Shown: positions 1 through 64,000 of the stretch, in pieces
How the letters are laid out: the number at the start of each line of letters is the position of its first letter
Numbering within the stretch: position 1 is the first letter of the stretch
Source of the DNA: an uncultured Bacteroidota bacterium
GTDB lineage: Bacteria; Bacteroidota; Bacteroidia; Bacteroidales; VadinHA17
Length of the DNA: 64,000 nt
Assembly (NCBI GenBank): GCA_903824785.1
Contig: CAIJYD010000111.1
Location: 1-64,000, forward strand
Direction of reading: 5' to 3'
Translations under genes and position numbers: made by a program
Notes under the pieces: generated by a model
Databases searched by the model: none
Told to the model about the DNA's origin: nothing
The model's input: the letters and a program-made list of their open reading frames with translations, nothing else

Positions 1-361
1 CCCCGCACCAGCGGGGTTGTTTATTTTAATGAATTTCCGAAGAAAGTTTGCTTTCTGAAGGAAATGAGTGAAAATAAACATAACCCGACAGGGTTTGTTC
101 TGTCAATGCAAGGCTCCCCCCCGGGGATCACCGCAGGTAATCCCTCTTTCTCCGCAGAGACAGAACAACCCCGCACCAGCGGGGTTGTTTATTTTAATGA
201 ATTTCCGAAGAAAGTTTGCTTTCTGAAGGAAATGAGTGAAAATAAACATAACCCGACAGGGTTTGTTCTGTCAATGCAAGGCTCCCCCCCGGGGATCACC
301 GCAAGTAATCCCGCAAATTCACAAAGATTTAATGATCCGCACCAGCGGGGTTGTTTATTTT
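1..361. repeat. 168-bp hairpin-rich tandem repeat array, partial at window edge
   Basis: Two nearly identical units occupy 1-168 and 169-336. A third, broken copy of the unit start (the ccgcaccagcgg core) lies at 337-348. The two units agree from their first base until about 20-30 bases before their ends. Each unit is built of inverted repeats: an 11-bp perfect stem with loop acca (164-174 with 179-189), a compound hairpin at 182-254, and an inverted pair (91-104 with 159-171) that encloses 105-158. The unit length is a multiple of three, so a plus-strand frame stays open through it, but the structure argues for a DNA or RNA element rather than a protein. The array lies just past the 3' end of fabF and continues beyond the window. 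I do not recognise it as a named element. Confidence 0.85.
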
Positions 362-383
362 TAGAACGAAATAATAATCAGCT

Positions 384-1619
384 TCAGGCCTTTTCAAAAA
401 CCAGCACTCCGTTTTGTCCGCCAAAACCGAATGAGTTTGAAATAGCAGCTTCTATCTTAACCGTCCGGGCAAAATTGGGGATTACATCCAGATCACATTC
501 CGGGTCTTTGGTCTCATAGTTTATGGTTGGAGGTAGTATTCCGTAATGAACTGACAGTACTGTGGCTGCTGCTTCAATTGCTCCTGCTGCTCCAAGAGCA
601 TGCCCGATCATCGATTTGTTTGAACTTACAGCTATATTCCTGTTACCGAAAGCCTTTCGGATAGCAATTGTTTCTGTTTTATCATTCACCTTTGTGGATG
701 TTCCGTGCATATTGATATATCCAATATCGTCGGGATTAAGCCCTGCATCTTTTACTGCAATCTGCATGGCTGCTGCAGCCCATATGCCATTTGGCTCCGG
801 CGCCGCAATAGCATATGCATCGGTGGTCATCCCGAAGCCGGTTAAGAGTGCCAGTGTCTTTGCTCCTCTTTTTTCTGCATGCTCAACTGTTTCAAGAACC
901 ATAACACAGGCTCCTTCTCCAATAACAAAACCATTTCTATTGAGGTCGAATGGGCGGCTGGCCCTTTCAGGTTCTTCATTGAAGGTAGAAAGAACTCCCA
1001 TACTTGCATAACCATCAAGAACGTATGGCGTCATTGTTGACTCTGCCCCGCCGGCAAGAATCACATCTGCCATTCCTAAGCGAAGCAATCCAAGAGCTAC
1101 TCCAATTGAATGCGTTCCTGTAGTACAAGCCGCTGATATTCCAAGTGTTGGCCCGTGAAGTCCAAGAAACATGGCTGCATTGCATACTGGCATATTCGAG
1201 ATAACCCGCGGCACTGTTAACGGATTAACAGAACCCGGTCCCATCTTCAAAAACCTTATCAGCTGATCTTCCATATTTATAGGGTCTCCTGCTGCCGAGC
1301 CAATAACAGATCCTATCCTGGTCCTGTCTTCATTATTAAGATCAAGACCGGCATCCTTAACAGCTTCAATTGCTGCACTGGTAGCCAGCTGTGATACTCT
1401 GGCCATTTTACGCGACTCTTTCCGGTCAAAATAGTTCTCCGGCTTATATTCCAATACCTCCGATCCTATCTGACTCTTGTGTCCTGCCGGATCGAAAGAC
1501 TGAATCTTTTTTATTCCCGACTTGCCTGTAATAAGCGAATTCCAAAAATCAGCACGGTTACATCCGATAGAGGTAAATACTCCAATGCCAGTTACTACAA
1601 CTGCCCTGTTTCTATCCAT
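384..1619 (-). CDS. fabF: Beta-ketoacyl-ACP synthase II (KAS II), FabF
   Basis: A cytoplasmic condensing enzyme of type II fatty acid synthesis: it extends acyl-ACP with malonyl-ACP. The 411-residue length fits FabF. The thiolase-fold catalytic triad is complete: Cys165 in AACTTGTHS, His305 in MHGTSTK and His340 in SMIGHALGAAG. The glycine-rich FGFGGQNG motif lies near the C terminus. The gene stands alone here, without acpP or fabH next to it, so it may be an extra KAS copy for a special lipid rather than the housekeeping one. A sequence close to the Bacteroidota -7 box (TATCTTTA on the minus strand, 1662-1669) lies about 45 bases upstream. Its 3' end abuts the hairpin repeat array. Confidence 0.93.
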   Translation of the reverse strand: MDRNRAVVVTGIGVFTSIGCNRADFWNSLITGKSGIKKIQSFDPAGHKSQIGSEVLEYKPENYFDRKESRKMARVSQLATSAAIEAVKDAGLDLNNEDRTRIGSVIGSAAGDPINMEDQLIRFLKMGPGSVNPLTVPRVISNMPVCNAAMFLGLHGPTLGISAACTTGTHSIGVALGLLRLGMADVILAGGAESTMTPYVLDGYASMGVLSTFNEEPERASRPFDLNRNGFVIGEGACVMVLETVEHAEKRGAKTLALLTGFGMTTDAYAIAAPEPNGIWAAAAMQIAVKDAGLNPDDIGYINMHGTSTKVNDKTETIAIRKAFGNRNIAVSSNKSMIGHALGAAGAIEAAATVLSVHYGILPPTINYETKDPECDLDVIPNFARTVKIEAAISNSFGFGGQNGVLVFEKA

Positions 1620-1766
1620 AAGTGAAATATAATCTAATTAAAATAAACTGTCTTTCCGAGCTAAAGATACGAAAGCAAAACAAATTGACCAATCATATCC
1701 CTGACGACATATTGAAAGAATTGCAGAGGATGGAATATATTCATTAACTTACTTATTTTCATTCAA

Positions 1767-3332
1767 TTACCTTCCGGTACTCTGCATTATTGTCGTCATC
1801 CTCCTGTCGAGAAGTTTCCCGCGATAGGGCTCATAAACACAATCGGAACGCTCACTGTTTATGTTACCCATTGTCCCGATCATGTTCCACATTGCATATC
1901 CAACTTTGTTTTTATTGAAAACAGAAACTACATCGGTTAAATAAGCTATTGTTACTTCGTGCGGGGTCTTGTTGTACACTCCGAACTCCTGAACCATTAC
2001 AGGAATATTCTCATCTCCGGCAAGCTTAAGGTTCTTTGCCAGGGTCCCTAATGCTACAACCGGATTTCCGCTTACATCCGTTATCTTCCCTTCTGAAGTA
2101 ATCTTATAGGTCCCCTGCTTTGAACCCCAGGTTGTGTTGGCCGGAATGATTACAAGTTCACCGGCTGCACTCCGGATGGTTATTTTATTATATGTCATCC
2201 AGTCGCCTTCCGTATTGGTAATAGTCAAACGTGTTCCCGAGGCAGGGAGAACAACCGAATAATCTTTTTTTGATATATTCTGATACCCCCACTGGGTCAG
2301 TACAATCTGACTCCAGTCTTCTCCCGCGGATGGGCCGCAGATAAAGGCTTTTTTAAATATTTCTGTACCATCAAGTTTAATCTGCAGTGTTGACTGAATG
2401 GAGACCTGCTGAACATTTATTTTTATCTCAGAGTCCTTTAAGAAAGTTCCTTCAAGAACCAAAGAAGAGTAGAACTCACTTTTACCTGGTCCGAACAGAA
2501 ACTGTGAAATATCTGTCATGGGCCAGACAGGAAGCGGCCATGTGCCGGAACCGGTAACCCAGCTTGCCTGATAATGGGTAAGGGTTGTGGGATCATAAAC
2601 ATGAATAGCCTGTATAATATTCTTTTCGCTCTTAAGCGAGAGTACAATATCACGTCCGTAGTTAAGGCCATCCACAAATATAACCCTATCAGGATTAATG
2701 CTTTGAATCTTATCGATGGCTTTCTTCATTACTTTCACATAGGTACCTTCATCCATATCACCCGGTTCATTAACCAGGTTAAAACTTAATTCAGAATAAG
2801 GCACATCTTTATAACGTGTGGCAAAGAAAGCCCAGTGATTAACAAATGCCTCCTGCGCTTTTGCGTTTGTCCAGAGGTCAAGATTCTGATTGGCAGCCAC
2901 AGCTGCGGGATTAACACAATAACCTGGAGCTCTGTGAAGAGAGATGCAAACATGCACTCCGTATCTCTTACCCCACTCAACAGCATCATCAATTTCAGCT
3001 ACTTCATCTTCTGAGAAAAGATCCCAGTTGCCTGCAGAAGTATAGGTTCGATAATCGAGAGGGAGCCTGACAAAATTAAAACCCAGATCTTTCACGATAA
3101 TAAATTCCTCTACGGTAAAGCCCGGATCGGACCAGCCAATATCATATTTCCCCAGAAGGTTAAACCCCTTCATATTCTGGCTGAACAGGCTCAGATCAAT
3201 AGGGGTAAAAATCAATGTCTGAGTTTCATCCTTTTTACACCCGAAGAAACTGACTGCGACAAGAAATAATATTAGTAATACCCTTTTTACCATCATCCAG
3301 AGCCTCATTTTAACTTTAAAAATCTCATACAA
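1767..3332 (-). CDS. GH5-family glycoside hydrolase lipoprotein with inserted domain
   Basis: A probable endo-beta-glycanase of the GH5 (cellulase) type, anchored as a lipoprotein: a hydrophobic N terminus ends in a lipobox with Cys32 (SFFGC). The TIM barrel shows the acid/base Glu189 in LVNEPG and the candidate nucleophile Glu449 in VQEFGVYN. His243 in the AIHVYDP stretch also fits the family. Between these two catalytic residues, roughly residues 285-410 look like a beta-rich module (TLQIKLDG, TRLTITN, YNKITIRS) not expected in a plain GH5 barrel, possibly a carbohydrate-binding insertion. Starts at Met9 (3308) or Met13 (3296) are equally plausible and keep the signal peptide. Substrate cannot be told from sequence alone. 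Confidence 0.85.
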   Translation of the reverse strand: MYEIFKVKMRLWMMVKRVLLILFLVAVSFFGCKKDETQTLIFTPIDLSLFSQNMKGFNLLGKYDIGWSDPGFTVEEFIIVKDLGFNFVRLPLDYRTYTSAGNWDLFSEDEVAEIDDAVEWGKRYGVHVCISLHRAPGYCVNPAAVAANQNLDLWTNAKAQEAFVNHWAFFATRYKDVPYSELSFNLVNEPGDMDEGTYVKVMKKAIDKIQSINPDRVIFVDGLNYGRDIVLSLKSEKNIIQAIHVYDPTTLTHYQASWVTGSGTWPLPVWPMTDISQFLFGPGKSEFYSSLVLEGTFLKDSEIKINVQQVSIQSTLQIKLDGTEIFKKAFICGPSAGEDWSQIVLTQWGYQNISKKDYSVVLPASGTRLTITNTEGDWMTYNKITIRSAAGELVIIPANTTWGSKQGTYKITSEGKITDVSGNPVVALGTLAKNLKLAGDENIPVMVQEFGVYNKTPHEVTIAYLTDVVSVFNKNKVGYAMWNMIGTMGNINSERSDCVYEPYRGKLLDRRMTTIMQSTGR

Positions 3333-3523
3333 CTAACCTTTCAACTTTTATGCAATTTATTATAAACTTATGGCACATCGCACTATTATCTGAATATTTA
3401 ACCTGAATGGAATAAAAATTTACAGTTTTAAATAGCAGATTGATCATTTTGACATTTTCATTTTCGTTCGGATAAACGCTCTTCATAAAAAAATATGTAA
3501 TATTGAAATTCAAAGAAATCATT

Positions 3524-4078
3524 ATGACAGAACAGATAAAACAGATTGCTGAAAGAATAAAAGAGATACGCGAGATCTCAGGTATTTCAGCTGAAACGCT
3601 GGCAGGCAGACTGGGTCTGACGACAGATCTATATTTAAAATACGAAACAGGAGATACGGATATCCCTGTCGGGATTATTTTCAAGATCTCCGAATTGTTC
3701 AACATAGAACTTTCGGTAATGATGGGAGGAGACAACCCAAAACTTCGTATTTACGGGGTTGTGAGAAATGGAAAAGGGCTAAGACTTGAGCGCAGAAAGC
3801 AGTACAGGTACGAAAGTCTGGCTCATAGTTTTATTCATAAAAAAGCTGAGCCGTTTATGGTTACTATCGATCCTCATAATGAAGATGTGATGCCTGAATT
3901 CAATTCTCACCCCGGACAGGAATTTAACTATGTGATTAAAGGTACAATGCTGACTATTATCGACGGACATGAAATAATCCTGAATGAAGGCGATTCAATC
4001 TATTTTGATTCCGGCTATAAACATGCCATGAAAGCCCTTAACAACGAACAGGTAAAGTTTCTGGCAATAGTTTTATAA
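3524..4078 (+). CDS. XRE-family transcriptional regulator with C-terminal cupin domain
   Basis: An N-terminal helix-turn-helix of the XRE type covers about residues 5-65 (IREISGISAETLAGRLG, then LYLKYETGDTDIP). A small beta-barrel cupin follows at about residues 110-180 (HPGQEFNYVIKG, GDSIYFDSGYKH). Such proteins usually sense a small ligand with the cupin and act on a neighbouring operator. The open frame extends to 3503, but the ATG at 3524 gives the usual MTEQIKQI-type start. The gene ends 21 bases before the acyl-CoA synthetase on the same strand. I infer that the two form an operon and that the regulator controls it; its ligand may be an acyl-CoA or the free acid. Confidence 0.85.
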   Translation: MTEQIKQIAERIKEIREISGISAETLAGRLGLTTDLYLKYETGDTDIPVGIIFKISELFNIELSVMMGGDNPKLRIYGVVRNGKGLRLERRKQYRYESLAHSFIHKKAEPFMVTIDPHNEDVMPEFNSHPGQEFNYVIKGTMLTIIDGHEIILNEGDSIYFDSGYKHAMKALNNEQVKFLAIVL

Positions 4079-4099
4079 ACAATTACTGAAAAGCAAACA

Positions 4100-5761
4100 A
4101 TGATACTTGAAAAATATCTTAACCGGATTGAGTTTAACTCCTACGCCGACTTTAAAGAGAACTTTGAAATAAAGGTTCCTGAAAACTTCAATTTCGCCTT
4201 TGATGTGGTTGATGAGATAGCTGTTGAGACTCCTGAAAAAACAGCTATGGTCTGGTGCGATGATAAGGGGAACGAGGCTGTCTTTACTTTCGGACAAATG
4301 AAATATTACAGCGATAAGGCTGCCAATTTCTTCAGAAATGAAGGAATACGCAAAGGCGATCCTGTGATGCTTATCCTGAAAAGACATTATGAATTCTGGT
4401 TCTGTACATTAGCTTTAAATAAACTCGGAGCAATAACTATACCTGCCACACACCTGCTTACCACAAAAGATATTATTTACAGAAATAATGCAGCCGACAT
4501 TAAAATGATAGTTTGCATTTCTGATTCTACTGTAATTGAGAATATTGAGGAGTCGGAAATCAAATCGCCAACCCTGAAAACCAAAGTATTGATCGGTGAG
4601 GATCGTGAAGGCTGGCTCAACTTTACCACAGGCATGGAGAAGAGCTCAGCGGATTTTAATAGACCCGGCTTAAATGAAGCTACAGTGAACAGCGACATCA
4701 TGCTGCTCTATTTTACTTCAGGGACTACAGGAATGCCTAAAATGGTGAACCACGATTTCATTTACCCCCTCGGACATATTCTTACTGCAAAATACTGGCA
4801 GAATGTACAGGATGACGGACTTCATTTTACCGTAGCTGATACAGGATGGGCAAAATCGGCCTGGGGAAAGATATATGGTCAGTGGTTGGCCGGCAGTGCG
4901 GTAATGACATATAATTACGATAAGTTTGTTCCACATAACCTGATGGAAGTAATTGAAAAATACAAAGTTGTAACGTTTTGTGCTCCCCCTACCATTTACA
5001 GGTTCCTGATAAAAGAAGATCTTACAAAATATGATTTAAGCCACCTTAAGTATTGTGTTGTTGCCGGTGAACCTTTAAACCCTGAAGTATTTAAACAATT
5101 TTACGATCAGACAGGGATCAGCCTGATGGAAGGGTACGGGCAGACAGAATGTACGGTTGCTGTTGCCACATATCCCTGGATGAAGCCAAAGCCCGGTTCA
5201 ATGGGAAAACCTACACCCGGCTATAATATTGAGATTGTTGATGAGAACGGAATAAAATGTGAAGCAGGAAATGAGGGAGAAATAGTCATAAGAACCGCTG
5301 AGAGCAAACCAGTGGGAATGTTTAACGGCTATTACCGCGATGATAAACTTACTGAAAGTGTCTGGTCTGATGGAGTTTACAGAACAGGCGACATGGCCTG
5401 GTCCGACGAAGACGGCTATTTCTGGTTTGTAGGAAGGTCTGATGATGTTATAAAAAGCTCCGGCTACCGCATCGGTCCTTTTGAAGTAGAGAGTGCATTA
5501 ATGGAACATCCAGCTGTACTTGAATGTGCTATCACAGCAGTTCCCGATCCTGACCGTGGACAGATTGTCAAGGCAACCATTGTTGTATCAAAGAATTATC
5601 AACCCTCGGAAGAGCTCGCAAAAGAACTTCAGGAGCATGTTAAAAAAGTTACTGCTCCCTACAAATATCCGCGCATTGTTGAATTTGTGACCGAACTGCC
5701 AAAAACAATCAGCGGAAAGATCCGACGGGTTCAGATACGTGAAGAGAGCAAAGAAGAATAA
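4100..5761 (+). CDS. AMP-forming acyl-CoA synthetase (acetyl/medium-chain type)
   Basis: An ANL-superfamily enzyme that activates a carboxylic acid with ATP to the acyl-adenylate and then the CoA thioester. The 553-residue length is normal. The P-loop motif [11 protein letters not shown] is at 204-214. The later motifs [19 protein letters not shown] and [16 protein letters not shown] and the catalytic Lys540 in TISGKIRR are all present. The sequence resembles acyl-CoA synthetases that act on short or medium-chain acids more than long-chain FadD. It follows the XRE-cupin gene by 21 bases and converges on the amidohydrolase gene with only 7 bases between stop codons. Confidence 0.9.
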
Positions 5762-5768
5762 GACTTTA

Positions 5769-6878
5769 TTATTTCTTCAGGATCTTAATGGCATTATCTC
5801 TGTATAGTTTCTTTAAAACTTTATCATCGAGAGCAAGACCGTACAAAGGCCAGTGATAACCAAAAAGATTTGTCTCATAGAAATGTTCATCTGCTGTTTC
5901 CAGTATCCTGAACGTAACTCTGTAGATTTTTTCGCTGAATGACATATCGGTCCCATAAACGATCCTGTCCTGATATTTCCCAATGAATTCCCTCACGAAC
6001 TTTGGAATAGGAGCAATTTCCCCATAACGGGCTGAAATATCTGCATAAAGATTTGGATATTTATCAAAGAAATTGCCCAGAACAGTAAGATCGGCACAAC
6101 AGTTTGCCAGATGTGCAGCCACAAAGGTTGTTTTCGGATGTCTTTTCAAGGTGTTTTCCAAAGCATTTATCATCTCCTCATGGCTTTTACTGCCGTCATC
6201 GTTTCTGATCTGCCAGGTAGCTGCATTCATAAGACCATCATTTGTTGAATCGATCTTTTCATACATCCACTTATCTTCTGAGATATGAATGTTAACGGGG
6301 ATCTTCAGTTCGGCACATTTTTCAAAAAGAATATCTACACGAGGATCATCGGGAAGCCTCATTGTTCTTCCTGTGACAGAGACAGGGATTCCTTTCCCTT
6401 TGAACATAATTTCGCCAACTCCCTTTGCGCCTTTTTTAACGCATCTCTCCAATTCCTTTGCAGCTGCCGGACCATAACCCGGTTTGTCATATCCTGAGTA
6501 ATCAAATCCGCACCATATTTCAAACCTGTTCCCGTACCTGGAGTACATATTCAGAATTGAGTCAAATCTGGCGCCGGTTGCTCCGGTAAAGACAATTGAT
6601 TTTTCTATTCCGCAGGCATCCATAGCTTTAATCCATTTTTCAATAGCCTTCTCATCAGAGGCATAAACATGTGTATGCATATCGAAAGCAGGATATTTGG
6701 CCCTTACCACATTTGTAACCGGAATTTTATATATGGAAACAGGCCGGTAATCTTTCAGTTTCAGATCGTTAATACCCTGCCCATAAGAAACTTCCGAAGC
6801 AAGAAGGTATAAAATTACTGCTAATAAAGTGCAGAGGTTCATTCTGTTTATTCCGGGTTCACTTCTCATTTTTTTCAT
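5769..6878 (-). CDS. Exported amidohydrolase (amidohydrolase_2 family, TIM-barrel metal enzyme)
   Basis: A hydrophobic N terminus (about residues 13-33, ending SYGQG) looks like a Sec signal peptide, so the enzyme probably works in the periplasm. The metal-dependent hydrolase barrel is marked by FDMHTH with His68 and His70, by VNIHIS, by the VAAHLAN strand and by the late Asp in VYGTDMSF. These are the expected ligands of the amidohydrolase_2 branch, which includes decarboxylases and lactonases. The exact reaction is not predictable. It lies 97 bases downstream of the GH127-like gene on the same strand, so co-transcription is likely and a role in sugar or aromatic side-group breakdown is possible. 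Confidence 0.82.
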   Translation of the reverse strand: MKKMRSEPGINRMNLCTLLAVILYLLASEVSYGQGINDLKLKDYRPVSIYKIPVTNVVRAKYPAFDMHTHVYASDEKAIEKWIKAMDACGIEKSIVFTGATGARFDSILNMYSRYGNRFEIWCGFDYSGYDKPGYGPAAAKELERCVKKGAKGVGEIMFKGKGIPVSVTGRTMRLPDDPRVDILFEKCAELKIPVNIHISEDKWMYEKIDSTNDGLMNAATWQIRNDDGSKSHEEMINALENTLKRHPKTTFVAAHLANCCADLTVLGNFFDKYPNLYADISARYGEIAPIPKFVREFIGKYQDRIVYGTDMSFSEKIYRVTFRILETADEHFYETNLFGYHWPLYGLALDDKVLKKLYRDNAIKILKK

Positions 6879-6975
6879 CTTTTAAGGTTATTCAGGTAGA
6901 TAATTTTAGGCTCTGATCAGATAAATTATTTTGTTTTTTACTTTTCCTGAAATCTGAAATATTTTGAAATAAGGT

Positions 6976-9360
6976 TTAGGGATAGCAGGTAAATGGCTCA
7001 TCCTGAACCTCAAGATAAGGCATGTATTCGAAGTTGATAATGCCATTTACGGTAAAATGCAAAGGTTTACCGGGAACAGGTGAAAGCTTTTTTATCAGCT
7101 TTTCGGAAGCTATGGAAAGTTTCAGATTATCTGTCTCTCCCTTCATGTTCACATAAGCCATCAATATCGGGCCATACTCCAGAGCATACCTTTCATGTAC
7201 GGGATCACGCTCCTCGCCGGTATATTTCGTAAGTCTGAAATCCATTGGAAGGGTAAATGATATTACATCACCATTATTCCATTGCCGTTTTAATGTAACA
7301 TAAGTTCCTTGTTTACCGGTAACGCTCTTTTTCCCATTCACCAGAACAGCCATTTCATGTGCAGCCCATGAAGGAATTCGGATCCTGACAGAAGTTTCTG
7401 AAGGTTTATCACTATTGACTGTTATCCGGACATCCTTCTCATAAGGAAACTTTGTTTCTGTTTTTAATGAAAATGAACCGCTCTTTGTCTCAAATTTAAT
7501 AGTTGAAGGAGCAAACAGATCAACGTATATCCCATCGCCGGCAACAGAGTATATAAATTCAGGAATGGCCCCTATCATCCTGGTACCCTGACCTTCACAG
7601 CAGGTGCTCATACTGAATGGCTGGCGGTTGTTCAAATCTTTATGATCGGCAAGAACAGCATGATAACGGATTCCTGTTGCACCCACCTGATTGGCTATTA
7701 ACACGTTATAAATTGATTTTTCAATCTCTGTCACATACTTTTCATCCTCAGGATTAATGAGGTGAAAACGCTGGTTCAGAAAAGCCCAGAAAACGCTTCC
7801 GCATAATTCGCCTGTTGACCTGTGCAGATAATAGGATTTAGGAGGATAGAGGTCCGTACCCTCGCATATTGCGATTGAACCTCCTACATGTTCCCAGCTG
7901 TTATGGTATAAATCCCACCCTCCTGATGCTGCATCGAGGTATTTCTTCGCTCCTGTTGCACGGTAAAGGTCGAGATATGGTTCAATGGCTGTAATAAGAT
8001 AATTATGAGGACGATCGTAAGGATATAACCAGATAGCCTTTTCATCTCTTTCAGCCAGCTGCTTCATCCAGTAGTTCTCCTGGAAATATTGTTGCACAAC
8101 CTGAATATCTTCCGGCTTGCCAACAGGTGTGAAATACATGCGGGTACTTGGAATTATTCCCTGTGAGCCTTGTCCTGCACGTCGGAGTAATTCAGGCAGA
8201 TAACATGATTTGTTGAACCAGTCGTAAAAGCCACGCAGCATTGGGAAAGCTTTTTTATTACCCGCATACCCCGCTTCTATGAGTCCGTGAGTAACCCACG
8301 ATCTGGTATATGCTCCATATTCACCTGCAAAAATCATGTTTTTCGGATAGCCCATTATATAGCCGTCAGGTTCTTTGCATTCGTCAATTATATCTACGAT
8401 CTGGTCCATCCTTGTTCTTAGAGAGGGGTTTTCCATCCAGCGAAGAGTGTTACCTGCCCCCATAAGAAAACGGCCTGCTTCCTGTCCTGGTAAATCGACA
8501 AACCAGAAATTATTCAATCTTTCTTCCAATGGTTCCACCGGTTTTCCTGCCTTCAGATAAAAGTTCCGGGTCAGTTCAGAAAGGGTAAATGAAGAGAGGA
8601 GATAACTGATATTGTTTTCCATTGTTTTCCTGAAAAGACCGTCGCCCAGCTGCACCCCATCAACGGGAGTTTTTGCTTTATAAACAACCGGAGTCCATGC
8701 TCCGGAAGGAATTACGTTTTCAGGATTATCGGTAACGACACCCTCTCCCTGCGGACGCGGAGGGCGGGTCAGAAAATCTATACCCAGACCACCTGATTGA
8801 GAATCAGAGGCTTTGCACCCTTCAGCAACATCCCTGCCATCTGATATTACCATAAGCTTAGTCAGTGCCAGCCGTTTCTGCCTCAGCTGAATTGCAGTAA
8901 GACGAACGTACCTGCCCCTGACTTCCCTCCCTGAAAAGGTACATACCATATCATAAGGATCTTTATAAATCTGCCTGAGATGGTTTTCATACATTATGGA
9001 AACCTTAAACTCCGGATCGTCCGACACTTCAATTTTAAAACGCGACGGAAAGCCAATCGATTGCACATATCCCCAGGGGGTAACCCTTGGCAGTAGTTTT
9101 ATACTTTCAATCTTTTTTCCGGCTCCCAGATCGACCTGAACCCAACGGATCTCATCATCTGTTTTTGCCGGAGCTGACTCATAAGCCGCAGTAAAAAACC
9201 TCGCAACACGCTCCACTCCCATACCTGCATCAGCTCGCTCGTCCGATGTATTATATTTTATCTGGCCATTTACCGGAAGTAAAAACATTAAGATCCCGGA
9301 AAGTATTGCAAAAAAATGTTTTTTTGAAACAATCTGAAGAGGAAACAATCTGTATATCAT
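6976..9360 (-). CDS. GH127/DUF1680-type beta-L-arabinofuranosidase-like protein with N-terminal discoidin-like domain
   Basis: A signal peptide (ending LLPVNGQ) precedes an F5/8 type C (discoidin)-like beta domain at about residues 50-175 (VQVDLGAGKKIESIKLLPR, RYVRLTAIQLR). A DUF1680 (alpha/alpha)6-barrel and beta-sandwich follow. The zinc-thiolate site known from the GH127 enzyme HypBA1 appears conserved: Glu518-x-Cys520 in GELCGSVFW and the pair Cys587-Cys588 in STCCEGQG, one of which would be the nucleophile. The family releases beta-L-arabinofuranose from plant or glycoprotein glycans; members with other sugars exist, so substrate remains open. The exported enzyme probably acts in the periplasm and shares a transcript with the amidohydrolase gene. 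Confidence 0.86.
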   Translation of the reverse strand: MIYRLFPLQIVSKKHFFAILSGILMFLLPVNGQIKYNTSDERADAGMGVERVARFFTAAYESAPAKTDDEIRWVQVDLGAGKKIESIKLLPRVTPWGYVQSIGFPSRFKIEVSDDPEFKVSIMYENHLRQIYKDPYDMVCTFSGREVRGRYVRLTAIQLRQKRLALTKLMVISDGRDVAEGCKASDSQSGGLGIDFLTRPPRPQGEGVVTDNPENVIPSGAWTPVVYKAKTPVDGVQLGDGLFRKTMENNISYLLSSFTLSELTRNFYLKAGKPVEPLEERLNNFWFVDLPGQEAGRFLMGAGNTLRWMENPSLRTRMDQIVDIIDECKEPDGYIMGYPKNMIFAGEYGAYTRSWVTHGLIEAGYAGNKKAFPMLRGFYDWFNKSCYLPELLRRAGQGSQGIIPSTRMYFTPVGKPEDIQVVQQYFQENYWMKQLAERDEKAIWLYPYDRPHNYLITAIEPYLDLYRATGAKKYLDAASGGWDLYHNSWEHVGGSIAICEGTDLYPPKSYYLHRSTGELCGSVFWAFLNQRFHLINPEDEKYVTEIEKSIYNVLIANQVGATGIRYHAVLADHKDLNNRQPFSMSTCCEGQGTRMIGAIPEFIYSVAGDGIYVDLFAPSTIKFETKSGSFSLKTETKFPYEKDVRITVNSDKPSETSVRIRIPSWAAHEMAVLVNGKKSVTGKQGTYVTLKRQWNNGDVISFTLPMDFRLTKYTGEERDPVHERYALEYGPILMAYVNMKGETDNLKLSIASEKLIKKLSPVPGKPLHFTVNGIINFEYMPYLEVQDEPFTCYP

Positions 9361-9559
9361 AGCATTATTGTTTTGATTATCCTTAATATCTGGTCACAGA
9401 AACTGACAGGTAGAAACAAGATATTGAAAATGTTTATCAATACCTTATTTCCCAATGCAAAGTACAAACAATTGCCGGATAATTAATTGAAAAAATAATA
9501 ATATGACTATCGGAAATGATTAATAACAGGCTGATAATTCTTCCACCAGCTTCATCTGC
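9361..9559. other. Intergenic stretch between GH127 and rhlE, nothing clear
   Basis: About 200 AT-rich bases upstream of the GH127 gene. A near match to a minus-strand -7 box (caaagtac) lacks the right spacing, and no hairpin of note was seen. Confidence 0.4.
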
Positions 9560-10801
9560 TCATCGTCTGACGTTCCGTCTGTCGGGAAGCAGAGTCCTTG
9601 GATTATGTGATCTCGGGGTGCTTTGGCCTCCTCTCTGGAGTTTGGGAGCTTTTATCGGATCGTGATCTATTAACGGGAAAGGATGATCGTCAACAACCTG
9701 TATTTTTTTTGTAATCAGTCTTTCTATATCCCACAGGAATGCTTTTTCATCTGCATCACAGAAGGATATTGCAGTACCGTTTGCCCCTGCCCTGCCTGTT
9801 CTTCCTATACGATGAACGTAGGTTTCTGAGATATTTGGAATTTCATAATTAATAACATACTCAAGATCGTCAACATCAATTCCGCGGGCTGCAATATCTG
9901 TCGCAACCAGAACACGAGTTGTCTGAGCCTTGAAACTTGAAAGTGCACGCTGCCTGGCGTTCTGCGCTTTGTTGCCATGAATTGCTTCAGCACTGATATT
10001 TTTTCTCTGCAGAACTTTTACAACTTTATCAGCACCAAATTTAGTACGGGTAAAAACAAGCGCTGTTTTAATTTTTTCATTCTTCAATAATTCTATCAAC
10101 AGGGCATTTTTGTTGCCTTTATCGACGAAATATATCAATTGGTTAACAATGTCAACTGTTGAAGCTGAAGGTGTAACTTCCACTTTTACAGGTTTAAAAA
10201 CAATCGATCCGGCCAGCTTTACGATCTCCGGAGGCATGGTAGCCGAGAAAAAAAGTGATTGTCTTTTCTGAGGAAGAGCCGCAATCAGCCTCCTTACATC
10301 GTGTATAAAACCCATATCGAGCATCCTGTCTGCCTCATCGAGAACAAAGATCTCAACATCTTTCAATGAGATAAACCCCTGATTCATAAGGTCAAGCAGT
10401 CTGCCGGGTGTGGCAACAAGTATATCAACGCCATTACGCAGGGCATTTGTCTGCGAATTCTGGTTAACCCCACCGAAAACCACAGTACAGGTCAATCCTG
10501 TATAGCGACCATATGTTTTAAAGCTTTCTTCAATCTGTATTGCAAGTTCGCGTGTAGGAGTGACAATAAGACTTCTGATCTTTTTCTTTCTCTCAAACGA
10601 TTTGTTTTCACTTAAAAGCTGAAGAATAGGAACCGCAAAAGCTGCTGTTTTTCCTGTTCCTGTTTGTGCACAGCCAATCAGATCTGTTCCCTTAAGAACA
10701 ATCGGAATAGCCTGCACCTGGATTGGTGTTGGAAGTGTGTAACCCTCTTCTTTCAATGATCTGAGGATAGGTTCAATAATGTTTAAAGATTCAAAATGCA
10801 T
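9560..10801 (-). CDS. rhlE: DEAD-box ATP-dependent RNA helicase, RhlE-like
   Basis: A cytoplasmic RNA helicase for ribosome assembly or RNA turnover. All core motifs are present: the Q motif near residue 28, Walker A AQTGTGKT at 45-52, PTRELAIQ, DEAD at 155-158, SAT at 186-188, ARGIDV and HRIGRTGRAG. The tail after about residue 375 is short and basic (TPRSHNPRTLLPDRRNVRR), typical of RhlE-type proteins that bind RNA with it. A TAnnTTTG box on the minus strand lies 60 bases before the start. Members of this group in Bacteroidota are often cold-induced; regulation here is not shown by the sequence. Confidence 0.93.
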   Translation of the reverse strand: MHFESLNIIEPILRSLKEEGYTLPTPIQVQAIPIVLKGTDLIGCAQTGTGKTAAFAVPILQLLSENKSFERKKKIRSLIVTPTRELAIQIEESFKTYGRYTGLTCTVVFGGVNQNSQTNALRNGVDILVATPGRLLDLMNQGFISLKDVEIFVLDEADRMLDMGFIHDVRRLIAALPQKRQSLFFSATMPPEIVKLAGSIVFKPVKVEVTPSASTVDIVNQLIYFVDKGNKNALLIELLKNEKIKTALVFTRTKFGADKVVKVLQRKNISAEAIHGNKAQNARQRALSSFKAQTTRVLVATDIAARGIDVDDLEYVINYEIPNISETYVHRIGRTGRAGANGTAISFCDADEKAFLWDIERLITKKIQVVDDHPFPLIDHDPIKAPKLQRGGQSTPRSHNPRTLLPDRRNVRR

Positions 10802-10861
10802 GTATAAATAATTAAGTAAAAAAGTCCGGTTGTTTTATTTTTATTCCGGATTGAATGGCGT

Positions 10862-10869
10862 CAAAGGTA
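10862..10869 (-). promoter_or_regulatory. Bacteroidota -7 box for rhlE
   Basis: Reads TACCTTTG on the minus strand, an exact TAnnTTTG match about 60 bases upstream of the rhlE start. A clear -33 TTG at ideal distance was not found. Confidence 0.5.
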
Positions 10870-10949
10870 ATATTAATTACCGGTCTTTTGACCTTTTAGT
10901 ATAGTGCTGATATTCAGTATTATAGACAAATATTTATGGTTTAAATGGT

Positions 10950-11288
10950 TCACATGAGCTGGAAAAGGCTAAGAAGCGCGACAATTAAACTTACTGCAAT
11001 GGTCAGATATGCAACACCTTTCAATCCGTTTTTTAATTTATTTAAGCTTAAGGCACTCAGAATAAATGCTCCGCTGCTGACCAGAAAGGCAATAAAGACA
11101 AGTGTTATGGAATTCTGAAGAAATGATGGAAAATGGCTCATATAATAAGCAGTTTTATCAGCTGGTGTTACCAGTTTTTCCATATTGAATACTACTATCC
11201 ATGATACCTGAATATAAAGCGCTATGGCTAACAGAATAAAAGCCATTATGAGTAAAACCGGTTTGGCTGAATGAGATTTGTTTTCCAT
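10950..11288 (-). CDS. Small integral membrane protein of unknown function
   Basis: A 112-residue protein with three hydrophobic segments: about residues 10-34 (LLIMAFILLAIALYIQVSW), 58-82 (ITLVFIAFLVSSGAFILSAL) and 90-112. The N terminus is hydrophilic and basic and no cleavage site is evident, so it should sit in the inner membrane. I do not recognise a family. It lies between the SDR gene (51 bases upstream) and rhlE (148 bases downstream) on the same strand and may be transcribed with the SDR gene. Confidence 0.7.
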   Translation of the reverse strand: MENKSHSAKPVLLIMAFILLAIALYIQVSWIVVFNMEKLVTPADKTAYYMSHFPSFLQNSITLVFIAFLVSSGAFILSALSLNKLKNGLKGVAYLTIAVSLIVALLSLFQLM

Positions 11289-11339
11289 TTGCCTGTTATT
11301 TTGATAATTGACTAAATCTGTTTTTAAAGTCCACGCTAA

Positions 11340-12119
11340 TTAAAACTTGCCCTGTTGGATCTTTCTTACCGCGCCCACAATGAGCGATCTTGGAAACAGC
11401 CGTACAGAAAATGCCATTAAAGAATTTTTAAGTCCCGGAATAACAACAGCTTTCCCCTTCATCATAGATTTATATCCGAATTCTGCAACCTGTCGGGAAG
11501 AGGGCAGATCCCGTTCTTTTATCAGTTTCCCTGAACCGGCAGCAATAGCATGAAAATCGCTTTCTGTGGAACCCGGGCAGAGGGCAGTAACTGTAATACC
11601 CTTGTCTCTCACTTCGTTATTTATTGCTTCGGAAAAGCTAAGGACAAACGCTTTGGAAGCAAAGTAAACAGACATAGTGGGACCGGGTTGAAAAGAGGCA
11701 GTTGACGCCACATTCATTATCTTACCTGCTCCCCTTCTTATCATTTCAGGTAAAAAAAGCCATGTAAGATGAATGAGGGCAGTAACATTCAGATTTATCA
11801 TATTCTCCTGCTTTTCCCATTCACTATCAGCAAAAAATCCAATATCGCCGCACCCTGCATTATTTATCAGATAGTCGACCGGAATCTGCTGCTGTTTTAT
11901 TTCTTCATATAGTTCAACAGCTGCTCCGGGTAGAGAAAGGTCCTTTTCAATAACATATACCTTTACTTTATGCAATGTTTCAAGCTCTCTTTTCAATTCA
12001 TCAAGCTTTATTTTACGACGGGCTACAAGGATAAGATCATCACCTTTTTCTGCATGAACCCTGGCAAGTTCCATACCTATTCCGTTTGATGATCCTGTTA
12101 TTAATGCTGTTTTATTCAT
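11340..12119 (-). CDS. Short-chain dehydrogenase/reductase (SDR)
   Basis: A classical cytoplasmic SDR of 259 residues. The nucleotide-binding motif TGSSNGIG is at 8-15, NNAG at 86-89, and the catalytic Tyr152 and Lys156 form YxxxK in SVYFASK, with a serine shortly before. An Arg pair after the second strand (VARRK) suggests preference for NADP(H). The sequence resembles the DltE/YqjQ-like group that acts on ketone or aldehyde substrates; the actual substrate is unknown. It lies 57 bases downstream of the SOUL gene and upstream of a small membrane protein gene, in what may be one transcript. Confidence 0.88.
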   Translation of the reverse strand: MNKTALITGSSNGIGMELARVHAEKGDDLILVARRKIKLDELKRELETLHKVKVYVIEKDLSLPGAAVELYEEIKQQQIPVDYLINNAGCGDIGFFADSEWEKQENMINLNVTALIHLTWLFLPEMIRRGAGKIMNVASTASFQPGPTMSVYFASKAFVLSFSEAINNEVRDKGITVTALCPGSTESDFHAIAAGSGKLIKERDLPSSRQVAEFGYKSMMKGKAVVIPGLKNSLMAFSVRLFPRSLIVGAVRKIQQGKF

Positions 12120-12176
12120 TCTTCGATTCTCTTTTTCAATATTTCAATATTAATTCGATAAGACCTCTGCTTTAAA

Positions 12177-12776
12177 CTATTTCACATTCCATTTTACAGC
12201 TACTAATACTTCATTTCTTCTTCCAAAGATCTTTACAGGAGGATCGTAACCCTGAAACCGGAAATTCCCATAGAACAGAATCTTTCTTAATATCAGAAGC
12301 TTCTTTAGTTTTTCTGAATATAACTTTATATCACCATCTGATGCAAATCCGCTGAATTTGACCACGGCAACATATTCGTCAATGGTTTTATGAAGAATTA
12401 CTTTTGGATCTTTAGGCTTTGGAAGTTTGTCAGGATCAGACCCTTCGGGCATTAAAAAGCTCATAGATGAAGCCGTATTGTTTATTTCCATCTGAACAGG
12501 CGAGGTCATTGAAATTCTGGCATCAGTTTCATTCTTTCCAAAAATATATCCCGCAAGCGTTTTAAAGGCCGGCAAAGCCACGTCCCAGTAAGAAACGGCA
12601 TCTGAATAATATGTTGCAAGAGTTGCAGCCTGATAAAACCTTATCTCAAGCTCATTATCGGTATAAACAACCTTGTATTTCCGCTCATCGGTCTTTTCTG
12701 CTGGCATAACCATAAAGGACTGCAGTAAAAGGAACAAAAAAATAATTGGTACGCCTGCCTTTAATAGAAATTTCAT
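12177..12776 (-). CDS. Exported SOUL-family haem-binding protein
   Basis: A signal peptide or membrane anchor (residues 1-25, IIFLFLLLQSFMVMPAE) precedes a SOUL domain of about 170 residues. Family signs are the opening YTDNELEIRFY, the middle ISMTSPVQMEI and the late GNFRFQGYDPP and NEVLVAVKW. SOUL proteins bind haem or other porphyrins through a hydrophobic cleft; the bacterial function is not settled. The protein probably faces the periplasm. It is first of a same-strand row with the SDR and the small membrane gene, with a 57-base gap to the next. Confidence 0.85.
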   Translation of the reverse strand: MKFLLKAGVPIIFLFLLLQSFMVMPAEKTDERKYKVVYTDNELEIRFYQAATLATYYSDAVSYWDVALPAFKTLAGYIFGKNETDARISMTSPVQMEINNTASSMSFLMPEGSDPDKLPKPKDPKVILHKTIDEYVAVVKFSGFASDGDIKLYSEKLKKLLILRKILFYGNFRFQGYDPPVKIFGRRNEVLVAVKWNVK

Positions 12777-13003
12777 AAATTTTGAATATTATTTCTGATA
12801 AAGATAACGAATAGCTCTTCCTATTGTTCACAATCAGGCTGATAAAGTGCTTCAGGTGATATAAATCATCTCCCCTTTCTCCCCTGCCATCGCTTTCCTT
12901 CAGCCATCTCACTCTTCTGATAAAAGTGTTTTAGAGAAGGAAAACAGATGAATATTTTTAACTTTACCTGAAAACTATCAGTTCCGGAAACACTTTTATT
13001 TAA

Positions 13004-15715
13004 ATGTCTATGAAGAGAATTATCTTAATCTTAGTCTTGATTTGGTCGGTCACTCTGTTAAGGATTGATGCACAGGTAAAAGAGATAAAAGCTGATCAAT
13101 CTTCCTCAGAAAAAGGAGTTACTGATATTATTGTGGTTTTTAAAATGCATTTCGATATCGGGTACACTCAATGGGCTGAAGGAGTTTTACAACAATATAG
13201 CGGTCCGATGCTTGCCCGGACACTTCAGTCGATCGACGAAACATCAGCTTTGCCCGAAGCAGAGCAGTTTGTATGGACAGTACCTGCCTGGCCATTGAAA
13301 TATATGGTTGAGAACTGCGCTCCTGATTTAAAAGTCCGGCTTGAAAAAGCGATAAAAGACGAGAGAATAATCCCCCATGCACTTCCCATAACTTTTGAAA
13401 CAGAGGCCAGCGATCTGGAAAATCTTGTCAGGGGATTATCCTACGCTTCAGAAATAAACCGCCGGTATGGGTTACCGCTTCCGCGGGAAGCCAAACTTAC
13501 TGATGTGCCGAGCCATTCGCATATCATACCAACCCTGCTAAGGAATGCAGGGGTGGATATTCTCCATATCGGATGCAACCCCGGTTCCGCATCTCCTGAT
13601 GTTCCAACCCTATTCTGGTGGGAAGGGCCGGACGGCTCGCGCCTGCTCACATTTAACTGGGCCGAATACTATGGCTCAGGTATTTTACCCCCGAAAAACT
13701 GGAAGCACAAAACCTGGCTTGCCATGATTCACACTCATGAAAATACAGGAGCTCCCTCTCCGGAAGAGGTGGCAGAACTCCTCGCATCGGCAAAGAAAAT
13801 TATGCCGGATGCCCGTATCAGAATTGGACGCCTCTCAGATTTCTACGATCTGCTCATGAAGGAAAAGCCCGATCTGCCTGTCATCAGAGGTGATATGCCT
13901 GATACATGGATCCACGGTTATATGTCATCGCCACGGGAAACAAAGATGAGCAAAAAGATGCAGCGCGAAACATTTAATACTGAAACTCTTAACACTCAGA
14001 TAAGTAACTGGACAGGAATAAAAGAGCCTGTTGAAAGCTTCATTGATAAAGCAGTTGAAAATATGATTCTCTATGATGAACATACCTTCGGAATTGCAAT
14101 GACACACGGCGATCAGCAGAACTGGAGCTATGGCGACGACTTCAGGGTAAATAAATCGCTCGATAACTACGCCTATGCAGAGGCATCGTGGCAGGAAAAG
14201 GCAAACCGCATCCAGACAGCAGAAAGAGTTATTTCGCCGGTATTGCATCATGAGCTAAAACTTCTGGCATCGTCGGTATCAGCAGGGGGAAAAAGAATTG
14301 TAGTCTATAATTCATTGCCATGGACAAGAGACGGCAGGGTTAAGTTTTTTACAGGAGTATATCAGAAGAATTTTCAGATTTCCGCCGTGAAAGATTCTGA
14401 AACAGGTGAAATAATCAGAGTTTACAACGATGATAATCTTGTTTCATTCGATGTGAAGAATATCCCTTCAATGGGCTATAAAACCTTTATCCCTCTGCTT
14501 GAACCGGTTACAGCAGACAAAACTGCTTCACTGTTTATTGATGAAAAAAATAATAAGATTGAAAACTCATATTTCAGTCTTGCCATCAATTCTGTCACAG
14601 GTGCCCTTTCATCGGTATATGACAAAAAGAACAGAAAAGAGATGGTCGATCCAACAGGTGATGAAGGATTCGGACAATATATCTATGAACAGTTCGGTCA
14701 GGAGAGGCTTGATGCCTATAACAAGGCTTACGTAAAGCCGGGCTCAGAGAGCTGGGCAAATCAGGAGATGGGTCGTCCTTCCGTTCCCGATAAAGAGACA
14801 GTGGTATTTAAGGGTAAATGTGAAAAGATAACATTTCTTAATATGGGAAATGGTGTCAGGGCAACTGTGTTTGGAAAAACGGATGACCCCGGAGCTCAAA
14901 GATATATTGTGTCGTACACGTTATATACCGGCCAGCCCTATATTGAAATCGACTGGGGTATCGATGGAAAGAGGCCGAACGCTAAACCTGAAGCCGGATG
15001 GCTCGCATTTCCGTTTAATCTGAATAAACCTGAATACAGGCTTTACCGAACAGGTGGCATCACGGACCCTCAGAAAGATTTTATACGAAGGTCAAACCAG
15101 GATTTCTATTTTCTCAACACCTCGATGACCATGTTTGACAATACTGGTTATGGAGCAGCTATTAATTGTCCCTCCTCGCCCGGTATCAGTATCGACAGCC
15201 GTGGTCTGTACACCTTCTCCGGGAAGAAGGTACTTACAGGTTCAAAAGTTTATGTCAATCTTTACAATAATCAATGGGGAACAAATTTTACAGAATGGAT
15301 TGAGGGCTCTTTTTCATCAAGATTCTATGTCTGGAGTTACAATGGATACAATGCTGAAAAGAGTTTTATTACACCATCGGAAGAGACGCGTTCTCCTCTT
15401 TACGGGATCTTTTTTGACGGAACAGAGGGGAAAATTCCGCTATCCGGAGCAGGAGTAACTCTGAATCGTAAAGGCATTCTTCTTACAGCTTTTGGTAAAA
15501 ACAGGGATGGAGAAGGAACAATAATAAGATTGTGGGAACAATCGGGTAATGAAGGATTGTGCAAAATATCGCTGCCGGTAAATAATTTCTTCAATAAAGC
15601 TTTTCCTTGCAACCTTCGTGGTGAATTAACTGACAGTAAATATATTACAATTATCAACAATCAGTTTGAAGTAAATATAAAAGCTAATCAGCCGGCAACA
15701 TTTATCCTGAAATAA
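13004..15715 (+). CDS. Secreted GH38-type alpha-mannosidase-like glycoside hydrolase
   Basis: A signal peptide ends near residue 24 (LLRIDAQ). The N-terminal GH38 domain begins with MHFDIGYT (His49, Asp51 as zinc ligands in the family's HxDxG motif). A probable nucleophile, Asp167, is in LTDVPSHSHIIP, where GH38 enzymes have an Asp after a similar strand. Further family-like stretches are WTVPAWPLKY and FWWEGPDGSR, then a middle helical domain and a large beta-sandwich C-terminal half with TLYTGQPYIEIDWG. The protein is about 900 residues, normal for bacterial GH38. It probably trims alpha-mannose from glycans in the periplasm. A near -7 box, TAACTTTA, is at 12959-12966. Confidence 0.85.
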   Translation: MSMKRIILILVLIWSVTLLRIDAQVKEIKADQSSSEKGVTDIIVVFKMHFDIGYTQWAEGVLQQYSGPMLARTLQSIDETSALPEAEQFVWTVPAWPLKYMVENCAPDLKVRLEKAIKDERIIPHALPITFETEASDLENLVRGLSYASEINRRYGLPLPREAKLTDVPSHSHIIPTLLRNAGVDILHIGCNPGSASPDVPTLFWWEGPDGSRLLTFNWAEYYGSGILPPKNWKHKTWLAMIHTHENTGAPSPEEVAELLASAKKIMPDARIRIGRLSDFYDLLMKEKPDLPVIRGDMPDTWIHGYMSSPRETKMSKKMQRETFNTETLNTQISNWTGIKEPVESFIDKAVENMILYDEHTFGIAMTHGDQQNWSYGDDFRVNKSLDNYAYAEASWQEKANRIQTAERVISPVLHHELKLLASSVSAGGKRIVVYNSLPWTRDGRVKFFTGVYQKNFQISAVKDSETGEIIRVYNDDNLVSFDVKNIPSMGYKTFIPLLEPVTADKTASLFIDEKNNKIENSYFSLAINSVTGALSSVYDKKNRKEMVDPTGDEGFGQYIYEQFGQERLDAYNKAYVKPGSESWANQEMGRPSVPDKETVVFKGKCEKITFLNMGNGVRATVFGKTDDPGAQRYIVSYTLYTGQPYIEIDWGIDGKRPNAKPEAGWLAFPFNLNKPEYRLYRTGGITDPQKDFIRRSNQDFYFLNTSMTMFDNTGYGAAINCPSSPGISIDSRGLYTFSGKKVLTGSKVYVNLYNNQWGTNFTEWIEGSFSSRFYVWSYNGYNAEKSFITPSEETRSPLYGIFFDGTEGKIPLSGAGVTLNRKGILLTAFGKNRDGEGTIIRLWEQSGNEGLCKISLPVNNFFNKAFPCNLRGELTDSKYITIINNQFEVNIKANQPATFILK

Positions 15716-15800
15716 TCAACTCTTTTTTCGGGGAAACAGATCAGTAATCAAAGTGAGATGGAGTAATACCTTACGCCCTTCCCTCTGCAGGTTAGTGGGA

Positions 15801-16934
15801 TTATAATCCCGAAAATGTTATATCAATAACCATTATTTCGGATTTCCCCGTTGTGCGAACAGGAGGTCCCCATAAACGGATTCCGCTGGTGACGAAAAAA
15901 CTGGTATTACCTTCTTTCATCAGGCCCCAGCTTAACTTATAAACTTTTCCCGTTATAAAATTTATCGGAAAAAGCTGACCATTATGTGTATGCCCTGACA
16001 ACTGAACATCCACGGCTGTGAGGCTTACCTCATCGACTTCGGTTGGACGGTGATCGACAAGAATAAGAGGCAGTAAAGATGAAGCCGGTTTAAGAAGCTC
16101 ACCGATGGGTTTTCTTATTTTGAAATGGCTGTCATATCTTCCTGCAAGACTAAATGAACTGTCTATGACAACAATTGTATCGCATAATACTTTCATTCCG
16201 GCCTTGTCAAAAAAGCTTTTTTTGTCCTGCCCTGCATAAAATTCATGGTTCCCGAGAACAGCATATACCCCATATTTTGTTTTAATCTCACTAATAAGTT
16301 TCTCAAACTGCACCATATTTTCATCTTCCCTGTCGCCTTCAACGATATCACCTCCAAAAATCATAATATCAGGATTGATGGCTGCAATTTTTTCTGCAAA
16401 CCTTTCGACAAAACTGACATTTACACTCTCCTGAAGATGAAAATCTGCCACGAATGCTATTTTCAAATGGCTTATATGAGAGGATTTTCCGGGAACTGTT
16501 ATCCGGTATTCTGAGGTTCTGATGGTATTGAAATTTATAACCCCCGCAATAACCACCACTGCAGAAAGAGCCAGAATTACGGTAAGAACTTTTGATTTAA
16601 ACAGCGAGGTGTTTAATGTTTCCTTCGAAATGAATTTAAAAATTTTGTTTATCAGGAGGATAATGTCAAAAGCAAGTACAAACAGAAAAAGATAGAGGTA
16701 AAACGGAAGTAAATAGTCGGCAATACCGGTAATTACTGAGGCCGGGAAGCCTGCATTTCCCTCTGATATTAGGTTACTTATAGGATAAATTAATGCCGAT
16801 ACCAGGTAAATGAGAGTGAAATAAAGCTTGCTCCCTTTGATAATAAAAAGCTGCCAGATCCGAACGAAAACATAAATATTTGGTATTAAATATACCAAAG
16901 TTAACATCGTATGAAAAGAGAGGTGAAGATTCAT
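15801..16934 (-). CDS. Membrane-anchored metallophosphoesterase (YaeI-like)
   Basis: The first 135 residues contain four or five hydrophobic helices, the last at 115-133. The calcineurin-like phosphoesterase domain follows: Asp164 and His166 in VADFHLQ, Asp196 in GGDIVEGD, Asn229-His230 in GNHEFYAG and the late SGHTHNGQLFP. These bind two metal ions. The domain is of the YaeI/TMEM86-linked type that cleaves phospholipid headgroups such as UDP-diacylglucosamine, but the substrate is not certain. A palindrome, gggattataatccc at 15797-15810, spans the stop codon. The gene lies 45 bases after the aldehyde dehydrogenase gene. Its own TAnnTTTG box is just upstream. Confidence 0.86.
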   Translation of the reverse strand: MNLHLSFHTMLTLVYLIPNIYVFVRIWQLFIIKGSKLYFTLIYLVSALIYPISNLISEGNAGFPASVITGIADYLLPFYLYLFLFVLAFDIILLINKIFKFISKETLNTSLFKSKVLTVILALSAVVVIAGVINFNTIRTSEYRITVPGKSSHISHLKIAFVADFHLQESVNVSFVERFAEKIAAINPDIMIFGGDIVEGDREDENMVQFEKLISEIKTKYGVYAVLGNHEFYAGQDKKSFFDKAGMKVLCDTIVVIDSSFSLAGRYDSHFKIRKPIGELLKPASSLLPLILVDHRPTEVDEVSLTAVDVQLSGHTHNGQLFPINFITGKVYKLSWGLMKEGNTSFFVTSGIRLWGPPVRTTGKSEIMVIDITFSGL

Positions 16935-16955
16935 ATCCGCATTTCAGATTAACTT

Positions 16956-16963
16956 CAAATGTA
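16956..16963 (-). promoter_or_regulatory. Bacteroidota -7 box before the metallophosphoesterase
   Basis: Reads TACATTTG on the minus strand, 22 bases upstream of the start codon and inside the short gap after the dehydrogenase gene. It suggests the phosphoesterase can be transcribed on its own. Confidence 0.4.
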
Positions 16964-16979
16964 CAAAACAACCGGAATT

Positions 16980-18356
16980 TTACTTCATAAGTAAGCTAAC
17001 GATCTTTGTTTTTAGTTTTGAATATGGCGGATAACGCAGAAATATATCCAGAAGATTAGATTTTACAAGTACTGATCTCAGATTCGAAAATGTATCAAAT
17101 GACCGTTTTCCGTGATATCTGCCAAAGCCGCTTGGGCCTATCCCGCCAAAAGGAAGAAATGGGGAAGCAATCTGCATAACAGTCTCGTTTACACCTGCAC
17201 TGCCTGACTGGGTCTTCATAATAAACTCACGGACAAGTTTTTTGTTCCGCGAAAAGATATATGCCGCAAGCGGTTTTGGATGCTGCTCTATAATTCCATA
17301 AACCTCATTGAATTCCTCAAAGTCTATTACAGGAAGTACAGGTCCAAAAATCTCCTCCTGCATTATCGGGTCGCCGGGTTTAATATCCTTTATTACTGTC
17401 GGTGCAACATATCTCGCAGCAGGGTCGGTTGTGCCACCTGTTACTATCTTTCCGTTCTGCATTAGTGCTGATAATCTGTTCACACTTTCGGAGCTGATGA
17501 CTCTTGCAAAATCATTGCTTTTCTCAGGATTCTCTCCATAGAATAGCCTGATCTCATCAGATATAAGTTCAAGAAAACGATCCTTCACCTTTCTGTCTAT
17601 CAACACATAATCGGGACTGACGCAAGTTTGTCCGCAGTTAATAAGTTTTCCCCAGGCTATCCTTTTTGCAGCATAATCAAGCCGGGCATCTGCAGCTATG
17701 ACGCAGGGGTTTTTGCCTCCGAGTTCCAGAGAAAACGGGGTAAGATTAACAGAGGCCTTTTGCATCACAAGCTTTCCTACTCCGGGGCTTCCGGTGAAAA
17801 AGATATAGTCGAATTTCTGGTCAAGGAGGAAATCACTTACAGTATGATCACCATCGATCATTGCAACAAGCTCTTTCGGAAAATGGCTCAGAATCTTTTC
17901 CATTACGGCAGCAATAGCGGGGACCTGCCTCGAAACTTTAAGTATAACACAGTTGCCTGCAGCAAGAGCTCCTGCAACAGGTAATAAAGCCAGCTGGAAT
18001 GGAAAGTTCCAGGGCGATAATACCAGTACTTGTCCGTATGGCTGAGGAACTACATAGCTGTGAGAGAGGAAATGCAAAATCGGGGTAGGGACTCTTTTCT
18101 GTCTCATCCAGCCTTTCAGATTGCTGATAGTATAGTTCAGCTCTTTCAGCACAAACCTAGACTCAGTGGCTATTACTTCAAATTCAGGCTTGTGAAAATC
18201 TTTCCACAGAGCTTCGGCAATCTCCTGCTCATGTTCAATAATCAGATTCCGCAGTTTCTTAAGAGTGTCAAGCCTGAATTTCGCATCAAAGGTTTTACCT
18301 GTGGCAAAAAACTTCCGCTGTGCGTCAATTATTTTACCTATCTCTTCTTTTTCCAT
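16980..18356 (-). CDS. Aldehyde dehydrogenase, ALDH3-like (fatty/aryl aldehyde type)
   Basis: NAD(P)-dependent oxidation of an aldehyde to the acid. Active-site residues are visible: Glu211 in LELGGKNP and Cys245 in NCGQTCVSP. The 458-residue length and the hydrophobic-basic tail (LDIFLRYPPYSKLKTKIVSLLMK) match the ALDH3 group, whose members use the tail for membrane contact and take long-chain or aromatic aldehydes. The start overlaps the end of the upstream GMC oxidoreductase gene by 19 bases, so the two are translationally coupled. I infer a two-step alcohol-to-acid pathway: the GMC enzyme makes the aldehyde and this enzyme removes it. Confidence 0.9.
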   Translation of the reverse strand: MEKEEIGKIIDAQRKFFATGKTFDAKFRLDTLKKLRNLIIEHEQEIAEALWKDFHKPEFEVIATESRFVLKELNYTISNLKGWMRQKRVPTPILHFLSHSYVVPQPYGQVLVLSPWNFPFQLALLPVAGALAAGNCVILKVSRQVPAIAAVMEKILSHFPKELVAMIDGDHTVSDFLLDQKFDYIFFTGSPGVGKLVMQKASVNLTPFSLELGGKNPCVIAADARLDYAAKRIAWGKLINCGQTCVSPDYVLIDRKVKDRFLELISDEIRLFYGENPEKSNDFARVISSESVNRLSALMQNGKIVTGGTTDPAARYVAPTVIKDIKPGDPIMQEEIFGPVLPVIDFEEFNEVYGIIEQHPKPLAAYIFSRNKKLVREFIMKTQSGSAGVNETVMQIASPFLPFGGIGPSGFGRYHGKRSFDTFSNLRSVLVKSNLLDIFLRYPPYSKLKTKIVSLLMK

Positions 18357-19960
18357 TCCTCTTCGAGAAGTGTTAATTGTTTGGAAGTTTCTGTTGCTAT
18401 AGATCCCACTTTTACAGGAATCAGGCTCATTGAATACTCAGCCATTGCAGTAATGGTAAGACTGGGATTCACACCTATGTTACCCTGAACAATGGAGCCA
18501 TCGGTAACATAGAAATTTGGATAACCATAAACCTGAAGATTTTTATCAACCACTCCTTCCTCAATATTTTCTGACATAGGGCAACCACCAAGAATATGTG
18601 CAGTCGTAGGCCTGTCGAAAAACACTTCAAGTAATATATTCTGAGCCACACCTGTTATCTTCTTTGCATACCTATCCATAACTTCTTGTCCAATAGGTAT
18701 ATACGCAGGAACTCTTTTCTGTCCTTTGTTATCAATCTTCATTTTTCCTCCGAAAATATTTTTCTTCCAGACCATTTTCATGGAATTATCAGCCGATTGC
18801 ATAATAAGGAATATTACCGTACCGGCCGACCAGTTGAGATTAAAGAATGTTTTAAGGAACATCCATGGATGTGTAATGGTTTTGATCAGAAGCATCCCGG
18901 TTCTTTTCAGGGATGAATCGTTAGCTCCGACAGAGAGACCAAAAAACCACTTCATGGCATTTGAATTATCGGGATATTTAACAACCTCAACATGAGTGAA
19001 GTTATCAGGACTGAAGACGGAAGTTATAGCCAGTCCGTTATTCATCTTTTCCTTAGCACCTGACGCGGCACAAAGGGTCTCGGCATTTGTCCTCAGCTCA
19101 AAGCCAAGCTTGTCGGACAATAGTGGAAGGGTACCATATTTATACTTCTGTTTAAGAAGCAGTTCTAGTGTACCCAGAGCACCTGCAGCCACAATAATGC
19201 CTTTTGCTTTGAATATTTTTCTTCTCTGCGGAAAAAACGAAGTCACACTACTTGTAACAACCTCATAGAGATTATCACTGAACGAAATTCTTTCTGCTTT
19301 AGTCTCAGGAAGGATCTCAACTCCAAGTTTTTCTGCAAACCATAAATAGTTTTTGTCGAGAGTATTTTTTGCATTTTCTCTGCACCCTACCATACATCCG
19401 GCACATTCAGTACAACCTTTCCGGAGGGGTCCCATTCCGTTAAAATAGGGATCATTCTCCTCCTTGCTCTTATCAAAATTTACAGCAACATGAACTGTTT
19501 CAAAAGTATCGGAGGCATTCATCTCTTCGGAGACCTCCCTAAGAAGTTGGTCTTCGATATTCAGCTTTGCATACTTTGTACGGCCAAGCATAAATGAAGC
19601 CTTATCAAAGAAAGGTTCAAGAATTTTTTTCCAGTCGCCGAAGCGATGCCACGAAAGATTGCTGAAGAATTCATCCGGCGGGATATATAATGTATTGGCA
19701 TAAACAAGGCTTCCTCCACCGACACCGGTACCACTCAATATACTTGCAGTTGAATAAAAAGAGAGTTTCTGGAAACCAAAGAAGCGCAATACCGGAACCC
19801 AGAGATATTTTGGAAAATTCATGTTAGTCTTTGGGAAATCTTTTGGATCATACCGTTTCCCCTGTTCAAGAGTAAGAACAGTATAACCTTTTTCAGCAAG
19901 ACGAAGGCTGGCAACACTGCCACCAAATCCCGAACCAATTACAATGTAGTCGTATATCAT
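18338..19960 (-). CDS. GMC-family FAD oxidoreductase (cholesterol-oxidase-like) with ferredoxin-like Cys motif
   Basis: The Rossmann FAD motif opens the protein (VIGSGFGG, Gly9-x-Gly11-x-x-Gly14), followed by an acidic residue after the second strand (LEQGKRY). The substrate-side GTGVGGGSLVYANT and the C-terminal HILGGCPM and GVNPSLTITAMAE blocks are those of cholesterol-oxidase-like GMC enzymes. A cluster Cys183-x2-Cys186-x2-Cys189-x3-Cys193 sits in the cap region and has the spacing of a 4Fe-4S ligand set. The enzyme probably oxidises a lipid alcohol, passing electrons through the cluster if it is real. It is the first gene of the set with the aldehyde dehydrogenase. Confidence 0.86.
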   Translation of the reverse strand: MIYDYIVIGSGFGGSVASLRLAEKGYTVLTLEQGKRYDPKDFPKTNMNFPKYLWVPVLRFFGFQKLSFYSTASILSGTGVGGGSLVYANTLYIPPDEFFSNLSWHRFGDWKKILEPFFDKASFMLGRTKYAKLNIEDQLLREVSEEMNASDTFETVHVAVNFDKSKEENDPYFNGMGPLRKGCTECAGCMVGCRENAKNTLDKNYLWFAEKLGVEILPETKAERISFSDNLYEVVTSSVTSFFPQRRKIFKAKGIIVAAGALGTLELLLKQKYKYGTLPLLSDKLGFELRTNAETLCAASGAKEKMNNGLAITSVFSPDNFTHVEVVKYPDNSNAMKWFFGLSVGANDSSLKRTGMLLIKTITHPWMFLKTFFNLNWSAGTVIFLIMQSADNSMKMVWKKNIFGGKMKIDNKGQKRVPAYIPIGQEVMDRYAKKITGVAQNILLEVFFDRPTTAHILGGCPMSENIEEGVVDKNLQVYGYPNFYVTDGSIVQGNIGVNPSLTITAMAEYSMSLIPVKVGSIATETSKQLTLLEEEWKKKR

Positions 19961-20319
19961 TGACAGTTTTTTACATTAATTAAACACTTCGTAAAACATT
20001 TTTTATATGCAGATATTCATTGAGTTGAAGATTAATATCTTATAAAACCTAACAAAATATTTTCCTGCTTCAAAGTATCTGAATTGTTTAAAAAATTGAA
20101 CTGACTTTTGAATCAGGTAAGCTTGTAAATATATAAAGTCTGCGGAATAAACTTACTGAAAGTGACAAAGAATATGTTCAGCATAAGGTTTATGCCGGAG
20201 ATTTCAGATAATGGGTACTTCAAGAATAATTATTCTGCAAAACAATCAAATAATAAAGTCGGAACTTTTCAATTTTTCTTTTAATTTTATAACAAATCGC
20301 AACATTAAAAAAAACATAT
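19961..20319. other. Divergent intergenic region, 359 bp
   Basis: An AT-rich region between the GMC gene (leftward) and the Nif3-like gene (rightward). It must contain both promoters, but I see no exact TAnnTTTG match in the right place and no strong hairpin. The small open frame at 20211-20402 overlaps the next gene in another frame and has no coding character. Confidence 0.4.
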
Positions 20320-21195
20320 ATGAAAAAATTATCTGTGCTCTTCACATCATTGTGCCTCAGCACTTTATCCATTTCACTTATTGGTCAGTCTTCCCTGAAT
20401 AAACCATCCTCATCAGCCTCTGCGGTAATCGCTTCAATTATTAAGAACACCGGAGCGGCAATAATTCCCAATACCATTGATGTAATTAAGGAGGGCGATC
20501 CTGAAACGCCGGTCACTGGAGTGGTAACCTCTATGTTTGCTACCATGGAGGTACTTAAAGAGGCCGTTAATAAGAAATGTAATCTGATTATTGTTCACGA
20601 GCCCCTTTATTATAATCATATGGATGAGACAAAGCAGTTTCAGAACGACCCTGTATTTCTTGAAAAACAGAAGTATATCAGGGATCACAAGCTTGTTATC
20701 TGGAGGTTTCACGACTATATTCACAGTATGAACCCCGATGGCATTGAATCGGGGATGATAGCAAAATTCGGATGGAAAGGGTATGTTGTCAACGGCAGTT
20801 CCAATAAGTTTGTTTTGCCCGAAACAACACTTCAAGAGTTGCTTAAATCACTTAAAAAAGTATTCCCGAAAAATGCATTTTATGTCATCGGCGATCCCTC
20901 TATGAAACTGACAAAAGTTGTACTTGCCGCAGGTGCTCCGGGCAGTATGTACCATATCAGGCTGCTTGAAGACAAAAATGTTGATGTAGTTCTTGCAGGG
21001 GAATCACCTCAGTGGGAAACATACGAATATATGAGGGACGCTGTTAATCAGGGAAAGAAGAAAGCTATAATTTTTCTAGGTCATATTGCTTCAGAGGAGG
21101 CTGGTATGGATTATTGTGCCGGCTGGCTGAAAAGTTTTATCAGCGATGTACCTGTCTATTACGTCGAGAGCGGACCGGCATACTGGTCATATTGA
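20320..21195 (+). CDS. Exported Nif3-like dinuclear metal-centre protein
   Basis: A Nif3/YbgI-family fold is suggested by the ligand strand IVHEPLYYNH (His93 onward, matching the family's HHPL motif) and by the late LGHIASEEAGM, matching the GHxxSE metal site. Length, about 265 residues after processing, is close to the short form of the family. The unusual part is the N terminus: residues 1-22 (LFTSLCLSTLSISLIGQ) form a good Sec signal peptide, although Nif3 proteins are normally cytoplasmic. Role unknown; the family has been linked to hydrolase activities. It is followed by the ThuA-like gene after 52 bases on the same strand. Confidence 0.75.
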   Translation: MKKLSVLFTSLCLSTLSISLIGQSSLNKPSSSASAVIASIIKNTGAAIIPNTIDVIKEGDPETPVTGVVTSMFATMEVLKEAVNKKCNLIIVHEPLYYNHMDETKQFQNDPVFLEKQKYIRDHKLVIWRFHDYIHSMNPDGIESGMIAKFGWKGYVVNGSSNKFVLPETTLQELLKSLKKVFPKNAFYVIGDPSMKLTKVVLAAGAPGSMYHIRLLEDKNVDVVLAGESPQWETYEYMRDAVNQGKKKAIIFLGHIASEEAGMDYCAGWLKSFISDVPVYYVESGPAYWSY

Positions 21196-21247
21196 TAATT
21201 CATATGGTCTCAAAATGATTATTTCCGTAACCAATACTTATTAAACC

Positions 21248-22111
21248 ATGTTCAGAATTACCGCTTTCAGAAAGATACAAACAGTGATTTTATTTTTACC
21301 CTTTATAATATTTTGCCAGACCTTGTCAGCTACTGAGAAGAACAAATCTTCAAAATTCAATGCTGTGGCATTTTATACCGGAAAAAATGACAAGGCACAT
21401 GTGAGTTTTGTCCATGAGGCAAACAGGTGGTTTTCCAGTATGGCTGACAAATATGATTTCACATATGATTCGACCAATAACTGGAATAATATGAATGATG
21501 AATTTCTTTCAAAATATCAGGTAGTTATTTTTTTAGACACCCGGCCCGATTCTTCCTTCCAGAGAGATGCCTTCAAGAAATACATGGAAAACGGTGGAGG
21601 CTGGATGGGATTTCATTTTTGTGCCTTTGCCCTTACTCCTTCAGCATACCCACAGAACTGGGAATGGTATCATAACCTGTTTCTGGGATCTGGTCAGTAT
21701 GCGGGAAATACATGGGCGCCTACAGCAGCTGTTTTGCGTGTTGAAGAGAGGAAGCATCCCTCAACAAAAAACCTTCCTGAAACATTTACAGCATCACCCA
21801 ATGAATGGTATAAATTGGAAAAAGACATTCGCAAAAACCCTGATATTAAAATACTTGTGTCGGTTGACTCAACAAGCTTTCCTCTGGGTACCGGACCTAA
21901 ACTCCATGAGATCTGGCATAGCGGCTATTACCCTATGGTGTGGACAAATATTAATTACAAAATGCTGTATATCAATATGGGTCATAACATCATTGATTAC
22001 GCTAACAAGACCAATAAAGAACTCTCCTTTACTTTCAATAATGAGATTCAGGACAAACTGGTTATCGATGGGTTGTTCTGGCTGGGAACCGGGAAAAAAA
22101 GCCGGAAGTAA
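21248..22111 (+). CDS. Exported ThuA-like (trehalose utilisation) domain protein
   Basis: A signal peptide covers residues 1-27 (TVILFLPFIIFCQTLSA). The rest is a single ThuA domain of the class I glutamine amidotransferase-like fold: NAVAFYTGKNDKAHVSFV, YQVVIFLDTRP, NGGGWMGFHFCAFA and the late MVWTNINYKMLYINMGHN. ThuA proteins occur with keto-sugar metabolism and sugar dehydrogenases in many Bacteroidota, but a catalytic activity is not settled. The usual catalytic Cys of amidotransferases is not in its normal place. The gene is part of a plus-strand set with the Nif3-like gene before it and the TspO-like gene 97 bases after it. Confidence 0.85.
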   Translation: MFRITAFRKIQTVILFLPFIIFCQTLSATEKNKSSKFNAVAFYTGKNDKAHVSFVHEANRWFSSMADKYDFTYDSTNNWNNMNDEFLSKYQVVIFLDTRPDSSFQRDAFKKYMENGGGWMGFHFCAFALTPSAYPQNWEWYHNLFLGSGQYAGNTWAPTAAVLRVEERKHPSTKNLPETFTASPNEWYKLEKDIRKNPDIKILVSVDSTSFPLGTGPKLHEIWHSGYYPMVWTNINYKMLYINMGHNIIDYANKTNKELSFTFNNEIQDKLVIDGLFWLGTGKKSRK

Positions 22112-22208
22112 ACTATCCGGAGAGGGATCTGAACCAAACACCCGGAATAAACGTTAATAAGAGTTAACAGGTAATAACCGGTATTAATAAAATCCAAACT
22201 TTTTCGAT

Positions 22209-22931
22209 ATGATGAAATTCATAACCATTTTCCTTTTCGCCGGAATGATAGTAATGAACTATCTTGCCAATGCCCTTCCGCTGAATAATAAAACCACCGG
22301 AGAGTTATCCGACTCTTTTCCAAACCTTTTTGTTCCGGCTGGCATAACCTTCACAATATGGGGCGTTATTTATCTGCTTCTTATTATATTTTGTATAATA
22401 CAGTTTACGACAACTGACCAGATAACAATCTCAAATATCGGCTGGCTGTTTGGTGCTTCATGTATCCTGAATGCATTATGGATTGTATTCTGGCATTACG
22501 GAAAACTTCCACTGACGCTGATTGTCATGCTTGGCTTGCTTGTCACACTTATTTATATCAACATCCTGATAAAGGATTTACCCTACGGCATCATTAAAGC
22601 CTCTTTCGGCATCTACCTTGGCTGGAGTTGTATCGCAACAATAGCCAATGTGACCGCATTGCTCGTAAACTATAAATGGAACGGCGCAGGTATTTCTCAG
22701 GAAACATGGACAATAATAATGATCTCTGTAGGTGCAATAATAGCATCCATAACACTTTACAGACTTGACAACCCCTTCATTGGCTTGTCTGTGATATGGG
22801 CATTTATCGGAATAATAATAAAACGTCAGTCCGATTACAGGTCGATTGTTATAACGGCTGTTATTGCTTTAACAATTGTTGCACTTGTAACAGCCAGAGG
22901 GTTCTTTCATAAGATCCCGGGTGCTGCCTGA
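22209..22931 (+). CDS. TspO/MBR-like tryptophan-rich membrane protein
   Basis: A 240-residue protein with about seven hydrophobic helices. The N-terminal part resembles the TspO (tryptophan-rich sensory protein) family as found in Bacteroidota: LANALPLNNKTTGELSD, then FPNLFVPAGITFTIWGVIYL with the Pro and Trp residues of the family. The second helical half (IVFWHYGKLPLTLIV, YLGWSCIATIANVTAL) also carries tryptophans. TspO proteins bind porphyrins and sterols. This one is longer than the usual 150-160 residues, so it belongs to an extended branch or to another small permease family. It ends just before a 9-bp minisatellite. Confidence 0.68.
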   Translation: MMKFITIFLFAGMIVMNYLANALPLNNKTTGELSDSFPNLFVPAGITFTIWGVIYLLLIIFCIIQFTTTDQITISNIGWLFGASCILNALWIVFWHYGKLPLTLIVMLGLLVTLIYINILIKDLPYGIIKASFGIYLGWSCIATIANVTALLVNYKWNGAGISQETWTIIMISVGAIIASITLYRLDNPFIGLSVIWAFIGIIIKRQSDYRSIVITAVIALTIVALVTARGFFHKIPGAA

Positions 22932-22945
22932 ACAGATGGATGATA

Positions 22946-23018
22946 AAGGAGTTGAAGGGGTTGAAGGGGTTGAAGGAGTTTAAGGGGTTGAAGGGGTTGA
23001 AGGGGTTGAAGGGGTTTT
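22946..23018. repeat. 9-bp minisatellite gttgaaggg between convergent genes
   Basis: About eight head-to-tail copies of gttgaaggg with a few changes (ggagtt, gtttaa) fill the gap between the TspO-like gene and the NAD(P)-binding gene. The last copy touches the latter's stop codon at 23017-23019. The unit is a multiple of three, so an open frame rich in Lys-Gly-Leu passes through it on the plus strand, but that frame is an artefact of the repeat. Confidence 0.9.
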
Positions 23019-23667
23019 ATTCATTGGAAATTCCGGGTTTTTCGTGGATAAAGAGCCCTTTTTCAACACAATTGAGCATGAAATGGGCAACTGCATTACG
23101 GCTTATTGAAGATGTAATTCTCCCGACACCTTTTAGATTATGAAGTATTGTGAGGTTTTGATTTTTATCTGTAAGTCCTACCGGCCTGACAATCGTCCAG
23201 TCGAGAGATGAACTCTCCAGAACTTTTTCCTGAACAGCGTGATCGGCATATGAATATTTAATATTTGTAATTCTTACGATAAATGAAAACAAGCCGGGAA
23301 GTTCGCTGGCTGAGTCTCCTACACCAAGAGCTGTCATTAACACAATTCTCTTAATGCCTGTTTCTTCCATTGCCTTTACACAGTTTTTAGTACTCACCGA
23401 CATAATGTCAAGCGGCGATCTGATCTTTCTTAGCAGGCTTTGCGACTGAGGAAAAACATTAAGGGCACTTATCACTGCATCGCACCCGGTAATAGCTTTT
23501 CGCACAGTTTCAAAATCATAAGGCGTTCCTTTTATTATCTCTGCATCCTTAACAGTAACCGTTGCCGGATCCCGTACAATCCCAACAATGCTATGTCCTC
23601 TTTTTATTCCCTCTTCGGCAACCAGACGGCCGGTTCTTCCTGTGATTCCTAAAAGCAGTATTTTCAT
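23017..23667 (-). CDS. NAD(P)-binding protein, NmrA/SDR-a5-like
   Basis: An atypical short-chain dehydrogenase: the nucleotide motif GITGRTG lies at residues 7-13, with Arg and Asp after the second strand (IVRDPATV) and a VISALNVFPQ strand. The Tyr-x-x-x-Lys pair is not in a classical position, as in flavin reductase or NmrA-like proteins. It is 216 residues long and cytoplasmic. Such proteins are flavin reductases or redox sensors; nothing in the surroundings decides between them. The stop codon touches the minisatellite. The start faces the DUF5107-TPR gene across a 173-base divergent region. Confidence 0.82.
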   Translation of the reverse strand: MKILLLGITGRTGRLVAEEGIKRGHSIVGIVRDPATVTVKDAEIIKGTPYDFETVRKAITGCDAVISALNVFPQSQSLLRKIRSPLDIMSVSTKNCVKAMEETGIKRIVLMTALGVGDSASELPGLFSFIVRITNIKYSYADHAVQEKVLESSSLDWTIVRPVGLTDKNQNLTILHNLKGVGRITSSISRNAVAHFMLNCVEKGLFIHEKPGISNE

Positions 23668-23840
23668 TTTTTGAATTATTTTTTGTAAGGTCCTGTTTAA
23701 CCATTCAATTAAGTAAAAGTAATATGAATAAAACGATTAGACTTTCAATTTGTTCAGCAACGATTAAAAGTAAAAGTAAAAATTGAATATTAATGTGTCA
23801 CTAATTCAATCTTTTTATACATTTATAAAAAAATATTAAG

Positions 23841-26800
23841 ATGAATTCAAACCGTATAAAAATGACCGGCCTATTTCTGGCCTTGCTGCTTCTTTTATTG
23901 GCAAATATTGAAAGTTTAACTGCACAGGTTAAAGTTTCTGAGGAGGAATGGGTTATACCCACTTATAAAGTCAGCCCTCCTGATATGAATCCGATGTTTT
24001 TTAAAGGTGAGTCCTATCAGGGCGCATCAAAATATATTTATCCGTACAGACAGAATGATGTCATCGCCAATGTAAAAGAGGATCATGCATGGAAGGCGTT
24101 GATACTTGAAAATGAGTATATAAAGTTATGCGTGACCCCGGAGATTGGCGGAAAACTTTACTATGGCACCGACAAAACCAACGGGTATAATTTCCTGTAT
24201 AAAAACAGCGTTGTAAAGCCAACAAATATAGGTATGCTGGGAGCCTGGGTTTCAGGAGGTATTGAATGGTGTGTCATTCATCACCACAGAGCATCGACAT
24301 TTCTGCCAGTCGACTATAACCTAACCTCAAATGAAGACGGCAGCAAAACTATCTGGATCGGCGAAACAGAACCTCGTCACAGGATGAGATGGACAATAGG
24401 TATCACAGCATATCCCGGAAAATCATATTATTCGGCTGATGTAAAAATCCATAACCCCACTCCTTATACAAATACATTTTTGTACTGGGCAAATGTAGCT
24501 GCACATACCAATAAAAATTATCAGGCTATCTTTCCTCCGAGTGTTCAGTTTGCCACATTCCATGCAAAAAACAGCTTCACAAAATGGCCCTTTTCAACCG
24601 AGGTTTATAATGGAGAGGATTATACAAAAGGTGTTGATCTGAGCTGGTGGAAAAATTCTCCGAATGCAAGTTCATATTTTGCTTATGATCTGAAAGAAGA
24701 TTTTATGGGCGGTTATGATCATGGTAAAGAGACAGGTACAGTTCATATCGGCGATCATAATATTATAAAAGGTACTAAACTTTGGGAATGGGGATCAGGC
24801 GAGCGGGGTCAGGCCACCGAAGCCGTATTAACTGATAATGACGGACCCTACGTTGAGATAATGGTAGGTGCATTTTCCGACAATCAGCCTGATTACACCT
24901 GGATAAAGCCCTACGAAGTAAAAACATTCAAACAATACTGGTATCCGGTAAAGGATATACAGGGTTTTAAATATGCCAACCTTAACGGTGCGGTAAACCT
25001 TGAAAAAAGAGAAGATAACAAAGTCTTCCTGGGATACTATTCAACACAGAAAGTCACCAAAGCAAAAATTACACTGAAAAGAAAAGGTGAAGTAGTGTAT
25101 GAAAAAATTATGGAGATCTCACCTGCAACTGCCTTTACAGGATTGGTAAAAATTGAGGGAGAATACAAAATCACGGACCTTTATACTGAAATGGTAAATT
25201 CAGATAACAACGAAATACTGGTCTCTTACCAGCCTGTTGAAAAGAAAGAGGCAGGAAGCCTTCCTGAGACGGTTAAAAAACCTGATTTGCCAAAGGATAT
25301 CAAGACCGTAGAAGAGCTCTTCCTGACCGGCAGCCGCATCCTGCAGTTCTATAATCCGACGCTTAATGCCATGGATTACTTTGACGAGGCCCTGAAACGC
25401 GATCCTGACGATATCAGAACCAATACTGCTATCGGAAATATTCATCTCCGCAACGGAGAATACAATATTGCAAGAAGCTACTTCGGTAAAGCAATTAAAA
25501 GACTCACAAAGGATTACACCAGACCATCAACCTGCGAACCACTCTATCTGCAGGGCTTAACTCTTAAAGCACTGGAACTGTATGATGAAGCTATTGACAC
25601 CCTTTACCGCGCCACCTGGGATTATGCTTATCACTCTGCAGCATATATTGAACTCTCAAGAATTTCGTGCATAAAAGGCGATTTTAATAAAGCCCTCGGA
25701 CAGGTAAACGAATCACTGTCAACCAACGACGGGAATAACAGTGCCATAAATCTGAAAGCATCTATTCAGCGAAAGCTCGGCGACTTTAAAGGTGCAACTA
25801 AAACCGTTGCTATTCTTCTGGAGAAGGATCCTCTCGACTTCAGGGCAGGTAACGAAAACTATCTGTTGGCGGTAAAAACCGGTAATACTTCCGGCAGTGA
25901 AAAGCTCCTTTCCGATCTCAACAAAAAAATGAGAGATTATGATGAAAACTACCTTGAACTTGCCATAGGTTATCTGAACGATGGATTTTTTGCTGAAGCA
26001 GAAGAGATCCTTCGCCGTTTCACCGGAAAAAATCAGATGGTCAGTTATTACCTTGGTTACATCGCGGATCATAAAGGAGACAAGCTCAATGCAGCAAAAT
26101 CTTTCAGGGAAGCATCTTTTCAGCCTGTCGATTATGGGTTCCCGTTCAGACTCGAAGATGTAAAAGTTCTGACTCTTGCTTCTGTTTATAAACCTGATGA
26201 TGCCAGACCTTATTATTATATGGGAAACTTACTTTTCGACAAGCAACCTCAGAAAGCAATTGAAAACTGGGAGAAAGCGGTAAAACTTGATCCCTCACTT
26301 GCTATCGGCTGGAGAAACCTGGGCTGGGGATATTATGAGTATTCCGCAGATCTGCCAAAAGCAATAAATGCGTATGAGAAAGCTTTTGCCGTTAAAACAG
26401 ATGACCCGGTTTATTATTCAGAGCTTGATCCGCTTTATGAAATGAATAATACTCCGATCGAAAAGAGGTTAAAATTATTTGAAGGAAAGAATGCGATCGC
26501 CAGTCAGCGGGATGATTCATTTGTTCGTGAGATTATTGTGCTGAATCTTGCAGGAGAGTCTGAAAAGGCTGTAGAATATCTGAGCAAGACCGCATTCCAT
26601 TTCCGCGAAGGAAGCTCAAGAGTGAGAGACATTACTGTTGACGCGCATCTGTTACTCGGCAAAAAATATCTTGCAGAGAAAAAATACAGTCAGGCTCTGG
26701 AGCAATTCCTGCTGACAACAGAAAATACCGGCAAGCCAGAAAGCAAAAGCAACCAGGGAGATATGAGAACACCTCAGATCAATTACTTTATCGGAATGGC

Positions 26801-27176
26801 TTATGAAGCTCTTGGCAATAAAGCCAAAGCAAAATCCTATTTTACTTTATCCGCAAATCAGCCAATACCAGCTTCAAATTATATAAGGTATTATCAGGGG
26901 TTGAGCTATCTCAAACTGGGGAATAAAGTAAAAGCCTCAGAGTATTTCAATTCACTTATTGAAGAGGGTAATAAGCTGATCAGCGCAGGTTCTGAAGTTG
27001 ATTTCTTCGCAAAGTTCGGGCAGAGTGAAGCCGGAAATGTTAAGCAATCAAATTATTACCTTTTGAAAGGCCTTGGATATAAAGGAGTTGGAGACACTAA
27101 GTCTGCAACGGAGAACCTGAAGAAAGCCGTTGAGCTGTCAGCAAGTAATCTCTTTGCAAAGGTTGAGCTGGAATAA
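23841..27176 (+). CDS. Large secreted DUF5107 and tetratricopeptide-repeat protein
   Basis: A 1111-residue protein with a signal peptide (LALLLLLLANIESLTAQ). DUF5107 covers about residues 40-360; typical stretches are YIKLCVTPEIGGKLYYG, GGIEWCVIHHHRAST and DNQPDYTWIKPYEVKTFKQ, a fold related to galactose mutarotases. From about residue 470 to the end there are many TPR-like helix pairs (ALKRDPDDIRTNTAIGNIHL, AVKLDPSLAIGWRNLGWGYY, SKSNQGDMRTPQINYFIGMAY). The domain pair is known as a family in Bacteroidota sugar loci, but its function is not. It probably binds glycans or partner proteins in the periplasm. A near -7 box TACATTTA is just upstream. It converges on the GH2 gene with 5 bases between stops. 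Confidence 0.88.
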   Translation: MNSNRIKMTGLFLALLLLLLANIESLTAQVKVSEEEWVIPTYKVSPPDMNPMFFKGESYQGASKYIYPYRQNDVIANVKEDHAWKALILENEYIKLCVTPEIGGKLYYGTDKTNGYNFLYKNSVVKPTNIGMLGAWVSGGIEWCVIHHHRASTFLPVDYNLTSNEDGSKTIWIGETEPRHRMRWTIGITAYPGKSYYSADVKIHNPTPYTNTFLYWANVAAHTNKNYQAIFPPSVQFATFHAKNSFTKWPFSTEVYNGEDYTKGVDLSWWKNSPNASSYFAYDLKEDFMGGYDHGKETGTVHIGDHNIIKGTKLWEWGSGERGQATEAVLTDNDGPYVEIMVGAFSDNQPDYTWIKPYEVKTFKQYWYPVKDIQGFKYANLNGAVNLEKREDNKVFLGYYSTQKVTKAKITLKRKGEVVYEKIMEISPATAFTGLVKIEGEYKITDLYTEMVNSDNNEILVSYQPVEKKEAGSLPETVKKPDLPKDIKTVEELFLTGSRILQFYNPTLNAMDYFDEALKRDPDDIRTNTAIGNIHLRNGEYNIARSYFGKAIKRLTKDYTRPSTCEPLYLQGLTLKALELYDEAIDTLYRATWDYAYHSAAYIELSRISCIKGDFNKALGQVNESLSTNDGNNSAINLKASIQRKLGDFKGATKTVAILLEKDPLDFRAGNENYLLAVKTGNTSGSEKLLSDLNKKMRDYDENYLELAIGYLNDGFFAEAEEILRRFTGKNQMVSYYLGYIADHKGDKLNAAKSFREASFQPVDYGFPFRLEDVKVLTLASVYKPDDARPYYYMGNLLFDKQPQKAIENWEKAVKLDPSLAIGWRNLGWGYYEYSADLPKAINAYEKAFAVKTDDPVYYSELDPLYEMNNTPIEKRLKLFEGKNAIASQRDDSFVREIIVLNLAGESEKAVEYLSKTAFHFREGSSRVRDITVDAHLLLGKKYLAEKKYSQALEQFLLTTENTGKPESKSNQGDMRTPQINYFIGMAYEALGNKAKAKSYFTLSANQPIPASNYIRYYQGLSYLKLGNKVKASEYFNSLIEEGNKLISAGSEVDFFAKFGQSEAGNVKQSNYYLLKGLGYKGVGDTKSATENLKKAVELSASNLFAKVELE

Positions 27177-27181
27177 CGAGC

Positions 27182-31551
<4,370 letters not shown>

Positions 31552-34371
31552 ATGAACAAAATCCGCATCTATTCCGGTATTCTGGCTGTAACAGTTGTTA
31601 TGCTGACAATTGCAGCCTGCAGTAAAGCTCCTGTAACGGACAAACTGAATTTAAGTTATGAGAAGTATGTAATGCCTAACGGACTTCAGGTCATACTTCA
31701 TACCGATCATTCCGACCCAATGATCTCATATGCAATCATGTATCATGTCGGATCAAGCAGGGAGGTTCCCGGCAAAACCGGATTCGCACATCTGTTTGAA
31801 CATCTTCTTTTCGGAGGTTCTGAAAATGTTCCGTCAGGGACATTCGATAAAATCATTGAAGGGGTCGGAGGTAATAATAACGGGTTTACTTCGCGCGACA
31901 TAACCGCCTATTATGAGATGTTTCCAAAAAATGCCCTTGAGAAAGTGTTATGGCTAGAGTCTGATCGTATGGGATTCTTCATCAACTCGGTTACCAGCCG
32001 TTCGCTTGCCATTCAGCAGAATGTGGTTCAGAATGAGAAGCGGCAGGGAGAAGATAATTCACCTTATGGTTTTACCGATTATGTTATTGGTAAAAACCTC
32101 TACCCTGCAAGCCATCCCTACAACTGGGAAGTTATCGGCGAAATGGAAGACCTGAAAAACGCCTCTCTTAGTGATGTTAAAACTTATTATGAAAAGTTCT
32201 ACGGACCAAATAATGCCACTCTTGTACTTGCCGGCGATTTTAGTCCTGATTCAGTGAAGCTTCTTATTAATAAATATTTCGGTGAGATAAAATCGCATGG
32301 AGAGGTTGCAGTACGCACAGCAATGGTTCCGGTTCTGGAAAAAACAGTAAAGCTGTATCATGAAGATAATTTTGCAAATGTACCAGAGATCAATATGGTA
32401 TGGCCTGTTCCTCAGGCATATCAGAAAGATGCTTATGCACTTGATTTTCTTGCAAAAATACTGGGCGACGGAAAAAAAGCTCCACTGTATAAAGTACTTG
32501 TAAAAGAGAAAAAGCTGACCTCAAGGGCAACAGCCTTTAACAATTCGGAGGAGCTTACCGGAGAATTCACAATCAATGTAAGAGCAAATGAAGGTAAAAC
32601 TCTCAAAGAGATAGAAGATGCTGTTTTTGAAGCCTTCGATCGTTTCGAAAAGGAAGGAATAACGGAGAAGGATATTGAAAGGGTAAAAGCCTCCAGCGAG
32701 AAAAATTTCTATGATGGGATAACCAGTGTTTTCAGTAAGTCGATCCAGCTTGCCTTCTACAACACCTATCTGAACGATCCGGGATATATTGAAAAGGATA
32801 TTGAGAACATTAAGGCTGTTACACTTAATGATGTTAAAATGGTTTATGAGAAATACATTAAAGGCAAGCCACATGTTGTCACCAGCTTTGTACCAAAGGG
32901 AATGTTGGAAATGACAGCTGAGAATTCTGTTCCGGCCGGGGTTAAGGAAGAGAATATCAATGAAGCAAGTCAGGTTGAGATTTCTCAGACTGCCGATGAC
33001 AAAATTCTTAAGACCGCTTCGGCAATCGACAGAACTGCTGAGCCTGCTGCAGGTAAAGAACCGGAAGTTAATCTTCCTGAAATTTGGAAAGCAAAATTGA
33101 CAAATGGCATAGAGGTTTCCGGGATTGAGAATAAGGAATTACCACTTGTTGATATAACCATTGTAATTAATGGAGGTCTTTTACAGGATAAGATCACTCT
33201 TCCTGGTGTTGCCGCAATGGTTGCAGGAGTACTTCCTCAGGGAACAAAAACAAAAACCCCTGAAGAACTGGAAGAGCAGATACAGCTGCTTGGCTCGACA
33301 ATACGGATGAATGCCGGCCGTGAGGAGTTATTCATAAGCGCAGCTACTCTTTCGAGGAATTTTGAAAAGACAATCGGGCTCATGAAAGAGATTCTGCTCC
33401 AGCCTCGGTGGGATTCTGCAGAATTTGTTATGGCACAGACCCGCACAAAAAACCGCATCATCCAGGCTGAAGCACAGCCCAGAAGTGTAGCCAGCCAGTT
33501 TTTTAATAAGCTCTTATATGGTACCGATCATATCTTCGGTTACAATTCAATGGGAACCAAAGAGTCGATTGATAAAATAACCCCTGATGACCTGAAGGCT
33601 TTTTATGAAAAGAACTTCTCACCATCGGTAACAAAGATACAGGTTGCAGGAAATGTATCGAAAGAGCAGGTACTGGCAGCGCTTAAGCCGCTTGAGACAG
33701 AATGGAAAGCCAAAGAGGTTGAGATGAACAGCTATGCAGTGCCTTCCGGTCCGGAAAAGTCAAAGATCTATTTTGTTGATATTCCGGGGTCGCGCCAGTC
33801 TGTTATCTATATTGGTTATCTGGCTCTTTCGAGAGACAATCCTGATTATGTAAAGGCAGATTTTATTAATTACAGGCTTGGAGGAGCTTTCACAAGCATC
33901 CTTAACCAGATTTTACGCGAAGAGAAAGGATTTACCTACGGGGCATCCAGTTATATAGCAGAACAGAAGATTATAGCTCCGTTCATGGCCGCCTCAAGTG
34001 TAAGGTCGGATGCAACTTTTGAATCGGTTAAAATCTTCAGGGATGAGATGGAAAAATACCGCAACGGCATCTCTGAAAATGACCTTCAGTTCATCAAAAA
34101 CTGTATGATAAGATCGAATGCCCTTCGTTTCGAAACTAACGAAGCTTTGGCAGGTATGCTCGGCACAATTAGTAAATATGGTCTTACTGATGATTATATC
34201 AGAAAGGAAGAAGAGGTTATAAAGAATATGACGATTGAAGATCATAAAACCATAACTGACAAATACATTGTACCTGATAAAATGTTTTATGTGGTGGTTG
34301 GGGATGCAGCAACCCAGCTGAAACCTCTTGAAAAAATAGGATTCGGAGAACCGGTACTTGTAAAACAATAA
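31552..34371 (+). CDS. M16 (pitrilysin/insulinase) metallopeptidase lipoprotein, two-domain
   Basis: A lipobox with Cys23 (LTIAACSK) places the enzyme in the envelope. The first M16 domain carries the inverted zinc motif His80-x-x-Glu83-His84 in FAHLFEHLLFGG, with the third ligand Glu162 in QNEKRQGEDN. A catalytic second domain is not expected; the C-terminal repeat (residues ~500-939, starting WKAKLTNGIEV) lacks the motif but keeps the fold, as usual for one-chain PqqL-like peptidases. The 939-residue length fits. It is the first of four peptidase genes. A good terminator follows the gene. Confidence 0.9.
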   Translation: MNKIRIYSGILAVTVVMLTIAACSKAPVTDKLNLSYEKYVMPNGLQVILHTDHSDPMISYAIMYHVGSSREVPGKTGFAHLFEHLLFGGSENVPSGTFDKIIEGVGGNNNGFTSRDITAYYEMFPKNALEKVLWLESDRMGFFINSVTSRSLAIQQNVVQNEKRQGEDNSPYGFTDYVIGKNLYPASHPYNWEVIGEMEDLKNASLSDVKTYYEKFYGPNNATLVLAGDFSPDSVKLLINKYFGEIKSHGEVAVRTAMVPVLEKTVKLYHEDNFANVPEINMVWPVPQAYQKDAYALDFLAKILGDGKKAPLYKVLVKEKKLTSRATAFNNSEELTGEFTINVRANEGKTLKEIEDAVFEAFDRFEKEGITEKDIERVKASSEKNFYDGITSVFSKSIQLAFYNTYLNDPGYIEKDIENIKAVTLNDVKMVYEKYIKGKPHVVTSFVPKGMLEMTAENSVPAGVKEENINEASQVEISQTADDKILKTASAIDRTAEPAAGKEPEVNLPEIWKAKLTNGIEVSGIENKELPLVDITIVINGGLLQDKITLPGVAAMVAGVLPQGTKTKTPEELEEQIQLLGSTIRMNAGREELFISAATLSRNFEKTIGLMKEILLQPRWDSAEFVMAQTRTKNRIIQAEAQPRSVASQFFNKLLYGTDHIFGYNSMGTKESIDKITPDDLKAFYEKNFSPSVTKIQVAGNVSKEQVLAALKPLETEWKAKEVEMNSYAVPSGPEKSKIYFVDIPGSRQSVIYIGYLALSRDNPDYVKADFINYRLGGAFTSILNQILREEKGFTYGASSYIAEQKIIAPFMAASSVRSDATFESVKIFRDEMEKYRNGISENDLQFIKNCMIRSNALRFETNEALAGMLGTISKYGLTDDYIRKEEEVIKNMTIEDHKTITDKYIVPDKMFYVVVGDAATQLKPLEKIGFGEPVLVKQ

Positions 34372-34427
34372 ACAGAGAGCATTTTATATTATAAAGTGCT
34401 GATAATTAGATATTAATGAACAATTAT

Positions 34428-34468
34428 AAAGAACATCTGCATTTCACATGACAGATGTTCTTTTTTTT
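34428..34468 (+). terminator. Rho-independent terminator after the M16 gene
   Basis: A perfect 12-bp stem, aaagaacatctg (34428-34439) with cagatgttcttt (34452-34463), and a 12-base loop, followed by a run of eight T at 34461-34468. It ends the M16 transcript and separates it from the tldD gene. Confidence 0.85.
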
Positions 34469-34516
34469 AAAAATATTTTTTTATAAATTTAGATGATAAA
34501 CATTAACATAAACCAC

Positions 34517-36043
34517 ATGAATTTAAAACGACGGGAATTTATCCGACTGGGTGGTATTACAGTTGCAGGTTCTATAATCATTCCATCAGTGTTTCAGTCA
34601 TGTAAAGGTGTTTCGGTGTCAGACAATGCCGGAAGCTACATGGATCATTTTGAAGTAACACCGGAACAGCTGCAAAAGGTAATTTCCACTGCCCTTGAAA
34701 AAGGGGCAGATTATGCCGATCTCTATTTTGAGCATACATTGAGCAATAACTGTACGCTTGAAGATGGCAAGGTAAACAGCGCCTATTCCAATATCAGGTT
34801 CGGCGTTGGTATCAGGGTGCTGAAAGGCGACCAGACAGGTTATGCATATTCCGAAGAGGTTACCCTAGAAGCTATGCTGAAGGCAGCCAGAACTGCTGCA
34901 AATATTGCCAACAGCTCCTCTTCAGCCGGTCCGCTCAATATCAATGAGTTCCAGCCACCGAACTTCTATCCGGTAATAAATTCCTGGGAAAACACATCTA
35001 TCAAAGAAAAGATTCCGTTTCTGCAGAGGATGAATGAAAAGGTTTTTGCCGGAGACAAAAGAGTCACAAAGGTAAATGCATATCTCATTGATTCATCATC
35101 ATACATAATGGTCTTCAATTCTGAAGGTAAACTGGCATGGGATTTTCGTCCTATGGCTGTAATGGTGGCAGTATGTATAATGGAAGACCAGGGAAAAACT
35201 GAGAACTTTTATGTAACACGTTCTTTCAGAACCGGGTCAGAGTTTCTTACAAATGACCTTGTCGATGAACTCTCAGGCGAAGTTGTTAAAAGAACTGCAC
35301 TATTATTCGATGCAACCAAACCCAAAGCAGGTGAGATGGAGGTTGTAATGGGAGCCGGCGAGTCCGGAATATTACTCCATGAAGCGATGGGGCATGCATT
35401 CGAGGCCGACTTTAACCGGAAAAACACATCCATATTTTCCGACAAAATGGGTAAGAAAATCGCCGAGAACTTTGTAAATATTGCCGATGACGGCACAATT
35501 CCCGGCAACCGCGGGACACTAAATTTCGACGATGAAGGCAATGCAACTGAAAAGACGATTCTTGTAAAAGATGGAATTCTGAACAGCTATCTTCACGACA
35601 GGATAAGCGCCAGCCATTATAAGGTAAAACCAACGGGAAATGGTCGCAGACAGGATTTCAGGAATATCCCAATTCCAAGAATGAGATGCACTTACATGGA
35701 GAACGGACCTCACAAAAGAGAGGAGATAATTGCCAGTGTTAAGAATGGTATCTATGTTGATAATTTCAGTAATGGTCAGGTGAATATAGGTGCCGGCGAT
35801 TTCACCTTCTTTGTAAAATTTGGCTATCTGATTGAAAACGGCAAATTAACCCGCCCGATAAAAGACATTAATATTATTGGAAACGGACCGCAGGCACTGG
35901 CCGATCTGGTAATGGTTGCTGATGACAAGCAGTTGTCGAATGCAGGAGCTACCTGCGGAAAAGAGGGACAAGGCGTTCCTGCCACTTTTGGGATGCCTAC
36001 AATAAAAGTTAAAAAACTTACCGTTGGCGGAATAAATGGCTAA
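34517..36043 (+). CDS. tldD: TldD-family metalloprotease with Tat signal
   Basis: The large zinc subunit of the TldD/TldE protease. The family zinc motif HExxxH is clear: His288-Glu289 and His293 in LLHEAMGHAFEAD, numbered from the ATG at 34517. The open frame goes back to 34493, but the later Met gives a compact Tat-type signal: LKRREFIRLGGITVAGS, a twin-arginine n-region and a hydrophobic stretch, then a cysteine. TldD in Escherichia coli is cytoplasmic and works on unfolded peptides such as microcin precursors and CcdA. An exported copy may process periplasmic peptides. It is followed by tldE after 21 bases and so forms an operon. Confidence 0.88.
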   Translation: MNLKRREFIRLGGITVAGSIIIPSVFQSCKGVSVSDNAGSYMDHFEVTPEQLQKVISTALEKGADYADLYFEHTLSNNCTLEDGKVNSAYSNIRFGVGIRVLKGDQTGYAYSEEVTLEAMLKAARTAANIANSSSSAGPLNINEFQPPNFYPVINSWENTSIKEKIPFLQRMNEKVFAGDKRVTKVNAYLIDSSSYIMVFNSEGKLAWDFRPMAVMVAVCIMEDQGKTENFYVTRSFRTGSEFLTNDLVDELSGEVVKRTALLFDATKPKAGEMEVVMGAGESGILLHEAMGHAFEADFNRKNTSIFSDKMGKKIAENFVNIADDGTIPGNRGTLNFDDEGNATEKTILVKDGILNSYLHDRISASHYKVKPTGNGRRQDFRNIPIPRMRCTYMENGPHKREEIIASVKNGIYVDNFSNGQVNIGAGDFTFFVKFGYLIENGKLTRPIKDINIIGNGPQALADLVMVADDKQLSNAGATCGKEGQGVPATFGMPTIKVKKLTVGGING

Positions 36044-36064
36044 ACTAATCTGAAAAAAAACTGT

Positions 36065-37381
36065 ATGAATACAAGTGAAAAATATACCCTTGCCAACCTG
36101 GTAATGGACCATGCTCTGAAAAATGGGGCCGATCAGGTTTCGGTTGCAATTTTCGACAGCCGCAGAAGTAATATCGACCTCCGCGATCAGAAGATTGACA
36201 AGCTGACTGAATCAATAAGAAACAGTCTTTCTATTGAACTGTATGTCGATAAAAAATACTCTGTTCATAGCACAAGCCGTATGAAGAAGGATGAACTTTT
36301 CCGCTTTATTGAAGAGGCTATTGCTGCCACCCGTTTTCTTGCAGAAGATGAATTCCGGTCACTCCCCGATCCTGAACTTTATTATAAGGGAGGTTCTGAC
36401 GATCTGAAAACATTCGACGGAAATCTGAACTCAATTGATGCAAAAGCCAAGATCGACCTTGCTACCATGGTCATGAATGAGGCTTTCGGTAAAGATGAGA
36501 GGATAATATCCGTAACTGCCAGTTATTCTGATGGCATCAGCAATACTGTTATGGTTACCAGCAATGGATTTAAAGGTGACTCCAGCAACAGCAATGCAGC
36601 ACTTTCTGCAGAGGTTTCGGTTAATGGCGGTACCGGAAGGCCATCGGATTACTGGTATGAAAATGCAATCTTTTATGATAAACTTATCAATACTGATATT
36701 GGGAAAAAAGCTCTGGAGAGAGCTCTTAACAAGATAGGACCAAAAAAGATAGCTTCGGGAAAATATCAGGTTCTGATCGAGAACCGTACCGCTTCATCAG
36801 TTCTCAGTCCCCTCTTCTCGGCACTGTCGGGCTCAAGCATCTATCAGAAGCAGTCTTTTCTCATAGGAAAGGAGAACAAACCAATTGCTTCTACTGAACT
36901 GACAATTTACGATGATCCGTTTATCCCATCAGGATTCGGGTCTCAGCTTTTTGACAATGAAGGGCTTAAATCAGTAAAAAGACCCATTATCGAGGCAGGA
37001 GTACTTCGCAATTTTTATATTGATACCTATTATGGCAAAAAACTAAAAATGAAACCCACCTCCGGGAGTTCATCAAATGTTGTTTTTGCTTCAGGCAAAA
37101 GAGACCTGAAAGGGATGATGGAAACTATAAAAAAGGGGATCTTCATTACCGGCTTTAACGGAGGTAACTGTAATGGATCTACTGGCGATTTCTCATATGG
37201 CATTGAAGGATTCTTTATTGAAAACGGTAAAATTGTTCACCCCGTAAACGAGATGAATATATCAGGCAACATGAATCAGTTCTGGTTCAATCTCATCGAA
37301 ACAGGAAGCGATGTTCTGGAGAATGACTCATTCAGAACTCCGTCATTGATGTTTAAGGATATTGATTTCAGCGGGATATAA
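36065..37381 (+). CDS. tldE: TldE/PmbA-family protease subunit
   Basis: The partner of TldD: 438 residues with the family stretches FDSRRSNIDLRDQKIDKL near the N terminus, GKYQVLIENRTASSVL and PTSGSSSNVV. It lacks the HExxxH zinc site, as TldE does. No signal peptide or Tat motif is visible; the N terminus (MNTSEKYTLANLVMDHAL) is soluble. Since TldD carries a Tat signal, either the pair works inside, or TldE is carried across with TldD as a folded complex; that second choice is inference. The gene starts 21 bases after tldD and the pair has no terminator between. Confidence 0.88.
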   Translation: MNTSEKYTLANLVMDHALKNGADQVSVAIFDSRRSNIDLRDQKIDKLTESIRNSLSIELYVDKKYSVHSTSRMKKDELFRFIEEAIAATRFLAEDEFRSLPDPELYYKGGSDDLKTFDGNLNSIDAKAKIDLATMVMNEAFGKDERIISVTASYSDGISNTVMVTSNGFKGDSSNSNAALSAEVSVNGGTGRPSDYWYENAIFYDKLINTDIGKKALERALNKIGPKKIASGKYQVLIENRTASSVLSPLFSALSGSSIYQKQSFLIGKENKPIASTELTIYDDPFIPSGFGSQLFDNEGLKSVKRPIIEAGVLRNFYIDTYYGKKLKMKPTSGSSSNVVFASGKRDLKGMMETIKKGIFITGFNGGNCNGSTGDFSYGIEGFFIENGKIVHPVNEMNISGNMNQFWFNLIETGSDVLENDSFRTPSLMFKDIDFSGI

Positions 37382-37460
37382 CCAGGGAAGCCTGCAACAG
37401 GAAGAATACGATTTATTTTTTGCAATTGCGTCAAAGTGGCGTTAACCCTTCATGCCGTAA

Positions 37461-39113
37461 TTATTCTGATAAATTGGCTGCTTCAACATAATAGTTCTTA
37501 TCTATTGCTATTTCATGAGTGGCAGAACTTAGTGTAACAGTTGCATAAGTGACAGTCGGGAAGATATTCATTGCCTTTCCTTCTACATATATTTTTAATG
37601 GCATACGAAAATCAGGGACACAGTTATTCCACCTGAAAGTAAGATTATTTCCCGTTATGTAATATTCAAACTTTGGGATTCTTACGTCGCGCAGATACTG
37701 ATCAAAAAAGGAGTTCAGATCAATACCTGTTTTTTCGCTCAGGTAGTTCTCAATCTGTGAGCCTTTAACAACCTGATGATAAAAATCCTTATTCATACCC
37801 CTGAGAACAGCTCTCCATTTTTCATCATCGCCAAGAATCTGACGAAGGGTATGAAGCATATTTCCGCCTTTATAGTACATGTCGCCGGATCCTTCATTGT
37901 TGACATTATAAATCCCGGTTATTGGTCTGTCATTTTTAATTTTGGCACGGGTACCTATAAGATATTCGCTTCCGGCCGCTTTGCCATAATAATACTCAAC
38001 ATAAAGGTTCTCTGAATAATTGGTAAAACTCTCATGCACCCACATATCGGCAATATCCTCGTATGTAATGCTGTTGGCAAACCACTCATGCCCCGATTCG
38101 TGAATGATAATAAAATCGAATTTAAGTCCCCACCCTGTCCCGCTCAGGTCTGTTCCGCGGTAACCGTTTTTAAATCCATTGCCGTAAGTAACGGAGCTCT
38201 GATGTTCCATGCCAAGATAAGGTGCTTCAACAAGCTTATAACCATCCTCATAGAAAGGATAAGGGCCAAACCAGTGCTCGAATGCAGCAAGCATCTTCGG
38301 AACCTGTGTGAATTGTCTCTTTGCCTTCTCAAGATTCTCCTTCAGCACATAATAATCACAATCCAGCGCCCCTTTTTCACCCTGAAATATTTCTGAAAAA
38401 TGTGCATAGTCACCGATGTTGATATTAACACTGTAATTGCTGATAGAGTTAGCAACAAACCAGTTGTATGTTGTTGTGTTGTTTTTCGTTTTTACAACGC
38501 TTCTAAGTCTCCCGTTCGAAACATCCATCAGATTTTCAGGAACATTCACACTTATAAGCATACTATCGGGTTCATCGTACATGTGATCCTTGCAGGGCCA
38601 CCAGAGGCTTGCCCCATCGCCCTGACATGAAGTTGCAACAAATGGCTGCTTTTTTTTATCTTTTGACCAGGTGAGCCCTCCAACCCATGGAGGCCTGGTT
38701 GAAACTCTGGGTTTTCCTGCAAAAGTCAGAATAACAGAATATATTTTCCCTTGCTCCTGCTTCTCCTTAAGATCAATCCAATAAACATTACCATCCCTGA
38801 TAAATTTAAGGGAGGCTCCATTCTGAACAGCATCAATGAGTTGCATAGGCTCCTGAAGATCTATCTGCATTCTGGCATCCGGTGTGACAACCCTGTATGT
38901 AACTGTGTTGGTTCCCTCAATTGTTCTTCCGGAAGGATTAACTGAGATGTCGAGATGGTAATAGGTAAGATCCCACCAGGCTCTCTCAGCAGTTATTGAA
39001 CCCCGAAGAGTATCCTGACGGGTAAATATAACATTCTGAGATGAAAGATTAAGCGGCATTATTAAATTAATGCAGAAAAGAAAAGTGAAGAAAAAGCGTG
39101 TTGAAGTATTCAT
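37461..39113 (-). CDS. Exported M1-family aminopeptidase
   Basis: A signal peptide (MNTSTRFFFTFLFCINL, ending LNLSSQ) follows the start at 39113. The frame stays open to 39212, but those 33 residues have no role in export and a TAnnTTTG box lies inside them, so the shorter start is preferred. The M1 zinc site is His338-Glu339-x-x-His342 in IIHESGHEWF with Glu361 in WVHESF. The exopeptidase motif is LGMEHQS, a variant of the GxMEN motif. It is 550 residues long, without the long C-terminal arch of PepN, like other envelope M1 enzymes in Bacteroidota. It converges on the tldE gene with a 79-base gap. Confidence 0.9.
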   Translation of the reverse strand: MNTSTRFFFTFLFCINLIMPLNLSSQNVIFTRQDTLRGSITAERAWWDLTYYHLDISVNPSGRTIEGTNTVTYRVVTPDARMQIDLQEPMQLIDAVQNGASLKFIRDGNVYWIDLKEKQEQGKIYSVILTFAGKPRVSTRPPWVGGLTWSKDKKKQPFVATSCQGDGASLWWPCKDHMYDEPDSMLISVNVPENLMDVSNGRLRSVVKTKNNTTTYNWFVANSISNYSVNINIGDYAHFSEIFQGEKGALDCDYYVLKENLEKAKRQFTQVPKMLAAFEHWFGPYPFYEDGYKLVEAPYLGMEHQSSVTYGNGFKNGYRGTDLSGTGWGLKFDFIIIHESGHEWFANSITYEDIADMWVHESFTNYSENLYVEYYYGKAAGSEYLIGTRAKIKNDRPITGIYNVNNEGSGDMYYKGGNMLHTLRQILGDDEKWRAVLRGMNKDFYHQVVKGSQIENYLSEKTGIDLNSFFDQYLRDVRIPKFEYYITGNNLTFRWNNCVPDFRMPLKIYVEGKAMNIFPTVTYATVTLSSATHEIAIDKNYYVEAANLSE

Positions 39114-39157
39114 TAAGTCAGTTTTAGGAACAGAAAACAATGAACCGGGATTTAAAA

Positions 39158-39165
39158 CAAAAATA
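39158..39165 (-). promoter_or_regulatory. Possible -7 box for the M1 peptidase gene
   Basis: Reads TATTTTTG on the minus strand, 45 bases before the preferred start at 39113. The region is very AT-rich, so a chance match is possible. Confidence 0.35.
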
Positions 39166-39246
39166 AAAATAAATTTCAGATAGTCTCTATTACTGCTCTT
39201 TCCTGCTTCCAATATAAGATTTCTCTGTTTTGTCCACGCGCTTCAG

Positions 39247-39254
39247 TATATTTG
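39247..39254 (+). promoter_or_regulatory. Bacteroidota -7 box for the NADH dehydrogenase gene
   Basis: TATATTTG, exact TAnnTTTG, 22 bases before the ATG at 39276. It overlaps the TTG at 39252, which therefore cannot be the start. Confidence 0.5.
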
Positions 39255-39275
39255 TACTTCGTAATTTCAGAACAA

Positions 39276-40547
39276 ATGGAAAACAGAAAAAGATTGATCA
39301 TAGCCGGTGGTGGATTCGGGGGTCTGCAACTGGCAAGGAAACTTCACAATTCCGATTTTGATATTTTGCTTATTGACAAGCAAAACCACCATCAGTTTCA
39401 GCCGCTTTTCTATCAGGTCGCTAGTTCCAGGCTCGAACCATCAACTATTTCATTTCCATTCAGAAAAATATTCCAGAATTCGCCCAACCTTAGTTTTCAT
39501 CTTGCCGAAATAACTGAGATAAGGGCCGACGAAAATGCCATAAACACAACAAAAGGGACATTTTTTTATGATTATCTGGTACTGGCGACAGGTTGTTATA
39601 CAAATTTCTTCGGTAACAAAGAGATCATGAAAAAATGCCTCTCGATGAAGACCACAGGAGAGGCACTTGAGATCCGCAACCGTATACTTCTGGGATTTGA
39701 AAATATTTTTCCCGCAAGTGACAGGGAGAACGATCCGCTCCTGAATATTGTTATCGTTGGTGCCGGGCCAACAGGTGTTGAGCTGGCCGGTGCTTTTGCA
39801 GAGATGAAAAAAAATATTCTTCCTAAAGATTATCCGGGTGCTGACTTTACTGACCTCAGAATAATTCTGCTTGAGGGGAGTGCTTATACTCTGAATAATA
39901 TGTCGGAGCAGTCCAAAAAAACTTCGATGAAGTATCTTCTGGAACTTGGAGTAACTGTAATGACCGAAGTTTTTGTAACCGGATATGATGGCTCCACGAT
40001 TACCCTTAACAACAATGAAAAAATTCCCAGTAAAAATGTGATATGGGCTGCCGGAGTTACAGGTAACCTGGTTGATGGGATTGCTAAAACATCTATTACC
40101 AGATCGAACAGGTATATTGTTGACAGATATAACAGACTTCCGGAATATAAAAACATATTTGCCATTGGCGACATAGCCAGTATGAAAACACCGCTTTACC
40201 CTAACGGCCATCCCCAGGTTGCTAATGTGGCTATTAATCAGGGGAAAAATTTAGCCAGCAATCTGAAAGCCCTTTTAAACGGGAAACCTTTGAAAGAGTA
40301 TGAATACAAGGATCTGGGATCAATGGCTACCATTGGAAAGCACAGGGCGGTGGTTGATCTTCCTTTTATGAGGTTCAAAGGTTATTTTGCCTGGTTCATC
40401 TGGATGTTCCTGCACCTTATGCTTATTCTTAGCGTAAAAAACAAGCTGATGATCTTCATCAACTGGGCATGGTACTATTTAACAAGAGACTCTTCACTAA
40501 GGCTTATCATCGATCCGGGCAGAAAGAATGATGCGGAAAACCTATAA
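39276..40547 (+). CDS. ndh: Type II NADH dehydrogenase (NDH-2), FAD-dependent
   Basis: A single-subunit, non-proton-pumping NADH:quinone oxidoreductase that feeds electrons to menaquinone at the inner membrane. The FAD-binding GGGFGG motif opens the protein, the NADH motif VGAGPTGVELAG lies mid-chain, and the FAIGDIASM block near residue 290 is the second FAD site. The C-terminal hydrophobic helices (YFAWFIWMFLHLMLILSV) give membrane contact. It has 423 residues from the ATG at 39276; the longer frame begins with a TTG inside the promoter. Its end overlaps the convergent GNAT gene by 6 bases. Confidence 0.9.
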   Translation: MENRKRLIIAGGGFGGLQLARKLHNSDFDILLIDKQNHHQFQPLFYQVASSRLEPSTISFPFRKIFQNSPNLSFHLAEITEIRADENAINTTKGTFFYDYLVLATGCYTNFFGNKEIMKKCLSMKTTGEALEIRNRILLGFENIFPASDRENDPLLNIVIVGAGPTGVELAGAFAEMKKNILPKDYPGADFTDLRIILLEGSAYTLNNMSEQSKKTSMKYLLELGVTVMTEVFVTGYDGSTITLNNNEKIPSKNVIWAAGVTGNLVDGIAKTSITRSNRYIVDRYNRLPEYKNIFAIGDIASMKTPLYPNGHPQVANVAINQGKNLASNLKALLNGKPLKEYEYKDLGSMATIGKHRAVVDLPFMRFKGYFAWFIWMFLHLMLILSVKNKLMIFINWAWYYLTRDSSLRLIIDPGRKNDAENL

Positions 40548-41033
40548 GGTCTGATCAATTCTTTTGGTATAAAACAGTTTATCGTCTCCTTCATTGTAAA
40601 AATTCTTAAGCCTTGCCTCCGGTTCAAACTTATTGCTCAGGTAAAATGCCCTTGTTGGCGAATAGTGTTCAAGACCTGAAGTTTCGGCAATAATTATTTT
40701 ACAACCCAGATTTCTGGCGTGTTTGTAAGTCTCCTCAAGCAGCTTCCTGCCGATACCTTTTCCCCTGAAATCGTTGTGGGTAACGATCCAGTAAAGGTCA
40801 AAACTTGTTTTCGACATTGTAATAGGGCCATAGCAGGAATAAGCAAGTGTTACACCATCAACTTCTGCAAAAACGAAATAATAACCTGAAGCTTCACCCT
40901 GAATTAATCTTTCGGACACCAGTTCAACGGCAATCTCTACTTCATGGTCATAGAAAAAATGCGTTGAATCAACAATCTCCTTAACTCTGTTTATGTCGCG
41001 TTCTTCCGGTGTTGTTCTGAATGTCAGGTTCAT
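40542..41033 (-). CDS. GNAT-family N-acetyltransferase
   Basis: A 163-residue acetyltransferase. The acetyl-CoA binding motif A is present: the FRGKGIGRKLLEE loop with the R/QxxGxG/A pattern, preceded by the beta-4 strand FDLYWIVTHNDF. The N-terminal half shows the beta strand SGYYFVFAEVDGVTLAYSCYG. The frame is open to 41078, but a TAnnTTTG box (41076-41083) overlaps that extension, so the ATG at 41033 (MNLTFRTTPEERD) is used. The acceptor substrate is unknown. It overlaps the ndh stop by 6 bases on the opposite strand. Confidence 0.86.
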   Translation of the reverse strand: MNLTFRTTPEERDINRVKEIVDSTHFFYDHEVEIAVELVSERLIQGEASGYYFVFAEVDGVTLAYSCYGPITMSKTSFDLYWIVTHNDFRGKGIGRKLLEETYKHARNLGCKIIIAETSGLEHYSPTRAFYLSNKFEPEARLKNFYNEGDDKLFYTKRIDQTL

Positions 41034-41075
41034 TATAATATTTATTTTAAGGTTGAATAGCAGATAATATTTCGC

Positions 41076-41083
41076 CAAATATA
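41076..41083 (-). promoter_or_regulatory. Bacteroidota -7 box for the GNAT gene
   Basis: Reads TATATTTG on the minus strand, 43 bases before the start at 41033. Confidence 0.45.
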
Positions 41084-41142
41084 GTTAAAGGGATCTGGCT
41101 TAAGCGACTATAAGGTAAAAGAAATAAGAATGAAACCGGGGA

Positions 41143-41529
41143 TTATTCCTTCTGGACAATGATATCCAGTTTGTATTCATTCTGTGGAATTAATTCTCCT
41201 CTTTGACTTTGAGGGTCTACAGTAAGCAGTTTAAAGCTGTAACCGCCCATTCTGATCATATTTCCAGAGCTAACCAGGTAAATAGCGGTGTCAGTATCGT
41301 GATGTGGTTCATAAAATGTACAAAACATTTTTACGTCACCACCCCAGATGCATTCAAAAAGCAATGGACATCGATAGTCGTTAACACTATCAACAGAAAA
41401 AGATAAATTGGAATCCACTCTGAACCGGTCCCCGACCTTTGCAGAAAATGGTTCGTTAAGTGCAATACGTTCACATCCTGCCAGAAACAGGGATAATATC
41501 AGTATAGGTAACGATATTTTTTGGTCCAT
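41143..41529 (-). CDS. Small lipoprotein of unknown function
   Basis: A 128-residue protein with a clear lipobox (LFLAGCER, Cys19) so it is anchored in the envelope. The mature part is beta-rich and holds a conserved-looking core, YRCPLLFECIWGGDVKMFC, with three cysteines that may form disulfides. I know similar small lipoproteins in Bacteroidota by their CP..CxWxG pattern but no function. It stands between the GNAT gene and a divergent lipoprotein gene and is on its own transcript. Confidence 0.72.
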   Translation of the reverse strand: MDQKISLPILILSLFLAGCERIALNEPFSAKVGDRFRVDSNLSFSVDSVNDYRCPLLFECIWGGDVKMFCTFYEPHHDTDTAIYLVSSGNMIRMGGYSFKLLTVDPQSQRGELIPQNEYKLDIIVQKE

Positions 41530-41691
41530 AACGGATAGTTTAACAGAATGGTTACAAAAATCATTCCGAATTGCCGAAATGAGGCTCTCAAATTTGGATC
41601 TAAAAGGTGAATAATAAAAACTATATTGTCTTAAAAGTACAAAAATAGTTCTTGCTCAAAGTTGTTGGCGGTTGACTATATTATTTTAATA

Positions 41692-41699
41692 CATTTGTT
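41692..41699 (+). promoter_or_regulatory. Bacteroidota promoter for the 41.7-kb lipoprotein gene
   Basis: TACATTTG, exact TAnnTTTG, with a TTG 22 bases upstream (41667-41669) at suitable -33 distance. It lies 25 bases before the ATG at 41724. Confidence 0.5.
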
Positions 41700-41723
41700 A
41701 CATAAATCTTAAGAATTCAAGTC

Positions 41724-42245
41724 ATGAAAAAGGCATTCTTTTTACTTATCCTCGTTTATGCAGGATTGGCACTTTCGGTCATTTCGTGTAAGTCAGACAA
41801 CAGTGCTTTTATTATCGGGCTCAATCAGAATATTCATCATGATGATTTTGAATATTCCGTGACAGCTTTTTCAAAAACTCCTGAAATAATAGGTGAAAGA
41901 GATACGATTTATGCGATGGGGATTTATTACATCGTCCATTTTAAAACAGAGAACAAAGCATTGCGGGTCGATCATAACTGGAGTAACTCTATTGCATACA
42001 TTATTGATGAAAAGGGAAATATTTTTGATAACATTGAAGAAAATCAGTATGTTATCAACAAATCGAAACCTTTTGGTTTAAAAGAAAGCTATATTACCCG
42101 TCATGGGGAATCTGATACAACATTACTTGTTTTTGATATTCCTGCAGATGTCAGGGAACCTTATCTGATGATACGTGGAGGAACACTTATGGGAGACATT
42201 TTTGATTCGGGGAGATTCAGAAAGATGAAAATAAAACTGTTTTGA
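41724..42245 (+). CDS. DUF4352-like lipoprotein
   Basis: The N terminus (AFFLLILVYAGLALSVISCKSD) has a lipobox with Cys22. The mature part is a beta-sandwich resembling DUF4352, telokin-like proteins: strands DDFEYSVTAFSK, MGIYYIVHFKTENKA, SNSIAYIIDEKGNIFDN and ESDTTLLVFDIPADV. Such proteins are often ligand or surface binders; the role here is unknown. It ends 12 bases before the YfcC transporter gene on the same strand, so the two form an operon, perhaps with the lipoprotein near the transporter. Confidence 0.7.
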   Translation: MKKAFFLLILVYAGLALSVISCKSDNSAFIIGLNQNIHHDDFEYSVTAFSKTPEIIGERDTIYAMGIYYIVHFKTENKALRVDHNWSNSIAYIIDEKGNIFDNIEENQYVINKSKPFGLKESYITRHGESDTTLLVFDIPADVREPYLMIRGGTLMGDIFDSGRFRKMKIKLF

Positions 42246-42257
42246 TCTTATTGCAAT

Positions 42258-43853
42258 ATGTTAAAGAAAATTCCACACACCTACGTAATTGTTTTTGGGA
42301 TAATAATTATATCTGCAATCCTGACATGGATAGTTCCGGGCGGAGTATTTGAAAGACACATTGTTACAGTAAACGGTATTGACCGTAATGTTGTCATCCC
42401 TGGGTCATTTCATTATACCGGGAACAATCCGCAGACATGGCAGATCTTTTCAGCTCTGTTTGACGGGTTTGTTGATAAAGCTGGTATTATCATCTTCATT
42501 CTGATAATTGGAGGTGCCTTCTGGATCATGAACGAAAGCAAGTCGATAGATGTCGCCATTCAGTCGTTTCTGAGGTTCAGCAAAAGAATTGAGAACAACA
42601 GGGTCATTTCAAAAATTGGTGCTGACAATCTGATTTTTATTCTCATCATGACGATGTTCAGTATTTTCGGTGCGGTATTCGGGATGAGTGAGGAGACAAT
42701 AGCTTTTATCATCATTTTCGTACCTCTCTCAATATCTATGGGTTACGATTCAGTAACGGGTGTTTCTCTATGTTTTATTGCCGCAGGACTGGGTTTTGCA
42801 GGTGCCATATTAAATCCGTTTACAATAGGTATAGCACAAGGTTTATCAAACCTTCCCCTTTTTTCCGGAATCGGATACCGTATGTTCTGCTGGCTGATAA
42901 TCAACCTGGCCGGATTTATTTTTGTCCTGAGATATGCAAAAAAAATTAAGAAAAATCCGTTGCTCTCTGTTGTCTTTGAGGATGACAAATTCTGGCGAGA
43001 CCGGCGGGAGAATAATTCAGAAGAAATTGATTATTCCACCCCACTTTCTGCCTGGATAATTTATTTAGTTATTTTTCTGGTTATGGGGCTCTTTTCATGG
43101 TATTATCCTCTTACCTCACTTTCAATAGGTGAAAACAGTGTTTCAATACCTGCGCTTCCTCTGCTTACAGGACTCTTCGGATTAACCGGATGGATTGGCT
43201 TACGGAAATCAGTACATTTTTTCATTATTCAAATATTGCTTTTCACAATACTAATTCTCATTACCGGAGTAATGGGGTACGGCTGGTATATTATGGAGAT
43301 AGCCACACTCTTTTTTGCCATGGGGCTGGCAACCGGCATTGCAATGAATTATTCTCCTAACAGAATAACAAAACTGTTTCTCGACGGGGTAAAGGACATA
43401 CAGTCTGCAGCGCTTATTGTTGGGCTGGCAGGAGGAATAATCATCATACTTAATAATGGAAATATAATAGACACACTGCTTTACAAGTTATCCGGATCAA
43501 TAAGCGGAATGGGCAAAATGGCATCAGTGAGCATGATGTATGCAGTTCAGAATCTCATTAACCTTGTTATGCCATCAGGTTCAGCAAAGGCAGCTCTCAC
43601 TATGCCAATGATGTCGCAGTTCTCTGATCTGATCGGAGTATCTAGGCAGGCTACTGTAATGGCTTATCAGTTTGGCGACGGGTTTACGAATATGATTACC
43701 CCTGTGTCGGGGGTGCTATTGGGAGTTCTGAGTGTTGCACGGATTCCGTATGACAAATGGTTCAGATGGGTACTTCCGCTAATGATAATTCTTATTGTAA
43801 TTGGGTTTCTCCTTCTCATACCAACGGTATATATGAAGCTGAAAGGTTTTTAA
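42258..43853 (+). CDS. YfcC-family (DcuC/AbgT-like) inner-membrane transporter
   Basis: A 531-residue membrane protein with about 12 helices. The opening KKIPHTYVIVFGIIIISAILTWIVPGG is characteristic of the YfcC family, as are the ALFDGFVDKAGIIIFILIIGGAFWIM stretch and the MPSGSAKAALTMPMM and YQFGDGFTNMITP blocks near the C terminus. The family belongs to the ion transporter group with C4-dicarboxylate carriers and basic amino-acid antiporters; YfcC homologues have been linked to short peptides or amino acids, but the substrate is not given by sequence. It is co-transcribed with the lipoprotein before it. A stem-loop is 80 bases downstream. Confidence 0.87.
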   Translation: MLKKIPHTYVIVFGIIIISAILTWIVPGGVFERHIVTVNGIDRNVVIPGSFHYTGNNPQTWQIFSALFDGFVDKAGIIIFILIIGGAFWIMNESKSIDVAIQSFLRFSKRIENNRVISKIGADNLIFILIMTMFSIFGAVFGMSEETIAFIIIFVPLSISMGYDSVTGVSLCFIAAGLGFAGAILNPFTIGIAQGLSNLPLFSGIGYRMFCWLIINLAGFIFVLRYAKKIKKNPLLSVVFEDDKFWRDRRENNSEEIDYSTPLSAWIIYLVIFLVMGLFSWYYPLTSLSIGENSVSIPALPLLTGLFGLTGWIGLRKSVHFFIIQILLFTILILITGVMGYGWYIMEIATLFFAMGLATGIAMNYSPNRITKLFLDGVKDIQSAALIVGLAGGIIIILNNGNIIDTLLYKLSGSISGMGKMASVSMMYAVQNLINLVMPSGSAKAALTMPMMSQFSDLIGVSRQATVMAYQFGDGFTNMITPVSGVLLGVLSVARIPYDKWFRWVLPLMIILIVIGFLLLIPTVYMKLKGF

Positions 43854-43932
43854 ATTTTCCTGACCCGGATTATCTTCTCTATTCAATTCTACTCAACGCA
43901 TATTTATCTGATTGTATGGTACCTATAAATGA

Positions 43933-43960
43933 AGAAAAGACATCCGCAGACGTCTTTTCT
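43933..43960 (+). terminator. Stem-loop after the transporter gene, possible terminator
   Basis: A 9-bp stem agaaaagac (43933-43941) with gtcttttct (43952-43960) and a 10-base loop. There is no long T run after it, so termination is plausible only in part. Confidence 0.4.
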
Positions 43961-44014
43961 CAGTTAAATTAAAACCTGAAACCAGGGGGGTGACCGAACG
44001 GTCGGGTAGAGATC

Positions 44015-44479
44015 TTAAATATCTTTTATAAGCATTGGGAAGTATGCGGCAATTAGTCGTGTGTTGTCGAGTTCACATCCCTGACCTGATGTCAGAGCTT
44101 TCTGATGGAAATACTCATTACGGTTAAGAGAAGCATCAGCTGTAAAATAACCCTCCTTTTCAAACGACTTATCGAGTCTTTCTACTCCGAAATAATTGGC
44201 GTTGCATACATACTGGACAGAAAGCTTTTCGGATAGAACGATATATTTCTTTCCATTGGTGTCCTGAGTAACTGCAACCTTAATCTCCAGAGGTGAATTC
44301 TGATAGGTGATCACAAATGCCTTAAATTCGGTTCCGTTTATAGTTACCGGTGTATCGGTCATCTCAATTCTATAATCTCCTAAAGCTGAATTTGATTTTC
44401 CTTCAGCAATTAGTTCTCTTGAAAACGATGCATTACAAAAAGCTACTGTCAGTAATGCTGTAATAATTAGTTTTTTCAT
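44015..44479 (-). CDS. Small secreted protein, copy A of a tandem paralogous pair
   Basis: A 154-residue protein with a signal peptide (ITALLTVAFCNASFSRE). It is homologous along its length to the protein at 44794-45282; shared blocks are SALGDYxIE, KAFVIxYxNSP, EKLSVQYVCNANYFGVE, LNRNEYFHQKAL and LIAAYFPML. I estimate more than half of the residues identical. Two cysteines (in VCNANY and GCELDN) may be linked; the second is absent in copy B. I do not recognise the family. The mature protein is beta-rich and probably periplasmic. It is downstream of the B gene on the same strand, separated by a 314-base gap with a terminator. Confidence 0.75.
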   Translation of the reverse strand: MKKLIITALLTVAFCNASFSRELIAEGKSNSALGDYRIEMTDTPVTINGTEFKAFVITYQNSPLEIKVAVTQDTNGKKYIVLSEKLSVQYVCNANYFGVERLDKSFEKEGYFTADASLNRNEYFHQKALTSGQGCELDNTRLIAAYFPMLIKDI

Positions 44480-44793
44480 GGTTTTACGATTTAATTTTTA
44501 TTAATAACATTTTAACTTATTGTCTCTTATTTTATCTTTTTGAAGAGTGATCACTATCAAACTTCATTACGAATGTAGGTGATTAAAAAACATTGAAAAG
44601 GATCACTTAACGGATGGCAGATCTGAACTGACAAATGGTAAGAAATGGGGTATTTTATCTATTTATGGTTTTCTTCAGGTTTAATAGAATGAAGGAGGTT
44701 GTCTCAAAAAAAACCGCCTCAATTATGTTTTGAGACGGCTTTTCTTTGTTAAATAAGAACCTTTACTACTTTTGGCCAGACGGTGACCAATGC
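44480..44793. other. Gap of 314 bp between the paralogous pair
   Basis: Contains a terminator on the minus strand at 44706-44738 near the end of copy B. The remainder, up to the start of copy A at 44479, has no open frame of substance and no clear promoter match. Confidence 0.5.
44706..44738 (-). terminator. Rho-independent terminator after paralog copy B
   Basis: On the minus strand the stem ccgtctcaa with ttgaggcgg (44714-44738, one mismatch) is followed by eight T (44706-44713). An alternative pairing of gtctcaaaa (44701-44709) with ttttgagac (44728-44736) is possible. Confidence 0.7.
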
Positions 44794-45282
44794 TTATTTA
44801 AGTGTGGCTGTTACATCCATATCGTTCCGGAGAAGCATCGGAAAATAGGCAGCAATCAGCTGGGCATTCTCAACCTCACCCCTTTTTCCTGCAGCAAGCT
44901 TCTTCTGATGGAAGTATTCGCTTCTGTTAAGAGATTCGCCGGTAGTTGCAAAACCATTACCTGAAAGGGACTTATCAAGCATTTCTACCCCAAAATAGTT
45001 TTCATTACAGACGTACTGAACTGAAAGCTTATCGGAAAGAACCAGATAATTCTTGCACTTTTTTCCCTTAGTTATCACAACTTTAACCTCTATTGGGGAG
45101 TTCTCATAGCTGATTACAAAAGCTTTATAATCCTGACCGTTTAAGGTAACCGGATTATCGGCTATTTCAATCTTATAGTCTCCTAATGCAGAGTGGGTTT
45201 TCCCTCCTGCAACAAATTCCCGTGTAAACGATACATTACTAATGGCTGCCAGTAATAATGCTGCAATAAATAATCTTTTCAT
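44794..45282 (-). CDS. Small secreted protein, copy B of a tandem paralogous pair
   Basis: A 162-residue paralogue of the protein at 44015-44479 with a signal peptide (IAALLLAAISNVSFTRE). It keeps the blocks SALGDYKIEIADNPVTLNG, LSVQYVCNENYFGVEML and SLNRSEYFHQKKL but has a longer tail (NDMDVTATLK) and a more basic centre (KGKKCKNYLVL). The conserved single-Cys VCN.NYFGVE block and the EYFHQK block mark the family. No known function. The duplication is recent enough for a clear full-length match but the copies already differ in charge and cysteine content, so they may serve different partners. Confidence 0.75.
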   Translation of the reverse strand: MKRLFIAALLLAAISNVSFTREFVAGGKTHSALGDYKIEIADNPVTLNGQDYKAFVISYENSPIEVKVVITKGKKCKNYLVLSDKLSVQYVCNENYFGVEMLDKSLSGNGFATTGESLNRSEYFHQKKLAAGKRGEVENAQLIAAYFPMLLRNDMDVTATLK

Positions 45283-45381
45283 GGCTTTTTAATTTAATTG
45301 TTAATACTTTCAAAAAACTTTTTTATGGCTGTCGTTTCAATTTTTCTTCTTCTTCAAAACTCTTTGTATCTAATTACCCAA

Positions 45382-45389
45382 CAAATTTA
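45382..45389 (-). promoter_or_regulatory. Possible -7 box for paralog copy B
   Basis: Reads TAAATTTG on the minus strand, 100 bases before the start of copy B. Confidence 0.35.
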
Positions 45390-45556
45390 TGCTATAGATA
45401 AACGCCGGAAAAGGGTAACTCTACAAATGGTATATCTGATTATACAAACTGCATAAAAAGGGCTAAATCCGGAAAAAGAGGTCCGGTATTTCAGGTTGAA
45501 TTCAGTATGAAATTACCCGGCTATTTCATATATTAGCCTCATAAATCCTTCATAAT

Positions 45557-46297
45557 ATGACAAAAAGAGTTAAAAGAATCCTGTGGGCAGTTGGGATAAC
45601 AGTAGGCTTACTGACCATTGCCGCACTAATACTGTATATCAATTTCCGTCAGGCGATAAAATCAATGACCCCTGTAGAGACATTTGCTGTTAACGACTCT
45701 GTGTGGTGCCTGAAAGACAGGTTTGTTAATGCCTATATATTTAAAGGTGAGAAGAATTACCTCGCAGTGGATGCCGGAATTAGTAAGAGAATAATTAATG
45801 AGGAGATGACGAAACTGCATATAGATCCGAAAAAAGTTACCACCATTCTGCTTACTCACTCCGACGGAGACCACACCGGGGCAGCAGAATTGTTTAAAAA
45901 CGCTGCCATATATATGCACCGCGATGAAGAACAGATGATTAACGGGACTACCGCCAGAAATAAATTCTCAAAAACAAAATGGAAATACGGCCCGTATAAA
46001 CTGCTTGACAGCAACGATACACTGACTATTGACGGACTGAAAATAAAGATTTTACATACACCGGGACATACACCAGGATCATCGTGCTACATAATTGGCA
46101 CTGACTATCTGGTTACAGGCGATAATCTTATTGTTGTGGATGGTAAGTATGACCATTTTACTGAAATGTTCAATATGGATACCAGGATGCAGACCGAATC
46201 AATTAAGTTGTTACCAGCGCCCGGTTCATTCAGATATATCCTTACGGCACATAACGGAGTTGCAGAGATAAGTCGCCTGGGGTCAGCCCTTAAATAG
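45557..46297 (+). CDS. MBL-fold metallo-hydrolase with N-terminal membrane anchor
   Basis: A helix at residues 8-27 (AVGITVGLLTIAALILYIN) anchors or exports the protein. The metallo-beta-lactamase fold follows, with the metal motif HSDGDH (His101, Asp103, Asp105, His106) in LLTHSDGDHTGA, His in HTPGHTPGSS, and Asp in VTGDNLIV. HxDxDH instead of HxHxDH is seen: position 103 is Asp where the common motif has His, which many other MBL subfamilies also tolerate. The substrate could be a thioester or a lactone. Its end overlaps the convergent cold-shock gene by 15 bases. Confidence 0.85.
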   Translation: MTKRVKRILWAVGITVGLLTIAALILYINFRQAIKSMTPVETFAVNDSVWCLKDRFVNAYIFKGEKNYLAVDAGISKRIINEEMTKLHIDPKKVTTILLTHSDGDHTGAAELFKNAAIYMHRDEEQMINGTTARNKFSKTKWKYGPYKLLDSNDTLTIDGLKIKILHTPGHTPGSSCYIIGTDYLVTGDNLIVVDGKYDHFTEMFNMDTRMQTESIKLLPAPGSFRYILTAHNGVAEISRLGSALK

Positions 46298-46735
46298 CTT
46301 TACCTTAAGAGCAGTAAGCCCTTTGGGACCTTTGCCAATCTCAAAAGTGACAATATTATTCTCTTTGATAATTTCTGACAGGTTATTGGCATGGACAAAA
46401 ACACTCTGGTTATTTTCCATATCACGTATAAAACCGAATCCTTTTGAGCTGTTAAAAAATGTAACAACCCCTTTACGGATAAAATCTTCTTTCTGTGACG
46501 GTTCATTTTTGGTGGCACCCAGTTCAATGCCTGTTGAATCGACCTGAATTTTTCTGGCAGGATCGGGAGGAGTTGATGAGATCTTTCCGTATTCATCTAC
46601 ATACGCAATCATATCTTCAAAGCTGCTTTTTCCGGTCTCTTTACGTATCAGCTTCTTTTTTGCTTTATCTTTTCTCTTCTTGTCTTTTTTATTTTTTACT
46701 TCCTTTTTATTCGATGTCTCCTGCGATCTTCCCAT
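46283..46735 (-). CDS. Cold-shock domain protein with lysine-rich N-terminal extension
   Basis: A CspA-like domain of about 65 residues lies at the C terminus (residues 85-150): GVVTFFNSSKGFGFIRD with RNP1 KGFGFI, and VFVHANNL as RNP2. Preceding it are about 85 residues, of which the first 35 are almost half lysine (NKKEVKNKKDKKRKDKAKKK). Typical CspA proteins have only 70 residues. The basic tail should bind nucleic acids non-specifically, giving an RNA chaperone with a second contact surface. A TAnnTTTG box lies 44 bases upstream. The end overlaps the convergent MBL gene by 15 bases. Confidence 0.88.
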   Translation of the reverse strand: MGRSQETSNKKEVKNKKDKKRKDKAKKKLIRKETGKSSFEDMIAYVDEYGKISSTPPDPARKIQVDSTGIELGATKNEPSQKEDFIRKGVVTFFNSSKGFGFIRDMENNQSVFVHANNLSEIIKENNIVTFEIGKGPKGLTALKVKLFKG

Positions 46736-46778
46736 AAATATGATTTGGTTTATTATTAATTAACTGGTTTAACGGACT

Positions 46779-46786
46779 CAAAGGTA
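46779..46786 (-). promoter_or_regulatory. Bacteroidota -7 box for the cold-shock gene
   Basis: Reads TACCTTTG on the minus strand, exact match, 44 bases before the start. Confidence 0.5.
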
Positions 46787-46993
46787 AGATTTTATTTCGT
46801 GATTACTATAAAAATGATATTCAATGAAATATTCATATTACGCATTGAATATAACAATATGTGATCTCCAATTCAGAAATCGTTAAGTTAGTGTAACCGG
46901 CTTCCGTTCCTTTTTGTTTTTTCAGATGAAATTTGCTGCATCATATTTTTCTCTCTGATGCGGAGACCATTCACGGGAAGAAAGAAATTAACC

Positions 46994-48244
46994 TCAGATT
47001 TTATTTCTGAGCGAAAGTTTCCTGAGTGGTTTGTTTATCTTAATGGTTGTAAAAACTACTGCAAGAGTCATAAAACCTCCAAAAACAACTGACGGTACCA
47101 GACCCATCAGTTTAGCAGCAACCCCCGATTCAAAAGCGCCCAGCTCATTTGACGACCCGATAAAGATACTGTTCACAGATGCAACCCTTCCTCTCATATT
47201 GTCGGGCGTGTAGAGCTGAAGTATTGTTCCTCTTATCACAACACTTACATTATCAAAAGCCCCACTGAGAATTAATAAAATCCCTGAAAGTATAAAACTC
47301 GTTGACAGGGCAAAGCCAATCATACAAAGCCCGAAACCAATTACAGCTATGAAAAGAACCTTTCCGGTGTTGTTCACAGGTGGCCTGAACATCATAATGA
47401 AAGCCATAATTGTGGCTCCCATAGCTGGGCAGGCTCTTAGTAAACCAAGCCCCTGAGGCCCCACAAACAGAATATCGGATGCGAATACTGGTAGCATGGC
47501 AACTGCTCCTCCGAACAAAACGGCGAACATATCGAGTGTAAATGCTCCAAGCAATTCCGGTGTCCTGAAAACAAAGCTTATACCGCTTCGGATTCTCGTA
47601 AATACACCTTCGGCTGTCTCAATAACTACATGTCTGTCACATTTAATAAACATTATCATAAAGAAAGACAAAGTATATAAGCCAAGTACAAGTGAATAGG
47701 CGGGTACGATACCCCAAAACCCATAAATAAGCCCGCCTATAGCCGGCCCCATTACTGCAGCAACCTGCCAGTTGGCACTATTCCATGTAGCAGCATTGGC
47801 ATATAAATTCCGGGGTATAAGTTGCCCCATCAATGCAACCTGCGCAGGATTAAGAATCCCGCGGGCCAGACCTGTCAGAAAGATAGTGATGAAAACAGGG
47901 AAGGCACCGAATCGTGCTGAAAAATATGCCACATTTGCACTATAAATCAAAAGTATTGCCGAACCCAGAATCAGTAACAAAGTTGTATAATTAACGATCT
48001 TGTGCCGGTTCCATAAATCAATATAATGGCCTGCAAAGAGAGAGATACTGACCTGCGGAATAACTTCAACAAGACCAATAAAACCAAGCCACAGAACATT
48101 ATGAGTTAAATCGTAGATCTGCCATCCAACAATGACCGATTGCATAATTGTTGCCATCGTCATAAAATTGCGATACGACAGATATAATCGGAAGTTTTTA
48201 ACGTGAATCACTGCAAATGCTTCACCGGAGAACCAGGATTTCAT
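46994..48244 (-). CDS. MFS transporter (MFS_3/EntS-like)
   Basis: A 416-residue inner-membrane protein with about 12 helices. It resembles the MFS_3 branch that includes enterobactin exporter EntS and uncharacterised drug exporters: FRLYLSYRNFMTMATIM, FAGHYIDLWNRHKIV as the loop 2-3 motif, and TILQLYTPDNMRGRVASVNSIF near helix 10. The substrate is unknown. A TAnnTTTG box sits 20 bases before the start. The gene stands alone on the minus strand between the cold-shock and dioxygenase genes. Confidence 0.87.
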   Translation of the reverse strand: MKSWFSGEAFAVIHVKNFRLYLSYRNFMTMATIMQSVIVGWQIYDLTHNVLWLGFIGLVEVIPQVSISLFAGHYIDLWNRHKIVNYTTLLLILGSAILLIYSANVAYFSARFGAFPVFITIFLTGLARGILNPAQVALMGQLIPRNLYANAATWNSANWQVAAVMGPAIGGLIYGFWGIVPAYSLVLGLYTLSFFMIMFIKCDRHVVIETAEGVFTRIRSGISFVFRTPELLGAFTLDMFAVLFGGAVAMLPVFASDILFVGPQGLGLLRACPAMGATIMAFIMMFRPPVNNTGKVLFIAVIGFGLCMIGFALSTSFILSGILLILSGAFDNVSVVIRGTILQLYTPDNMRGRVASVNSIFIGSSNELGAFESGVAAKLMGLVPSVVFGGFMTLAVVFTTIKINKPLRKLSLRNKI

Positions 48245-48263
48245 ATTAATATATTTTCACGGG

Positions 48264-48271
48264 CAAAAATA
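48264..48271 (-). promoter_or_regulatory. Bacteroidota -7 box for the MFS gene
   Basis: Reads TATTTTTG on the minus strand, 20 bases before the start. Confidence 0.4.
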
Positions 48272-48366
48272 GCTAAAGGAAGCAGAATTGAATTTTAAAT
48301 CATCTCATTTTTTAAATATTTAGCTTCTTCCCTCAAAATAGTTCGTTCGCTGCATCATGTTCCGGT

Positions 48367-49179
48367 TTATCCGATTCTGACAGATGTCATAGTTAATGAG
48401 CCCATTATAGCTTTATCATTAAAAAAGGATACTGATTCATATTCTTCTTTCATAGCAAGGGTGTAGAGAAGAGGGAGGTAATGGTCAGGTGTTGGAACAG
48501 CCAGCTGAACTTCCCTGCCAAGTCCGGAATAGCCGATAAGTTCTTTATGATTTCCGGAAAGGATATGCCGCTTGAATATGTCATTGGCCTCAATTGTCCA
48601 GTCAAATCCATATTCCTGATCGCCGGCATGGTCCCATGCGATCATCCCCAGGTTATGAACCAGGTTACCGCTTCCGATTATCAGGACACCTCTCCTCCTT
48701 AGAAAGTTCAGCTCCCCGGAAAGATCGTAATGCTGCTGCGGAGATTTTTTATAATCGAGACTCAATTGAATAACAGGAATATCGGCTTCGGGGTAGATAC
48801 ATCTGATTACGCTCCAGGCACCATGATCCAATCCCCATTTTTCATCCAGACCCACCTCAGCGCCTTTAACCATCCTTTTCACCTCCTGAGCCAGTGCAGG
48901 GCTGCCCTGAGCCGGATACTGAACATCATAAAGTGCTTTTGGAAACCCTCCGAAGTCATGAATTGTTTTTGGCTTTTCCATAGCAGTTACAAAAGTTCCT
49001 CCTGTTTCCCAATGAGCTGAAATACATAAAACTGCCTTTGGAGCAGGAATTGTATTCGCGATATTTCGCCAGGATTCTGAAAATTCATTCCTTAAAATGG
49101 CATTCATCGGGCTTCCGTGTCCGATAAAGAACAGGGGCATTCTCTCTGTCGGTTCCCATGAGGAGAATAAATCTATCAT
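48367..49179 (-). CDS. ygiD: DODA-type extradiol aromatic ring-opening dioxygenase (YgiD-like)
   Basis: A LigB-superfamily enzyme: the metal-ligand regions are FIGHGSPMNAI (His21), SAHWETGG, LDHGAWSVIRCI and GNLVHNLG, each with the expected histidine. YgiD of Escherichia coli opens the ring of L-DOPA at the 4,5 position. The mature length of 270 residues matches. The frame extends to 49218, but the ATG at 49179 begins the family-like N terminus. A TAnnTTTG box on the minus strand is 37 bases before it. It is a stand-alone gene and probably a promiscuous catechol dioxygenase. Confidence 0.88.
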   Translation of the reverse strand: MIDLFSSWEPTERMPLFFIGHGSPMNAILRNEFSESWRNIANTIPAPKAVLCISAHWETGGTFVTAMEKPKTIHDFGGFPKALYDVQYPAQGSPALAQEVKRMVKGAEVGLDEKWGLDHGAWSVIRCIYPEADIPVIQLSLDYKKSPQQHYDLSGELNFLRRRGVLIIGSGNLVHNLGMIAWDHAGDQEYGFDWTIEANDIFKRHILSGNHKELIGYSGLGREVQLAVPTPDHYLPLLYTLAMKEEYESVSFFNDKAIMGSLTMTSVRIG

Positions 49180-49215
49180 GTTTATTTTACCTTTCTGCTT
49201 TAAAAAATATTGTTT

Positions 49216-49223
49216 CAAAAGTA
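49216..49223 (-). promoter_or_regulatory. Bacteroidota -7 box for ygiD
   Basis: Reads TACTTTTG on the minus strand, exact TAnnTTTG, 37 bases before the ATG at 49179. It overlaps the longer open frame and so supports the shorter start. Confidence 0.45.
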
Positions 49224-49292
49224 CGAAATTACTTCATCTTTTAGATCAGAGTTCTACCAATGAGAAACATGACTGAAACTTCAGAGTCATCC

Positions 49293-49300
49293 TACCTTTG
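49293..49300 (+). promoter_or_regulatory. Bacteroidota -7 box for the M28-barrel gene
   Basis: TACCTTTG, exact match, about 109 bases before the start at 49409. The untranslated leader would be about 100 bases. Confidence 0.4.
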
Positions 49301-49408
49301 TAAACTAATAATCTGTGATGAATTTGCAATGCCCCAATAATAATTTATGTAACAATATTTACCGGGCACCAACGTTTTGCTATTTTTACAATGCCAAAAT
49401 TTATTGTG

Positions 49409-50866
49409 ATGAAAAGACTCCTGCTCTACTCCCTGTTCGTTGTTTTATTTTCCGGTTCAACTCTTACAGCTCAGACACCGGGCATTGTGAGCTCATTAAG
49501 AGAACATGTCACCCTGCTTGCCTCTGATTCTCTGAGCGGCAGAGCATTCGGATTTCCTGAAAAAGCAATGGCTATTGAGTATATTACTGAACAATTCAAA
49601 CTTGCAGGCATTGTCCCTTTCAATGAGAATTACATTAATGCCTTCCAGCAATTTGCCGGACTTTCGCTTATTGAAGGAAAGAACATCATTGGTATTATTG
49701 AAGGATCCGACCCTGTATTAAAAAATGAATTTATTGTTATCGGAGCTCACTACGACCATATGGGCTGGAAAAGGGAAGGCGGAAAGAAAATAGTTTTTAA
49801 TGGGGCCGACGATAATGCATCGGGGGTTGCCTCAATCATAGAGACAGGAAGAATACTTGCTGCAAATAAAAAGGATCTTAAAAGAAGCATAATCATTGCA
49901 GCCTTCGACGGGGAAGAGGCCGGACTGGTCGGTTCTTCGATCTTCTTTTCTCATAAAGGGATAGACTCTTCAAAAATAAAATCAATGTTCAGTCTTGATA
50001 TGGTTGGAATGTTCAGCAAAAATAAAGGAGTCGATCTTAATGGCTTTAATTCACTTAAAAACGGCGAGAAATTTGCGCTTGAAATTGCTGCCCGCGAAAT
50101 GATACCAGTTGGGAAGAGCTCAAATTCCATCGAATCAAGAACCGATACCTGGTCTTTTGGAAAGAGAAATATACCTGCCTTCTATATTTCTACAGGCTTG
50201 ATTTCTCCTTATCATAAACCAGAGGATGACAGCAATCTTCTTGATTATGAGGGAATGAGTAAGATCGTAAGCCTGATATCGTCTATTACATCTGAGCTTG
50301 CAAACATGGAGACAATTGAACCAAACAAAAGGTTTATTGCAAGATCAGTCAACCCGAAGTTTATGACAGGATTGACTTTTGAAGCAGGAAATAATACTCA
50401 ATTCTACAAGAGTATGTTTTATGATGCCAAACCGGCCCTCTCGGTGGCAGCAGGCATTTCATCAAAATTGAAGATCTCCCGGATGTTGTCATTCCAACCC
50501 TCACTGGTCTATGAGATGACAGGAGGGAATACAGAAACAGGATACCTTCAGATGCACTCTGTGTCGCCGCAGGCTGACATACTCATAACAACACCTCAAA
50601 ATGATTATTCAAGACCAATAGCATTCATCATTGCCGGCGGATATTACAGACACAATTTTAATGCAACAGGAAAAGGCTCACCGGCTGATTTCAGTTCAAC
50701 CTATGTCACAAATGAAAAAGGGTTAAGAGTAGGGTTTGGATTTCAGTACCTGAAATTACAGATGGGCTATTTATATAAATTTGGCCTGGATAAAATAAAC
50801 CGGGATGAAACAAATGGGAAGATCTATAACAGAGGAAGTTATGTTTCAATAACCAGATTCTTTTAG
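49409..50866 (+). CDS. M28 metallopeptidase fused to a C-terminal outer-membrane beta-barrel-like domain
   Basis: A signal peptide ends at LTAQ near residue 21. The M28 zinc-aminopeptidase domain (about 25-310) shows ligands His114 in GAHYDHMGW, Asp in GADDNASG, Glu-Glu in AFDGEEAGL, and YHKPEDD. After residue ~320 the chain changes: alternating aromatic and small residues in strands such as KFMTGLTFEAGNN, ALSVAAGISSKL, FQPSLVYEMTGG, AFIIAGGYYRHNF, LRVGFGFQYLKLQMGYLYKFG, ending VSITRFF with a terminal Phe, as in outer-membrane barrels of the PorT/OmpW kind. I infer a peptidase held at the outer membrane by its own barrel. Converges on the next gene with 3 bases between stops. Confidence 0.82.
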   Translation: MKRLLLYSLFVVLFSGSTLTAQTPGIVSSLREHVTLLASDSLSGRAFGFPEKAMAIEYITEQFKLAGIVPFNENYINAFQQFAGLSLIEGKNIIGIIEGSDPVLKNEFIVIGAHYDHMGWKREGGKKIVFNGADDNASGVASIIETGRILAANKKDLKRSIIIAAFDGEEAGLVGSSIFFSHKGIDSSKIKSMFSLDMVGMFSKNKGVDLNGFNSLKNGEKFALEIAAREMIPVGKSSNSIESRTDTWSFGKRNIPAFYISTGLISPYHKPEDDSNLLDYEGMSKIVSLISSITSELANMETIEPNKRFIARSVNPKFMTGLTFEAGNNTQFYKSMFYDAKPALSVAAGISSKLKISRMLSFQPSLVYEMTGGNTETGYLQMHSVSPQADILITTPQNDYSRPIAFIIAGGYYRHNFNATGKGSPADFSSTYVTNEKGLRVGFGFQYLKLQMGYLYKFGLDKINRDETNGKIYNRGSYVSITRFF

Positions 50867-50869
50867 TTA

Positions 50870-51355
50870 TCATTTATCAGATTCGGTCAGGGCATTTAAT
50901 TCTGTCCTGTAATCATATTGCAGATCTTCATGAAGGGCCGAAACTTTCTCTGTGATTGAATCTGTTTGTCTGATGTAAAGATTGCGAAGGGCATTATTTT
51001 TCCTTATGGAGGGCCGGAAGTTTTTAAGTTTTAAACTGAAATATATCAGCAAGTCTATTTCAGTTTTTTTGTTTTGTGAATATCTGCAATACTTCCTGGT
51101 GTCGGATAAAATTTTGCGGATACTTTTTTTGATAAAATAGTAACTCTTCCTGTTAACCTCTTCAAACTGCTTGTCAATATGCATCTTAACACTTTCAACA
51201 TATGTAGCTTCGTCTGATGATTCAAACAAAAGATACGTCAGTAACTCCTTATTCTCCTTCTTAAATTTAGACAAACGCAGACAAAGCTCACGTAATTCTT
51301 TAGGTGAACGATTATCTAATTCCAGTTTGAGTTCTTTAACTGAGACAGCTTTCAT
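50870..51355 (-). CDS. Helical protein of unknown function, 161 residues
   Basis: A basic, charged, helical protein without signal peptide (MKAVSVKELKLELDNRSPKEL). Leu-rich heptad-like stretches (LRELCLRLSKFKKENKELLTYLLF, IDLLIYFSLKLKNF) suggest a helix bundle. Similar small proteins occur in many Bacteroidota as lone genes; I know no function. A TAnnTTTG box is 50 bases upstream. Confidence 0.7.
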   Translation of the reverse strand: MKAVSVKELKLELDNRSPKELRELCLRLSKFKKENKELLTYLLFESSDEATYVESVKMHIDKQFEEVNRKSYYFIKKSIRKILSDTRKYCRYSQNKKTEIDLLIYFSLKLKNFRPSIRKNNALRNLYIRQTDSITEKVSALHEDLQYDYRTELNALTESDK

Positions 51356-51405
51356 GGGAACAGCTTAAAAAAGTTATTTGCAGGAGGTTCTAATTATCCT
51401 GTGAA

Positions 51406-51413
51406 CAAAGTTA
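51406..51413 (-). promoter_or_regulatory. Bacteroidota -7 box for the 161-residue helical protein
   Basis: Reads TAACTTTG on the minus strand, 50 bases before the start at 51355. Confidence 0.45.
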
Positions 51414-51460
51414 CTCTTTTCCATGAAAGCTGCCAACGGCAGAAATAGCAGATCCTGGTA

Positions 51461-52339
51461 TTATTCCAGAATCAGATCAGCTTTGACATTAATCATGGCA
51501 TCACTTTTCTTATCCTTAATGATCAACTCGCAATGAAGAGGATTTTTAAACTGCGAGGCAGGAATAATAAAATTTGATGTTACCCTCGAGTTGAAATCAG
51601 TTACAGCCAGTCCCTTGTCATCATAATCTGAGAAGAGATCAGGATAATCGAGAATCACATTTCCATCGTTATCAGTTGCTTTTAAACTGAGACCAGGAAA
51701 AACCATTCCGTTTATCTCTGTAAAACCGGAAAGCCCTTCAAAGATAAAATAGGTATTTTCGTTGAATCTGATCTTATTACCCGGAATAACTTTCGCTCTC
51801 TCTTCGGAATAGAGATAGATTTCATCGCACTTAACATTCAGTGAAGAAGTTACAATGTTTTCATTGGGTTCAACTTTAAAATCCAGTTTTGCAGTAAAGT
51901 GGCCATCACCCTTTTTATCCCAGATAAGTATGTTCAATGAATATTCACCTTTGGATTTCATGGGTGAGGCAACCGATAAAATTGAAGTAAGTAGCAATGG
52001 GGACAGCTTCATCCCGTTAGGGTATTCACTATAAAGATCTTTTGACTGTAAAACCGTATCGCCGGCTATACTGGTGACAACTAATTTCATTCCCGGAAAG
52101 AGATAATCATTTTCCTTTGTGAAACCTTCAATATCATTAAATTTAATAACAAATTCCTCCCCATAGATAAAAGTATTTCTATTTACTTTCTCATCATTTA
52201 CGGCGATATATACATCGTCGCAGGAGAGACCATCACCGGTTGTAAGTAAGCCTGAGGCCAGGTCTTTTTTTACCGATTTACTGAACTGACAACTGTTTAA
52301 AGCTATCATGAGAAGAAGTGCTGTTGTTACAATTTTCAT
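51461..52339 (-). CDS. Lipoprotein with two repeated beta domains, unknown function
   Basis: A lipobox (MIALNSCQF, Cys17 from the start at 52339) anchors it. The mature part holds two copies of a domain of about 120 residues. The first has CDDVYIAVNDEKVNRNTF, FVIKFNDIEGFTKEND and FPGMKLVVTSIAGD; the second has CDEIYLYSEERAKVIPGN, YFIFEGLSGFTEING and FPGLSLKATDNDGN. The blocks GFT.(E/I)N.. FPG(M/L) and a following D-L-(Y/F)-S-(E/D)-Y are shared. I do not know the family. The frame extends to 52393 but those residues have no function in export. It follows a gene remnant on the same strand. Confidence 0.75.
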   Translation of the reverse strand: MKIVTTALLLMIALNSCQFSKSVKKDLASGLLTTGDGLSCDDVYIAVNDEKVNRNTFIYGEEFVIKFNDIEGFTKENDYLFPGMKLVVTSIAGDTVLQSKDLYSEYPNGMKLSPLLLTSILSVASPMKSKGEYSLNILIWDKKGDGHFTAKLDFKVEPNENIVTSSLNVKCDEIYLYSEERAKVIPGNKIRFNENTYFIFEGLSGFTEINGMVFPGLSLKATDNDGNVILDYPDLFSDYDDKGLAVTDFNSRVTSNFIIPASQFKNPLHCELIIKDKKSDAMINVKADLILE

Positions 52340-52389
52340 CTTTTCAGGTTTTAAATTAATAATATCAATTAGAAAGGTCATTTGCGTTT

Positions 52390-52908
52390 TCACCAGGGTG
52401 GCCGGTTAAGAGTTGTAATAAATCTTTTTCCGCCAACAACTATAGCAGCATCACCATTCTGCACATTTTCTTTTTTCAGGGAATACCGTGTTGTCTTTCC
52501 TGTTGTCTGGAAAACTGATATAAGTGTTAATCCGTCTGTCTTCCATAAACCGCGGTCAGAATCCTGGCCTGATGTGCCTCCATAACCAGCCTGATTAGCT
52601 GTATAAGCTGATCTGCTTGAAGAAAAGGAATAAATATAAGTACCATCCTGATTCAGAGTAATGCACTCCTGGCTTTCAGAACCGCCACCTGAATAGCTGT
52701 TGTAATTGCTCGACATAATACACCATTTCCCTGCCAGCTGGGGGTCTACACAGTCGGGGTTTAAAGGGGATGTTTTAGTATATATTGCCGAATTCGCATT
52801 TTGTGAAAGAGTTAACTGATTATTTGCCAATGTATAAGTAAAAATAGTTGAGCCATCAGTGCTTGATATTGTAATTGCATTTCCTGCAGCAGCTACCTCC
52901 CTCCCGCT
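52390..52908 (-). pseudogene. 5'-truncated gene remnant, C-terminal part of a secreted beta-rich protein
   Basis: On the minus strand an open frame of about 172 codons runs from a stop at 52909-52911 to a stop at 52390-52392. It has no ATG or GTG start; the only in-frame choice is a TTG at 52830, but the frame before it (ITISSTDGSTIFTYT) reads as genuine protein of the same beta-strand type. Sequence such as CVDPQLAGKWCIMSSNY, ECITLNQDGTYIYSFSSS and the Ser/Gly/Tyr-rich SAYTANQAGYGGTSGQ suggests the end of a lipocalin-like or similar secreted protein whose front was lost. It sits against the end of the M28 peptidase gene, where the breakpoint should be. Not expressed as a normal gene, probably. 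Confidence 0.6.
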
Positions 52909-54560
52909 TTATACAAGCTGGGTTCCTTCACATTCTGAATACCGCGTGAGGTTACCGCCGGATTTACATCAAGTTTTAAGAGATCCTTCATATTACCTAT
53001 GTCAAAGGCAGTAAGGTAAACCAACCTGGTTACCTTAAAAAATTTATTATAATCAACCGATTCCAGCACATCTGCCGGGGTGTGATAATCCGGAGTGAAA
53101 CCGCTAAAAAACCAGACTGAAGGGATCCCGAACCGGATAAAAGGATAATGGTCGCTTCTGAAATAAACACGCTGGGGATGAGTCAGATTTGAGTATCGGT
53201 AATCGAATCCGAAATTGATGCCTGACCGGGAATTTACCCTTTTTACAGAGGCATCAAGCTGAGAGCTTAGCAGATCGGTACCAATCAGAAAAAGGCTGTC
53301 CGGATTATTACGGCTAATCATATCCATATCGAGACAGGCACTTATTTTTTCAACAGGCACCGGGCAGTTATTAAGGAAATAGTGAGAGCCATTCATAATC
53401 TTTTCCTCACCGGTAAACCAGCAAAGGATTACAGATCTTTTGGGCCTTTCGGTCATCAAAGCCTGACCAATCTCAATCAATGCAACAGTTGCAGTACAGT
53501 TGTCATCAGCACCCGGCATTATTTCACCATCACTTATTCCAAGATGGTCGTCATGGCCACATATTACAATATATTCATTTTTCAGTAACGGATCGGAGCC
53601 TTCAACAGCTGCAATAACATTCCTGGAGGTAGAGGCATACTTTTCTATCTCCACATCGAGGCGGATATTTTTACCCGAAATATTTTTTGAAGGAACCTGA
53701 TTTCCCAGTCTTATCGCCTTAAACATATCGCCAATTTCAGCTTTAGTTATACCAAGGATCAAGGCTGCCATTTCGTGACTTATTTCGGCCTGACCGAAAG
53801 GAAGAGATGGCCGGCTAACGACAGTTGGTGTTGCCGGTTCATTTCCCGAGGGGAAGCTTGTTCTCTGCGAATCATAAAGAACTCCCATTCTGCCGGAAGG
53901 AATATCGTCAAATATTCTTGAACCTGCGGCCAGTTTTTGCTCTCTTTCGGGACTAACAACTGAAAAAACGGCATTAGCGCCTCTTTCCCTGATGGTAGAT
54001 ACAATGGCATTAAGCCTGTTGGATACAGAGAAGCCCTGAGCATAATTATTACCCTTCCGGGGTTCATCAAGAATGATTACCACTTTCCCTGTCAGATCAA
54101 GACCCTTTAAATCATCCCATCCGTTTTCCGGGTCATTGATTCCGAGCCCTGCAAAAACAACACTCCCTTCATAAGAGCCGCTGTCAGTAAAATTTCCGCT
54201 GAAAGCTTTGCCATAATAATATATCTGCTCCCCGCTCCCATTTGAAATTCTGATTTTGGTATTAGGCTGAAAAACGGAAGTCACGGTAAATGGAATTGTC
54301 TGATAGAATGAACCATCTTTCATTATTGGTTTCAGTCCGGCATTTTTTGCCCAGTTACCAAGATATAATGTTGCAATCTCAAGCTCAGGGGAAGGTGTTT
54401 CCCTGCCTCTGAATTCCTTTGCTCCAAGAAAATTCATGTGGTATTTCAATTCATCTTCACTAATGGTCTTAAGACCCCGTGATTGTGAAAATGCCTCCGT
54501 GCACAGATGGCCCAGAATGAGTACAGAAAATAATCTAACAAAAACCCGGCTCATCTTCAT
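52893..54560 (-). CDS. Exported M28 metallopeptidase with PA domain
   Basis: A signal peptide follows the Met at 54560 or 54554 (MSRVFVRLFSVLILGHLCTEAFSQ). A protease-associated (PA) domain lies at about residues 95-260, with GLGINDPENGWDDLKGLDLTGKVVIIL. The M28 catalytic domain has ICGHDDHLGIS, GADDNCTATVAL, WFTGEEKIMNGS, LDMDMISRN and DYHTPADVLE, which give the two-zinc site and the general base Glu in GEE. It is about 555 residues long and resembles envelope aminopeptidases of Bacteroidota. It is the second M28 peptidase in 5 kb but unlike the other has no barrel. Confidence 0.9.
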   Translation of the reverse strand: MKMSRVFVRLFSVLILGHLCTEAFSQSRGLKTISEDELKYHMNFLGAKEFRGRETPSPELEIATLYLGNWAKNAGLKPIMKDGSFYQTIPFTVTSVFQPNTKIRISNGSGEQIYYYGKAFSGNFTDSGSYEGSVVFAGLGINDPENGWDDLKGLDLTGKVVIILDEPRKGNNYAQGFSVSNRLNAIVSTIRERGANAVFSVVSPEREQKLAAGSRIFDDIPSGRMGVLYDSQRTSFPSGNEPATPTVVSRPSLPFGQAEISHEMAALILGITKAEIGDMFKAIRLGNQVPSKNISGKNIRLDVEIEKYASTSRNVIAAVEGSDPLLKNEYIVICGHDDHLGISDGEIMPGADDNCTATVALIEIGQALMTERPKRSVILCWFTGEEKIMNGSHYFLNNCPVPVEKISACLDMDMISRNNPDSLFLIGTDLLSSQLDASVKRVNSRSGINFGFDYRYSNLTHPQRVYFRSDHYPFIRFGIPSVWFFSGFTPDYHTPADVLESVDYNKFFKVTRLVYLTAFDIGNMKDLLKLDVNPAVTSRGIQNVKEPSLYKAGGR

Positions 54561-54746
54561 AGCTATCCTGTATTTTAAGGAATATTCAGAAATCAATCAG
54601 CATCAACACCGAAATATAATGTGTTAAATCTGATAATAAAAGGATGTCTCTTAAAATATAATGAAAAGATGATATTAATGAGGTTCTGATTATTCTTTCT
54701 CTGTTCCGTACTTCAAAAGTGAATTATTAAGTTGAACGGGAATATG

Positions 54747-55676
54747 TTATTTTTTCTCTACCGGCAGATCAAAACGGCTGCCCCACTCCTCCATAGAACC
54801 GTCGAATATAACCGGTTTATAGCCGGCAATAACTGCTGCCACATAATCTACACTTGCAGAATTTCCTGTATTGCAATAAAGTACAAGTGCCGATCCGTCA
54901 GTAAGTTCAAGTGCTTTGAATATTGCCGACAGTTTTTCCTGAGATGCAAAGTGAAATGTTTTGCTATCGTAAAGATCTGTTGCAGGAAGGTTCTTTGCAC
55001 CCGGAATATGTCCGGGTCTTGGAACACCTGTTGAGCCATCATAAGATGCCTTTGCACGGGCATCAATAAGGGAATATTCTTTATTTCCGAGAATCTTTTC
55101 TACGAAGCCACAAGTGACAAGATTTTCATAAACTGAAGTTTGAAACTTCCCTTTGGTTATTACGGGTTGGTCGACAGATATTTTTCTTCCTGAATCTTTC
55201 CACTCCTCAAACCCTCCCTCCAGGATTGATACCCTGCCTGCAAGCCCGATGTGCTCGAGTGTCACAAAAACGCGGCAAACCGGAATAATATTTCCATAGA
55301 TCCCGCAGAGTACAATATGTGAATTGTCGGTAACTCCAAGATTTTCGAGTATTTTACGCATCTCTTTCATATCAGCCGGCACAGTGCTCTCATACCTGGT
55401 GGAAACAAGCAGAGAACCCGGCCAGAGAAAACGTGCTCCGGGAATATGTCCGTTATTATAATCACGTTCCACTGTTGATACGTGAAGAATAACAAGATCC
55501 GGGGAGGAGAGGTTTTCACTCAGCCATTGTGAAGAAATAACAACCGGCACTTTTCCAGGCAGAGATGAAGCCGAAACAGCATCTGAAAAATTAATAAAGA
55601 GCAGCATCAGCAGAGATGTTGTAAGGAACTCTTTTATCCGGCTCAGTTCAGTAAAAGAAAAAAGTGCTTTCATCAT
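54747..55676 (-). CDS. Exported two-domain sulfurtransferase (rhodanese)
   Basis: A signal or anchor (FLTTSLLMLLFINFSDAVSA) precedes two rhodanese domains of about 120 residues. The second carries the active Cys in VLYCNTGNSAS; the first has VLCGIYGN, so it may also keep a Cys. Typical SseA/TST blocks are VILHVSTVERDYNNGHIPGA and LIDARAKASYDGSTG. The protein transfers sulfane sulfur, for example from thiosulfate to a thiol or cyanide, in the periplasm. Most SseA-type enzymes are cytoplasmic, so the export signal is notable. The frame extends to 55742, but the Met at 55676 starts the hydrophobic segment. Confidence 0.86.
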   Translation of the reverse strand: MMKALFSFTELSRIKEFLTTSLLMLLFINFSDAVSASSLPGKVPVVISSQWLSENLSSPDLVILHVSTVERDYNNGHIPGARFLWPGSLLVSTRYESTVPADMKEMRKILENLGVTDNSHIVLCGIYGNIIPVCRVFVTLEHIGLAGRVSILEGGFEEWKDSGRKISVDQPVITKGKFQTSVYENLVTCGFVEKILGNKEYSLIDARAKASYDGSTGVPRPGHIPGAKNLPATDLYDSKTFHFASQEKLSAIFKALELTDGSALVLYCNTGNSASVDYVAAVIAGYKPVIFDGSMEEWGSRFDLPVEKK

Positions 55677-55862
55677 GAGAATTTTATTAATATGGTAATT
55701 AGTTTTAATCAAAATATTCTCCGAATATAGTCTATTATCCATGGGAAATAAAATTAAAATTACTCTCCCCGCAGCCGATAAACTATTATCATAACAGTAT
55801 GATTACCTGTATATTCAACCAAAGGTATAAGATCCTGCTACTGCCTCTTCAAACGTTCGCTC

Positions 55863-55893
55863 TTGACAATAAGGTCAAAAAGCCGTACCTTTG
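55863..55893 (+). promoter_or_regulatory. Bacteroidota promoter of the desaturase gene
   Basis: A -33 TTG at 55863-55865, a 20-base spacer and TACCTTTG at 55886-55893. This is the best-matching promoter in the window. The transcript would begin near 55900, with a leader of about 50 bases. Confidence 0.6.
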
Positions 55894-55947
55894 CACCCAG
55901 AAGTTCAAATAAATATTTTTCAGGTTTAAAGGTATATCTTCAATATT

Positions 55948-56949
55948 ATGGGTAAAGAAAGTACAGTAAAAGAAGGCACCAGACCTGAATGGATTCAGAT
56001 TATCTCTAGGTATAATAAGCCTGATCATTTGAAAAGCTGGTGGCAGGTAATAAATTCTGTTGGCCCTTATTTTATTCTTTGGTTTATTATGATAAAAACC
56101 ATTGATATATCCTACTGGCTAACATTACTTTTATCTGTTTTTGCGGCCGGTTTCATGGTAAGGATCTTTATTATTTTTCATGACTGCGGGCATGGCTCTT
56201 TTTTCAGATCAAACCGTTTAAACAAGATTGTTGGCATTTTCACCGGTCTGATTGTATTTACTCCATATCATAAATGGCATCGCGACCACGATATACACCA
56301 TCATACTGTTGGAAACCTCGATAAACGGGGAACGGGCGATGTTAAAACGCTGACAGTGGATGAATATTTAAAGTTATCAAAATGGCAGCGGTTTGGTTAC
56401 CGCTTTTACCGCAATCCTCTTTTCCTGTTCGGAATAGCGCCAATGCTCCTGTTTACGATACAGCACAGGTTCACAAAAAAGAACATGTCGGTAAAAGAAA
56501 AAATATATGTCCATCTATCAAGCCTGGCGCTAATTGCAGCCATAATATTAATGATGATCGCAATAGGCTGGAAAACCTTCCTGCTCATACAGCTTCCGGT
56601 TCTCTACATTGCCACAGTTCATGGGGTTTGGCTCTTTTATGTTCAGCATCAGTATCGCCATGTATTATGGACCAACACAAAGAACTGGGACTATAAATCG
56701 ACTGCATTAAAAGGAAGTTCCCTGTTTAAACTCCCGGGGCTTCTCAACTGGTTTACTGGAAATATCGGTTATCATCACATACATCATCTCAGTCCTCTTA
56801 TCCCAAATTACAATCTGAAAAAATGTCATAATGAAAACCCTCTTTTTCAGGAGATCAAGCCAATTACATTTTTTACAGCATTTGAATCCCTTCTTCTGAG
56901 GCTTTGGGATGAAAAAAGAAATATGATGATCAGCTTCAATGAGATCTGA
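55948..56949 (+). CDS. Acyl-lipid fatty-acid desaturase
   Basis: A membrane di-iron desaturase of 333 residues. The three histidine boxes are present: HDCGH at 78-82, HRDHDIHH around 111-118 and HHIHH at 276-280. Four or more hydrophobic helices are visible (YFILWFIMIKTI, WLTLLLSVFAAGFMVRIF, HLSSLALIAAIILMMIAIG, FLLIQLPVLYIATVHGVWLF). It introduces a double bond into membrane-lipid acyl chains, using O2 and an electron donor. A good Bacteroidota promoter precedes it. It probably serves membrane-fluidity control, possibly in the cold. It converges on the PUA-like gene with 12 bases between. Confidence 0.9.
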   Translation: MGKESTVKEGTRPEWIQIISRYNKPDHLKSWWQVINSVGPYFILWFIMIKTIDISYWLTLLLSVFAAGFMVRIFIIFHDCGHGSFFRSNRLNKIVGIFTGLIVFTPYHKWHRDHDIHHHTVGNLDKRGTGDVKTLTVDEYLKLSKWQRFGYRFYRNPLFLFGIAPMLLFTIQHRFTKKNMSVKEKIYVHLSSLALIAAIILMMIAIGWKTFLLIQLPVLYIATVHGVWLFYVQHQYRHVLWTNTKNWDYKSTALKGSSLFKLPGLLNWFTGNIGYHHIHHLSPLIPNYNLKKCHNENPLFQEIKPITFFTAFESLLLRLWDEKRNMMISFNEI

Positions 56950-56961
56950 ACCGCAAGGGTC

Positions 56962-57396
56962 TCATTTATTATTAACAATGCACTCTTCAATCTTTCCTAC
57001 AGGGAGCCAGTCATCGGTACCGGTGAACCTTTTTTTGTCGATCTGAAACGGATCAATTACTTTAATCTTATCTAGTCCGATGAGAACCAGATATCGTTTT
57101 CCGGCAAATTTCTCAAACTGCTTATCAGGCAGCTGAAGCTTGTCCTGATTTCTGATAATAGTCTCATACGATTCTTCTATTGACAACCTGTCGGAGTTCA
57201 AAACAGACCTCACTATGCCCATGGCTTTAACTTCACCTTCACCATTATTATTTATGAAATAGAGAATATCACCTTCATTTACTCTGCCATGAGGTAGCTT
57301 CCTTCCGGATGCTCCTCGGATAATCATTGACTTATTACCCATAATAAGATTTTCGAGTTCCTTCGCCTTTGCGTCGAGATAGACAACATGATCCAT
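56962..57396 (-). CDS. PUA-like (ASCH/EVE-type) domain protein
   Basis: A 144-residue soluble protein. The N-terminal part shows KAKELENLIMGNKSMIIRG and GRVNEGDILYFINNNGEGEVKAMGIV, the beta-barrel pattern of PUA-like domains such as ASCH or EVE, where GDxLYF and VxxxGxV are typical. The second half (LPDKQFEKFAGKRYLVLIGLDKIKVIDPF) completes it. Such domains bind modified bases or RNA. I cannot decide the exact subgroup. No partner genes of restriction or toxin systems are nearby. Confidence 0.58.
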   Translation of the reverse strand: MDHVVYLDAKAKELENLIMGNKSMIIRGASGRKLPHGRVNEGDILYFINNNGEGEVKAMGIVRSVLNSDRLSIEESYETIIRNQDKLQLPDKQFEKFAGKRYLVLIGLDKIKVIDPFQIDKKRFTGTDDWLPVGKIEECIVNNK

Positions 57397-57672
57397 GCCG
57401 GTTAAGCTTTAGATTAAATACAATACAAAGACGGCAGATAAAGACAAATGTTACAGAATACGATTAATATTTTTTAACATATCAGGCTAATACTCTGATA
57501 ATATGATACTTTATTAAACAAAACCAATCGGTTTAAGGATTTAGAGAGAGAATAAATAAATTAATGGCATTGAAAACTAATATTACCATTTTTATATATA
57601 TTGCATCACCATTATTCAGAATGTAATAATCGAAAACTTTATAATTTTTTTAATAAACTAATTCTTTCACTA

Positions 57673-58272
57673 ATGAAAAAGATCTTATTCTCAATCTCAA
57701 TCATTCTGATTTTAAGCAGTTTTGCTGCGCCTCAGAAAAAGCAATCACTTTTTAACGGAAAAGACCTGACAGGCTGGAAAATTTACGGTACTGAAAAGTG
57801 GTATGTTGAAGATGGACTTCTGGTTTGCGAAAGTGGTCCTGACAAGAAGTACGGATATCTGGCAACAGAAAAATTCTACAAAAACTTTGATCTCACAGTT
57901 GAGTTTCTCCAGGAGAGCAACGGCAACAGCGGTGTCTTTTTCCGTTCAACAATTGAGGGAACAAAAATAGCAGGATGGCAATGTGAAGTTGCACCACAGG
58001 GACACGATACCGGTGGAATATACGAATCATACGGCCGCGGATGGCTTAAACAGATAGAAGATGCAAAGGAGAATATCCTCAAACCCGGCAAATGGAATAA
58101 GATGCGCCTGCGTGTTGAAGGTGACAAAGTTCAGACCTGGCTCAATGGCCAGCCTATGGTAGATTTCACAGACGAAAAAATCGGTCAGGCCAATGGATCA
58201 ATCGCACTTCAGATTCACGATGGCGGAGGTATTAAAGTAAGATGGCGCAAACTTATTATTACTGAACTCTAG
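57673..58272 (+). CDS. DUF1080 protein, 3-keto-disaccharide hydrolase family
   Basis: The start at 57673 gives a signal peptide (SISIILILSSFAA); the longer frame back to a TTG at 57601 does not. The mature domain is a concanavalin-like beta-sandwich with SLFNGKDLTGWKIYG, YLATEKFYKNFDLTVEFL, GNSGVFFRSTIEG, WQCEVAPQGHDTGGIYE and VDFTDEKIGQANGSIALQIHDGG. The family hydrolyses 3-keto-glycosides in some bacteria. The gene ends 4 bases inside the convergent mutarotase-like gene. With the neighbouring oxidoreductase it suggests an extracytoplasmic keto-sugar route. Confidence 0.85.
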   Translation: MKKILFSISIILILSSFAAPQKKQSLFNGKDLTGWKIYGTEKWYVEDGLLVCESGPDKKYGYLATEKFYKNFDLTVEFLQESNGNSGVFFRSTIEGTKIAGWQCEVAPQGHDTGGIYESYGRGWLKQIEDAKENILKPGKWNKMRLRVEGDKVQTWLNGQPMVDFTDEKIGQANGSIALQIHDGGGIKVRWRKLIITEL

Positions 58273-59234
58273 TTTTCAGGTAAAGTATAGAAATTATAAG
58301 TTATTGTCCAACTGAATTCCTGTCCCGGATCAACCGTTATTTTAACGTATGGTTCGGGACATAATGTTGTTGTACAGCACCAGAATGCCAGTTTCATTAA
58401 TGGTTTGTCGCAGGTAATCCTGACACCAGCCCCGGCATTACTGTTTTCAATTCTGATATCGTAATCCTCTTTTCCTGTACCAAATCCTCCGAGAGCTCCA
58501 CAGTAAACCGTTTCGTTATTTACAAGATTTCTCAGATACCCTATTTCATTACCCTTCATTTCGGCAAGTACACCAAAGTCGGTACCTTCTCCATTTAGCT
58601 TGAACGGGAACTTAACGGTATATCCGGGGCCGATTGGCTGCTTGTCGAGCATAAAGAAATTATGATTATATCCGCTGGTTTCAATAGTCCTTTTGCCAGT
58701 GTTTTTCAGTGTGTGTATAATAACCATCTCAGGCTTGTCTTTTGTGAGCTTTACGGTCTTTTCGTACTGATATGAATAGGCAGGATCTTTCAGCTCATGA
58801 ATAAATTTGATCTGGTCAGCTTGCTTTTTCACCTTCCATTTTCCGTAGTTTAATACAGGGTATGTTCTGCTGAACGTATAAGGCTTGTCATCAGGTTTGG
58901 AAAGAACGCCTACTCCTATCTTAACAAAGCTGCCTCCAGGATTGGTCTCATTATAGTCTAACGGAGCATACTCTTCAGAGGGCCCCATAACAGACTCATG
59001 AGATTTCGGGTCATAAACCTTGAACCATTTTCCGAAATAGTTATGACCCTTGTAAACCAGGCTCTCAATATTTCCTGAATAGTCAAATCGTGTTCCCTGC
59101 GAAAACCCGTTCAGGGAATCGGGAAGGTACATTCTGGCATTAATTAAGCCGTTGCTTATCTCTGCCTGTGGGTATTTAACAATTGTCATAGCCAATAAAG
59201 TTAAACCTGGTAATAAAAAAAATAATTTTTTCAA
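58269..59234 (-). CDS. Exported protein with galactose-mutarotase-like fold
   Basis: The N terminus (KKLFFLLPGLTLLAMTIVKYP) is a signal peptide. The mature 300 residues show the beta-rich pattern of aldose 1-epimerase-like proteins: NARMYLPDSLNGFSQGTRFDY, YSYQYEKTVKLT, NTGKRTIETSGYNHNFFML, and PEPYVKITVDPGQEFSWTITY. An Asn-His pair in SGYNHNFF corresponds to a substrate-binding His of mutarotases. It may epimerise or bind a sugar; the exact function is unknown. It is downstream of the UxuA-like gene on the same strand by 41 bases. Confidence 0.6.
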   Translation of the reverse strand: MKKLFFLLPGLTLLAMTIVKYPQAEISNGLINARMYLPDSLNGFSQGTRFDYSGNIESLVYKGHNYFGKWFKVYDPKSHESVMGPSEEYAPLDYNETNPGGSFVKIGVGVLSKPDDKPYTFSRTYPVLNYGKWKVKKQADQIKFIHELKDPAYSYQYEKTVKLTKDKPEMVIIHTLKNTGKRTIETSGYNHNFFMLDKQPIGPGYTVKFPFKLNGEGTDFGVLAEMKGNEIGYLRNLVNNETVYCGALGGFGTGKEDYDIRIENSNAGAGVRITCDKPLMKLAFWCCTTTLCPEPYVKITVDPGQEFSWTITYNFYTLPEN

Positions 59235-59275
59235 TTTTTCTACGTTTTAAGTTACTGAATAAGTGCGATATACCC

Positions 59276-60427
59276 TTAGCCATTCTTATAAACTGCTTCA
59301 ATTAGTCCTCGTATATATCCTGCTGCATACAGGCTTCCCAAAGCGCTGTAACCCGGACGTTCGTTACTGTCACCTGCCATTGTCGGAACATGATCGGGAC
59401 GTAATGGCCCTTTGAAACCGATTTCAATATATGCCTTCATTGCGGCATACATATCAATCTGGCCTTCATCATGAAAAGTCTCCACAAAGTTCATTTTGCC
59501 ACCTCTCACATTTCTGAAATGGACAAAATGGATAAGGTTCCTCTTCCCAAAATATTTAACCAGAGCGGGGATATCCTCGCCCATCAGAGAGAAGTTACCC
59601 TGGCACATTGTAAGTCCGTTATTCGGACTGGGGTAAATATCAGCCATACGCTTAAAAGCATCTGCTGTAGTCATGATCCGCGAAATGCCTCTTATACTGT
59701 CAACCTGAGGGTCATCGGGATGCATGGCAAGTTTTATTCCGCTTTTTTCTGCCTCCGGAACAACAGCTTTAAGAAAATATTCAAGATTTTTCCACAGGCT
59801 CTCTTTTGAAACTTCACCATACGGAGTTAATGACTGATCTTTGATATCTTCATTATCAAAAGCTGTCATTAAGGCGCCGCCGCGGCCGGGCCGGTCCATT
59901 GTAGTACGTGCCCAGCTTATTACAGGCATCCAGTTATAGCAGACAGTATCAATTCCAGCTTTTGAAAGGTTTTTCATGAAAGTGATGAAGTTAGAGATCT
60001 CTTCATCCCTCCCTTTCAGACCAAGTTTTGTTTTTTCAGAAAGTGCAGGCGGTCCTTCAATTACCTCCAGTTTCAATCCCGCTTTTTCCCAGGCGTTTTT
60101 TACTCCCAAAATGGCTTCATAATCCCAGGGATTTACATTTTGCAATCCGGCCTCACTCGGATTTATTCCACCTACGGCTCCAAGAACATTAAGCTGTTTT
60201 CCAAATTGAACTTTTCTTTTTTCAGCTTCAATGCCTCCGAAATATGCAAAGCACATTTTAATACCTGCATCCTGAACATATTTTTCCGGCTTCCCGCTGC
60301 CTGCCGGTGATGAATTCTTTTCATACGATGGTCCGGTAATTCCTGATGCAGCCTGATTTATTCCCACCACAGACAATGCAGCCAGTGCGGTGGTTTTTTT
60401 TATGAATTCTCTTCGATTATTTTTCAT
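59276..60427 (-). CDS. Tat-exported UxuA/mannonate-dehydratase-like TIM-barrel protein
   Basis: A Tat signal starts the chain: NNRREFIKKTTALAALSVVG. The barrel resembles mannonate dehydratase UxuA: YNWMPVISWARTT, LAMHPDDP, RNLIHFVHFRNVR, ETFHDEGQIDM and LRPDHVPTMAGD, with the His and Asp residues that bind Mn or Fe in the family. UxuA converts D-mannonate to 2-keto-3-deoxygluconate in the cytoplasm. A Tat-exported copy is unusual and may act on a related sugar acid or keto-sugar. It shares a transcript with the mutarotase-like gene. A TAnnTTTG box precedes it. Confidence 0.82.
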   Translation of the reverse strand: MKNNRREFIKKTTALAALSVVGINQAASGITGPSYEKNSSPAGSGKPEKYVQDAGIKMCFAYFGGIEAEKRKVQFGKQLNVLGAVGGINPSEAGLQNVNPWDYEAILGVKNAWEKAGLKLEVIEGPPALSEKTKLGLKGRDEEISNFITFMKNLSKAGIDTVCYNWMPVISWARTTMDRPGRGGALMTAFDNEDIKDQSLTPYGEVSKESLWKNLEYFLKAVVPEAEKSGIKLAMHPDDPQVDSIRGISRIMTTADAFKRMADIYPSPNNGLTMCQGNFSLMGEDIPALVKYFGKRNLIHFVHFRNVRGGKMNFVETFHDEGQIDMYAAMKAYIEIGFKGPLRPDHVPTMAGDSNERPGYSALGSLYAAGYIRGLIEAVYKNG

Positions 60428-60470
60428 CTTTTACAGGTATAATAAACTAATTTAAATTTAAAAAATCACT

Positions 60471-60478
60471 CAAATTTA
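60471..60478 (-). promoter_or_regulatory. Bacteroidota -7 box for the UxuA-like gene
   Basis: Reads TAAATTTG on the minus strand, 44 bases before the start at 60427. Confidence 0.45.
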
Positions 60479-60513
60479 TCGGACATAACTGTTCATCCTC
60501 AAATGGTTAACTG

Positions 60514-62277
60514 TTATTTCTTTTTCTTTCCTGAAACCATATTTTTCACGAGGGTATCCGGGATGGAAATAAGTTCTATGCCTGTTGAGGAACCAAGGTT
60601 GCGGGAATATTGTTTTTCTCCTGCATTATTCCAATGTTCATGCACACCCAGGCTGGATAATGGCTTCCCGCTCTTATCCGGATCGTACAAAATTCCATCG
60701 GGCCAGTTGGAGGATTCAGCTGCCTGATGAAGGTAGTCATCAACTCCGTTAATATTCGGGGCGGCCGATGGTTCACTATTCGATGCCGCATGCTTATTAA
60801 TCCCATCCCATTCGGTTCGCAGGAAATCAAAACATACCGACTCCAGGGCTACCTGATCCTGGGAGACAAAAATGGAGCTGGACCAGTCATTGTAGAATGG
60901 AGCCATAAAGTATCTTACAGGACCTTTTGTTTCAACCGCTCCTCCACCAAACAAGCCATCGACCAGATAGAGCATTGTATTCTTTCCCAGATATTTACTG
61001 CCCATAAGATCAACAAGGACACGATACTTGTGATACCCTGAATTGGAACCAAGAGTGCCTCGTGGAGTAATAAGAGAATAGTGAAGATGACCTGCTGTAG
61101 GTCGTGCCTGCGAACCAAAATGATTCTTTGCAGTTAATGAAATACCTGCTGCATAATGAGGCTTCAGGTTTGCAACATTAATTAAATAACCGGCCTTTTC
61201 AACTATATCGTAAAGCTTATCACTCAGCTTCTTATCTGAGTAAAAAAGAAGGGTATCAGCTGAGGCGCTGATAAGGGTGCGTCCGTGCATAGAAGAGAAT
61301 TTATCGATGTAAACAACACGCGGAAATTCTGCAAACCAGACTTCATAATTATGTCCGTAGATATCGGTCATGGGATCTCCGACTGCAATATCTGCCTGAT
61401 CAACACCTGCTTCGTTTACAAGTTCCCTCAATAATTCCAGAACAACATAAGGGTTTGTTTCTGTTGTTCCGAAGCTGCTTGTTTTCCGCTCTCCTCCCGG
61501 TTTAAAAACCAAAGGATAGTTGTATCCGTTGTTTTTATCCTCCTGGCTTAATAACCAGCGGGAAGTTCCCTGGTTTATCTTGATAAGGATTTTTTCACCT
61601 TTTGCATATCCCCTCTTTTTCTGATACTTGTTTTGGTTATGATAACGGAAAAGAACATCCCATGCGTCTGCCACAGAATTTTTTCCCGTAAGCCGGGTAA
61701 TAGAATTACGTATCATTCCCTGTACAACATCCTTGTTGGTATTTTCAGGTTTGAAATACCAGTCTTTTGATGAAAAATCGTTAATGCAATTTTCATTCGT
61801 AGCCTTCGGATCCCAGATCCATACTACCCGTCCGGGATTTACCCCCATAGGTTTACCAAAAGGCTGATTCGGACCATCATCGGGCCCGGTTGCAGCTAAC
61901 CCTGCCGCAGCAGAGTTCTGAGTACCGTGGGTAAGTGAAAAAAACAGTCCTGCTATGGCAACTGTAAGGAACAAACCGGTAGCTAAATATCGGCCACGGA
62001 GAATATTTTGTTTTGCCTTCCTGAATGCCAGGGTAACCCCTCCAAGGGTAAGGAGATATACAACAAACCCGGACATAAAAGGAGCTGCTACCTGCATACA
62101 GGGATAGGAAGCCCGGGATGGTTTTGGTATAACCCGTATTAAAAACCAAATGGTTGAGGCTATCCCCATAAAGAATAATAACAAGCGCGGAGGAAAATTA
62201 TGAACTTCCATCCAGTCTCTGATTTTATTGAATTTTGCTTTCACCTTCCGTGTGTTAAACCAGGATATTTTTTTCAT
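60514..62277 (-). CDS. DUF362-domain membrane-anchored protein
   Basis: Three hydrophobic helices (about 32-50, 66-84, 95-115) precede a large soluble domain of the DUF362 type: AKGEKILIKINQGTSRWLL, NPYVVLELLRELVNEAGV with the family's GDPMTD, then LINVANLKPHYAAGISLTAKNHFG and VDGLFGG. DUF362 often comes with 4Fe-4S ligands; here I see no clear Cys cluster. The function of the family is not known. The orientation is the same as the UxuA-like gene, separated by 86 bases. A TAnnTTTG box is 27 bases before the start. Confidence 0.78.
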   Translation of the reverse strand: MKKISWFNTRKVKAKFNKIRDWMEVHNFPPRLLLFFMGIASTIWFLIRVIPKPSRASYPCMQVAAPFMSGFVVYLLTLGGVTLAFRKAKQNILRGRYLATGLFLTVAIAGLFFSLTHGTQNSAAAGLAATGPDDGPNQPFGKPMGVNPGRVVWIWDPKATNENCINDFSSKDWYFKPENTNKDVVQGMIRNSITRLTGKNSVADAWDVLFRYHNQNKYQKKRGYAKGEKILIKINQGTSRWLLSQEDKNNGYNYPLVFKPGGERKTSSFGTTETNPYVVLELLRELVNEAGVDQADIAVGDPMTDIYGHNYEVWFAEFPRVVYIDKFSSMHGRTLISASADTLLFYSDKKLSDKLYDIVEKAGYLINVANLKPHYAAGISLTAKNHFGSQARPTAGHLHYSLITPRGTLGSNSGYHKYRVLVDLMGSKYLGKNTMLYLVDGLFGGGAVETKGPVRYFMAPFYNDWSSSIFVSQDQVALESVCFDFLRTEWDGINKHAASNSEPSAAPNINGVDDYLHQAAESSNWPDGILYDPDKSGKPLSSLGVHEHWNNAGEKQYSRNLGSSTGIELISIPDTLVKNMVSGKKKK

Positions 62278-62610
62278 AATTTATCGTATGATTTTTAACT
62301 GTTCAAATATAAAAAAGTCCGCCCGAATAATCAGGGACAAGCTAAAACAATTTTTACCCAATCGATTGTTTGAGATAATAATAAATGTTAAATTTGGTTT
62401 CATGTTCTGCAAGCTTCATCCGGGGCTGAAGGGATGCTCTTTTGTGAAAGAGTTTCATTTATTGGGGTATATTTCAGGTCTGTTGTCGTTCCGAGGGTGT
62501 TAATATAATAACAGACATCTTATGACAGGTTTAACTGAGTGTTTTTGTTAAGGTTTTATATTTAATTTCCGGGTCCTGCTATCATATTAAAAATTAATAA
62601 TTTCCTGAAA
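62278..62610. other. 333-bp divergent intergenic region
   Basis: Holds the minus-strand promoter of the DUF362 gene (62304-62311) and the unseen promoter of the oxidoreductase gene. The frame at 62228-62503 is without coding signs. No hairpin or repeat of note. Confidence 0.45.
62304..62311 (-). promoter_or_regulatory. Bacteroidota -7 box for the DUF362 gene
   Basis: Reads TATATTTG on the minus strand, exact match, 27 bases before the start at 62277. Confidence 0.45.
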
Positions 62611-64000
62611 ATGTCAACATCAAAAAAATTTAACCGTCGTGAATTTCTGGGATCAGCTGCCGCTGCTTCCCTTGCCTTCACAGTTGTACCAAGACAAGTA
62701 CTTGGAGGACCCGGCTACGTAGCCCCCAGCGATAAGCTCACACTGGGATATATCGGTTGCGGCACGCAGGGTTTAAGAGAAATGGCTGCTTTAATAACCA
62801 ACCCTGCACTGCAGATTGTAGCTGTATGTGATCCGAATAAAACCAGTACGGATTATGTTGACTGGTCGGCTGACAGTGTTCGTAACAGCATCCGCACCGC
62901 CCTAGGTGACAACTCATGGGGAGAAGGAATTAAAGGAATTCCCGGTGGCAGGGACATTGGACAGGAATTCGTTCAGAAATACTATGGAAAATCAAAAGAC
63001 TCAGGCTCTTACAAAGGTTGTACTTCCTATGAAGATTACCGTGAATTACTGGAAAAAGAGAGCGATCTGAATGCCATTAAGATAATGACACCCGATCATC
63101 TCCATGCATCAGTTGCCTTAGCCTCTATGAAAAAGGGAAAACATGTTGTTACTCACAAACCAATTGCCAACAGAATGTATGAGGCAAAGCTGACAATAGA
63201 TACAGCCCGGAAAACAGGTATGAGCACACATCTTCTGGCATACAGCAAAAGACCCGGATATGATATTATTAAAAAGTGGATCGACGATGGAAATATTGGA
63301 GAGCTGAAAGAAATTCATAACTGGTCGAACAGGCCGATGTGGCCTCAGTGGCAGACCAATCCGACTGATCTGCCGCCTGTACCAAAGAACTTTAACTGGG
63401 ATTTATGGCTGGGACCGGTTCCTGATCGTCCTTATCATCCGAACTACACACACGCTGTATTTCGTGGCTGGTACGATTTTGGTGCCGGAAGTATTGCAGA
63501 CATGGGTCATTACAGCCTTTTTCCTCTATTCCTTACACTTGGAATAACTACACCGGCTGAAAGTGCCGAAGCATATGCCACTACCACCTGCACTTTGCAG
63601 AATAAGATCTCTACCGGCGTAAAAAATGACGTTGCATTTCCGTTATCGTGTATAATTCGTTTCAGGTTCAAGGCTCAGGCCGCTTTGAAACCATTTGATC
63701 TCTTCTGGTATGACGGGGGAATGAAACCTCAGACTCCTGATGAACTCTGGAAAGAAGGAAAGTCATTGTCACCCGAAGGAATGATGTTTATCGGCGACAA
63801 AGGAAAAATAGTTGCTGAGTTCAGAGGTGAAAATCCGGTACTCTTCTCCAAAGATAAAGTGGTTAAACCTGAGGAAACAGCTCAACCTGCTGCAAGGCAA
63901 AACAGTAACGATGTATGGATCAACTCGTTTAAAGATAAAACCCAGTCGCCCGGAAGCTTTATTTATGCAGGACCGGTAACTGAGACTATTCTGCTGGGAG
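62611..64000 (+). CDS. Tat-exported Gfo/Idh/MocA-family oxidoreductase, cut by window end
   Basis: The first 463 codons are in the window and no stop is seen. A Tat signal begins it: KKFNRREFLGSAAAASLAF. The NAD(P)-binding motif GYIGCGTQG follows at residues 46-54, then VAVCDPN. The catalytic-type loop is VVTHKPIANRMYEA, with Lys in the place of the family's E-K-P Lys. C-terminal sequence includes WDLWLGPVPDRPYHPNY and FGAGSIADMGHYSLFP, common in GH109-like and inositol-type members. The enzyme probably oxidises a sugar to a 3-keto-sugar outside the cytoplasm, as expected for a partner of the DUF1080 hydrolase. A bound cofactor would be needed there. Confidence 0.85.
   Translation, partial: MSTSKKFNRREFLGSAAAASLAFTVVPRQVLGGPGYVAPSDKLTLGYIGCGTQGLREMAALITNPALQIVAVCDPNKTSTDYVDWSADSVRNSIRTALGDNSWGEGIKGIPGGRDIGQEFVQKYYGKSKDSGSYKGCTSYEDYRELLEKESDLNAIKIMTPDHLHASVALASMKKGKHVVTHKPIANRMYEAKLTIDTARKTGMSTHLLAYSKRPGYDIIKKWIDDGNIGELKEIHNWSNRPMWPQWQTNPTDLPPVPKNFNWDLWLGPVPDRPYHPNYTHAVFRGWYDFGAGSIADMGHYSLFPLFLTLGITTPAESAEAYATTTCTLQNKISTGVKNDVAFPLSCIIRFRFKAQAALKPFDLFWYDGGMKPQTPDELWKEGKSLSPEGMMFIGDKGKIVAEFRGENPVLFSKDKVVKPEETAQPAARQNSNDVWINSFKDKTQSPGSFIYAGPVTETILLG

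Follow-up and report, generated by a model that had tools for sequence, protein, structure and literature searches.

A gene-free, folded repeat of about 160 bp behind tRNA-Ser genes of Bacteroidota, probably a non-autonomous mobile element

The window considered here, 64,000 nucleotides long, comprises bases 1-64000 of contig C111, one of the 135 contigs in the genome, and opens on a repeat array located before fabF. Two units (1-144 and 169-312) share 99% identity at a spacing of 168 bp and are followed by a 25-bp third piece at 337-361. The tandem 168-bp repeat described in a first-pass annotation is therefore real, all the more since none of 100 shuffles of the window contains a copy of a 21-mer of the unit, even with up to 3 mismatches. 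As the contig edge (window base 1) cuts the repeat, the unit count is that visible on this contig. The terminal 127 bp of another contig (C2, 85,198 bp) are identical to window positions 139-265, a match equalled nowhere else in the genome, from which we infer an assembly overlap. On C2, the array is preceded by a tRNA-Ser(TGA) gene called by ARAGORN, whose final 17 nt plus the next base, AATCCCTCTTTCTCCGCA, are found again at window 139-156. Together with the overlap, this recurrence places the start of the array one base past tRNA-Ser(TGA), which is its host gene, and indicates that the junction between units carries the 3' end of this tRNA. Each 168-bp unit carries this end; the last unit in the window stops at AATCCC, without a tRNA tail. 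The HU gene lies upstream in 34 of 41 other fetched tRNA-Ser(TGA) loci, as on C2, and fabF follows tRNA-Ser(TGA) within the fetched flank in none of these 41. In the same genome, a run of about 17 G sits beside half an element on contig C5 (L220, about 190-215), possibly a misassembly or a truncated copy.

All parts of the array are described here on the plus strand. Unit 1 (1-144) lacks its first bases, cut off by the contig start but present in the C2 sequence, ends in ...GCAGGTAATCCC and scores 135.3 bits with R1, a covariance model built from four sequences of the same genome and its relatives, the window unit among them. It is joined to unit 2 by AATCCCTCTTTCTCCGCA (139-156), an att-like direct repeat identical to the tRNA 3' end on C2. 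Unit 2 (157-312, 144.4 bits), one of the four building sequences of R1, is a complete element body, folding into a four-way junction followed by a right-end hairpin. The junction is closed by an outer stem whose 5' arm (159-168) pairs with a 3' arm at 263-272, as judged from the fold, complementarity and covariation of 13 of 13 consensus outer pairs. It encloses H1 (169-184; CCCCGC-ACCA-GCGGGG, then a T-rich tract; covariation helix 2), the long compound hairpin H2 (186-248), detected as an inverted repeat and corresponding to covariation helices 3-5, with an apical core CCGAAGAAAGTTTGCTTTCTGAAGG that is a variant of the family core, and the small hairpin H3 (250-263), the weakest consensus helix with 72-75% of cells paired. 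The right-end hairpin (292-312; GGGATCACC...GTAATCCC; covariation helix 8) resembles the T-arm of a tRNA. The broken third copy (313-361), assigned from the repeat family and its sequence, retains a remnant of H1 and its T-tract and has no tRNA tail.

The folding energy of positions 149-324 is -68.5 kcal/mol, against -39.6 +/- 3.9 for shuffles (z -7.5), and single copies from other loci (L024, L025, L029) do not all adopt the four-way junction when folded alone. The stems first noted at 164-174/179-189, 182-186/250-254, 187-195/239-247, 201-206/228-233 and 209-214/219-224 are all perfectly complementary; they had been taken to compete with one another, together with a pair (91-104/159-171) thought to bridge neighbouring units. 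However, the outer stem, H1, H2 and H3 coexist in the consensus four-way junction and thus do not exclude one another (it is only in its 11-bp form that H1 runs into H2), and the supposed bridge is the outer stem of the unit viewed across the repeat, made needless by the pairing of 159-168 with 263-272 in the same unit.

A terminator scan returned nine terminator-like sites against 0.6 in shuffles, with H1 and its T-rich tract on the tRNA strand and H3 on the opposite strand, where the T-rich tract that follows it makes it terminator-like for the convergent fabF; the element is thus predicted to read as a terminator in both directions. A promoter-like TTGACA-18-TATGTT is present on the minus strand of each unit (window 245-274 and 77-106; 2 against 0.4 expected), as a match to consensus. 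The element holds no conserved frame that could represent an integrase gene of its own. A repeat protein encoded by a 56-residue frame, which the first reading had kept as an alternative, was rejected: elements are 133-197 nt long, only 41 of 87 have lengths that are multiples of three, and in 70 of 87 all three forward frames hold a stop.

Beyond this array, R1 matches 59 of 62 genomes of the same genus at E <=0.01, with 1-10 matches each, counts that include reverse-strand echoes of the palindrome; one genome negative in this search (G007) nevertheless carries a 67.6-bit copy in L151. Among 31 inspected copies (the best 30 and one more), a tRNA called by ARAGORN ends at the element in 27, which is tRNA-Ser in 27/27, with all four anticodons represented; three of the remaining four, which have no tRNA call, show a tRNA-like tail. 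Conversely, among 150 tRNA-Ser 3' ends chosen by an exact 3'-end pattern, the listed portion of a longer set, 103 bear an R1 element, in 64 cases exactly one base past CCGC. The other 47 comprise loci with remnants too diverged for R1, loci cut by contig ends (three of them with less than 100 nt of contig remaining), and plain ones. In two genomes (L024:1259-1366 and L029/L031), elements are preceded by a tRNA-Ser-like sequence with the T-arm GGTTCAAGAGCC and no ARAGORN call, perhaps a pseudo-tRNA or else a tRNA of atypical form.

Copies within a genome resemble each other according to the tRNA they follow. Across 70 aligned elements, pairs from one genome that both lie behind TGA genes, or both behind non-TGA genes, have a mean similarity of 0.696 (19 pairs), a value reached in 0 of 300 shuffles of genome labels, whereas mixed pairs (TGA versus non-TGA, 25 pairs) have 0.568, reached in 49 of 300 and close to the background of 0.57. 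One genome (G083), with a value of 0.94, departs from this split, and some non-TGA tails differ from one another. Such a split fits movement by a tyrosine integrase and makes transposition of the type that leaves target-site duplications less likely; gene conversion could also yield it, just as the near-universal presence in the genus could alternatively reflect vertical descent with conversion.

How do loci with and without the element differ? All-against-all comparison of the 150 tRNA-Ser loci provided filled and empty orthologues at three of them: a TGA locus (L074 empty, L075 filled, the latter with an extra right-end copy), a GGA locus (L121 and L137, an orthologous empty/filled pair) and a CGA locus (L136 contrasted with L122, L126 and L129, with an assembly gap in the tRNA of L126). 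Both flanks are alignable in the three comparisons, at roughly 71-87% identity. The filled locus exceeds the empty one by one element plus a second 17-bp tRNA end, running from AATCCC (T-loop and T-stem) to CCGC, after which the downstream sequence of the empty locus resumes. A tRNA end stays on the left of the element and the displaced copy is found on its right, so that insertion is precise at these three tRNA-Ser loci, with the tRNA 3' end kept and an attL/attR-like direct repeat of it. Since the difference amounts to the element and a 17-bp repeat, strand exchange is placed somewhere within these 17 bp, and no more finely. More broadly, of 94 testable elements, 20 still have a displaced copy of their host's own tail next to them, matching at 9 or more of 11 positions, against 5 of 4600 control positions; that it is seen in only 20 of the 94 counts against the mobile-element reading given below. 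In other comparisons (L170/L144 and L142/L172), a single site contains nested or further units.

A direct repeat extending from the T-loop to the 3' end is the signature of tyrosine integrases at tRNA genes, and favours an integrase type of movement. We consider it probable that the 168-bp unit represents a mobile element, non-coding and non-autonomous, some 160 bp in length, with the 3' end of tRNA-Ser genes as its target, and that an integrase acting in trans recombines it. The two units of the window would then be tandem copies at tRNA-Ser(TGA), for which repeated integration, or unequal recombination between repeats, whether via the tails or via AATCCC, would each yield such an array. A simpler account, comparable to the tyrT repeats of Escherichia coli discussed below, restricts the history to a local tandem duplication of the tRNA 3' end and its trailer through AATCCC microhomology. 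The 99% identity of the units over 144 positions, the junction carrying the tRNA tail, and the last unit devoid of this tail fit a duplication through AATCCC, but single copies scattered over other tRNA-Ser genes and other genomes are left unexplained; these refute duplication as a full account, which makes it very improbable, while the second copy may have arisen in this way.

Relatives occur outside the genus. Under stricter filters than those of the genus search, 10 of 117 genomes in an order-level sample and 4 of 117 other genomes in a phylum-level sample match at E <=1e-4. In 15 of 18 such loci, a tRNA or tmRNA (Ser, Val, Arg, Pro, Cys, Lys, tmRNA) ends at the element; the others are a reverse-strand match just behind tRNA-Ala (L390), a locus without a tRNA call (L388) and a later unit (L392) of the array of L389. 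Three tandem units with a spacing of 158 lie behind tRNA-Val in G088. A scan of the GTDB collection with a pattern of the H2 core returned 101 stretches, mostly Bacteroidota by record title among the 80 of 101 loci listed, and 59 of the 82 matches in these listed loci immediately follow a tRNA or tmRNA (Ser 48, tmRNA 4, Gly 2, and Met, Arg, Val, Ala and Tyr one each); the elements directly behind tmRNA (ssrA) are those of L255, L272, L285 and L288. Beyond the genus, relatives thus stand behind nine further tRNA isotypes and tmRNA.

In several of these relatives, the right-end hairpin tracks the host tRNA, ending in ..AATCCA behind Val (L373), ..AATCCG behind Cys, ..AATCCT behind Pro and ..AATCCCAG behind Lys. 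Behind one tmRNA (L272), the right end matches the host tail, the displaced tmRNA end is kept, and a further hairpin lies beyond. In L232 (Val) and L293 (Tyr), this hairpin departs from the T-stem of its host, which counts against the mobile-element reading. Thirteen of the 23 H2-core matches that do not follow a tRNA or tmRNA are Lachnospiraceae-type records (L226, L235, L237, L238, L248, L250, L253, L264, L276, L281, L296, L297 and L298); 0 of these 13 follow a tRNA, and three are near tRNA-Phe on the other strand. L226 has an Rfam match to Clostridiales-1 (RF01699) of 98.5 bits across the core, hinting at a wider superfamily. L289, which also bears an element behind tRNA-Ser, contains an Rfam Whalefall-1 match just above gathering at 4222-4275.

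The fold is strongly conserved among copies. Double changes affect 47 of 55 pairs in a 36-sequence alignment, and in an 87-sequence alignment 55 of 55 consensus pairs covary and 93.1% of cells pair, falling to 52% or less when partners are slid. Both alignments, A4 and A5 (the latter made of genus loci plus eight loci of the GTDB pattern scan), were fitted to R1 and hence lean towards the model. Pairing nevertheless departs from what is expected of a structured RNA, in which wobble-tolerant covariation should place G:U well above A:C. In the elements, G:U makes up 2.5% of standard pairs, the ratio of G:U to A:C is 1.6, and double outnumber single changes by 1156 to 78; the corresponding values are 8.6%, 12 and 270 to 140 for 30 RNase P genes of the same genus, the sole control family for wobble pairs and one less diverged than the elements (0.81 versus 0.57 identity), tRNA being unusable in this respect as ARAGORN draws standard pairs only. 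Because a G:U pair corresponds to an A:C mismatch on the opposite strand, the near-balance of both suggests that what is maintained is pairing at the DNA level or on the two strands alike. The constraint thus looks to act at one of these levels, and the fold may work as DNA, in the form of a cruciform or a folded single strand.

Similar pairing statistics could, however, arise from template-switch correction of quasi-palindromes, which would keep the arms complementary and turn covariation into a mutation bias devoid of function. This alternative, a rival to folding at the DNA level and not to mobility, predicts both the 1156 double against 78 single changes and the near-balance of G:U and A:C, but loops and the right-end hairpin are conserved in sequence, the outer stem spans about 95 nt, and the fold persists in more distant genomes, so that we regard it as unlikely.

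In place of a mobile element, these sequences might represent a vertically inherited trailer RNA of tRNA-Ser, or a bidirectional terminator, with gene conversion between loci seeded in tRNA 3' ends, as terminator-like hairpins on both strands, near-universality in the genus and within-genome homogenisation between non-TGA loci would suggest. Such an origin is difficult to reconcile with exact empty sites, with a 17-bp direct repeat past which filled and empty loci have their downstream sequence in common, with the scarcity of wobble pairs (G:U barely above A:C) and with the recurrence of the same fold behind other tRNAs and tmRNA, and we hold it to be rather unlikely, if the least so of the alternatives to a mobile element. 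As for the first-pass annotation, its proposal of a structured element, perhaps a non-autonomous mobile repeat, is borne out by the genus-wide copies found with the covariance model it had called for, by compensatory changes in all 55 pairs and by the orthologous empty and filled sites; its other proposal, a multi-unit ncRNA with mutually exclusive hairpins, was not supported, the element being a single unit with compatible stems and with wobble statistics unlike those of RNase P from the same genus.

Which enzyme could mobilize an element devoid of genes? Seven loci that lack an R1 element (three TGA, three GGA and one CGA) encode tyrosine integrases of one and the same family, at a distance of about 230-260 nt from the tRNA-Ser gene that precedes them, and so does tRNA-Ser(GGA) in the genome of the window; in L137, an integrase of this family lies behind an element. 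The family is found in 8 of 47 loci without an element and 1 of 103 with one (Fisher p 4e-4), or in 7 of 47 and 1 of 103 once the weak case L153 is set aside, counts that are small, and not independent as loci of one isoacceptor may be orthologous. The integrase that was scanned has an Arm-DNA-bind_5 domain. The copy in the genome of the window (L331:757-1983, contig C50) lies about 230 nt behind tRNA-Ser(GGA) and is followed by a 379-aa frame that recurs in L121 and L131. The link between integrase family and element lies in the tRNA-Ser sites that they share, and on this basis the family is the strongest candidate to mobilize the element in trans.

In two of six longer stretches followed behind these integrases, an island lies between the tRNA and a displaced tRNA tail with an element remnant after it, at 32.2 kb in G010 (a 29.1-bit R1 match over the region) and at 73.4 kb in G075, the latter recognised by eye, with no R1 match at E 0.1 and an extra, chance-like tail at 17.4 kb; no far tail was found in the other four stretches followed. 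Besides the integrase, nine island genes were scanned, and most of their products are transport or surface proteins. It also counts against the mobile-element reading that, in its left half, the right-end core of the element (GGATCACC..GGT) differs from the tRNA (GGTTCG), whereas the right ends of islands retain GGTTC. Element ends that would frame an integrase as an element of its own were not found, and larger autonomous copies were sought in insertions of about 1 kb beside tRNA-Ser (L123, L185, L212, L194 and L151), which by eye hold ordinary-looking genes. Phage and plasmid records gave no blastn match, and IMG/VR no match to two exact patterns. In the genome of the window, contig C128, phage-like by its excisionase and DnaD-like helicase loader, closes with the 3' tail of a tRNA-Ser and an element (L221, 3150-3399), probably the right end of an integrated island; this element has a deletion in H2 in common with that at tRNA-Ser(CGA) on C135.

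REP hairpins have a conserved apical core with internal loops, and H2 has a sequence-conserved apical core of this kind, which raises the alternative that a Y1 (HUH) transposase recognises this hairpin and mobilizes the element in the manner of REP/RAYT systems. The genome of the window does contain one clear Y1_Tnp gene and one match below cut-off; however, neither locus is flanked by R1 palindromes, R1 giving no match at E up to 1 at any of the 15 integrase and Y1 loci of this genome, and insertion leaves an integrase-like 17-bp repeat of the tRNA end. Movement by such a transposase is accordingly quite improbable.

For an integrase-mobilized element, the following scenario can be proposed. 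A tyrosine integrase, most likely of the tRNA-Ser-linked family, would act in trans on an element folded as DNA, either as a cruciform or as a single strand, and recombination would use its T-arm-like right end together with the tRNA 3' end. With one terminator-like hairpin per strand and the tRNA end kept, the host tRNA retains both an intact end and a terminator-like hairpin.

Several known systems share some of these features. The 178-bp repeats of Escherichia coli tyrT (RtT RNA) are tandem units behind a tRNA gene, each with a tRNA 3' end; unlike them, the present element recurs behind many tRNA genes in many genomes and has empty sites, and an Rfam search revealed no RtT match in the window. 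Integrons use folded DNA hairpins (attC) as recombination sites and form arrays of units, as seen here, but the present units have no cargo gene and target the end of tRNA genes. MITEs and REP elements are short, non-coding, palindromic and multi-copy, again as here; in contrast to them, this element targets tRNA and tmRNA genes, lacks inverted repeats flush with both ends, which are a tRNA tail and a T-arm-like hairpin, and leaves a repeat of 17 bp instead of a short target duplication. Mycobacteriophage Ms6 integrates at tRNA T-loops, in the stretch also used by the element, and needs identity of a 26-base core (PMC1762012). Integrative elements and phages that have a tRNA T-loop for attB likewise leave the tRNA gene whole, with a direct repeat that spans from this loop to the 3' end; the present element differs in being about 160 bp long, gene-free and strongly folded, with a right-end core of which only half matches the tRNA.

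No Rfam family reached gathering in the window, where at E up to 10 only below-gathering matches appear, such as Chlorobi-1 (RF01696; 20.1 bits, and 24.6 in L036, for a gathering of 50), and Clostridiales-1 (RF01699) does not match the window even at E 10. Both are listed by Weinberg 2010 (PMC2864571). Fremin and Bhatt 2021 report palindromic candidates with terminator stems predicted in 230 of 250, several of them common in Bacteroidetes (PMC8040213), and relatives of the element may be among them. A published description of such an element was not found in the open literature searched, and a miniature tRNA-targeting mobile element of this kind seemingly has not been described before.

The broadest reading is put forward tentatively, as a possibility that we would not yet favour: throughout Bacteroidota, tRNA-linked tyrosine integrases may recombine cargo-free cassettes, folded as single strands or cruciforms, into double-stranded tRNA and tmRNA gene 3' ends in an integron-like manner. 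The cassettes would parasitise the att sites of islands and bring their own two-way terminator, allowing the host tRNA to survive, which would make them a new class of mobile DNA. Transfer RNA genes are classic docking sites of phages and islands, and here a gene-free resident of about 160 bp occupies them in nearly every sampled genome of a genus. The element may explain why contigs of its own genome end at copies, and may be miscounted from short reads. Its empty sites are clear, its range of targets is narrow and there are enzymes to consider as candidates, and if its fold acts as DNA, it would constitute a second natural folded-DNA recombination system beside integrons.
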